Source of the DNA: a virus
Reading direction: 5' to 3' (one strand)
Virus record (IMG/VR): IMGVR_UViG_3300044637_000813
Coordinates: 1 to 32,021 of that record
Length of the DNA: 32,021 bases
Position numbers and translations under genes: made by a program. The notes beneath the pieces were generated by a model. That model was given only the letters and a program-made list of their open reading frames with translations. It ran no database searches and had not been told where the DNA came from. This document shows positions 1 to 32,021 of this stretch, piece by piece; the stretch's first letter is position 1; the number at the start of each line of letters is the position of its first letter.

Positions 1-713
1 ATAAGAAACATCTTAATGACGGTAGTACAAATCTTATTACATTATACAACATAGAACACGCATTAACGAAGTCTCCCGATTCATGGATATTGGAAGCAAT
101 TAAATACCCCATCACCATTGCCCCGATGGGTTGGAAGAATATGTCTCTTGAGACTTACGATGGTAAATATAATCAGATATTATGGTCATTAAAGAAATTG
201 GGTGTTCCATTTAAGGAAATGTTAAAACATAATTCCCTAAATGAGACCGCTGTTGACCTCCACGAACTACGTGGTGGATTATATAGGGAATTGAGAAAGG
301 AACTTCCAGATGTACCTGAATGGGTCTTTAATGACCTTTATTATACCACCGCCAGATTTAATCCAGAGATGATGGACCCTAATCATCCTAAGTATGAGTA
401 CATGCAAGGACTTAAGAAGATGAAATGGAAATTCTTCCCTAACCTTCATATTACCATGGATAAGTTGGATTCCGAGTCAAGACATAACATTGGACCTCGT
501 ATTAAGGGTGCAACCCTATTTGATGGTGATAAGGAACGTCATGAGAAACAATTGGAACTCCTTAAATCCGGCAGCAAGAAACCATTGATTATGGTAATGA
601 ATCCCACCGAGAAAGGTAAATTGGAAATGTGGGAGGGTTGGCACCGATTGATTCAGTTATTCATTATGAACCCTGACGGATTTGAATATCCTGTTTATGT
701 TGGTATTCGTTAA
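1..713 (+). CDS. Partial CDS, hypothetical protein with ParB-like GWHR element near the C-terminus
   Basis: The reading frame is open from the left edge of the window (first full codon at 3) to TAA at 711-713, so the gene starts upstream and 236 residues are visible. An internal TTG at 90 could be taken as a start, but the frame reads through it with normal coding character, so I treat the gene as 5'-truncated by the window. The protein is rich in Lys, Trp and Met. Near the end, PLIMVMNPTEKGKLEMWEG is followed by WHRLIQLF, which resembles the Gly-x-His-Arg substrate loop of ParB/sulfiredoxin-fold proteins, where a strand precedes E-G-x-HR. This is a weak motif match, not a family assignment. 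No signal peptide or membrane segment is seen. The 115 nt after the stop contain no recognisable gene or convincing terminator. Confidence 0.7.
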   Translation, partial: KKHLNDGSTNLITLYNIEHALTKSPDSWILEAIKYPITIAPMGWKNMSLETYDGKYNQILWSLKKLGVPFKEMLKHNSLNETAVDLHELRGGLYRELRKELPDVPEWVFNDLYYTTARFNPEMMDPNHPKYEYMQGLKKMKWKFFPNLHITMDKLDSESRHNIGPRIKGATLFDGDKERHEKQLELLKSGSKKPLIMVMNPTEKGKLEMWEGWHRLIQLFIMNPDGFEYPVYVGIR

Positions 714-813
714 TTTCTAACCTCGTACTGTCCTTTTCACGGTTTTTGTACTCCGGTACCCCCGTTCGCAATTTGTGACCCTTTAATTTTTGTGTCCCTT
801 AATATTAATGGGA

Positions 814-821
814 TATTTATA
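814..821 (+). promoter_or_regulatory. TATTTATA motif upstream of the zinc-finger nuclease gene
   Basis: TATTTATA lies 7 nt before the chosen ATG at 829. The same octamer recurs in the direction of transcription before many genes in this window and is treated as a candidate phage promoter element. Confidence 0.5.
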
Positions 822-828
822 TGTGTAT

Positions 829-2256
829 ATGAAACTAATTGATATTATATTTGAAACTGTTGTTGACGAAGCCGCAAAAGTTACTCAAGACGAATTTATG
901 CAAAGAATTAAGAGTAAATTCAAGAATGATTTAGTTACACTACCTAATGGTAAAAAAGTTCCTCGTTATGACTTTTCCAAAACAGTTTATAAAGGTTCTA
1001 GACATCCTATAACTTTTTATTGTAACAAAATAGGTGATAACGGTAAACCTCATGGTACACAACAAGTGGCTGCAATAAACAATATGATAAACAGAAACGA
1101 TGGTTGTAAATTATGTGGTGCTGAGAACACATCATCTCGTTTTGGTCATAATCAAGATAAGTTTATAAAAAAGGCGGAAGAAAGATGGGGGGAGGGTAGA
1201 TGGGACTATTCTAACTTAGAATACAGAGGAAGTGAAGAACCTGTAGATATTATCTGTCACAGGAAAGATGAAAATGGAGTGGAACATGGGCCATTTACTA
1301 TTAATAGAGCTCAGTGGTTCTTGGCAAAGAATAACCCCATGTATTGTAAACAATGCTCCAATGAATATCGTGCAAATGTATTTACTCAAAAATCACGTAC
1401 ACGTGAGGAGTTTATAAAAAGGGCTGAAGAAGTAAATGGTAAGGGTACATACGATTATAGTCAAATGATTTATAAACAAGGTAAAGGTAAAGAACCTGTG
1501 AGAAATATCATCTGCCATAAAAAAGATGAAAATGGTGTGGAACACGGTTTGTTTAATGTGAAATTGGCACAAAGTTTAATTGCTCAAGAGAGACCTGTAG
1601 GTTGCCCCAAATGTGGAAAACTTAAGAAAACAGAAAGAGTATCATATAAAAAAGATGAATGGATTGAATTTTCTCGTAGTATACATAAATTGAAAGATGG
1701 AACACCAAAATATACCTACGAGAAAATTGATTTGATAAAATCACCCTATATACAATCCATTGATGATGTGATTCTAACCTGTCCAAAAAAAGGACATGGT
1801 GATTTTTCTATTAAATCGGGTGCCCATTTATATAGTAAATCAGGTTGTTCCAAATGTGCAACGTCCAAAGGTGAGGATGCGGTGGCACAATATCTTTATT
1901 CTTTAGGTTATGACACAATAAAAGATAAAAGATTTGATGACTGTACAAACGCTTGGAAAGGAATTACATGTTACAGATATAAATTTGATGCGTATTGTCC
2001 TGATTTAAACACCATATTTGAATTTGATGGTGGATTTCATTTTATAAGAACCTTTAATCAGACCGAGGAACATTTTGAATTACGTGTAATGGATGATAAA
2101 TACAAAAACGACTATTGTATGAGGAAAGGGATTAAATTGGTAAGAATTGCTTATACCGACATGAAAGACATCAAAGGACAAATTGATAAGGCATTACAGA
2201 GTGATAAAATGTTATGGTTATCTGATAATTACCCTAAAAAGGGTTGGAACCGTTAA
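829..2256 (+). CDS. Tagged zinc-finger-repeat protein with C-terminal PD-(D/E)XK-like nuclease domain
   Basis: I place the start at ATG 829 (475 aa) rather than further upstream, because this gives the N-terminus MKLIDIIFE, matching the T4 internal-protein capsid-targeting pattern, and puts the TATTTATA motif 7 nt upstream. Residues ~20-345 hold repeated units of about 90 residues, each with a basic helix (DEFMQRIKSKF, DKFIKKAEERW, EEFIKRAEEVNG), a YDYS/WDYS turn, an (I/F)xCHKKDENGVEHG-type strand and a CxxC knuckle (CKLC, CKQC, CPKC, CSKC). The last 130 residues look like a restriction-endonuclease fold: GED (E349), FDAY (D387) and IFEFDGG (E398, D400), then a helix and KLVRI. This architecture is known from free-standing phage nucleases. 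I infer a DNA-binding nuclease, possibly packaged in the virion. The catalytic assignment is by motif only. Confidence 0.65.
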   Translation: MKLIDIIFETVVDEAAKVTQDEFMQRIKSKFKNDLVTLPNGKKVPRYDFSKTVYKGSRHPITFYCNKIGDNGKPHGTQQVAAINNMINRNDGCKLCGAENTSSRFGHNQDKFIKKAEERWGEGRWDYSNLEYRGSEEPVDIICHRKDENGVEHGPFTINRAQWFLAKNNPMYCKQCSNEYRANVFTQKSRTREEFIKRAEEVNGKGTYDYSQMIYKQGKGKEPVRNIICHKKDENGVEHGLFNVKLAQSLIAQERPVGCPKCGKLKKTERVSYKKDEWIEFSRSIHKLKDGTPKYTYEKIDLIKSPYIQSIDDVILTCPKKGHGDFSIKSGAHLYSKSGCSKCATSKGEDAVAQYLYSLGYDTIKDKRFDDCTNAWKGITCYRYKFDAYCPDLNTIFEFDGGFHFIRTFNQTEEHFELRVMDDKYKNDYCMRKGIKLVRIAYTDMKDIKGQIDKALQSDKMLWLSDNYPKKGWNR

Positions 2257-2279
2257 TAATATATTAAAACAACTATAAT

Positions 2280-2402
2280 ATGGGAACAGCAGCAAAAAAA
2301 CCACGTGCAATGAGAAGTGTACGTTCAGGAAGAAAGAAAATGGAAATCTATAAAAAGAATCAAGAAATTCTTAAGAAGTATTTGAAATTAGTTAAAGAGT
2401 AA
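2280..2402 (+). CDS. Small basic protein, 40 aa
   Basis: ATG at 2280 to TAA at 2400-2402 encodes 40 residues, beginning MGTAAKKPRAMRSVRSGRKK. The first half is dominated by Lys and Arg without acidic residues, and the second half is an amphipathic Lys-rich helix (EIYKKNQEILKKYLKLVKE). The stop overlaps the ATG of the kinase-like gene by one base (TAATG), which supports translational coupling and that the ORF is real. A nucleic-acid- or membrane-binding role is possible from charge alone. No family is recognised. Confidence 0.6.
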   Translation: MGTAAKKPRAMRSVRSGRKKMEIYKKNQEILKKYLKLVKE

Positions 2403-3040
2403 TGAAATTTGAACATATCATTATTGAAATGATTCAACATGATGTTGATGAGATTGCAACGAAAGAAAAAGAACTCGTTGGTAAAGGTGCATTTCATAAT
2501 GTATATCCATCCAATAAGAACCCAAACATGGTTTATAAAATTGGATTTGATGAAGACGTTAATGGTTGGGTTGATTTATTTAAAAGTCGTCCTGACATAT
2601 TCCCAAAGGTATATGGTACGGGTTATGTTAATATCAAATTGAAAAAACAAGTAACGAACTTCTCTTGGAGAACTGGCGAATTTAAACCAATCACATATAA
2701 CCCCGGTGATACTATTAAAGTAAAGTATGTTGCAGTTGAAAGATTGAACACAGAGAAAGCAAAACAATATTGGAATTCATTAGCTAACGTTGTTTCAACA
2801 ATGTCAGGTAAATCATTACAAACATATCTTACAAGTTTGGGAATGGATGAGGAAATGGAGGAAGAATTCCTATCTATTGGTGAAAAAATAAAAGAAACGG
2901 GTAATGAATTCATTTACGAAATCTTTGTTGGGTTCTATAATCTTATTCATTCTGTATACGAATTGAAACCAACTGCAGATGTTCACGTCGGTAACTATGG
3001 GTATGATAAGGACGGTAATCTAAAATGTTTAGATATTTAA
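2402..3040 (+). CDS. Tagged protein kinase-like fold protein
   Basis: The 212-residue product starts MKFEHIIIE, a short capsid-targeting-like tag with a predicted (I)xE cleavage position at E9. After it comes a kinase-like nucleotide-binding lobe: GKGAFHNVY (residues 27-35) fits the glycine-rich loop GxGxF/YxxV, and MVYKIGF puts K46 where the VAIK lysine sits. VKYVAVERLN resembles the strand and hinge leading to the C-lobe. The C-terminus has DVHVGN (D193, H195, N198) as a catalytic-loop equivalent and ends LKCLDI with D211 at the metal-binding (DFG-like) place. The protein ends there, so the activation segment and the rest of the C-lobe are missing: a minimal or lipopolysaccharide/aminoglycoside-kinase-like member. 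It is coupled to the 40-aa gene upstream and sits 4 nt before the next tagged gene. Substrate unknown. Confidence 0.6.
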   Translation: MKFEHIIIEMIQHDVDEIATKEKELVGKGAFHNVYPSNKNPNMVYKIGFDEDVNGWVDLFKSRPDIFPKVYGTGYVNIKLKKQVTNFSWRTGEFKPITYNPGDTIKVKYVAVERLNTEKAKQYWNSLANVVSTMSGKSLQTYLTSLGMDEEMEEEFLSIGEKIKETGNEFIYEIFVGFYNLIHSVYELKPTADVHVGNYGYDKDGNLKCLDI

Positions 3041-3044
3041 TATT

Positions 3045-3356
3045 ATGAAATTAACAGACATACTAACAGAATCAAAGTCATTTGATGAGTTTGCAGAAAA
3101 AAGAATGGGTGGTGCATCTAAGATTGCCGATAATGCTAAAGAGAAAGGTGGTCCAGCAATGTTAACCTATCACCATTTTAAGGTGAAACTTCCTTACTAT
3201 AAGAAAGCATCTGAAGGTAAATTTGATATAGAAGAGTCAAAGAAAGAGTTTATTAAAACATTAAAAAGTATATCTTTAGATATGAACCAAACTGAATTTC
3301 AAATAGAGGTTGGTCGTTTAGAGGTACTTGGTGAACTTATAATCAAACATAAATAA
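3045..3356 (+). CDS. Tagged hypothetical protein, 103 aa
   Basis: Starts MKLTDILTES, nearly the same layout as the T4 internal-protein leader (MKTYQEFIAE), with a predicted cleavage after LTE. The remainder is a small charged protein with a helical N-half (DEFAEKRMGGASKIADNAKE) and a C-terminal part that alternates hydrophobic and charged residues (FQIEVGRLEVLGELIIKH). No domain is recognised. It follows the kinase-like gene by 4 nt and is the last gene of the 2280-3356 group, ahead of a structured terminator region. Judged a real gene from coding character and tag; function unknown, possibly an internal virion protein. Confidence 0.55.
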   Translation: MKLTDILTESKSFDEFAEKRMGGASKIADNAKEKGGPAMLTYHHFKVKLPYYKKASEGKFDIEESKKEFIKTLKSISLDMNQTEFQIEVGRLEVLGELIIKHK

Positions 3357-3363
3357 AGATACC

Positions 3364-3445
3364 TCCGGTTTGAAGACCGGACTTAGGGCCGGGACTAGTT
3401 ACTAATCCCGTTGGGACAAGAATTCGCTACTCTTGTCCCTTTTTT
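3364..3445 (+). terminator. Three-hairpin 3' region ending in an intrinsic terminator
   Basis: Three consecutive hairpins follow the stop at 3356. The first pairs TCCGGT (3364-3369) with ACCGGA (3376-3381). The second pairs GGGACTAG (3391-3398) with CTAATCCC (3402-3409), with one mismatch and a 3-nt loop. The third pairs GGGACAAG (3413-3420) with CTTGTCCC (3432-3439) and runs into T6 at 3440-3445, a good intrinsic terminator. The two upstream GC-rich hairpins are more than a terminator needs, so a processed small RNA or an mRNA-protecting 3' structure is possible. Confidence 0.7.
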
Positions 3446-3471
3446 ATTTAAATTATTTTAACAAATCCGTA

Positions 3472-3479
3472 TATTTATA
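3472..3479 (+). promoter_or_regulatory. TATTTATA motif before the 3496-4115 gene pair
   Basis: TATTTATA sits 16 nt before ATG 3496, after the terminator at 3445 and ahead of two coupled genes. That position fits a promoter. Confidence 0.5.
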
Positions 3480-3495
3480 GAGATATAAAATCAAA

Positions 3496-3861
3496 ATGGG
3501 AAAAAAAATCAAAATCACAGAAGAACAATTAAAGAAAATAATTGCGTCTAAACAAGTAAACGAACAATCTGCTGGTGCAGTTGGTGTTGAAAATGGTATG
3601 GATGTTGCTAGCGAAACAGAAAGAATGATTGATAGTTTTGTTAGTCAATATAAGGATTTGGTTGCGGGTTCAGAATTCGATAGTGAAGAGGCTCTATTAA
3701 ATGCTTGTGACATATTAAAAAATAAGTTATGTAGTAATAATGAACCAGTAGATTACACTATGGGTAGTGATGATGAAAACATGATGCCAAACCCACCTTC
3801 AGAAATTAATATGAACGAGTCGGTAATCAAAATAAAATCAGAATTTAATAGATTTTTATAA
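3496..3861 (+). CDS. Tagged hypothetical protein with C-terminal NES-EF-RF motif
   Basis: The 121-residue product begins MGKKIKITEEQLKKIIAS and has VNEQS at 21-25, a textbook example of the long tag shared across this window (E23-Q24). The mature part is acidic (DSEEALLNACDILKNKL, GSDDENMMPNPPSE). It ends with MNESVIKIKSEFNRFL (106-121), and the neighbour at 3861 ends with a closely similar LNESIKKEFDRFIK. The shared tail suggests either a second protease or scaffold-binding signal, or descent from one protein. Stop and next start overlap (TAATG at 3859-3863). No domain recognised; an internal virion or core protein is my inference. Confidence 0.65.
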   Translation: MGKKIKITEEQLKKIIASKQVNEQSAGAVGVENGMDVASETERMIDSFVSQYKDLVAGSEFDSEEALLNACDILKNKLCSNNEPVDYTMGSDDENMMPNPPSEINMNESVIKIKSEFNRFL

Positions 3862-4115
3862 TGGCGGATAGTTTAATGAAGCAATTTGGTGGGATTAGTA
3901 AGTTACTAACTTATATGTTGAATAACCCGACCGTTAAGGAAAGGGAATTTGTTATTCACACATTAAAAACCGATGATTCTTTTTCACCCGAAGTTGTTAA
4001 TTTAATTTTAGGGGAATTAACTGATAAGACAGAATACCCAAAAGATGACGATTTAAGATTTCAATACAGTCTAAACGAATCTATTAAAAAAGAATTCGAT
4101 AGATTTATTAAATAA
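3861..4115 (+). CDS. Hypothetical protein, 84 aa, sharing the C-terminal NES-EF-RF tail
   Basis: Begins MADSLMKQFGGISKLLTYM without the N-terminal tag seen in its neighbours. It is mostly helical by composition and ends SLNESIKKEFDRFIK (70-84), matching the tail of the gene directly upstream at N-E-S, I-K, E-F and R-F. Translationally coupled to that gene by a one-base overlap and followed by a strong terminator. LNE-S would also fit a T4-type prohead protease site. Function unknown. Confidence 0.6.
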   Translation: MADSLMKQFGGISKLLTYMLNNPTVKEREFVIHTLKTDDSFSPEVVNLILGELTDKTEYPKDDDLRFQYSLNESIKKEFDRFIK

Positions 4116-4120
4116 GTTTA

Positions 4121-4148
4121 AAACCCTCAATTATGAGGGTTTTTTTTT
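4121..4148 (+). terminator. Intrinsic terminator
   Basis: AAACCCTCA (4121-4129), loop ATTA, TGAGGGTTT (4134-4142), then an uninterrupted T-run to 4148. It ends the 3496-4115 unit. Confidence 0.85.
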
Positions 4149-4201
4149 GACTGATGACTTTTACGTGTTCTTTAAGGAGAATATAGAGAAATGTTATCAT
4201 G

Positions 4202-4219
4202 TATAGTATTTATACTATA
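4202..4219 (+). promoter_or_regulatory. Palindromic TATTTATA promoter-like site
   Basis: TATTTATA (4207-4214) lies 4 nt before ATG 4219. Here it is embedded in a perfect inverted repeat, TATAGTA-TTTA-TACTATA, that reaches the first base of the start codon. It may be both a promoter and a site for a dimeric factor. Confidence 0.5.
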
Positions 4220-4827
4220 TGAAAATAGTATTAACCGAAAATCAATACAAATCTATTATTCTTGAAGAGACGAATGGTATCGACTCGTTTATTGATGAGT
4301 TATTGACTGCTTACCCAAGATTGGAGTCTCACATTGATTTAGTTAAGAAATTCATAGAAGAATCAAATTGTCAAGATATTGAATTTGGTACCTTTAAATT
4401 ACCAGCTGCGGGTATATCGTTACACAATAAAGTCGTTATTAATAAAAAGGTATTACAATATACATTAGAAAATACCCTATTTGTTATTTTCCACGAAGTG
4501 GCTCATCAATACCAATATAAGAAATATGGTTCAAGTATGATGCACAGATTTTATGTTGGGGAGGTTGACATGGATGAGGCGGTTAGATTTTTAAAATATA
4601 CAGAAAATGTTGCGGATCAGTTTGGGTTGAGAAAGTGTAGGGAATTTGTTAAATTAGGTTTATTAACCAAAGAATACATACCTAAAATGGGGGGATATGA
4701 CAACTATAGTGATATGATGTTTGTTAACTATCTTAACACTCTTAGAAACAGGATAAAAGAAAGTGGTGAGACAGATGATGAAAAAATAAGTGAATCTCTT
4801 TATAACTGGGCCATCGTAAAATTATAA
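4219..4827 (+). CDS. Tagged HExxH zinc metallopeptidase-like protein
   Basis: The 202-residue product opens MKIVLTENQYKSIILEE, the shared tag, then a helical spacer and a compact zincin core: VIFHEVAHQYQYKKYG gives H92, E93 and H96, and TENVADQFG (E129, D133) on a following helix offers the third zinc ligand, as in minimal gluzincins and SprT/M48-like proteins. It could cleave a host or virion protein, or be an inactive adaptor; the sequence does not say which. The first 21 nt of the gene are identical to those of the next gene at 4829, so the tag has been copied between two unrelated proteins. No signal peptide, consistent with cytoplasmic synthesis and packaging rather than secretion. Confidence 0.7.
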   Translation: MKIVLTENQYKSIILEETNGIDSFIDELLTAYPRLESHIDLVKKFIEESNCQDIEFGTFKLPAAGISLHNKVVINKKVLQYTLENTLFVIFHEVAHQYQYKKYGSSMMHRFYVGEVDMDEAVRFLKYTENVADQFGLRKCREFVKLGLLTKEYIPKMGGYDNYSDMMFVNYLNTLRNRIKESGETDDEKISESLYNWAIVKL

Positions 4828-4828
4828 C

Positions 4829-5176
4829 ATGAAAATAGTATTAACCGAATCACAATTAAAGTACATTATTGAATCAGAAAAAAACGGAGTCGTACATTGT
4901 GATGGTTGTGGATGGGAATGGAAGAAATCTGAGGGTGGTAAAGACCCATATACTTGTCATAAGTGTGGACATGACAATGAAAAATTGAATGAGGATGACG
5001 GAGAAAGAAAGGATGTTTATAGTTCATTGACCGATAAACAAATTAAAAGTATTGACGATTTAAATAAGGACGCAAAATTCTTAAAATGTAAGGCGTGTAG
5101 AAAATTATATACCCAAACAACACACAAAAAGAAAAAATCACTACCCATTTGTCCTTGGTGTGGAAAACATAATTAA
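4829..5176 (+). CDS. Tagged double zinc-ribbon protein
   Basis: The 115-residue product starts MKIVLTESQLKYIIES and carries two four-Cys zinc ribbons. The first is CDGCGWEWKK...CHKCGHDN (Cys pairs about 20 residues apart). The second is CKACRKLYTQ...CPWCGKHN at the very C-terminus. A Lys-rich linker lies between them. From memory, the first ribbon (GW-x-W, GGKDPYTCHKCGHDN) resembles a module common in uncultured phage proteins. A nucleic-acid or protein-binding role is plausible. It begins one base after the peptidase stop codon and shares its first 21 nt with that gene. Confidence 0.7.
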   Translation: MKIVLTESQLKYIIESEKNGVVHCDGCGWEWKKSEGGKDPYTCHKCGHDNEKLNEDDGERKDVYSSLTDKQIKSIDDLNKDAKFLKCKACRKLYTQTTHKKKKSLPICPWCGKHN

Positions 5177-5187
5177 CGATAATTAGA

Positions 5188-5195
5188 TATTTATT
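5188..5195 (+). promoter_or_regulatory. TATTTATT variant motif before the OmpA-like gene
   Basis: GATATTTATTT precedes ATG 5211 by 15 nt. It differs at one position from the TATTTATA motif found before other tagged genes. Confidence 0.35.
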
Positions 5196-5210
5196 TAAAA
5201 AATAGAATTG

Positions 5211-6437
5211 ATGAAAAGAATTATTTTTACAGAAAACCAAATGAAAATGGTTTTAAGTAACATTATAAATGAACAAGTTGGATTTGAAAGACAAGATAAT
5301 GTTAATACTATTGTGTCAACAAAAGACCCTAAACACTCCAAATTTTTTGCAACCAAAGATTTGGGTTATATGGTGAAGAGAGCAGGTTTAATGTGGAATA
5401 CAAATACAAAAAGTATCGTACCCGATGAAGAAATGGATAGGGAATTTGCCAAAAATGTGGCAAATATGAAATCTATGATGGATGGAACATCCGTACAGGT
5501 TTTTGATAGCATGTTAACTAAAAATCCAAACTTTTATTATTATTGTGTATTTCTTTTTATTAATGGTCAGTTTGGAACTCAAACTAAAAATAAAAAAATT
5601 GTTGTTGATAATCAAACAACAATAAAACAAGAGATGGTTAGTCCGGGACAAGACGGTAAGGAAATTGATATTCCAAACGTAGAACAGGGATATGAAATGG
5701 TTACTCCCCCGTCGGTTGAACAACCAATGCAATTTCAATTTAATGAGGCGATAATGACCCCTCAATTTATTCAATACATTAATGAAACTATTTTTGGTGG
5801 TATTGATCAGGCCATTAGTAATATGACCGCTCAATTAGAAAAAGATGGTAGAAAAGCGGTGGACGTTTACATAAACAAATTACAAATTACCTCATCTAGC
5901 TCAACAATACCAAACGGACAAAGTAAACAAACTTTTCCTGGAAAAGTTCCAACATTTAAAGAATTATCAGATGCAAGAGCAAAAGTTGTGTACGATTATT
6001 TGGTAGATGGGTTAACCAAAAGAAATGCAAAATTCAACCAAGAGGGTATTGTAATTAATAGTAATGGTACGAATGCAGGTAAAATGATTAAAATTAAAAA
6101 TGGAAATAAAATGATTGAGGTTGATGGGACAGGTACAAGTGGGGATGCATATGTTGGTCAGGATAAACAAGAATTGGTTAAAAATCAAAGAGTTGATATG
6201 TCATTTGCATTTGCGGTTAGAGGAACTAATCCTCCAAAAACAGGAAAGGTTACAATTGACCCGATTCCACCACAATTTGCTCCCGTAGAAGTTACCGATT
6301 TTATAATTAGATTTACTGCCACCGGTAGAAACATACTTAAGTTAAGACCTAACATTAGCCTTAGGATTACATTACCAAGAATATCGTTTGGAGGTTTCTT
6401 TGGAAGAGGAACAAGTATGCCATGTCCTAAATTTTAA
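5211..6437 (+). CDS. Tagged virion-associated protein with OmpA-like C-terminal region
   Basis: I start at ATG 5211 (408 aa), giving MKRIIFTENQMKMVLSNIIN followed by E21-Q22, a full-length example of the shared tag; the TTG three bases earlier is unlikely. The middle is Gln- and Met-rich without recognised domains. Around residues 255-345, FKELSDARAKVVYDYLVDGL, then G-T-N-A-G and NQRVDMSFAF, follow the order of the OmpA/MotB peptidoglycan-binding fold (LSxxRAxxVxxYLxxxG ... NRRVxIxF). The usual loop Asp/Arg ligands are not obvious and the insert is longer than normal. The C-terminus (VEVTDFIIRFTATGRNILKL) is strand-rich. Likely a structural or ejected protein that contacts the cell wall. Its stop codon overlaps the stop of the convergent CAP-like gene. 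Confidence 0.6.
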   Translation: MKRIIFTENQMKMVLSNIINEQVGFERQDNVNTIVSTKDPKHSKFFATKDLGYMVKRAGLMWNTNTKSIVPDEEMDREFAKNVANMKSMMDGTSVQVFDSMLTKNPNFYYYCVFLFINGQFGTQTKNKKIVVDNQTTIKQEMVSPGQDGKEIDIPNVEQGYEMVTPPSVEQPMQFQFNEAIMTPQFIQYINETIFGGIDQAISNMTAQLEKDGRKAVDVYINKLQITSSSSTIPNGQSKQTFPGKVPTFKELSDARAKVVYDYLVDGLTKRNAKFNQEGIVINSNGTNAGKMIKIKNGNKMIEVDGTGTSGDAYVGQDKQELVKNQRVDMSFAFAVRGTNPPKTGKVTIDPIPPQFAPVEVTDFIIRFTATGRNILKLRPNISLRITLPRISFGGFFGRGTSMPCPKF

Positions 6438-7000
6438 TTTAAAGCAATAAAACAAAAATACAGGGTTTTACTTTCATCATAACAATGTGATAAGTAAAAC
6501 CTTTTTATATTGGGGTTAAGAAGTAATTCGTTATGATTTTTTGAATATTTCCATTTTAAAAAACAATATTTGGCAATATTATAATTCGATACAACCCCCA
6601 TTGACATTTCATTTTTTACATAATTTAATTCTTTAAGTTCTATTACAATTGTATCTCCCTTTTCATTTATTATTTCTTTAAAATGTTGATAGTTCGGTTT
6701 GTTTGTTAGAGTTGGGATTTTAAATAGAACAATATTTTCATAAGCCTCACTATATTTTAATCCCCTATTAAACACTTTATCTACAAACCCCCTGTGACTA
6801 TAATCTTTGGTTATATCGTTACAACGTTCATCGGAAAAATATTTAATTGACTCATCTAATGAAATTCTGTGTAGACCATTACTTATTCGATATTCATTAA
6901 TAATCTCCTCAAAATGAAATATAATAGACTTTTCATTATATTCAGGATTTGAAAACCCGAATACAATTGGTAGAAACAATAGGATTAAAAATTTCGTCAT
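6434..7000 (-). CDS. Secreted CAP/SCP-superfamily-like protein
   Basis: 188 residues. MTKFLILLFLPIVFGFS is a signal peptide. The rest follows the CAP (cysteine-rich secretory protein/PR-1) plan in order: FEEIINEYRISNGLHRISLD (helix with NxxR...L), SDERCNDI, SHRGF (SHxG-like), AYENIV (the EN(I) strand), FLKWKYSKNHNELLLNP (W-x-x-S-x-x-H-x-x-x-L, the most diagnostic part) and a C-terminal FCFIAL strand. CAP proteins are extracytoplasmic and some bind lipids or sterols. The gene is transcribed against its neighbours, from a host-type promoter. A phage gene for an exported protein suggests modification of the infected cell's envelope. Family call moderately secure, role unknown. Confidence 0.65.
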   Translation of the reverse strand: MTKFLILLFLPIVFGFSNPEYNEKSIIFHFEEIINEYRISNGLHRISLDESIKYFSDERCNDITKDYSHRGFVDKVFNRGLKYSEAYENIVLFKIPTLTNKPNYQHFKEIINEKGDTIVIELKELNYVKNEMSMGVVSNYNIAKYCFLKWKYSKNHNELLLNPNIKRFYLSHCYDESKTLYFCFIALN

Positions 7001-7014
7001 AAATCAAATTTACA

Positions 7015-7046
7015 CAAAAATATAGAATATTTCTGATTCTACTAAA
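7015..7046 (-). promoter_or_regulatory. Bacteroidota-type promoter for the CAP-like gene
   Basis: On the - strand the -7 element TATTTTTG (7015-7022) fits TAnnTTTG, with TTTA 20 nt upstream (7043-7046) in place of TTTG. A second -7-like octamer, TAAATTTG (7005-7012), is closer to the ATG but lacks an upstream partner. Confidence 0.45.
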
Positions 7047-7068
7047 TTTTTTATGTCCATTGTCTAGA

Positions 7069-7076
7069 TATTTATA
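7069..7076 (+). promoter_or_regulatory. TATTTATA motif before the endolysin gene
   Basis: GATATTTATA lies 32 nt before ATG 7109 and is the longest spacing seen for this motif. Confidence 0.45.
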
Positions 7077-7108
7077 ATTAAATAAAGACTTTAAACACAA
7101 AACATATT

Positions 7109-7951
7109 ATGTTACTAAAACTAGGATCTGAAGGAGAAGATGTAAAAAAACTCCAAGTTAAATTGGGTGTTGACCCAATAGGTAAATTTGGACCAAAAAC
7201 AGAAGCGGCGGTTAAAACGTGGCAATCTGCTAATGGTTTAACTGCAGATGGTATTGTTGGTGATGGCACTTGGGGTAAGTTATTCTCTGAAGGTGTTGTA
7301 AGTGCTCCAACAATTATAACTGAACCAGCACCTGTTGCTTCAGTTGGTGGGTTAAAATTAGAAAAACTAAAGGGTCATATTCCTGATGCGGTTATTCGTC
7401 AAATTCCCGACACGGCTGCTAAATTTCAAATTAATACACCGTTAAGATTAGCACACTTCTTGGCACAATGTGGTCATGAATCAGGAGGGTTTAGAGCTAC
7501 AAAAGAAAATTTAAATTATTCAGCTAAGGGATTAGTGGGTACGTTTAAAAAGTATTTCCCAAATGAAGCAGCAGCAAAACCATACGAAAGACAACCTACT
7601 AAAATTGCAAATAAAGTTTACGGAAATAGAATGGGTAATGGTCCTGAATCATCTGGAGAAGGTGCAAAATTCTGTGGACGTGGATATATCCAATTAACTG
7701 GTAAGGAAAACTACACTGCGTTTGGTAAATCAATTAATGAAGATATCCTATCAAATCCTGACAAGGTTGCATCAGATTATGCATTATTATCAGCAGCTTG
7801 GTTCTTCTCAAAGAACGGTCTACATAAAATGGCTGACGGTGGAGCAACTGATGCTGTTGTTACTTCAATTACAAAAAGAGTAAATGGAGGTACGATTGGA
7901 TTAGCGGATAGAATTAAACACTTTAAAGAATATTATTCATTATTATCATAA
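7109..7951 (+). CDS. Endolysin: PG_binding_1 domain plus GH19 chitinase-like lysozyme
   Basis: 280 residues, no signal peptide. Residues 1-60 are a peptidoglycan-binding domain (LGSEGEDVKKLQVKLGV, GKFGPKTEAAVKTWQ, DGIVGDGTWGKL). A short Ala/Pro/Val linker follows. Residues ~90-280 are a glycoside hydrolase 19 domain as used by phage lysozymes: LAHFLAQCGHESGGF with catalytic E124, TKENLNYSA with the second acid E133, then FCGRGYIQLTGKENY and SAAWFFSKNGL. The enzyme is expected to cleave the glycan strands of peptidoglycan at lysis. Export would need a holin; the small membrane proteins at 11166 and 29798 are the nearest candidates. It is a single-gene unit between a TATTTATA motif and a strong terminator. 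Confidence 0.9.
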   Translation: MLLKLGSEGEDVKKLQVKLGVDPIGKFGPKTEAAVKTWQSANGLTADGIVGDGTWGKLFSEGVVSAPTIITEPAPVASVGGLKLEKLKGHIPDAVIRQIPDTAAKFQINTPLRLAHFLAQCGHESGGFRATKENLNYSAKGLVGTFKKYFPNEAAAKPYERQPTKIANKVYGNRMGNGPESSGEGAKFCGRGYIQLTGKENYTAFGKSINEDILSNPDKVASDYALLSAAWFFSKNGLHKMADGGATDAVVTSITKRVNGGTIGLADRIKHFKEYYSLLS

Positions 7952-7954
7952 ATA

Positions 7955-7981
7955 AAAAAGGGACTTAAAGTCCCTTTTTTT
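7955..7981 (+). terminator. Bidirectional intrinsic terminator between convergent genes
   Basis: AAAAGGGACT, loop TAA, AGTCCCTTTTTTT. The stem has an A-run on one side and a T-run on the other, so it can serve both the endolysin gene and the convergent gene whose stop codon is at 7980-7982. Confidence 0.85.
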
Positions 7982-9755
7982 ATATCTCTTCTTGACCATC
8001 CTGTTCAGGTTCTTGTGGTACCTGAGGATTTGGTTGTTGTACTTTTTCTTTTTTCTTCTTAGGAGGCAACCCGTGTTGAATATCACCATATTTCCCACCT
8101 TCGTAACCAACCATAGTAGGTACTCTTTTTCCTTCGATTACAGTTAACCTATGAGATAAATCTTCTTCCCACATTTGTTTACTAACTAAATAACCTAACG
8201 CTTCACCACCGTCAGATAATGTTGGGTTATCGATTATTACGTAGAAAGCATCTCCATTATCTGCAGAATAAGATTTAACGGCATATCTTTTACCTTGCTC
8301 ATCTTCAGTTCTCATCATTTTTTCTTCAGAGAATCTGTCATTATATTCTATTTTAGTTGTACCATCCATTACCCATTCAAATGAACTGATATGATAGATA
8401 CCAAATAAATGAGAAGACTTGCTTTGATAAATTCTATAATTGTCGTCTTTTTGTCCTTTTCTAACAAGAATATAATCTTTTTGCATAAAATCATTAACGA
8501 GGTATTCAATACCAGGTTTTCCGATTTGTTTTAATTTTCTATCTAATTTTTCACGATATGGAAAATCGGGAGGACTTGTTTTTAATATTGCAGTTAATAA
8601 CTTACTATTTGAAATTCTTGATGTTGCATCGTGTAATTGCATCATCGTAATGTAAGTTGTTTTTAATTCAGGAGTCATCGCATTCCAAGAATCAACTTCT
8701 TTAATTTTACCTCCGATACCAATGTATTCGGACATTCTTTGGGGTGTTTGTGCCGAAAATTCATTAGGGTCACCTGGTGTCTCATTAATTAAATCTGTAA
8801 CTTTTGCCGATTCTAATTCATCAGGAGATAACGCTCTCCACTCAATCTTTTCTCTTTCACCATCTAATTGTGGCCAAGTATTAACAATCCAATCCCAACT
8901 TCGTGTGTCATCACCATCATTAATCATTGAACTTACTGTGTAAGATCCGTAATTGTTTATTTGAATGGCGGCCATGTGAAATCTCGCCTCTTCAATACTA
9001 TCACTTAGATAATTTCTATTTTCATCAATTAAAAAATAGAAAGTTTTTTTATCACGATTTCTATAGTACCCATATTGATTCGTACCATTACCGTATAGAT
9101 AATTACCCTCATCGTCATTAATTGACAAAGTTCCTCTCCAAGTAACACACCATGGTGAATTTACCCTACCCTCTCTCTTTTGAACTCTAAATTTAATCCA
9201 TTGATCCCTATGTAAAGATTGATAATAATAACCCATTCTTTTTGCTTGGGTTTCACTTAATATTTTATAAACCCTTACACCACCTTTATTTATAATACAA
9301 TTCTCATCACTAAACCACATTGGTTTCGATGCCTCAATTTTTGCTACGTTTGGTTGATTACCATCGGATGCAAATATTGCATCAAGTTTAGCCTTTTCAT
9401 CCTCAACATCGTTTTCCTTTTCTTCACCACCCAATTCAAATTTACCAAACTCAACCAAAAAAGAAACTAAGTCTTTAAATTTAAAAACTTGTATTTGTTT
9501 TAAATCGTTTAATGAATATTTCTGTTTATCTGGAAATCTACCGTCATGTCTTTTTAAAAATCTTAGGACACCAGAATTATCAATAGAAATTTGATTTTTA
9601 ATGTTGCTGTGTCTATTAAAGACTTTTTCTCCTTGCTCGTCTGTTAACTCGGGAACCTCAGTTCTCCATTTAGTCATTAGTTCGTTGAAAAAGGTTTTTT
9701 GATTTGCTTTTATCTCCTCAAAAACCATATCAAATATTAAATCATTAATCTTCAT
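7980..9755 (-). CDS. Large hypothetical protein with degenerate tag and basic-acidic tail
   Basis: 591 residues. The N-terminus MKINDLIFDMVFEE resembles the short tags but has Asp where the cleavage Glu is expected, so targeting is less certain. The body has no domain I can name. Around residue 200, VNSPWCVTWRG followed by GNGTNQYGYYRNRDKKTFYFLIDE recalls a W-C-x-x ... F-Y-F-L-I-D module I remember from uncharacterised phage proteins. Residues ~295-345 are acidic and helical. The C-terminus has a Lys block (LPPKKKKEKVQ), then a Pro/Gln/Glu tail (NPQVPQEPEQDGQEEI). Two tandem TATTTATA copies precede it and a bidirectional terminator follows, so it is a monocistronic, probably late gene. Likely a virion or internal protein. 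Confidence 0.6.
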   Translation of the reverse strand: MKINDLIFDMVFEEIKANQKTFFNELMTKWRTEVPELTDEQGEKVFNRHSNIKNQISIDNSGVLRFLKRHDGRFPDKQKYSLNDLKQIQVFKFKDLVSFLVEFGKFELGGEEKENDVEDEKAKLDAIFASDGNQPNVAKIEASKPMWFSDENCIINKGGVRVYKILSETQAKRMGYYYQSLHRDQWIKFRVQKREGRVNSPWCVTWRGTLSINDDEGNYLYGNGTNQYGYYRNRDKKTFYFLIDENRNYLSDSIEEARFHMAAIQINNYGSYTVSSMINDGDDTRSWDWIVNTWPQLDGEREKIEWRALSPDELESAKVTDLINETPGDPNEFSAQTPQRMSEYIGIGGKIKEVDSWNAMTPELKTTYITMMQLHDATSRISNSKLLTAILKTSPPDFPYREKLDRKLKQIGKPGIEYLVNDFMQKDYILVRKGQKDDNYRIYQSKSSHLFGIYHISSFEWVMDGTTKIEYNDRFSEEKMMRTEDEQGKRYAVKSYSADNGDAFYVIIDNPTLSDGGEALGYLVSKQMWEEDLSHRLTVIEGKRVPTMVGYEGGKYGDIQHGLPPKKKKEKVQQPNPQVPQEPEQDGQEEI

Positions 9756-9759
9756 AGTA

Positions 9760-9778
9760 TATAAATATCCTATAAATA
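9760..9778 (-). promoter_or_regulatory. Tandem TATTTATA motifs
   Basis: Read on the - strand, two TATTTATA copies (9771-9778 and 9760-9767) lie in series, the nearer one exactly 4 nt before the ATG at 9755. Confidence 0.55.
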
Positions 9779-9806
9779 TCTTTTTTTAGTGTTAAAATCA
9801 AGACAT

Positions 9807-10148
9807 TTATTGGGTTAATTGAGATTCCGATTTAATATATGTTTGTTTTAAATTATCCAATTCATCTAAAATAGATTTACACATCTTTTCAATCATTAAT
9901 ATTTTCATGAAATTATCCGCGTTAGACTTGTCAAACTCAGAATTGTAGTTATTTAAAAGAACCATTTTCATGAGATTGTCATTCTCCGATTTTAATGTTC
10001 TTTCCTTTTTTCTTTGGAAATACTTCTTAGAATTTTCACGTGTACAATCAATACAGTAGTTACTGTGACCATCTAAAACTAACTTGTTTTTGTAAAAATT
10101 GTCAATTGTTTTGGTTGTCTTACAACCCGAACATTTCTTTTCGTCCAT
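9807..10148 (-). CDS. Zinc-finger protein with coiled-coil tail
   Basis: 113 residues. The N-terminus is a treble-clef-like or zinc-ribbon module: KKCSGCKTTKTIDNFYKNK, then DGHSNYCIDCTREN, giving two CxxC pairs about 25 residues apart, with the F-Y-K and D-G spacing seen in small phage proteins and ahead of HNH nucleases. The rest is a charged helix (SKKYFQRKKERTLKSEND) and a Leu/Met-rich helix, likely a coiled coil. The HNH catalytic His-Asn-His part is absent, so I do not call a nuclease. It has a near-perfect host-type promoter 25 nt upstream, which suggests early expression and a DNA-binding regulatory role. Confidence 0.65.
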   Translation of the reverse strand: MDEKKCSGCKTTKTIDNFYKNKLVLDGHSNYCIDCTRENSKKYFQRKKERTLKSENDNLMKMVLLNNYNSEFDKSNADNFMKILMIEKMCKSILDELDNLKQTYIKSESQLTQ

Positions 10149-10172
10149 CTTTTTATTGGTTTATTTATGATG

Positions 10173-10204
10173 CAAAAGTATGTATATTAAAAAAGATTAC
10201 CAAA
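10173..10204 (-). promoter_or_regulatory. Bacteroidota-type promoter (TTTG-N20-TACTTTTG)
   Basis: On the - strand, TTTG (10201-10204) and TACTTTTG (10173-10180) are separated by 20 nt, matching the Bacteroidota -33/-7 consensus. It drives the zinc-finger gene at 10148. Confidence 0.75.
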
Positions 10205-10244
10205 TATTCTAAAAAATATTTGTGTATAACTAAAATTACGTTAT

Positions 10245-10814
10245 ATGGGAGACCCAATACTAAAAATAGGTTACTATTCAATTTATCAAATAAAGACCAC
10301 TAGAGGGGTAAAATATAAAGTTGATAGTGGTAAGACCATATACATTGAAAGGTTTAAAAAACACATCGTAAATCCGTATAGAGACACTAAGGAGTTTACT
10401 TCTCTTGAGAAGGCTAAAGAATATATAGGTCTTAAATTGGTAAAAAGGGGTCAGGACAAAAAGAAAAAACTAGCAAAATTACCAAAATCATTATATCTCG
10501 TATTAATAAAAGAAGAATCTACAGGTAAAACATTTGTTAAGGTTGGTATAACATCTAAAAGATTCATAATGAGACGTTTTAGTAAAGCGTATGGGTATGA
10601 GGGATATATTGTTGAGTCGATATTAAGAAGGATTGAAACACCAAATGCGGAAAAATTAGAAAGTGATATTAAAGAAAAACTTAATAAAAAAAGGTCTGTA
10701 AAAAAATACAGACCAATTTTAGAATCTTTTTCGGGTTATTCTGAATGTTTTAACTACGACGGATTAGACGAAATTATTAAAATTTTCGATGAATTAGTTA
10801 CCAGAGGGTCTTAG
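10245..10814 (+). CDS. GIY-YIG/T5orf172-like endonuclease domain protein
   Basis: 189 residues. An N-terminal Lys-rich region (residues 1-75) with strand-like IYQIKTTRGVKYKV probably binds DNA. The second half resembles the GIY-YIG superfamily in its T5orf172-like form: SLYLVLIKEE, then FVKVGITSKRFIMRRFSKAYG (V-K-x-G-I-T-x4-R-R-F), a basic helix and E-K-L-E-S-D-I-K-E-K-L bearing the metal-binding Glu position. The first YIG tyrosine is represented only by LYLV. Free-standing nucleases of this type are often homing enzymes in phage genomes. The gene is oriented against its flanks, and its last 21 nt overlap the convergent LysM gene. Confidence 0.6.
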   Translation: MGDPILKIGYYSIYQIKTTRGVKYKVDSGKTIYIERFKKHIVNPYRDTKEFTSLEKAKEYIGLKLVKRGQDKKKKLAKLPKSLYLVLIKEESTGKTFVKVGITSKRFIMRRFSKAYGYEGYIVESILRRIETPNAEKLESDIKEKLNKKRSVKKYRPILESFSGYSECFNYDGLDEIIKIFDELVTRGS

Positions 10815-11159
10815 ACTATAAGCAATAATCATACCCGGTTGTAACCCTTTAGGATTACCTTTTAATAAATCATTATCGTGTAATATATTGTAATCTGAAT
10901 TTGCACCTAATTTTTGAACTAATCCACTTATTGTGTCACCGTCTTTAACAACATATAATTTGTTAGTTTTGTCTTGGTCTAACATTTTAATCATTCCAGA
11001 TGAAAATGCAAATCTACCTTTTGGGTATTTTTTCATTTGTTGTGAAATTGGGGGATTACCGTATACCGCATTAAAATTGGCATCCGGACTCATTTGCTCA
11101 CTTATTTGAGAGTCTATTATTTTTTTTAATTGTCCTTCTGTGAATATATATTTTTTCAT
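10794..11159 (-). CDS. Tagged LysM-domain protein
   Basis: 121 residues. MKKYIFTEGQLKKIIDSQIS followed by E21-Q22 is a canonical copy of the shared tag. Residues ~68-115 form a LysM domain: KLYVVKDGDTISGLVQKLG, DYNILHDNDLLKGNP, GLQPGMIIAYSL. LysM binds the GlcNAc-containing glycan of peptidoglycan. The middle is Pro/Gly-rich linker. With its tag, it looks like a virion component that touches the wall during DNA entry or is ejected into the periplasm. It is downstream of, and 6 nt from, the membrane-anchored GAF-like gene and probably shares its transcript. Confidence 0.75.
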   Translation of the reverse strand: MKKYIFTEGQLKKIIDSQISEQMSPDANFNAVYGNPPISQQMKKYPKGRFAFSSGMIKMLDQDKTNKLYVVKDGDTISGLVQKLGANSDYNILHDNDLLKGNPKGLQPGMIIAYSLRPSGN

Positions 11160-11165
11160 AATGTG

Positions 11166-11792
11166 TTACTTTGATTTAAGGTATACTGATAAATATCCAG
11201 CCAAACGACTACCTCTCTCTATTAAAAAATCTTTCTGTGTTTGTGTTAGTTTCTTTTTATCTCTATAGTCCACCCCCATTGTCCCAATACATTTATCCGT
11301 TACAATATCAAATAACCCAATTACATATGATGCACTAGTACCCGTTGCATCCGCTGCGGACTTTAATCCATAAGTTGCAATGGTTGCATCTTTAAAATCG
11401 GAAATCCACAAATGTTTATTTTCCATAATGTAATTCATCGATCTTGAATATAACGATAGTGGAATGTCTGTAAATAAATGAATAATACTACTAATACCTG
11501 GTTTAACGTCCTCATATGTTATTGAAAACTTTTGAATTGATTTGTTAGTGTGAAGAAAATGACCGCCATTGTGAAATTGACTTATCCAAATTCTATCCGC
11601 ATCTAACATATCTCTAATTTCCGATATTTCGTCAAAAATAACCAAATTTCTTTCGATGTCATCTTTGACAATGTCTTTCGATACTGGTTTGGATAGTTTA
11701 GCTTTTACATATTCAAGTCCTGCCGGACCAACTAATGCTGTAATAACGGCCACTAAGACCATACCAATTAATTCTATTGTGTGTTGTTCCAT
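11166..11792 (-). CDS. Membrane-anchored GAF-like domain protein
   Basis: 208 residues. One N-terminal transmembrane helix (about residues 7-27, IELIGMVLVAVITALVGPAG) precedes a Lys-rich linker. Then comes a sensor-like domain: FDEISEIRDMLDADRIWISQFHNGGHF, KFSITYEDVKPGISS, LWISDFKDATIATYGLKSA, SYVIGLFDIVTDKCIGTMGVDY, which follows the alpha/beta order of GAF domains. From memory, related membrane-tethered FHNGG proteins occur in other phages, sometimes near lysis genes, but I cannot confirm a role. The TM segment makes a holin or spanin-associated function possible. It lacks the packaging tag, has a TATTTATA motif 11 nt upstream and leads a two-gene unit with the LysM gene. Confidence 0.6.
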   Translation of the reverse strand: MEQHTIELIGMVLVAVITALVGPAGLEYVKAKLSKPVSKDIVKDDIERNLVIFDEISEIRDMLDADRIWISQFHNGGHFLHTNKSIQKFSITYEDVKPGISSIIHLFTDIPLSLYSRSMNYIMENKHLWISDFKDATIATYGLKSAADATGTSASYVIGLFDIVTDKCIGTMGVDYRDKKKLTQTQKDFLIERGSRLAGYLSVYLKSK

Positions 11793-11803
11793 AGTAATAA
11801 TTC

Positions 11804-11811
11804 TATAAATA
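11804..11811 (-). promoter_or_regulatory. TATTTATA motif before the GAF-like/LysM pair
   Basis: TATTTATA on the - strand, 11 nt before the ATG at 11792. Confidence 0.5.
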
Positions 11812-11930
11812 GTTATATTAAAAATAAAGTTTTAAATTTTATTACGTTTACCTCATAATAAACCGAAATTAATTTTAAACTGACAAATAGTCATTGTATT
11901 TTATGGTCTTTTTTCATATAATAGTTTATT

Positions 11931-12005
11931 TATTTTTGTTGTCGGGGGACAAAATAAACTTATTTAAATTTAATATACGGGAGATTTCACAAACTCCCTT
12001 TTTTT
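11931..12005 (+). promoter_or_regulatory. Candidate attenuated leader upstream of the P-loop gene
   Basis: TATTTTTG (11931-11938) fits the host -7 element but has no clear TTTG partner. Downstream, TTGTC-GGGG-GACAA forms a small hairpin. GGGAG (11979-11983) then pairs with CTCCC (11994-11998), extended by TTT/AAA, and runs into a T-run to 12005. The result is a short leader ending in an intrinsic terminator 18 nt before ATG 12024. The rest of 11793-12023 shows nothing else recognisable. Confidence 0.45.
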
Positions 12006-12023
12006 ATGTATATTATGTAACAT

Positions 12024-12575
12024 ATGAGCAAGATAATTAACTTTTTTGGTGGTCCTGGTATAGGTAAATCAACACAAGCATCAGGTTTATTTACCGAGAT
12101 GAAAAAACGTCACATGAGCGTCGAATATACGTATGAGTTCCCTAAAGAAGTTGCGTGGGAAGGTAACATATCTCAATTAAAAGATCAATTTTTTATTACC
12201 GCAAATCAACATAGAAACATTAGTCGTCTTTATGGTAAGGTTGATTATATAATTGTGGACTCACCGATTATTCTTGGGTGTTTTTATGAACAAAGGTATG
12301 GTGATGATTATCCTGCATCCTTTTATGGGATGACAGGTTTAGGTGACTTCATATGGAAGTTATTTAAACAATATGAAAATATAAACATAATATTAAAGAG
12401 AAATAATGAGACATATGACCCTAACGGTAGGATACAAGATTTACAAGAGGCTGAAGAAATTGATAGGGATATTAAACTCACATTGGATATTAATAATATA
12501 CCTTATAGTGAATTTAGTGTTCATAATGACACTCCTTTGGAGATTTACAAATATTTAATAGAAAACAATTTATGA
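12024..12575 (+). CDS. P-loop ATPase/kinase (AAA_28-like)
   Basis: 183 residues. FFGGPGIGKST (Walker A, K15-S16-T17) follows the first strand. SVEYTYEFPKEVAWEG has the E-(F/Y)-x-K-x-x-x-W-E pattern I associate with AAA_28-type proteins (NadR/nucleoside-kinase-like). VDYIIVDSPI (residues ~72-81) is a Walker B strand with a DSP motif as in nucleotide kinases, and NIILKRNNETYDPNGRIQ has the lid-like R and Y-x-x-x-G-R residues of that group. The substrate could be a nucleoside, nucleotide or nucleic-acid end; it cannot be told from sequence. It overlaps the secreted nuclease gene by 4 nt (ATGA), so the two are co-translated, which hints at nucleotide scavenging. Confidence 0.7.
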   Translation: MSKIINFFGGPGIGKSTQASGLFTEMKKRHMSVEYTYEFPKEVAWEGNISQLKDQFFITANQHRNISRLYGKVDYIIVDSPIILGCFYEQRYGDDYPASFYGMTGLGDFIWKLFKQYENINIILKRNNETYDPNGRIQDLQEAEEIDRDIKLTLDINNIPYSEFSVHNDTPLEIYKYLIENNL

Positions 12576-13174
12576 AAAAAGGTTTACTATTAATCGTCTT
12601 TATTTTATTCAGTACAGTATTATTTGCACAAGACACTATAAGAGTTAAAAATCAAGTATTTGAGGTACTTTACTCTCAAAAATTAGAATCACCTTTATGG
12701 TTAAAGTACCGTTCAACTAATAGACCTACAAACGTAAATAGAGGGTCAATGGACTTTTATACTGAAAAGAATATACACACGTCTAACGCCGAAGATTATG
12801 CTAAAAACATATACGATAAGGGACATTTGGCGCCGGCAGCATCATTCTCTGATAATATGGAAAATCTTAAACAAACATTTTCATATTTGAACTGTATGTT
12901 ACAGGATCAACACATGAATAGAGGTGAATGGAGATTACTTGAGGAGCAGGAAAGAAAATGGGATGACAATGAGAATTTGACAATCATCATCAAAATATTT
13001 TTTGACAAACCAGTGAGAAGATTACCTACAAATTCAGCAATTCCGTCATATATGCAAAAACACATTTATTTTGAAAAACAAAAGAAGTGGAAATGCTATG
13101 TTTTTTTAAATGAAAAACCTAAATTTAAATGGGATGAACTTGAGATGATATGCCCACCTAGTGATCACAAGTAA
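12572..13174 (+). CDS. Secreted DNA/RNA non-specific endonuclease (DKGH family)
   Basis: 200 residues with a signal peptide, MKKGLLLIVFILFSTVLFAQ, cleaved near residue 20. The catalytic block YDKGHLAPAASF carries the DRGH-type motif as D82-K83-G84-H85, H85 being the general base. SYLNCMLQDQHMNRGEWRLLE supplies N107, the Mg-binding N116 and E124, aligning with the His-Asn-Glu triad of Serratia-type beta-beta-alpha metal nucleases. All key residues are present, so I expect an active exported nuclease. It is coupled to the P-loop gene by ATGA. Exported from an infected Gram-negative cell it would act in the periplasm or medium, degrading competing phage DNA or environmental DNA. Confidence 0.8.
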   Translation: MKKGLLLIVFILFSTVLFAQDTIRVKNQVFEVLYSQKLESPLWLKYRSTNRPTNVNRGSMDFYTEKNIHTSNAEDYAKNIYDKGHLAPAASFSDNMENLKQTFSYLNCMLQDQHMNRGEWRLLEEQERKWDDNENLTIIIKIFFDKPVRRLPTNSAIPSYMQKHIYFEKQKKWKCYVFLNEKPKFKWDELEMICPPSDHK

Positions 13175-13177
13175 ATT

Positions 13178-13378
13178 ATGTTAAACAAAGAATTAGTAAA
13201 CTATCAAGATAAACTATATTGGGTTTATAGAAGAATTAAACATTCACAAGTAAAGGAAGGTTCAGTTAATGATTTAAAGGAATTTTGGTATTGTGATATG
13301 GTAGTAAGAAATAGAAATCAACAAGACGATATTTTATTGTTTTTAAGGGGGATTGAAGAGGCTAAAATAGTTTCTTAA
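13178..13378 (+). CDS. Hypothetical protein, 66 aa
   Basis: Starts 3 nt after the nuclease stop codon and is probably part of the same transcript. The product (MLNKELVNYQDKLYWVYRRI...) is charged, has several aromatic residues, and shows no signal peptide, Cys pair or recognised domain. Its last 17 nt overlap the convergent HExxH gene. Confidence 0.5.
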   Translation: MLNKELVNYQDKLYWVYRRIKHSQVKEGSVNDLKEFWYCDMVVRNRNQQDDILLFLRGIEEAKIVS

Positions 13379-13754
13379 TTTCTTTTAAACATAATTTAGT
13401 ATATCTATCTTCATTTCTTTTCGCTTGTCTTTCCATCGGATTATGGGAATAATATCTTGATAACTCATATTCCCTATATTTTCTACGAACTTGCAAATAA
13501 TGCGTGTACTCATGGATTACGGTCGCAACTAAATCGTATATTGTATTATTATTTGGTAGATAGATTATAATTTCATTTCGATAAAAACAATAATTACCAA
13601 AAATGTCAAAATTATCCATTTTACGTTTTCTTTCACTAAATCTAAACAATAATTTACGTTTTTTTCTATCACATAGGCCAAAATACGATTCACACCACTT
13701 TAAAGCTAGTGTGGCGTAACGTTTTTTGGATTCTATGTCAATAGTTCTAGCCAT
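13362..13754 (-). CDS. HExxH metallopeptidase-like protein, 130 aa
   Basis: A small basic protein whose core is TVIHEYTHYLQVRRKY (H81, E82, H85) followed by a helix and NPMERQAKRNE, where E108 or E115 supplies the third zinc ligand. The strand EIIIYLPNNN before the helix completes the minimal zincin fold. Unlike the peptidase at 4219 it has no packaging tag. Very small zincins are common in phages and are often of unknown substrate. The start (ATG at 13754) overlaps the end of the upstream gene by 8 nt, so the two are co-expressed. Confidence 0.65.
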   Translation of the reverse strand: MARTIDIESKKRYATLALKWCESYFGLCDRKKRKLLFRFSERKRKMDNFDIFGNYCFYRNEIIIYLPNNNTIYDLVATVIHEYTHYLQVRRKYREYELSRYYSHNPMERQAKRNEDRYTKLCLKEIKKLF

Positions 13755-14106
13755 TATTTTGGTTATCGGTTTTTATCGTTCTTTTTGTCCTTTTAGGTGG
13801 TTTAACAAAATCGTTAATTGCGTCAAAATTGTTAGAAATGTCTTTTAAAACTGCAGCAAATTCGTAATTTTCATTGTCTTCATGTTTTTTCCACAAAACA
13901 GTAAGAAAACTTTTTAATTCCATGTCAGTTAATTGTGCTCTGGATTTTACGGAATTTTTCATTAATTTAAAAACCATATAAAGTACTGACATTTTTTTTT
14001 CTTGGGGTAATGAGAAGTAATTCTCAATAGTAACGTTAGATAAAATATTGTTACTCACAGTTTCCAAGAATTGGATAAAAGATGGATGATTTACGTTTAC
14101 TTTCAT
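13747..14106 (-). CDS. Hypothetical protein, 119 aa, helical
   Basis: Product begins MKVNVNHPSFIQFLETVSNN, is mainly helical by composition, and ends in a basic disordered tail (KPPKRTKRTIKTDNQNNG). No recognised domain, signal or tag. It overlaps the downstream HExxH gene by 8 nt. Upstream there is an AT-rich stretch with a TATTTATT-like sequence, but no clear promoter. Confidence 0.55.
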   Translation of the reverse strand: MKVNVNHPSFIQFLETVSNNILSNVTIENYFSLPQEKKMSVLYMVFKLMKNSVKSRAQLTDMELKSFLTVLWKKHEDNENYEFAAVLKDISNNFDAINDFVKPPKRTKRTIKTDNQNNG

Positions 14107-14153
14107 TATTATTTCGTTTTTAAATAAATAGTAGATGGTTTATTATAATAAAT

Positions 14154-14192
14154 AAAAAAAGGGATAAAATTTTAGTTTTACCCCCTTTTTTT
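14154..14192 (+). terminator. Intrinsic terminator, probably bidirectional
   Basis: GGGATAAAA (14161-14169) pairs with TTTTACCC with one bulged A, flanked by A7 on the left and T7 on the right. It best serves the - strand gene ending at 14211; on the + strand there is no gene to terminate. Confidence 0.65.
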
Positions 14193-14210
14193 GAATGGTA
14201 AAAAATTAAA

Positions 14211-14570
14211 TTATTTGGCCCATTTACCTCTAACAACAATTTGAGCAATTATGTTATATACTGATAAATCTTGATATGTATCCTCAATAGCCTCACCAAC
14301 AGTATCTGGCTTACCTAATAACACCAATTGTTTCAATCTCTGAATCTTATCATTCATTCTGAACCAAAGTCCTGTTTGAGATAATTTAATCTCGTCAGGG
14401 GTCTCTAAACGAGTCCCTACGGATATATTATCGGGTCCATAGTTAAGTTGTTTCCTGCAAAAGGTTTCGTACTGTTCTTTTAGAATCTTTTTAAATTCTG
14501 CAGTTGTTTCTGGGTACTTTTCCTCACATAATTTGATTGGGGAAAGTTGTGGAGTGGTATCTTCTGACAT
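14211..14570 (-). CDS. DUF1599-like protein (nucleotide-modification-associated)
   Basis: 119 residues. The run CRKQLNYGPDNISVGT, then TGLWFRMNDKIQRLKQLV, then G-EAIEDTYQDLSVYNIIAQIV and a final V-RGKW, fits the all-helical DUF1599 family, which has been linked by others to modified-nucleotide metabolism in phages. The paired acidic residues (E-D-T-Y-Q-D) resemble metal ligands of all-alpha NTP pyrophosphatases. I recognise the family from memory of its sequence pattern. In this window it is a single-gene unit with its own terminator. It could control nucleotide pools or act with the nearby sugar-transfer genes in DNA base modification, which is speculation. Confidence 0.65.
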   Translation of the reverse strand: MSEDTTPQLSPIKLCEEKYPETTAEFKKILKEQYETFCRKQLNYGPDNISVGTRLETPDEIKLSQTGLWFRMNDKIQRLKQLVLLGKPDTVGEAIEDTYQDLSVYNIIAQIVVRGKWAK

Positions 14571-14618
14571 ATTTTTGTGTTTTTTATTAATATAATGAAT
14601 TTTATTTGTAATACAAAA

Positions 14619-14626
14619 TATTTATA
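14619..14626 (+). promoter_or_regulatory. TATTTATA motif before the RHH/tagged coiled-coil pair
   Basis: AATATTTATATA precedes ATG 14642 by 15 nt. Confidence 0.5.
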
Positions 14627-14641
14627 TAAAAAACACATATC

Positions 14642-14890
14642 ATGGCATCAGACGCATATAAAGAAATGCAATCATCGAACGACAAACCAAGCTCAAGTCA
14701 ACCAAAACATAAGCAATTGATAAAAATGTTAACATTTAGAGTTGTTCCTGCTTATTATAAGGAGATTGAGAAAGTTGCAAATAACCAAGAAGTAACTGTA
14801 TCTAAATTAATTAGAAATTACATTAAAGAAGGTATGAAAAGAGATGGTGAATTAACGGATAGAGAAGAAAAAGACTTTGGTTTAGAATAA
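14642..14890 (+). CDS. Ribbon-helix-helix (Arc/MetJ-like) DNA-binding protein
   Basis: 82 residues. A disordered Ser/Lys/Pro-rich head precedes a classic RHH unit: strand MLTFRVVPA, helix YYKEIEKVANNQE, turn VTVSKLIRNYIKEGM, where the S-K-L-I-R-N-Y-I pattern is typical of helix B. It probably dimerises and binds DNA through the strand, acting as a transcriptional regulator. It lies 3 nt before a tagged coiled-coil gene and shares its promoter. A regulator that is co-transcribed with a virion-type protein is slightly unusual. Confidence 0.75.
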   Translation: MASDAYKEMQSSNDKPSSSQPKHKQLIKMLTFRVVPAYYKEIEKVANNQEVTVSKLIRNYIKEGMKRDGELTDREEKDFGLE

Positions 14891-14893
14891 TAT

Positions 14894-15223
14894 ATGGAAA
14901 AAAACATCATATCAGAAAATTTAGTCAAAGAGGCGGTTGATAAGGTCTTATTTGAGCAAATGTCGAAAGTATCTAGACAGGATTTTAGTAGAGTGCAGTT
15001 TAAAATAGAAGAATTACAAAATTCTTTAGGTGAAACAGTAAAAGAATTGAGAAAGTTGGAGGATTCCATACCTTCTGGCTTAAAAAGCACGTCAAACGCG
15101 AGAATTTCGGGAATAACTGTTAGTTTATCTAATGCTCAAAAATTGTTAACCCAACTTAAAGACAAAGTTAGACAGTATAAAAAGTCTATATACTCCCAAT
15201 CTTTGGACGAGAAGAAAAAATAA
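14894..15223 (+). CDS. Tagged coiled-coil protein, 109 aa
   Basis: Starts MEKNIISENLVKEAVDKVLF followed by E21-Q22-M-S, placing the Glu-Gln dipeptide exactly where the other tags have it, although the T-E-x-Q part is degenerate (ISENL). The remainder is heptad-rich (FKIEELQNSLGETVKELRKLE, LSNAQKLLTQLKDKVRQYKK), with a short Ser/Thr-rich break between two helices, so a helical hairpin or coiled coil. No enzymatic motif. Likely an internal or scaffold-associated virion protein. Stop lies 3 nt from the convergent gene. Confidence 0.6.
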   Translation: MEKNIISENLVKEAVDKVLFEQMSKVSRQDFSRVQFKIEELQNSLGETVKELRKLEDSIPSGLKSTSNARISGITVSLSNAQKLLTQLKDKVRQYKKSIYSQSLDEKKK

Positions 15224-15226
15224 GAG

Positions 15227-15583
15227 TTATTTTAGTTTTTCATCATTTTTTAACACTTTTTTACCTTTTTCAGTTAAGAAAAACATCTCTTCGGTGTTAT
15301 CGTCTTCGTATGAATTTACTAAACCTTTTGTTTTTAGTTCATTTAGTATTGTACCCGCCACAATTTCACGTAAAAGAGTTTCAAACTCATCTTCACTAAA
15401 AATTTCATCTTCAGTAAGGTCAGTATCACCATTTATGAACTTTTCAGTTAACATGTCGGATATGTGATTTTTAGCAAAATCCGTAACTTCAATTTCATAA
15501 TCGAAAAAGAAATTAGTTTCCACCAAAGTTTCAATGATTTCTTTTGTTCTTTCAATAACAATAGGTTGGTATATTTTTGACAT
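15227..15583 (-). CDS. Small acidic protein with winged-helix-like C-terminus
   Basis: I choose the internal ATG at 15583 (118 aa, MSKIYQPIVIERTKEI) because the 25 codons upstream encode an AT-driven hydrophobic stretch without coding character. The middle is very acidic (NGDTDLTEDEIFSEDEFE). The end, TILNELKTKGLVNSYEDD then EEMFFLTEKGKKVLK, matches the recognition-helix and wing of winged-HTH proteins (helix, G-L-V, strand, L-T-x-K-G). It could be a regulator; the acidic segment might mimic nucleic acid. Divergent from the glycosyltransferase operon. Confidence 0.55.
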   Translation of the reverse strand: MSKIYQPIVIERTKEIIETLVETNFFFDYEIEVTDFAKNHISDMLTEKFINGDTDLTEDEIFSEDEFETLLREIVAGTILNELKTKGLVNSYEDDNTEEMFFLTEKGKKVLKNDEKLK

Positions 15584-15692
15584 GATATATGTTTGATTTT
15601 TATTAAAATATATGTAAAAAACACCAATAAAAAAAATTATTTGGTTGAAAGTATCCACATTTTTTTATATATTATCGTATAATTAAAATATA

Positions 15693-16943
15693 ATGGGTAA
15701 CAACAAAATTTTCATTCAAATTGCATCTTATCGAGATCCGCAATTAGTACCAACAATAAAAGACTGTATAAAAAACGCAAAAAAACCGGAAAATTTAGTT
15801 TTTTCAATTGCTTGGCAAAGGTCAAAAGAAGATGAATGGGACAATTTAGATGAATTTTCAAATGACAAGAGATTCAAAATAATTGACATTAATTACGAAG
15901 ATTCTAAAGGAGCATGTTGGGCTAGAAATAAATTACAACAACAATATGACGGAGAAGAATATACAATTCAATTAGATTCTCATCATAGATTCGCGGAAAA
16001 TTGGGACGAAGACTGCATAAAAATGATTAAACAATTACAGAAAAAAGGACATAAGAAACCTTTACTAACGGGATATGTATCATCGTTTGATCCCGATAAT
16101 GATCCAGCTGGCAGAATCCAAGCCCCATGGAAAATGAATTTTGATAGATTCATTCCTGAAGGTGCGGTGTTTTTCTTACCTGCAACAATTGACGATTATC
16201 AAAAAAGAACAGAACCTATACCCGCTAGATTTTATTCAGCACATTTTTGCTTTACATTAGGTTCTTTTGTTAAAGAAGTTCCACATGACCCCGAATATTA
16301 TTTCCACGGAGAAGAAATTTCAATTGCGGTAAGAGCATACACGTGGGGTTATGATTTATTTCATCCACATAAAACCGTTGTGTGGCACGAATATACTCGT
16401 AAGGGTAGAAAAAAACAATGGGATGACGATAAACAATGGGTAACCAAAAACGTAAGTTGTCATAAAAGAAATAGAAAATTATTTGAGATGGATGGTGAGG
16501 TAAAAGACATTGATTTTGGGATTTATGATTTTGGTAAAGAAAGAACTTTAGAGGATTATGAAAGATATGCGGGAATTTCATTTAAAAAGAGAGCGGTGCA
16601 AAAATATACGGTAGATAATAATTTAGCACCCAATCCACCTTTATATGGTGATGAATTTAATGATTCATTTTTATCAATTTTTAAACATTGTATTGATGTT
16701 ACTTTTGATAGAGTACCTGAAAATGATTATGATTTTTGGGTTGTTGCTTTTCATAATGAAAAAGATGAAACTCTTTTTAGAAAGGACGCAGATAAAGATG
16801 AAATACGAAGATTAAAAAGTGACCCTGATGGATACTGTAAAATTTGGAGAGAATTTACAGTTGAAACAAAGCCAAAATATTGGGTTGTTTGGCCACATAG
16901 CGAATCTAAGGGTTGGTTAGAAAGAATAATCGGAGATTTATAA
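15693..16943 (+). CDS. GlcNAc-type glycosyltransferase (PF11397-like)
   Basis: 416 residues. The N-terminus NKIFIQIASYRDPQLVPTIK is the signature opening of the GlcNAc-transferase family first described from Skp1 glycosylation. It is followed by the GT-A core: NLVFSIAWQ, DSKGACWARNKLQQQYDGEEY, TIQLDSHHRF (DxH/DxD metal site around D95) and FHGEEISIAVRAYTWGYDLFHP with the E-E pair used late in the fold. VVWHEYTRKGRKKQW closes the domain. The last ~85 residues (FDRVPENDYDFWVVAFHNEKD) are an extra domain also ending in WVVWPHSESKGW. It probably transfers HexNAc to a hydroxyl of a protein or glycan. First gene of a five-gene operon; upstream 110 nt show no clear promoter motif. Confidence 0.75.
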   Translation: MGNNKIFIQIASYRDPQLVPTIKDCIKNAKKPENLVFSIAWQRSKEDEWDNLDEFSNDKRFKIIDINYEDSKGACWARNKLQQQYDGEEYTIQLDSHHRFAENWDEDCIKMIKQLQKKGHKKPLLTGYVSSFDPDNDPAGRIQAPWKMNFDRFIPEGAVFFLPATIDDYQKRTEPIPARFYSAHFCFTLGSFVKEVPHDPEYYFHGEEISIAVRAYTWGYDLFHPHKTVVWHEYTRKGRKKQWDDDKQWVTKNVSCHKRNRKLFEMDGEVKDIDFGIYDFGKERTLEDYERYAGISFKKRAVQKYTVDNNLAPNPPLYGDEFNDSFLSIFKHCIDVTFDRVPENDYDFWVVAFHNEKDETLFRKDADKDEIRRLKSDPDGYCKIWREFTVETKPKYWVVWPHSESKGWLERIIGDL

Positions 16944-16951
16944 ATCATATC

Positions 16952-17707
16952 ATGAAAATTTGTTTTTTAACAGAAGCTAATTATCCTAATTACGTCAAGA
17001 GAGTAAAGGATTACAATATTAAAAGATTTTTAGAATTAGGGTTAGATATACCATTTTATATTTCAACAAATCTAAAAGAAGAATTTAGTGAGTATGAAAA
17101 TCATCCACTAATAAAAGTTTTTGATATTGAAGATTTAAGAAAGGATAATGAAAAATCAAAAATAAACGAACCATTACCTGAAGACCCTTCTGGTTTATAT
17201 CCTGCTAGATATCCGTGGAATTTAAGAAGGTTTATTTTAAAAAAGGCTGCCGAAGATGGTTATTTAGGTTTATATTTTTTAGAATGTGATACTAAAATAA
17301 AAGATGGAGTAACAAAAGAAGATGTTATGAATCATTTATTAAATTTATACGAACCAAATACCATTAAAACATCTTCTGCAAGATTCGTCTACAAACACAG
17401 ATACCCAACACAAGAATTATTTTATTATCATCAAAAATATATCGATGATTTAAATCTTAATTTTAGTGAAGATGAATACGATACATTAGACGGAACAAAT
17501 CAATTATTTTTTGGGGAGAGTAGGGAAAGTTTCGATAAGTTTTTTAATAATTGGGACTATATTGTGGACTACGGTTATGAAAAATCGTATGGCTATAAAA
17601 CAGGGTATCTATCAAATCTATCTTTTGTAATACCAATGTCTAATTTTAAATTAATACACACTGACACTATGTTTGTTACAAATCACGTTTATGAGGATAG
17701 ATATTAA
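16952..17707 (+). CDS. GT-A-like putative glycosyltransferase
   Basis: I start at ATG 16952 (251 aa), 8 nt after the preceding stop; an upstream in-frame codon would overlap the previous gene. The product opens MKICFLTEANYPNYVKRVKD and contains YPWNLRRFILKKAAEDGYLGLYFLECDTKI, where E-C-D is a likely DxD-type nucleotide-sugar site after a hydrophobic strand. DGTNQLFFGESRESF and the final IHTDTMFVTNHVYEDRY resemble the acceptor region of small GTs. No standard family is recognised with certainty; operon position supports sugar transfer or a related step. Confidence 0.55.
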   Translation: MKICFLTEANYPNYVKRVKDYNIKRFLELGLDIPFYISTNLKEEFSEYENHPLIKVFDIEDLRKDNEKSKINEPLPEDPSGLYPARYPWNLRRFILKKAAEDGYLGLYFLECDTKIKDGVTKEDVMNHLLNLYEPNTIKTSSARFVYKHRYPTQELFYYHQKYIDDLNLNFSEDEYDTLDGTNQLFFGESRESFDKFFNNWDYIVDYGYEKSYGYKTGYLSNLSFVIPMSNFKLIHTDTMFVTNHVYEDRY

Positions 17708-17718
17708 AAAATATAAAG

Positions 17719-19236
17719 ATGTTTACAATACAAAATTTTAACTTTGCAAATAATGGATATTATATTAACTTGGATTCTTCAACCGATAGAAAAAATCATA
17801 TAGAAGAATTAAAGATTAAATATGACATTCAAAATCTAAATAGATTTTCAGCATTAACTGATGAAATGATACAATATTCATGTACTAAAAGTCATTTAGG
17901 GGTATTTCAAGATGCACTTAATAATGATTATGAAGTTATTTTTGTTTGCGAAGATGATATGGATATAAATGATGTTTGTTATTTACCAAATAGTCAAACT
18001 AAACCAACATTTAATGATTTAATACCTCAAATTTATAATGACTTACAAAATGTAGAGTGGGATGTTTTATTATTTGGTTGTAATCCAAAATCAAATCTAA
18101 TACCCGTCACAAATACCTTATCAAAGATTGATAGAAGTACAGGTGCATGGGCATATTTGATTAAGAAAAGGGCGTATGAGTATGTTGTTAATAATTTAAA
18201 TTATAGAAAAGATTTATTGGCAATAGATGATTTTTTACCTAGATTAAATGATGAAGGATTTGTAACTTTAACCACGGTACCGATGATTATAAATCACGCG
18301 GTGGGATTTGTTTCTACACTACAACCAAGAGGTCCTGTTAACTATAACGCTTGGATACAAGGTAATTACGATAGATTCATTTATAGCAATTATAATATAG
18401 ATTTTACTGAGGAAAAGATAGAAAAGGACGTTACAATTGTAATTGCTGGACATTTTGTTGAAAATTATTTGTATTATTTAAATTATCTATTACATAGTTT
18501 ACCTAGTGAGTTACTAAAGTGCAAATTTTTAGTTCATTATGACGAGTCGGGTAGTAACGATATTAATTTAGAAAAATTCAAGTTAAACGCATATTTTAGA
18601 GACGCTAAAAGTGAATTAAATGTTACCATGACCACAGGATTTGGTGGTCTAATTTCAACATTTAAGAATGTTATTAGTAGAATTAAAACTCCGTATTTTA
18701 TATTTTTAGAACATGATTGGGTTTTTCTAAAGAAAGATAATATTGATTTTTTAAAATTAACTCAGTCATTTAAAAAATATGATTTTGTAAATTCGGTATG
18801 GTTCTCAAAAGACGATAATACAATGAGAGGATTCGATATTGCTAGAGATGTTGAAGATAATGTCACGCCTTTTGATAGGGAGTCTAGAATTGATGAAATC
18901 GATTTGATTACAGTATGTAGGTGGTCTAATAATCCGGCAATGTTTAGACTTAGTAAATTCAAAGAATGGTTCGACAAATACATTAATAATGAACATGTAG
19001 GTACGGTACATCAAGGTCAACATAATGTTGAGGAAACGATGATACCTACATATAGAAAGATAATTAGTGAAAATAAATGGGAAGATATTAAAGATGATTG
19101 GGGGACATATTTGTATGGTGACATTGGAGAGGGTCCATATGTTGGTCATACAGACGCATCTAGACGTTATCAAGGAGCATCGAAATCAGGTCCCGAATAT
19201 AATGGAGAAGAATACATAAAAAATAACCCTTTATAA
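17719..19236 (+). CDS. Bifunctional GT25-type plus GT-A glycosyltransferase
   Basis: 505 residues, two domains. Residues 1-~215 follow GT25 (LPS beta-galactosyltransferase type): GYYINLDSSTDRKNHIEEL, RFSALTDEM, SCTKSHLGVFQDALNNDYEVIF, CEDDMDI (ExDD motif) and AWAYLIKKRAYEYVV. Residues ~228-505 are a second GT-A-like unit: VTIVIAGHFVENYLYYLNYL, LVHYDESG, TPYFIFLEHDWVF (ExD), then a C-terminal segment ending RRYQGASKSGPEYNG. Each domain probably adds a different sugar, as in processive capsule or LPS enzymes. It lies 11 nt after the previous gene and 3 nt before the next. Confidence 0.7.
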   Translation: MFTIQNFNFANNGYYINLDSSTDRKNHIEELKIKYDIQNLNRFSALTDEMIQYSCTKSHLGVFQDALNNDYEVIFVCEDDMDINDVCYLPNSQTKPTFNDLIPQIYNDLQNVEWDVLLFGCNPKSNLIPVTNTLSKIDRSTGAWAYLIKKRAYEYVVNNLNYRKDLLAIDDFLPRLNDEGFVTLTTVPMIINHAVGFVSTLQPRGPVNYNAWIQGNYDRFIYSNYNIDFTEEKIEKDVTIVIAGHFVENYLYYLNYLLHSLPSELLKCKFLVHYDESGSNDINLEKFKLNAYFRDAKSELNVTMTTGFGGLISTFKNVISRIKTPYFIFLEHDWVFLKKDNIDFLKLTQSFKKYDFVNSVWFSKDDNTMRGFDIARDVEDNVTPFDRESRIDEIDLITVCRWSNNPAMFRLSKFKEWFDKYINNEHVGTVHQGQHNVEETMIPTYRKIISENKWEDIKDDWGTYLYGDIGEGPYVGHTDASRRYQGASKSGPEYNGEEYIKNNPL

Positions 19237-19239
19237 TAT

Positions 19240-19857
19240 ATGAAAGTTAATTTATTTACGGGGTGGTTTTACGAACCCAAAAATGAAATAAGAGAATCTG
19301 AATTTGATTATTGTTATCAAATAAATAAAAATTTAAGTTTTGATAATTACATTATTGATACATCAAAGAGACCAACTTTTAATAATTTTTTAAAAGAAAT
19401 AGAAAAATATCCAAACGATATAAACATAATTGCTAATCCCGATAATTTTTTTGATGAGACATTTTTAACTGAGTTACGTAATCTATATACGAATTACAAA
19501 GAAAAAGAAAAACTATGTTTAGGATTAACAAGATGGAATTATGTTAATGAAAACCATATTTGGTTTTTTAATGCAAAGGATTCGCAAGATGTCTTTATAT
19601 TTTATGGTTCTATTAATTTAGACGAATATGAAGAAATACCTTTTGGTGTGCCTGGAGGTGATAATAGGATGGCAGCATGGTTAATGCATAATTTTAATAA
19701 AAATGTATATAACCCAAGTAAAGATTTAAAATATTATCATTATCATCCATCAGATGATTTAACCAGAACATATTTGGATGAAAACAGACAAAGAAAATCT
19801 TACATAACCGGACCACATGAATTTTTAATTCCATGTTCATTAAATGATATTAAATAA
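19240..19857 (+). CDS. Glycosyltransferase-like protein, 205 aa
   Basis: Opens MKVNLFTGWFYEPKNEIRES. It has NDINIIANPDNFFDETFL (N-P-D after a strand, a DxD-like site), LCLGLTRWNYVNENHIWFFN, the block IPFGVPGGDNRMAAWLMHNF, then YNPSKDLKYYHYHPSDDLTRTY. I have seen the G-x-P-G-x-D-N-R ... H-x-H pattern in glycosyltransferase clusters, where it occurs with nucleotide-sugar enzymes, but I cannot name the family. Its TAA overlaps the ATG of the next gene by one base, so translation is coupled to the fusion protein that follows. Confidence 0.55.
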   Translation: MKVNLFTGWFYEPKNEIRESEFDYCYQINKNLSFDNYIIDTSKRPTFNNFLKEIEKYPNDINIIANPDNFFDETFLTELRNLYTNYKEKEKLCLGLTRWNYVNENHIWFFNAKDSQDVFIFYGSINLDEYEEIPFGVPGGDNRMAAWLMHNFNKNVYNPSKDLKYYHYHPSDDLTRTYLDENRQRKSYITGPHEFLIPCSLNDIK

Positions 19858-22196
19858 TGATAGAGAATATATTATCTTTTACAAATAAAAAAATAGATTC
19901 GTCAATTATTAATGACGAACAAATAAAAAATTTGGTTTTCTATTTGTTAGATTCTATCGATAATAATGTCGAGGGTGACGTTGTTGAGTTTGGGTGTTAT
20001 GTTGGGGAGTCTAGCAAATACCTAATGAAGACATTGTTAGAATCAAATTCAAATAAAAAACTTTTTGTTTACGATTCTTTTGAAGGTCTACCTCCATTAT
20101 CTAAATGGGAAGAAAATAGCGGGTGGAGAGCCGGAACACTAAAAAGTAGTGAAGAAGTATTAATCTCAAACTTCGAACAGAATAATCTACCATTACCTAT
20201 AATACATAAGGATTGGTTTAAGAACGTTCCTGAAGATAAAATACCTGAAAAAATATCTTTTGCTTTTTTAGATGGTGATTTTTACGATTCAATATATGAT
20301 AGTTTAAGTAAAGTTTTTGATAGAGTTACTGATGGAGGTTATATTTGTTTTCATGATTACCAAAGAAATGATTTACCAGGCGTTCGTGCTGCAATAGAAG
20401 ATGTTTTTAAAGAAAAGGGAGTTGATTATACTGTAGAAGAAGTTTGTGAACAATTAGGGGTGTATAGAAAAAATGGTATAATTGAAAATAAAATACCTAA
20501 AAGACCCAATGGTGAAGTTAAATATGGTGGGACAACAATTGTCACTGGTATTTGGGATATTAAAAGAGAAGAACTTACTGAAGGTTGGAGTAGAAAATTT
20601 GACCATTACTTAAATCATTTGTCTAATTTGATGAAGACAGATGATAACATGATAATTTATATTGAGGAGAAGTATAGGTCATTTGTTGAGGAACGTAGAG
20701 CTAGAGAGAATACATTAATAATTGTTAGGGAACTAGAATGGTTTAAGAAAAGTGAATTCTTTGATAAGATTCAAAAAATAAGAAATAATCCAGATTGGTT
20801 TAATACATCTGGATGGTTACCTGAAAGTACTCAAGCAAAATTGGAAATGTATAACCCAATTGTCATGTCAAAAGTGTTTCTTTTAAATGATGCATCAATA
20901 ATGGACCCATTCAACTCATCTCATTTAGTTTGGGTGGATGGTGCAATTACAAATACGGTACACGAGGGTTATTTTTGGAAAGATAAAATTACCAATAATA
21001 TAAGTAAGAATTTCAACAAGTTTACATTTGTTTGTTTTTCATATGATGGTAAAGTTGAAATACACGGTTTCAAATATGATGAGATGTGTAGATATTCTGA
21101 AGACGAAGTAAATAAAGTTGCAAGAGGCGGAATATTTGGTGGTCCTAAACATATGATTAGTAAAATCAATGAAATATATTACTCATTGATGAACGACACA
21201 TTATCCAATGGATTGATGGGAACTGAGGAAAGTCTTTTTACTATTATTACATACAAGTATCCTGAATTAGTACAATATTATGAAATTGGTCAAGATGGAT
21301 TATTGGGTGTGTTTTTTGAGAATTTAAAAAATGACACGTTATTAGCAAAACAAGAAAAATCAAGTGTGGTTCAAATTAACCCACATAGTAAAGAAAATGT
21401 TGCACTATATGTAATGACATATAACTCACCAAAACAATTTGAAAAATTATGTATGTCTTTTGAATTGTATGATAGAAATTTTTTAGACAGACCAAAGAAG
21501 TTTTTATTAAATAATTCATTAAATAGAGAAACGGATGTTGAATATTCAACATTGTGTACGAAGTATGGTTTTGAAGAAATAAAGAAAGATAATTTGGGTA
21601 TTTGTGGTGGAAGACAATTTATTTCGGAACATTCGGAAGAGAATGGATTTGATTATCATATGTTTTTTGAAGATGATATGTTTTTTTATTTAGGTCCTGA
21701 TGAATTTTGTAAAAACGGTTTTAAAAGAAAAATAAAAGATTTTTACAATGTCATGATGGATATTGCTTGGACCGAAAACTTTGATTTTCTAAAATGGAAT
21801 TTTACTGAATTTTTTGGTAGTAATAGTAGACAATGGTCTTGGCATAACGTATCTATTGACACTAGATCTAAATTGTTTCCTGAAAAACCTGTCAAAACGA
21901 ATAATGACCACAATTACGCACCTTACACAAATTTTAAAAATATTAAAATCCATAGATCTGTTCCATATATAACCGGTGAGATTTATTATTGCAATTGGCC
22001 TCAAGTTGTATCCAAAGAGGGGAATAGGAAAATGTTTTTGGCAATTAAATGGGATAGCCCGTTTGAACAAACATGGATGTCCCATATATTTCAAGAGACA
22101 TTAAAAAACAACATAAAGCCGGGACTATTATTAGCATCCCCCACAGAACACGATAGGTTTGAACATTATTCAAGTAATGAGAGAAGAGAAAACTAA
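19857..22196 (+). CDS. Three-domain fusion: TylF-like methyltransferase, HtrL/YibB-like domain, GT2 glycosyltransferase
   Basis: 779 residues. Residues 1-~210 are a SAM methyltransferase of the TylF/macrocin-O type: GDVVEFGCYVGESSKYL (SAM loop), FVYDSFEGLPPLS, SFAFLDGDFYDSIYDSL (LDGD metal motif), GGYICFHDYQ and GVRAAIEDVF. Residues ~225-480 match HtrL/YibB: TTIVTGIWDIKREEL, EKYRSFVEERRA, MYNPIVMSKVFLLNDA, LVWVDGAI and GGIFGGPKHMI. Residues ~515-779 are a GT-A domain: VALYVMTYNSPKQFEKLC, NLGICGGRQFISEH and YHMFFEDDMFFY (EDDM). One polypeptide could both O-methylate and glycosylate a growing chain, methyl capping being a known way to stop polymer growth. Last gene of the operon, ended by a terminator 5 nt downstream. 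Confidence 0.8.
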   Translation: MIENILSFTNKKIDSSIINDEQIKNLVFYLLDSIDNNVEGDVVEFGCYVGESSKYLMKTLLESNSNKKLFVYDSFEGLPPLSKWEENSGWRAGTLKSSEEVLISNFEQNNLPLPIIHKDWFKNVPEDKIPEKISFAFLDGDFYDSIYDSLSKVFDRVTDGGYICFHDYQRNDLPGVRAAIEDVFKEKGVDYTVEEVCEQLGVYRKNGIIENKIPKRPNGEVKYGGTTIVTGIWDIKREELTEGWSRKFDHYLNHLSNLMKTDDNMIIYIEEKYRSFVEERRARENTLIIVRELEWFKKSEFFDKIQKIRNNPDWFNTSGWLPESTQAKLEMYNPIVMSKVFLLNDASIMDPFNSSHLVWVDGAITNTVHEGYFWKDKITNNISKNFNKFTFVCFSYDGKVEIHGFKYDEMCRYSEDEVNKVARGGIFGGPKHMISKINEIYYSLMNDTLSNGLMGTEESLFTIITYKYPELVQYYEIGQDGLLGVFFENLKNDTLLAKQEKSSVVQINPHSKENVALYVMTYNSPKQFEKLCMSFELYDRNFLDRPKKFLLNNSLNRETDVEYSTLCTKYGFEEIKKDNLGICGGRQFISEHSEENGFDYHMFFEDDMFFYLGPDEFCKNGFKRKIKDFYNVMMDIAWTENFDFLKWNFTEFFGSNSRQWSWHNVSIDTRSKLFPEKPVKTNNDHNYAPYTNFKNIKIHRSVPYITGEIYYCNWPQVVSKEGNRKMFLAIKWDSPFEQTWMSHIFQETLKNNIKPGLLLASPTEHDRFEHYSSNERREN

Positions 22197-22199
22197 TAA

Positions 22200-22226
22200 T
22201 AAAAAAACCCCTATTTTGGGGTTTTC
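22200..22226 (+). terminator. Intrinsic terminator of the glycosyltransferase operon
   Basis: AAAACCCC, loop TATTTT, GGGGTTTT, then T-rich. The mirror A-run makes it usable on the - strand, where it overlaps the stop codon (22211-22213) of the small convergent gene. Confidence 0.75.
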
Positions 22227-22354
22227 TTTTTTTCTTCTGGTTTTTGTAAACCTTTTTTTAGCTCACCTTTTTTCTCACCGTCTTTTTTCATTGCGATTTT
22301 GTGTTGATTAGAGATTTTCTTTTTCTCTTCTTCAGACATTCCAAATACTCCCAT
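22211..22354 (-). CDS. Small Lys/Glu-rich protein, 47 aa
   Basis: ATG at 22352-22354 to TAG at 22211-22213. The product begins MGVFGMSEEEKKKISNQHKI and continues with almost only Lys, Glu, Gly and Gln (KKDGEKKGELKKGLQKPEE). It starts one base after the stop of the gene at 22356, so it is very likely translated from the same transcript. Its extreme charge suggests a disordered or single-helix protein. No homologue recognised. Confidence 0.6.
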   Translation of the reverse strand: MGVFGMSEEEKKKISNQHKIAMKKDGEKKGELKKGLQKPEEKKKTPK

Positions 22355-22355
22355 A

Positions 22356-22646
22356 TTAAATTGTATTAGCGTTTATTATTTCAATTGAATCGTCTTTTTT
22401 ATTTTTAAGTTTTTCACATTTTTCATATTCTTCTCTTTCCTCAAAAACTAATATTAACGAATCTATTATTTCTATGTATAATTCTAAATCATTATCATAT
22501 GATAAGATGGTACATGTATTATTATAATCATTTAATATGTCATTGTCAAGAGAAGTGATAAAATCATAAATCATGATTAACTCCTCCTCATCATAATTTC
22601 CAACATTTAAAACTCTTGTTGCCTGTAATAAAAAATTAAAATTCAT
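22356..22646 (-). CDS. Hypothetical acidic protein, 96 aa
   Basis: Begins MNFNFLLQATRVLNVGNYDE, acidic and helical, with a terminal FEEREEYEKCEKLKNKKDD that resembles the UVR-motif helix of protein-interaction domains in UvrB/ClpC (E-x-Y-E-x-C/A-x-x-L-x-x-K-x-x). That resemblance is short and could be chance. It leads a two-gene unit with the 47-aa gene. Confidence 0.55.
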   Translation of the reverse strand: MNFNFLLQATRVLNVGNYDEEELIMIYDFITSLDNDILNDYNNTCTILSYDNDLELYIEIIDSLILVFEEREEYEKCEKLKNKKDDSIEIINANTI

Positions 22647-22648
22647 AT

Positions 22649-22656
22649 TATAAATA
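22649..22656 (-). promoter_or_regulatory. TATTTATA motif before the 22646 gene
   Basis: TATTTATA on the - strand ends 2 nt before the ATG, the tightest spacing in the window. Confidence 0.45.
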
Positions 22657-22660
22657 CATT

Positions 22661-22987
22661 CTATTGTTTATCTCTTATTAATTTATCTAAGATTCTAAAA
22701 CACTCTAAAAATCCATCATATTCCACCTCACTTCTGGTCGTCTTAGAATCCTGAGTTGGGCCAAATACCACCCCATTAGCCAACGATATTGAAAATACCC
22801 ATTGGTGAGGGTTATACATTTCAATAGTCAAATATACACCTTCTTTATCAAAAAAATAATAAAGTTTTTTTGTGTCATAAAATTCCAAAGTTGATAAACT
22901 TAAAACTCCCACATTAGGAAACATTACATTTGTAAATTTCTTAAATGAGGAAGGATACAAATATTCAACACTATACCAATCTATCAT
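22661..22987 (-). CDS. Hypothetical protein, 108 aa
   Basis: I choose ATG 22987 (MIDWYSVEYLYPSSFKKF) since the 22 upstream codons are Lys/Ile-rich noise. The protein has regular strands with aromatics (YYFFDKEGVYLTIEMYNPHQWVFSISL) ending in a helix (GFLECFRILDKLIRDKQ), a small alpha/beta fold. This strand-F-D-x-x-G pattern is frequent in short phage proteins; no name can be given. No tag or signal peptide. Confidence 0.55.
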   Translation of the reverse strand: MIDWYSVEYLYPSSFKKFTNVMFPNVGVLSLSTLEFYDTKKLYYFFDKEGVYLTIEMYNPHQWVFSISLANGVVFGPTQDSKTTRSEVEYDGFLECFRILDKLIRDKQ

Positions 22988-23073
22988 ATTATTAATTATA
23001 ATGCATTTATAGTACTTTGTATATTGTATTTTTTGTTTTTTCAATAAAATCAATATAATTATGATTGTTTACA

Positions 23074-23313
23074 ATGATTATACACGAATTCTATTACAAT
23101 GATGACAACAGGAGGTTGTACATTGAGTTTTCAACAGATGATGATAGTGATAATTTCTATCGAGTTCTAAATCTTGGATTTGAGGATGTTGAATACTATT
23201 CTCCCGAAATAATTGTTGAGGAGGATATGGAAGATATCGATGAAGATTTTGTAAAAGAATTAATTACTCAATACGGTAAAGAAAATGATTTACCAGAAGA
23301 AAAAACTTTGTGA
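23074..23313 (+). CDS. Hypothetical acidic protein, 79 aa
   Basis: Start taken at ATG 23074 (MIIHEFYYNDDNRRLYIEFS). Very acidic overall (EDMEDIDEDFVKELITQ, ENDLPEEKTL), with N-terminal strands and a C-terminal helix. Such small acidic proteins can be DNA mimics or inhibitors, but nothing specific is seen here. It overlaps nothing and precedes the HExxH gene by 12 nt, with a TATTTATT motif between. Confidence 0.5.
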   Translation: MIIHEFYYNDDNRRLYIEFSTDDDSDNFYRVLNLGFEDVEYYSPEIIVEEDMEDIDEDFVKELITQYGKENDLPEEKTL

Positions 23314-23321
23314 TATTTATT
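23314..23321 (+). promoter_or_regulatory. TATTTATT variant motif, 4 nt before ATG 23326
   Basis: GATATTTATTAAATATG shows the preferred 4-nt spacing with one base changed from TATTTATA. The motif overlaps the end of the previous gene's stop region, so transcription could start inside the operon. Confidence 0.35.
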
Positions 23322-23325
23322 AAAT

Positions 23326-23694
23326 ATGGGATTTTTAACCGACGATAATAAGGAGAAGTTAACTGCGTTCGTAAAGTTCGTAAAAAACCAATTGGAACTT
23401 AAGACAGTTCCCACTATTTCCATTAAAGGTAATAGGGATGGATTAAAAACGACCGCAAATTATGACTATACCAAAGAAAATAAAATTATCAAGGTATATG
23501 GTAAAAATCGTGCATTGGTTGATATTATGAGAAGTGTGGCTCACGAAATGGTTCACCACAAACAGTTCGAAGATGGTCGTTTAGAACAAAGACCTCCCGA
23601 TATTGGTGGTGAAATTGAAGATGAAGCGAACGCCAAAGCCGGTCAATACATTAAATTGTATTCAAAAGAAGACCCAACCATTTACGAAGATTAA
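23326..23694 (+). CDS. HExxH metallopeptidase-like protein, 122 aa
   Basis: The core is SVAHEMVHHKQFEDGR (H73, E74, H77) followed by DIGGEIEDEANAKAGQYIK, where E98 or E100 is the likely third zinc ligand. The N-terminal part (KFVKNQLELKTVPTISIKGN, then IIKVYGKNRALVDIMR) gives the strand and helix preceding the active-site helix. I have seen this H-E-M-V-H ... G-G-E-I-E-D-E-A-N pattern in many phage genomes as an uncharacterised zincin. No tag or signal peptide. The stop overlaps the stop of the convergent lipoprotein gene by 4 nt. Confidence 0.7.
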   Translation: MGFLTDDNKEKLTAFVKFVKNQLELKTVPTISIKGNRDGLKTTANYDYTKENKIIKVYGKNRALVDIMRSVAHEMVHHKQFEDGRLEQRPPDIGGEIEDEANAKAGQYIKLYSKEDPTIYED

Positions 23695-24527
23695 TTAATG
23701 GTTTTACTAACACCATCAATATATAAGATTTGATTATAATATTGAGTTGGTAAATTGTTGTTTATAAATGTATTATAAATCCCCAATTTCATTTGAATTG
23801 AACACTTTGTTGGGTTACTAACTGTAGGTCGACCCTCAATAAAAAGTAACTTATCATTTACATAAACTTTAATGTATCCATCAGATTTATCCGAGACTTT
23901 AACTTCGTATTTTATGTTAATCCATTTATCATATGGGTTATTTGTTATTACATAATCATGTAAACCAATCCAAGTAAATTCTTTATGTGTTCTAATCAGC
24001 AAATTATTATTTTTTTCCATCACCAAATAAGCTAAAGAACCAACAGTCCCGTCACCACCGTCCCAATGGACTTGACTCAATACCAATAAACCGTCTTTTG
24101 TTGGTTTAAAGTTGTTTTGGGTGGGTATAAAAACATTCTCTGTGTATATAATGGTTTTCCCAAGGACGGTAGATGGATTAACCCAATCCTCCCTAATTTC
24201 ACTTCTACTTCTACCTGTTGAACAATCATCATATCCAACACCTCCACCACAATCACCCGGTTTTAATTCAAATCTGGATGATTCATTACCATCACAGACA
24301 GGATAACCATTTATTTTATTAACAATAAGCGAACCATATGATTTATTACCATATGTGTTATTATTAACAAATCTAATACCGTTGAAAACATCATAATTGA
24401 TGGTATCCGAACATGAATAACCAATAACACTATCTTTTGTTTTTTCTACAGAAACAACATTTCTTGTGTTTATATCTTCTTTTTGACAAGAAGATATTAC
24501 AACTAATAAGATTAATAATCTTCTCAT
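23691..24527 (-). CDS. Lipoprotein, probable polysaccharide lyase (heparin-lyase-I/PL20-like fold)
   Basis: 278 residues. MRRLLILLVVISSC is a signal peptide with lipobox Cys at 14, followed by Gln-Lys, so an outer-membrane or surface lipoprotein in Bacteroidota. The mature protein has SSRFELKPGDCGGG and GRSRSEIRED, the R-F-E-L ... S-R-S-E-I-R pattern of jelly-roll polysaccharide lyases (PF14099-type), then VLSQVHWDGG and YVITNNPYDKWINIKYEVK, PDG-IKVYVNDKLL-like strands and a final YIDG, all typical of that fold. It would cut uronate-containing polysaccharide at the cell surface. Operonic with the lipoprotein gene upstream (TAA-T-ATG, one-base gap). Confidence 0.7.
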   Translation of the reverse strand: MRRLLILLVVISSCQKEDINTRNVVSVEKTKDSVIGYSCSDTINYDVFNGIRFVNNNTYGNKSYGSLIVNKINGYPVCDGNESSRFELKPGDCGGGVGYDDCSTGRSRSEIREDWVNPSTVLGKTIIYTENVFIPTQNNFKPTKDGLLVLSQVHWDGGDGTVGSLAYLVMEKNNNLLIRTHKEFTWIGLHDYVITNNPYDKWINIKYEVKVSDKSDGYIKVYVNDKLLFIEGRPTVSNPTKCSIQMKLGIYNTFINNNLPTQYYNQILYIDGVSKTIN

Positions 24528-24528
24528 A

Positions 24529-25092
24529 TTATCTTGAAAAATATAAAGTAACTCTTACAGTTGCGGCTTTGTCTCTTGCACCATTAGACATATATAAATC
24601 CGTAACAATCGGAGGACTAAGTAATGTTAAAGTTCTTGGATACCCTACATCATTTGCTCTATATGTATAATTTGTCACCGCACCGTTGGCGGTATTCATT
24701 ACCTCTAAATTATTATCATATAACGAAAGATTTACCCAAAATGGTTCAGGTTTAACATTACCTACCATTTGTTGATAATCGCAATACAGTTGTTTATTAT
24801 TACTATCAAACTCCCATGTGGTTTTACCTTTTATAAAACGTCTATCTACTGCGGTTTTTGAATAGTCTTGTTTTAATATCAGATTACTATCGGTTAATTG
24901 TTGTATATTAAAAAAAGTAATACACACCGTATCCGTTTTAATGACCTTAACGTTACTAATTGCACTTATAACCGTGACCTCATAGTCGGTGAATATCCAT
25001 TTACCTCCCGTTAATCTGGGCGGAGATTCTAATTCATACTTCTCACACCCAAATAGGGTAAAAACAACTAAAATTGATATTAATTTCCTCAT
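24529..25092 (-). CDS. Lipoprotein, lipocalin-like
   Basis: 187 residues. MRKLISILVVFTLFGC gives a lipobox Cys at 16. The mature N-terminus PPRLTGGKWIFTDYEV has the L-x-G-x-W strand start found in lipocalin-like lipoproteins of Bacteroidota. The rest is an all-strand domain (CITFFNIQQL, TTWEFDSNNKQLYCDY, FWVNLSLYDNNLEVMN) ending with AATVRVTLYFSR, an aromatic C-terminus. Two Cys in the mature part may pair. First gene of a two-lipoprotein operon. It may bind a polysaccharide or block receptors; a superinfection-exclusion role is one idea, untested. Confidence 0.6.
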   Translation of the reverse strand: MRKLISILVVFTLFGCEKYELESPPRLTGGKWIFTDYEVTVISAISNVKVIKTDTVCITFFNIQQLTDSNLILKQDYSKTAVDRRFIKGKTTWEFDSNNKQLYCDYQQMVGNVKPEPFWVNLSLYDNNLEVMNTANGAVTNYTYRANDVGYPRTLTLLSPPIVTDLYMSNGARDKAATVRVTLYFSR

Positions 25093-25108
25093 GTCTTTAT
25101 ATTTTAAG

Positions 25109-25116
25109 CAAAAATA
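25109..25116 (-). promoter_or_regulatory. Host-type -7 element for the lipoprotein operon
   Basis: TATTTTTG on the - strand fits TAnnTTTG, 16 nt before the ATG at 25092. The -33 TTTG is not at the ideal spacing (a TTG lies 23 nt upstream), so this is only a candidate. Confidence 0.4.
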
Positions 25117-25161
25117 GGTATTTTTTGGTATATCATAATCAATTTCAAAGATTTTTTTAGG

Positions 25162-25169
25162 TATTTATA
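25162..25169 (+). promoter_or_regulatory. TATTTATA motif, 4 nt before ATG 25174
   Basis: GTATTTATATATTATG: the motif is followed by exactly four bases before the start codon, as at 4219, 9755 and 26676. Confidence 0.55.
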
Positions 25170-25173
25170 TATT

Positions 25174-25431
25174 ATGAGAATGGTAATTAACGAAAAACAA
25201 TTAAAATTGATAGTGTCAACTGAAAATCAAGAACTTGAAGAACAGGGGGATGTTGCTAGTGAACCGTCGCCAGGTACGTCAGGCACCCAAGCTGGTGGTC
25301 AAGGATACCCTGAGGTTGGTAAATGGGAAACTGGTATAGAAAGAGGTCCCGCCAATCAAATTGGGGTTACAAAGTGGGCTGATATTGTTGGTGCTAATTT
25401 AAAAAGAGGTAAGGCTAATCCATTAAAATAA
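25174..25431 (+). CDS. Tagged hypothetical protein, 85 aa
   Basis: Starts MRMVINEKQLKLIVSTENQE, then LEEQG with E23-Q24, a clear shared tag in which T-E is replaced by N-E. After the tag comes a Gly/Pro/Ser linker (ASEPSPGTSGTQAGGQG) and a short C-terminal part (WETGIERGPANQIGVTKW, ANLKRGKANP) with no recognised motif. If cleaved after E23, the mature peptide would be about 62 residues. It opens the group of tagged genes running to 29163. Confidence 0.6.
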   Translation: MRMVINEKQLKLIVSTENQELEEQGDVASEPSPGTSGTQAGGQGYPEVGKWETGIERGPANQIGVTKWADIVGANLKRGKANPLK

Positions 25432-25442
25432 GAAATTACGGA

Positions 25443-25450
25443 TATTTATA
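25443..25450 (+). promoter_or_regulatory. TATTTATA motif before the 25470 gene
   Basis: GATATTTATATAG lies 19 nt before ATG 25470, directly after the stop of the preceding gene. Confidence 0.5.
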
Positions 25451-25469
25451 TAGAAATAAAAAAAAAATA

Positions 25470-26657
25470 ATGGTTTATCAAACAAGAAATATAGTAACGG
25501 AATCTGAAAGGAATAGAATCAGCTCAATACATGGATTTGTACCAAAAAAACGTGATTATATATTTGAAGCGTGTGTTACGGTTGATGGAAGATATTTTGT
25601 TATACAAGACGAAGTATTTGACATACAAGAACAAAGAACAATAGGAAACCTTTGGGGTTCATTAGATGTGTTTAAAACAATTTTTGAAAGTATAAAATTA
25701 GAAGATGAAGGTTATTCACAAATAAGAGAAAACATTCTCTCTTTACCAATATTAGAATCACAACAAAACCTTTATGGTTTAAGAGACATATTACTTGAAT
25801 TTGAATTTTTACAAGACACTTGGTTAGGTAGACAATTTAAAAAGGCCGGAGATAGTACTGCAGATTTTCTTAAAACATCATATGAAGGTGTAAAGAAATT
25901 TGGACTTGCAGTTTCTCAGGGAGAATGGATGGGTATTTTAAAATTATTAGGTCAGGGTGTAAAGTATGTTTTAAGAAAATTAAAAGACGCTCTATATAGT
26001 AATTTGGGTATGATTGTGGATGCAATTTTAATTGCAACGGGTGTTGGTGCCGGTGCCGCAAAAATTGCTTGGGGAATGGTTGTTGCATTAGATGCTTACC
26101 AATTAATAAGTGACGATTGGCCAGAGGAAGAAAAGAATAACCCATTTTGGTTAAAATGTTTATTTTTTGGTTTTGATATATTAGGATTTGTAAGTGCGGC
26201 AGCCGCAGCTAAAGCAGCCAAAGCGGGGATAATGCCACTTAAATCAATTGCAAATAGTCCAGCAAGAATTGCACAATATTTTGAAAAAAACCCAAAAGTT
26301 AAAGGAATGATAACCTCAATGGTTGACGGAATTAAACAAGTTCCAGCCCTTTTACAATCAGTAATGAAAACACTTGCAACTAAATTTCCTAAAGGTGCCA
26401 GTTTTATTAACGGTATTTTAGGTGGATTAAAATCCATATCAACAAGATTTACTGAAAGTTTACAAAGATTATTGGGACAAACTGCAGGTACAGGAGCATC
26501 TGCCGGTGTGAAGACCACTGGTGTACTTTATGGTTTTGAGAAAGTAATTGGCGGACATGAAACTAAAGGTGCGAGTGTTGCTATGGACCCTAAGATAGCG
26601 GACCAATATGCTGAATTAGTTAGAACTAAATATAATGGTAAAGATCCATTTGATTAA
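25470..26657 (+). CDS. Tagged hydrophobic protein, probable internal/injection protein
   Basis: 395 residues. The start MVYQTRNIVTESERNRISSI is a variant leader (V-T-E-S-E-R-N-R-I), with a second mark at DIQEQRT (E54-Q55). Residues 140-175 are basic-amphipathic helices. Residues ~179-209 (LGMIVDAILIATGVGAGAA and onward) and ~229-250 (CLFFGFDILGFVSAAAAAKA) are long hydrophobic, Gly/Ala-rich helices able to cross or insert into a membrane. The rest is Lys-rich amphipathic helix with small residues. This helix-loop-helix membrane pattern, in a tagged protein without a signal peptide, fits a packaged protein that enters the host membrane during DNA ejection. No homologue recognised. Next to two other tagged membrane-active genes. 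Confidence 0.6.
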   Translation: MVYQTRNIVTESERNRISSIHGFVPKKRDYIFEACVTVDGRYFVIQDEVFDIQEQRTIGNLWGSLDVFKTIFESIKLEDEGYSQIRENILSLPILESQQNLYGLRDILLEFEFLQDTWLGRQFKKAGDSTADFLKTSYEGVKKFGLAVSQGEWMGILKLLGQGVKYVLRKLKDALYSNLGMIVDAILIATGVGAGAAKIAWGMVVALDAYQLISDDWPEEEKNNPFWLKCLFFGFDILGFVSAAAAAKAAKAGIMPLKSIANSPARIAQYFEKNPKVKGMITSMVDGIKQVPALLQSVMKTLATKFPKGASFINGILGGLKSISTRFTESLQRLLGQTAGTGASAGVKTTGVLYGFEKVIGGHETKGASVAMDPKIADQYAELVRTKYNGKDPFD

Positions 26658-26663
26658 ATTTAA

Positions 26664-26671
26664 TATTTATA
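26664..26671 (+). promoter_or_regulatory. TATTTATA motif, 4 nt before ATG 26676
   Basis: TAATATTTATAATATATG: motif, four bases, start codon. It lies in the 18-nt gap between two tagged genes. Confidence 0.55.
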
Positions 26672-26675
26672 ATAT

Positions 26676-28517
26676 ATGAAAAATAATACAAACACAATTG
26701 ACAGAATTAAATTAATGATGTCATATAATAATGAAAAAACATTAAATGAAAATTTAAATGCTTTAAAGTTGGTAAGTGAAGATGAGTCAACTGAGGTTGA
26801 AGAACAAAGACAACAAATTGCAAATAGATTTAAAAATGCCGCTACGGGAGCCAAGGAAACTGCTATAATTTCCGCAATGGGTAAAGAATTTAAATTGTCT
26901 GATAATGTTATCGCAACAGCATTAACAAAAGACCTTACTCAATTAACTAAAGAACTTGAAGATGCAATAAAGTTGGATTTGAAAAATGGAGTAAGAATAT
27001 CAACAACAAATACATTGGGACCTGCAGCAAAGGAAGCCTCTAAATTAAAGGCAATGAAAGAAATGTCATTAAAAAGTAATGAATTAAAAGCATCAGGAAA
27101 AAATATAACAACTAAAGAAATTGATGATATAGTCTTAAGAGCACAAACCGAATCTAAAGAGATGGCTAGAAAATTAGAAACGGGTGTTGTTAGTAAAGAA
27201 GGAAAAAAAGCGGCTAATCAAACAAAGAAAATTGCAGATTTAGAAGCGAAGATTAAACAATTAGAAACTGTTAAAACACCTCAACAAGCAGAAGCCGCAA
27301 TTAAAAATGAGGTTAACATTACCATGACTCAGGGAGGTTCGGCAGGAACACAAGCAGGAGCCGCAGTAACACATGCTGAAGTACAAGCAATTAAAGAAAT
27401 TGCGCCAGAAGCTAAAGTTGTTGCTCAAGAATCCAAAGCCATTGTTGAAACAATGAAACCTTCTAAATGGCAAAAGTTTAAAGCAATTGCCGGTAGATTA
27501 AGTCCAAAATATTGGATTATGTTAGGTTTAGCTGGTGTAGGTGGTTGGTATCTTTGGAAATTTTTTAAAGGTGGAACAACAAAACCTGGAGATCAATTAT
27601 TTGGTAAATGTCTAGATGATGTTATTGATGATACCGGAACAACAATTAGAAATACAACGGGCGGAGATCCAGTAGTACAAGTTACAAAAACAGGTAATTC
27701 TGAATATGATGGAAAGGGTGGTTTATGGTTTTACAATAACGGTAGAGTATTCATGAAGGATCAATCAAAAAGAGGTAGATGGTCTTGTAAAGGTACACAA
27801 ACAGTAATTGCAGAACAAGGAGATGGTAATCCAAATACAGGTATTGGTAACATTAATATTACTTGGGATGGTGAAACCGCACCTGTTGATGGTGGCGGAG
27901 GTTCTGGAAGTGGAGGTTCTGGAAGTTCAAATCCAAACTATCAAGATTGTTCAACAAAAGATTTTCCGTTTGAATTTGGATGTATTTCACCAAAAATTGC
28001 AGAAATACAAAAATGTTTAGGTATCACACCACAAAAAGGTTATTTTGGACCTAAGACTAAAAAAGGTTTAGAAGATTTACAATATAATTTATCTGGTGGT
28101 ATTACAAAAGAAACATATGATAAGATTATTTCAGCTTGTAATCCAGTAACAGGATCTACAACGGGTACAACCACGGGTTCTACAACAGGTTCTACCGCTT
28201 CAGTAACGGGTACAACTACAGGTTCTACAACTGGTAACACAACAACAGCACCTATAACACCTCCAGCAGTACCTGCCGAACCTGTATACGATAGAAACAG
28301 ATTACAAGAATTATTGGCTAGTAAAAATTTAGTTAAAAAACGTAATGGTGTTATTGTTAAATGGAAAGGTCCTGAATTAGAAGGTAACGACTATTACATC
28401 TTAGATAAATATTTGAAAGACCAAGGTTATATTCAAAAGAAACAAAGAGAAACTGGAGATAGAGACGATGAAGATGTAACAATGAAATATAAGTGGAAAT
28501 TACAAGGAGAAGAATAA
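26676..28517 (+). CDS. Tagged coiled-coil/TM protein with peptidoglycan-binding domain
   Basis: 613 residues. The N-terminus IDRIKLMMSYNNEKTLNEN, then EVEEQRQQ (E43-Q44), is a longer variant leader. Residues ~80-260 are coiled coil rich in Ala, Lys and Glu. One membrane helix follows at 278-297 (PKYWIMLGLAGVGGWYLWKF). After a strand-rich domain (TKTGNSEYDGKGGLWFYNNG, KRGRWSCKGTQTVI) comes a GGGGSGSGGSGSS linker. A PG_binding_1-like unit follows (IAEIQKCLGITPQKGYFGPK, then TKKGLEDLQYNLSGG), then a Thr/Gly/Ser repeat and a C-terminal domain (RNRLQELLASKNLVKKR, WKGPELEGNDYYIL). The order suggests a protein spanning the inner membrane and reaching the cell wall, like a DNA-ejection conduit. It is 1 nt ahead of the next gene. 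Confidence 0.7.
   Translation: MKNNTNTIDRIKLMMSYNNEKTLNENLNALKLVSEDESTEVEEQRQQIANRFKNAATGAKETAIISAMGKEFKLSDNVIATALTKDLTQLTKELEDAIKLDLKNGVRISTTNTLGPAAKEASKLKAMKEMSLKSNELKASGKNITTKEIDDIVLRAQTESKEMARKLETGVVSKEGKKAANQTKKIADLEAKIKQLETVKTPQQAEAAIKNEVNITMTQGGSAGTQAGAAVTHAEVQAIKEIAPEAKVVAQESKAIVETMKPSKWQKFKAIAGRLSPKYWIMLGLAGVGGWYLWKFFKGGTTKPGDQLFGKCLDDVIDDTGTTIRNTTGGDPVVQVTKTGNSEYDGKGGLWFYNNGRVFMKDQSKRGRWSCKGTQTVIAEQGDGNPNTGIGNINITWDGETAPVDGGGGSGSGGSGSSNPNYQDCSTKDFPFEFGCISPKIAEIQKCLGITPQKGYFGPKTKKGLEDLQYNLSGGITKETYDKIISACNPVTGSTTGTTTGSTTGSTASVTGTTTGSTTGNTTTAPITPPAVPAEPVYDRNRLQELLASKNLVKKRNGVIVKWKGPELEGNDYYILDKYLKDQGYIQKKQRETGDRDDEDVTMKYKWKLQGEE
28147..28250 (+). repeat. Thr-Gly-Ser coding repeat
   Basis: Short degenerate tandem units of the type (ACAACGGGTTCT)n encode TGSTTGTTTGSTTGSTASVT and similar. 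They form a flexible linker in the protein at 26676 and a likely site of length variation by slippage. Confidence 0.7.
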
Positions 28518-28518
28518 T

Positions 28519-29163
28519 ATGAAAGATATTAAAAAAATAGTAAGTGAAACCCTCTCAAAGAAGCATTCTATAAACGAATCCTTTGAGAGGATTTTTCTAA
28601 ATGAAAATGATGAGGATAAATTTGGTTTAACCATACAATATTTGGGTAAATTGATAGATGAGGGATATGACAATGAACAAATAGAAGGTGTGGTAAATGA
28701 ACAATTTGATTGGTTAAAAAAACTATTCACACCAAACAAACAAAATCCACAAGATGCATCTACAAGAAGTGGTATTTTAGATAAAGTAGGTGGTGGGGCC
28801 ATTTCACAATTTAAAGAATATGCAATAACAACATTATTAAACCTAATAGGGTTTAAAGGTCCGTTAGTGAGTGCAATGGCAACTGCAATGAGTGAAATGA
28901 CATTAAGTGATTTAATTGCTGTCTTTAGAGATAAACAAAGTTGTTCATATCATGGTAGTACTGTTGCTGATGCGTTATCAGAATCATTAGTGGTATATAT
29001 TATTTCATCAAGTACTGAAGAAGATTCAATGGCTGCGAATTTCTTAAGAAATACGGTATTTGAATACATAAAATCAAGTCAATTTGGTGAAATGTTAGCA
29101 AATGCTGTTTGTAATGTTGCATATAAAACAAAATCATCAATTATTTCAAACATTAATGAATAA
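28519..29163 (+). CDS. Tagged hypothetical protein, 214 aa
   Basis: Starts MKDIKKIVSETLSKKHSINE, with three candidate Glu cleavage points: VSE, INE-S and, after a longer leader, VVNEQ at 59-62. SINESFERIFL recalls the C-terminal N-E-S ... R-F motif of the 3496/3861 pair. The mature part is helical, with small and hydrophobic residues (FKEYAITTLLNLIGFKGPLV, SAMATAMSEMTLSDLIAVF, SLVVYIISSS) and one isolated Cys-Ser-Tyr-His (CSYHG). It starts 1 nt after the 26676 gene, in the same operon. Codons 11-25 contain a terminator-like hairpin (see 28551). Probably works with the two preceding proteins; no function can be named. Confidence 0.6.
   Translation: MKDIKKIVSETLSKKHSINESFERIFLNENDEDKFGLTIQYLGKLIDEGYDNEQIEGVVNEQFDWLKKLFTPNKQNPQDASTRSGILDKVGGGAISQFKEYAITTLLNLIGFKGPLVSAMATAMSEMTLSDLIAVFRDKQSCSYHGSTVADALSESLVVYIISSSTEEDSMAANFLRNTVFEYIKSSQFGEMLANAVCNVAYKTKSSIISNINE
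28551..28595 (+). terminator. Terminator-like hairpin inside a coding region
   Basis: CCTCTCAAAG (28551-28560) is perfectly repeated in inverse as CTTTGAGAGG (28581-28590), 20 nt apart, followed by ATTTTT. The hairpin occupies codons ~11-25 of the gene at 28519. Active translation should disrupt it; poor translation would let it form and stop or slow transcription. Confidence 0.5.
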
Positions 29164-29168
29164 TAAGA

Positions 29169-29176
29169 TATTTATA
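29169..29176 (+). promoter_or_regulatory. TATTTATA motif upstream of a structured RNA
   Basis: GATATTTATATG lies 5 nt after the stop of the preceding gene and is not followed by an ORF, but by the hairpin-rich segment 29183-29290. This supports reading the motif as a promoter rather than a translation signal. Confidence 0.45.
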
Positions 29177-29182
29177 TGTAGA

Positions 29183-29290
29183 GTTTAATTGGTTTGGTCG
29201 CCATTAAACGATAATACTTATAAACGAAAAGGAGGTGTTTCAAATCTCGACAAAGGGTCTTCGGACCTTTTGCTCGTTAATAGAGACACC
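29183..29290 (+). ncRNA. Candidate small structured RNA
   Basis: No ORF is present. Hairpin I pairs GTTTAATTGG with CCATTAAAC (one bulge). After a linker containing AAAAGGAGGTG, a perfect Shine-Dalgarno-like sequence, an 8-bp outer helix pairs GGTGTTTC with GAGACACC (29283-29290). Inside it, CAAAGGGTC-TTCG-GACCTTTTG makes a 9-bp UUCG hairpin (29251-29272), extended by CGA/TCG around a bulged C. The nested helices, the UUCG loop and the upstream promoter-like motif suggest a real RNA. Its 3' end faces the tmRNA terminator and no good + strand T-run follows, so the end is uncertain. It could also be a 3' UTR element of the 28519 transcript. Confidence 0.45.
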
Positions 29291-29319
29291 AAACAAAAAA
29301 CCCATCCGAAGATGGGTTT
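29291..29319 (-). terminator. Intrinsic terminator of the tmRNA gene
   Basis: On the - strand, AAACCCATC-TTCG-GATGGGTTT is followed by TTTTTTGTTT, immediately downstream of the encoded CCA of tmRNA. A stable UUCG loop with a U-tract. Confidence 0.85.
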
Positions 29320-29320
29320 A

Positions 29321-29717
29321 TGGTGGAGGTGACGGGACTCGAACCCGTGTCTTTCCTGTTCAACAATAAATGACTACACGTTTATTCTATTAGTTCATAA
29401 CAGACAAATAGAAGGTTAATTACAGGAAACCATCAATACTGTTCCTAACCGGATTTTCAAGAGCCGTCAGATTTGCTCCAACACTCTTCGGGTGGTGTTA
29501 CACCTTGAAGGCTTCTGTTCCTAGGTTACATGCCAGTCGACCCGATTGTAGTTTCGCCTTAGGCTACTGCTACGTTAGAAGTTGCAAGTAAACCTGCAAT
29601 TTCCATGTTGTTATAAACGTTGCCGTCTAGAATTTTCCACCATAGATTTAAGTCATAGATGAAGTCTGACTACGTGCCACTTACCCCTGATACCTGAAAT
29701 CAATGCCAAGCACCCCC
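29321..29717 (-). ncRNA. ssrA: tmRNA (transfer-messenger RNA), phage-encoded
   Basis: The ends form the alanine tRNA-like domain: 5' GGGGGTG (29711-29717) pairs with CACCTCC (29325-29331), followed by discriminator A and encoded CCA (29321-29323). The third pair is G-U, the identity element for alanyl-tRNA synthetase. The T arm reads ACGGGTTCGAGTCCCGT. An internal ORF follows TAGAC, in the position of the resume signal. It begins GGC (29622-29624) and ends TAA (29559-29561), giving GNVYNNMEIAGLLATSNVAVA. Bacteroidota tags also start with Gly but are typically short (GENNYALAA), so this 21-residue tag ending VAVA is unusual. The 3' part between tag and T arm has space for pseudoknots. It rescues stalled ribosomes and tags the nascent chain for proteolysis. 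It has its own host-type promoter and terminator. Confidence 0.92.
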
Positions 29718-29732
29718 GTAATAAATAGAATA

Positions 29733-29764
29733 CAAATGTAGATGAGAAAGGGTTAAAAAACAAA
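29733..29764 (-). promoter_or_regulatory. Bacteroidota-type promoter of tmRNA (TTTG-N20-TACATTTG)
   Basis: TTTG (29761-29764) and TACATTTG (29733-29740) on the - strand are separated by 20 nt, a full match to the host consensus. The mature tmRNA 5' end is 15 nt past the -7 element, leaving a short leader for RNase P to remove. Confidence 0.8.
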
Positions 29765-29775
29765 TTTTAACCCTT
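29748..29775 (-). terminator. Terminator after the 29798 gene, interleaved with the tmRNA promoter
   Basis: AAGGGTTAAAA pairs perfectly with TTTTAACCCTT over 11 bp, with the - strand loop TTTGTT. It lies just past the stop codon at 29798-29800. The -33 TTTG of the tmRNA promoter is inside the loop, so one gene's terminator and the next gene's promoter share the same bases. Confidence 0.65.
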
Positions 29776-29797
29776 AAATTTAATTATGTGTGATAAT

Positions 29798-30097
29798 TTA
29801 CTTCTTAGCGGCTGGTTTTCTTCCTTTGCGAGAACCACCTTTAGTTGCGTTTACAACATCTTTAGATTGCTTAACAACTTTTTTAGCGGCTTCAGCAACA
29901 TCCTTAGTTTCTTCAACTACTCTTTTTACTCTTTCCTTAACCACTTTAGCAACTTCTTTAACTTCCGCCAATTTTTCTTCAACCGCATCTGGAATGTTAT
30001 TACCATCTTTGTCTTCGATTTTACCTGATTTCATTAGGAAAAATACTACCGCTCCAGCCACAACCAAAGCCAATAAAATTAAAAGTACTGTCATCAT
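29798..30097 (-). CDS. Membrane-anchored Lys-rich helical protein, 99 aa
   Basis: One N-terminal transmembrane helix (TVLLILLALVVAGAVVFFLM, residues 3-22) without a cleavage site. It is followed by GKIEDKDGNNIPDAVEE, an EF-hand-like Asp-rich loop seen also as D-x-N-x-I-P-D in dockerin-like calcium sites. Then come amphipathic repeats (KEVAKVVKERVKRVVEETKD, VAEAAKKVVKQSKDVVNATK) and a basic tail (GGSRKGRKPAAKK). N-out/C-in or the reverse cannot be told. Size and layout allow a holin-like or membrane-scaffold role. Either of two adjacent Met codons may start it. A TATTTATA motif lies 16 nt upstream. Confidence 0.6.
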   Translation of the reverse strand: MMTVLLILLALVVAGAVVFFLMKSGKIEDKDGNNIPDAVEEKLAEVKEVAKVVKERVKRVVEETKDVAEAAKKVVKQSKDVVNATKGGSRKGRKPAAKK

Positions 30098-30113
30098 AAT
30101 TGTTTGTTTTATA

Positions 30114-30121
30114 TATAAATA
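30114..30121 (-). promoter_or_regulatory. TATTTATA motif before the 30097 gene
   Basis: GATATTTATATATA on the - strand, 16 nt before the start codon. Confidence 0.5.
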
Positions 30122-30139
30122 TCCGTTATTGTGCTAAAA

Positions 30140-30823
30140 TCAATTAACCCTTAAAGGGAAGTGTTTTTCGTATAATGCCTCAAAAAACAACTTATTTTTT
30201 TCCCATTGTTTATTTACCATACCAATGGATTTATGTGTTACCATTATTTTAGTGGTAACCCCAACTTTAATCCCATCTAAATGGTTGTCAACACAAAACG
30301 GTAAATCATAGAAATGGAACCCTGTAAATTCTTCATTAAACTTATGTTTAATTCTATCTTTATGAACCATAATAAATAACCCATCAACAATAACCACTTC
30401 TTTTGGTTTGTCACCAAATGATTGTTTTGAGTAGTGATTTACATGTCTTTTACCTTGATGTTCATGACCAACAACACCATACATAGATTCTTTATCCTGC
30501 CACCACATTCCACTCATTAAATTATTAGTACCGGCCAATCCTATTATGCCATATTCAGGATTCTCCTCAAATAATCTAATAACTTTTGGTGTGATATTAG
30601 GGGTTTCCAAAATAAGATCGTCATGCATAAACACCACAATATCATTTTCGGAATCTTGTAATCCTAAATTATAAATTTTGGGTAATGAATCCACACCATC
30701 ATTCTCATAAATTAATATTTGAGTTTTAGGGTGTGAAAACATTTTCTCAACGTGTTTTAAATACGTATCATCTATTTTTCGTGTTGAAATGACAACACTA
30801 ATTGGTCCATTATATTTCGACAT
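30140..30823 (-). CDS. GT2-like glycosyltransferase
   Basis: I prefer the ATG at 30823 (MSKYNGPISVVISTRKID, 227 aa) over the ATG three codons earlier. The GT-A fold is clear: PISVVISTRKIDDTYLKHVE, ILIYENDGVDSLPKIYNLG, DIVVFMHDDLIL (the H-D-D metal site), EYGIIGLAG, VVIVDGLFIMVHKDRI and FTGFHFYDLPFCVD, followed by a histidine-bearing strand ILVTHKSIG-like (KIMVTHKSIG). This order fits the StrF-like group of small GT2 enzymes. Its start overlaps the upstream phosphoesterase gene by 14 nt, so the two are co-expressed from the host-type promoter at 31565. It is separate from the main glycosyltransferase operon and possibly expressed earlier. Confidence 0.75.
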   Translation of the reverse strand: MSKYNGPISVVISTRKIDDTYLKHVEKMFSHPKTQILIYENDGVDSLPKIYNLGLQDSENDIVVFMHDDLILETPNITPKVIRLFEENPEYGIIGLAGTNNLMSGMWWQDKESMYGVVGHEHQGKRHVNHYSKQSFGDKPKEVVIVDGLFIMVHKDRIKHKFNEEFTGFHFYDLPFCVDNHLDGIKVGVTTKIMVTHKSIGMVNKQWEKNKLFFEALYEKHFPLRVN

Positions 30824-31559
30824 GAGTTGCAATTATTTCACCATAAACTTCTTGTAAGTCTATGATTATTGGTTTATTTATTGGTTCGTATTTTGAGTTA
30901 CAAGTTGATGCATTTACGAATAATGTTTTATTACCGAGCTCAACACCATAACCTTCGTGAATATGACCAAATACACTTACTAATGGATTTATTTCTTCTA
31001 TTCTATTTCGTAACAACTCACAACCTACGTTTGTATTTGGTTGTCGCCAATTATTAACTAAATCTCCGTATCCATTTGGTGGTCCATGTGTTATTAATAC
31101 ATCAGTATCTTCTGAAATCATATTCCACTTTTCTTGTAACTCAACCCCAAATCTTGGTAAGTTAAAAGCCCAATCATAAAAATTTGGTTGCCAAGGACTT
31201 CCGTAGATTTTAATTGGTCTTGAAAATTCAGGTGACTCAATAGTCATAAAATTATCTTCCAAATAAGTCACATTGGATTGAGATAGATTTTCAGGAGTCA
31301 TTAGATTGTTTAACCAATCGTAGTCGCCTTTATGGTGCGGTTGATTAACCCGCTCAAAACAGAAATCGTGATTACCCGAAATAAAAATTTTAGAGTCAAA
31401 CCCTTCTATGTTTTGAAACCAATGAATAAATTCTGTCACATCTCTTTCTCCACCTCTATTTGATAAATCACCCGCATGTATTAACACATCACCTTGTGGT
31501 AATTCGTGGGTCATACCTCTATGTAAGGCATGTGTGTCGGATATACAAACTATTCTCAT
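30810..31559 (-). CDS. Calcineurin-like metallophosphoesterase (MPPED/UPF0046-like)
   Basis: 249 residues with the complete metal-binding set in order: RIVCISDTHALH (D8, H10), LIHAGDLSNRGG (D31), KIFISGNHDFCF (N63, H64), VLITHGPPNGYGD (His) and VSVFGHIHEGYG (GHxH). The spacing and the THGPP and FVNAS blocks resemble the MPPED/UPF0046 branch rather than Lambda-type protein phosphatases. It probably hydrolyses a phosphodiester or phosphomonoester (cyclic nucleotide, RNA end or protein); the substrate is not visible. First gene of a two-gene operon with a GT2 glycosyltransferase. Confidence 0.85.
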   Translation of the reverse strand: MRIVCISDTHALHRGMTHELPQGDVLIHAGDLSNRGGERDVTEFIHWFQNIEGFDSKIFISGNHDFCFERVNQPHHKGDYDWLNNLMTPENLSQSNVTYLEDNFMTIESPEFSRPIKIYGSPWQPNFYDWAFNLPRFGVELQEKWNMISEDTDVLITHGPPNGYGDLVNNWRQPNTNVGCELLRNRIEEINPLVSVFGHIHEGYGVELGNKTLFVNASTCNSKYEPINKPIIIDLQEVYGEIIATHVEI

Positions 31560-31564
31560 AATAT

Positions 31565-31595
31565 CAAATATAAGTAAAATTTATTTAAAAGCAAA
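31565..31595 (-). promoter_or_regulatory. Bacteroidota-type promoter (TTTG-N19-TATATTTG)
   Basis: TTTG (31592-31595) and TATATTTG (31565-31572) on the - strand with a 19-nt spacer, just upstream of ATG 31559. The start codon is so close that the mRNA should be nearly leaderless. The -33 element overlaps the T-run of the preceding RNA's terminator. Confidence 0.8.
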
Positions 31596-31619
31596 AAAAA
31601 AGTCAGAATAAATCTGACT
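31593..31619 (-). terminator. Intrinsic terminator of the unidentified large RNA
   Basis: On the - strand, AGTCAGA (31613-31619), loop TTTAT, TCTGACT (31601-31607), then T8-9. A textbook terminator that has no protein-coding gene in front of it. Confidence 0.85.
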
Positions 31620-31999
31620 AATCTTTTTTGGGCCGAACGGTTTTAAAACGTTCCAATTCCACCACTTTGTTTTACTAAACAAAGAAAATAAAACACTGAG
31701 AATACATGTCTTAATAATTGACTTAGGGACATTATTTGTTTCTTCCCTTTTCCACTACCTTTTGAGTAGTACCAATCAGCGGCGGTCAATTAGATTAACC
31801 AATCCTTGAGTCGTTATATACTCTTTTAATACTCATTACTCATCAAAGATGCCTCCCTGATTCAACCTTGCGGGTTTAGAGAACTTTTTTAAAAATCACA
31901 TTGGGCTTGAGACCCTTTGTGGCCGTGAACCCCTCACGACTATGTAGCCACCTGTCTACAACGACTGACGAACACTTCTTCTTGTATGATTTTAAGTTG
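31600..31999 (-). ncRNA. Unidentified structured noncoding RNA, about 400 nt
   Basis: The 31560-32021 stretch has no credible ORF, and its base composition is visibly richer in G and C than the flanking genes. On the - strand it contains many local helices: GTGGC/GCCAC (31947-31951 with 31919-31923) enclosing GTGA/TCAC; TGTAG/CTACA overlapping the first as an alternative; AACC-CGCAA-GGTT; GGTTAAT-CTA-ATTGACC; ACTAC/GTAGT around a 7-nt loop; CTTTGTTT/AAACAAAG; GAACG/CGTTC. It ends in a strong terminator and may start from TAATTTTG at 32006. I see none of the conserved blocks of RNase P RNA, SRP RNA, 6S RNA, tRNA, or group I or II introns. Large ornate phage RNAs such as ROOL or GOLLD are possible relatives but were not tested. 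Confidence 0.6.
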
Positions 32000-32005
32000 T
32001 TAAAC

Positions 32006-32013
32006 CAAAATTA
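32006..32013 (-). promoter_or_regulatory. Possible -7 element for the large RNA
   Basis: TAATTTTG on the - strand fits TAnnTTTG. The matching -33 element would lie beyond the window edge. Confidence 0.4.
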
Positions 32014-32021
32014 ACAAAATT

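Follow-up and report, generated by a model that had tools for sequence, protein, structure and literature searches.

The window analysed here is an entire IMG/VR virus contig of 32,021 bases, classed as linear and therefore probably a fragment, and the carrier of the tmRNA described below is a large virus of lake bacteria. On its minus strand lies a one-piece tmRNA gene of 397 nt with an encoded CCA end (29,321–29,717), preceded by genes for a small membrane-anchored protein (29,798–30,097), a glycosyltransferase (30,140–30,832; Pfam PF13712) and a metallophosphoesterase (30,810–31,559; Pfam PF00149), and by a GOLLD RNA that is cut by the window end (31,693–32,021; RF02032, 235.5 bits), all on the same strand. 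This order, from GOLLD RNA through metallophosphoesterase, glycosyltransferase and small membrane protein to tmRNA, is recurrent: the glycosyltransferase keeps its position in two relatives (L214 and L215), both of which also have similar open reading frames in the place of the small membrane protein. A complete GOLLD RNA was found in 14 of 23 relatives, in 13 of these 14 at most about 4 kb upstream of the tmRNA and on the same strand, and tRNA arrays are often located further upstream of the block.

The tmRNA gene is framed by recognizable transcription signals. The element TACATTTG (29,733–29,740, minus strand) follows the pattern TAnnTTTG, which we take to be the Bacteroidota housekeeping promoter element and which was found 17–29 nt 5' of the tmRNA in 46 of 47 distinct upstream regions, compared to 4.8% of shuffled ones. 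Directly 3' of the gene, the sequence reads as an intrinsic terminator, ACCCATC-TTCG-GATGGGT-TTTTT (29,295–29,317, minus strand). The closest metallophosphoesterase from an isolated phage is that of Flavobacterium phage immuto (44% identity). Given the promoter element, the immuto relative and the gene setting, the host is likely a member of the Bacteroidota, as a first-pass annotation of the window had assumed from the letters alone, and probably Flavobacterium-like. Separately, many relatives (e.g. L025, L035 and L260) carry between promoter and tmRNA a GTTCTTTAAAATAT-like leader that resembles the boxA antitermination element; no such boxA-type leader was seen in the window.

ARAGORN called a single tmRNA in the window, at 29,321–29,717 on the minus strand, and the covariance search with the tmRNA model agreed with this interval, RF00023 matching it from end to end (78.3 bits, E = 5e-29, cut-off 47). 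Scores against this model were about 67–102 bits across the lineage, versus 126–162 bits in 56 Flavobacteriaceae genomes. Relatives were recruited through the adjoining metallophosphoesterase rather than through the tmRNA itself, which yielded 20 viral contigs, and a tmRNA was present in all 20 (by ARAGORN, Rfam or the tag pattern). In an alignment of 14 of these relatives, 28 pairs of the tRNA-like domain (TLD), H2 and PK1 were examined, and all 392 cells across the acceptor stem, T-stem, H2b and both PK1 helices held standard pairs. Six pairs in the acceptor stem, T-stem, H2b and PK1 had changed on both sides, and pairing fell to 41–56% in a control in which partners were slid by 1–3 columns. 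The G3-U alanine identity pair (G3 at 29,715, partner U at 29,327) is a GU pair in 14 of 14 relatives, and PK1 (29,636–29,671, minus strand; AGUCA/UGACU crossing UUCAUC/GGUGGA) had both helices paired in all 14, one of its pairs having changed on both sides. The phage-encoded tmRNA and the identity pair read by the first-pass annotation are thus both borne out, by ARAGORN, RF00023 and pairing in 14 relatives. Its check on pseudoknot placement came out in part: PK1 is firmly paired, whereas PK2–PK4 were placed by Rfam with low posterior. The folding energy of the whole tmRNA was not significant (z = −1.3).

The tag reading frame resumes at a GGC codon at 29,624 and encodes a 21-codon tag, GNVYNNMEIAGLLATSNVAVA, followed by UAA (29,559–29,624, minus strand). 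ARAGORN reported only ATSNVAVA for the window and the full tag in relatives, for instance GNVYNNMEVAGILATSNVAVA. A search with a degenerate tag pattern recovered tags of 20 or 21 codons in 71 viral stretches. Because such a pattern selects for the tag, the search was repeated in a tag-blind manner, with a pattern placed 5' of the tag, in the PK1 region. Every readable tag in this second set was open, giving 30 distinct tags of 20 or 21 codons (one locus ends early), all 30 of which begin with Gly or Asp, residues that along with Ala are the customary ones at a resume codon, and terminate at UAA or UGA. A frame closed in related phages, which would have counted against the tag, was therefore not seen; the 21-residue tag is real, and its length of 20–21 codons is kept in all relatives. 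Judged from its letters and their conservation, the window RNA is most probably a functional phage tmRNA, with the G3-U pair, a tRNA-like domain, PK1, an open tag, a host-type promoter element of its own and a terminator.

The tags fall into two families, one GNVYNNMEIAGLLATSNVAVA-like (family 1) and the other GNTFAKMATLGLTREASVVAA-like (family 2), which have in common their length, Met7, Gly11 and an Ala end, and little else. Family 1 has two endings, VAVA (as in the window) and KVAA, while family 2 bears charged residues in the middle of the tag (LTREAS, LIAEEAP). All tags of the lineage end in Ala, VAA or AVA being the commonest endings in the tag-blind set. The first-pass contrast of a VAVA end instead of the usual LAA is thus literally true and yet overstated, since the terminal Ala is kept throughout; with such a degron-like end, a loss of proteolysis is not indicated. 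Comparison with host-type ssrA tags does reveal a clear difference in length: Flavobacteriaceae tags are 9 residues long and of the GENNYALAA type, versus 21 residues here, in two sets of genomes of which the first was chosen by a GENNYALAA-type tag and the second without that selection. Because host-type tags have 9 residues, the phage tag is not a recent host copy. We also considered a host copy or prophage as the origin of the sequence, and found this unsupported: the tag DNA had no match in 84,980 genomes (with an exact pattern, which distant variants could escape), and the upstream pattern had none in 198 Bacteroidota genomes. A blastn search of INPHARED with both tag families likewise returned no nucleotide match among isolated phages.

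An intact tRNA-like domain could also serve as a decoy, the RNA binding host SmpB or alanyl-tRNA synthetase and thereby inhibiting host trans-translation, and inhibition of tmRNA has been shown for a molecule of the phage DS6A type, which has a TLD only (PMC4131195). A decoy would have no need of a reading frame, yet the frame, its length and the stop hairpin are all kept across two divergent tag families, and in some relatives an SmpB gene directly follows the tmRNA. We consequently regard a decoy role as highly improbable.

Codons 7–16 of the tag form a hairpin, hereafter hairpin X (29,577–29,604, minus strand), which is translated in full. Hairpin X folds in every variant, with a mean z of −4.1 across 68 distinct sequences, and in 12 variants the natural codons were more stable than 94–99.7% of synonymous codings drawn with the codon usage of the window. 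Two codon types shift the 5' strand by one column, so that the unsplit alignment of 48 rows is uninformative for covariation; once split by register, 90% of cells were paired, and a double-sided change was seen at a single pair only, carried by L266 and L280. These two sequences have U-A in place of A-U, by two synonymous changes (Ala GCA to GCT and Leu CTT to CTA), and in family 2 one hairpin pair is found as U-G, C-G and U-A, the pair counts of family 2 alone being not significant against shuffles. Taken together, the synonymous-codon test, the compensatory A-U/U-A change and the U-G/C-G/U-A series argue that hairpin X is conserved as RNA. The peptide is under selection as well: loop codon 12 has seven spellings in family 1 and always encodes Leu, Ile or Val, remaining constant in class. 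The middle T of this codon was fixed in the tag search pattern, and the tag-blind set agrees.

A second, H5-like hairpin (29,548–29,573, minus strand) holds the UAA in its apical loop; its folding z is −0.9 in the window, weaker than the mean of −2.1 in relatives. Across 68 sequences, the stop triplet is unpaired in 41 (window included), at the loop edge in 12 and paired in 15, with a further helix preceding it. A textbook tmRNA has its frame ahead of helix 5, whose loop contains the stop codon (PMC1168896). By this rule the second hairpin would be H5, whereas Rfam aligns hairpin X to H5; hairpin X could thus have been inserted ahead of H5, or it could be H5 proper, the stop having shifted downstream. 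As the textbook stop already sits in the helix 5 loop, the frame seemingly contains one more helix than usual, and an in-tag hairpin that has to be translated is an unusual layout for the mRNA-like part of a tmRNA. One way to account for it is that hairpin X is a recoding element at which ribosomes skip or stop, the real tag being shorter. The tag without codons 7–16 would be close to host length, and the unusual conservation of hairpin X would fit such a role; however, the amino acid class is retained at the hairpin codons, those of the unpaired loop among them, and the total length stays at 20–21 codons, in frame, in both families. We therefore consider recoding very unlikely.

Several relatives encode further components of the pathway. 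SmpB was found in 8 of 55 records, most relatives being without it, and in two records it starts 46 and 72 nt 3' of the tmRNA. These two proteins share about 50% identity with Flavobacterium SmpB, and the SmpB of relatives are full length (TIGR00086, 174–176 bits, cut-off 119), with a C-terminal tail that aligns with that of Flavobacterium SmpB. As a side observation, PHROG 6791, labelled as of unknown function, matches the SmpB at L214:3020–3457 (161 bits).

Of 21 records, 18 encode a double-AAA+ protein of about 675 residues, for which the best solved relatives are ClpC proteins. It has a UVR motif, two AAA+ modules and a ClpP-docking type of loop, GVGF or GIGF. Three of these proteins gave no hit to the Clp_N domain and all three begin at the D1 module, which is why we name them ClpC-like. 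The gene lies upstream of the tmRNA and on its strand, at 9–29 kb in family 1 and at 2.7–2.9 kb in the four family-2 records measured. In family 2, two opposite-strand genes intervene, and ClpC and tmRNA thus do not form an operon there. In one relative (L305; G016:57300–60000), the second Walker A motif of the ClpC-like gene also seems to be the site of an intein-like insertion.

ClpP was detected in 11 of 21 records, including 7 of 7 contigs over 200 kb. These proteins have the Ser-His-Asp motifs (GMAASMGS, MLHQ, RDLWL) and match PF00574, while remaining below the NCBIfam ClpP cut-offs (236 versus 361 bits), and they also resemble phage head-maturation proteases among the PHROGs. A role as capsid protease was considered and is unlikely, since a separate gp21-type prohead protease is also present beside ClpP in 11 of 12. 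In two genomes ClpP is flanked by genes for a recombination nuclease and a sigma factor, away from capsid genes. None of SmpB, ClpC and ClpP was seen in the 32 kb window fragment, in which the place of the ClpC-like gene known from relatives would fall past the contig end. The co-occurrence of tmRNA, ClpC and ClpP may only reflect the large size of these phages.

We consider it somewhat more probable than the alternatives combined (roughly 55%) that the phage tmRNA works, freeing stalled ribosomes and marking the released peptides for Clp proteolysis, possibly by a phage ClpC-ClpP. The RNA would be charged by host alanyl-tRNA synthetase and delivered by host SmpB, or by phage SmpB where encoded, to ribosomes that have come to a halt on broken messages. 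These would then resume at GGC, unwind hairpin X and stop in the next hairpin, releasing a peptide with a 21-residue tail whose conserved Ala end would act as a degron. Tagged peptides would probably be destroyed by phage ClpC-ClpP, perhaps together with host ClpXP, and the outcome would be a recycling of ribosomes and amino acids during the destruction of host messages. A match between tag and phage protease is suggested by their co-occurrence and by sequence. ClpC proteins usually bind adaptors through their N-domain. An N-domain-less ClpC would instead read its substrates via the pore, which would suit a C-terminal degron and makes phage ClpC-ClpP a likely destination. The first-pass proposal that an altered tag could change the fate of tagged proteins hence gains a concrete candidate in the ClpC-like and ClpP proteins of the larger relatives. 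A stricter version, in which the tmRNA, sometimes with phage SmpB, adds a phage-specific tag that is read directly by the adaptor-domain-less ClpC and destroyed by phage ClpP, as an exclusive and orthogonal pathway, is a tentative proposal that we hold to be doubtful.

The tmRNA might also work without any match between its tag and a phage protease, host ClpXP degrading the tagged peptides and the tag middle being a by-product of the hairpin. All tags end in Ala, usually as VAA or AVA, and ClpX of E. coli recognizes chiefly the terminal Ala-Ala carboxylate, a five-residue degron being sufficient for GFP (PMC7652416). A tag of 20–21 residues therefore exceeds what ClpX needs, and the RNA-level selection on hairpin X could explain the excess. 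Against this stand the conservation of the peptide where the RNA is free, at loop codon 12, and the ClpC-like gene in 18 of 21 records, which in family 2 is less than 3 kb away from the tmRNA, and degradation by host ClpXP alone seems to us unlikely, albeit a serious contender. A tag that is not degradative at all, protecting or relocating proteins or jamming host proteolysis and thereby turning off host quality control during infection, would be in line with a tag middle unlike the observed host tags and charged in family 2; however, the Ala-ended tail is kept in both families and the phages carry ClpP, which leaves this reading quite improbable. Proteolysis of tagged peptides by Clp enzymes, possibly those of the phage, remains our preferred interpretation.

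Phage tmRNAs, phage SmpB and long tags are already known, and the present tmRNA is a new variant among them. With the one-piece tmRNA of Bacteroidota (RF00023, tag GENNYALAA) it shares the TLD, the G3-U pair, H2, PK1, a Gly resume codon and, in most variants, a stop codon located within a hairpin loop or at its edge; it differs in a tag of 20–21 codons rather than 9, in the extra translated hairpin and in its other pseudoknots, which have diverged. Tags of over 20 residues occur in mycoplasmas and in phage Bxz1, and we know of no in-tag hairpin of this kind in long-frame tmRNAs. The mRNA-like region reaches up to 126 nt in the plastid of Odontella (PMC1168896). With all of these long-frame tmRNAs, the one described here has the long frame in common, and the sequences are unrelated. 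Among phages, tmRNAs are recorded for mycobacteriophages (Bxz1, Wildcat and others) and Bacillus phage G (PMC4131195), for 402 of 18,146 phage genomes, with a two-piece tmRNA in Methylophilales phage Melnitz (PMC9004378), and, together with SmpB, for huge phages (PMC7162821). A complete tmRNA on a phage is what these cases share with ours, Melnitz differing in its two-piece form, and for known phage tmRNAs no link to a phage ClpC or ClpP is known to us. Our searches of the open-access literature turned up no earlier account of this tag lineage, of its in-tag hairpin or of an association with ClpC and ClpP, which does not prove that none exists.

The reason why phages carry tmRNAs is unsettled, with proposals ranging from ribosome recycling to sensing of the host state. 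In the present case an entire phage lineage retains a tmRNA whose tag is its own and is conserved both as a peptide and as an RNA hairpin, and the larger phages of the lineage add degradation enzymes. The question thereby becomes testable, namely as a preference of phage ClpC-ClpP for the phage tag over the host tag. If true, this would be a virus-encoded orthogonal protein-tagging system, which would also be useful as a tool.

Several further observations were made along the way. The tmRNA T-loop is seemingly split by a group I intron near GGGTT in ten relatives (L027, L040, L043, L048, L049, L074, L079, L080, L085 and L087), confirmed by the Rfam model RF00028 in L040, L043 and L085 and read from the sequence in the others; to our knowledge, T-loop tmRNA introns have not been described for phages. 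The copy in the window is without an intron. Group I introns in the T-loop of bacterial tmRNA are otherwise known, and the commonest tag length is 10 residues (PMC11915505). In five relatives (L034, L041, L061, L082 and L085), ARAGORN reported a tRNA with a CUA anticodon, labelled Pyl and likely an amber suppressor; the tag stops in phages with this tRNA are UAA. Within the window, a block of glycosyltransferase and methyltransferase genes (GlcNAc transferase, GT25, TylF/HtrL) occupies 15,693–22,196 on the plus strand. Finally, many window proteins share an N-terminal peptide like MKIVLTENQLKKII..E, among them the open reading frames at 3,496, 4,219, 4,829, 5,208 and 25,174 (plus strand) and at 10,794 (minus strand), and this peptide resembles the capsid-targeting sequence of T4 internal proteins, relatives having the gp21-type protease.
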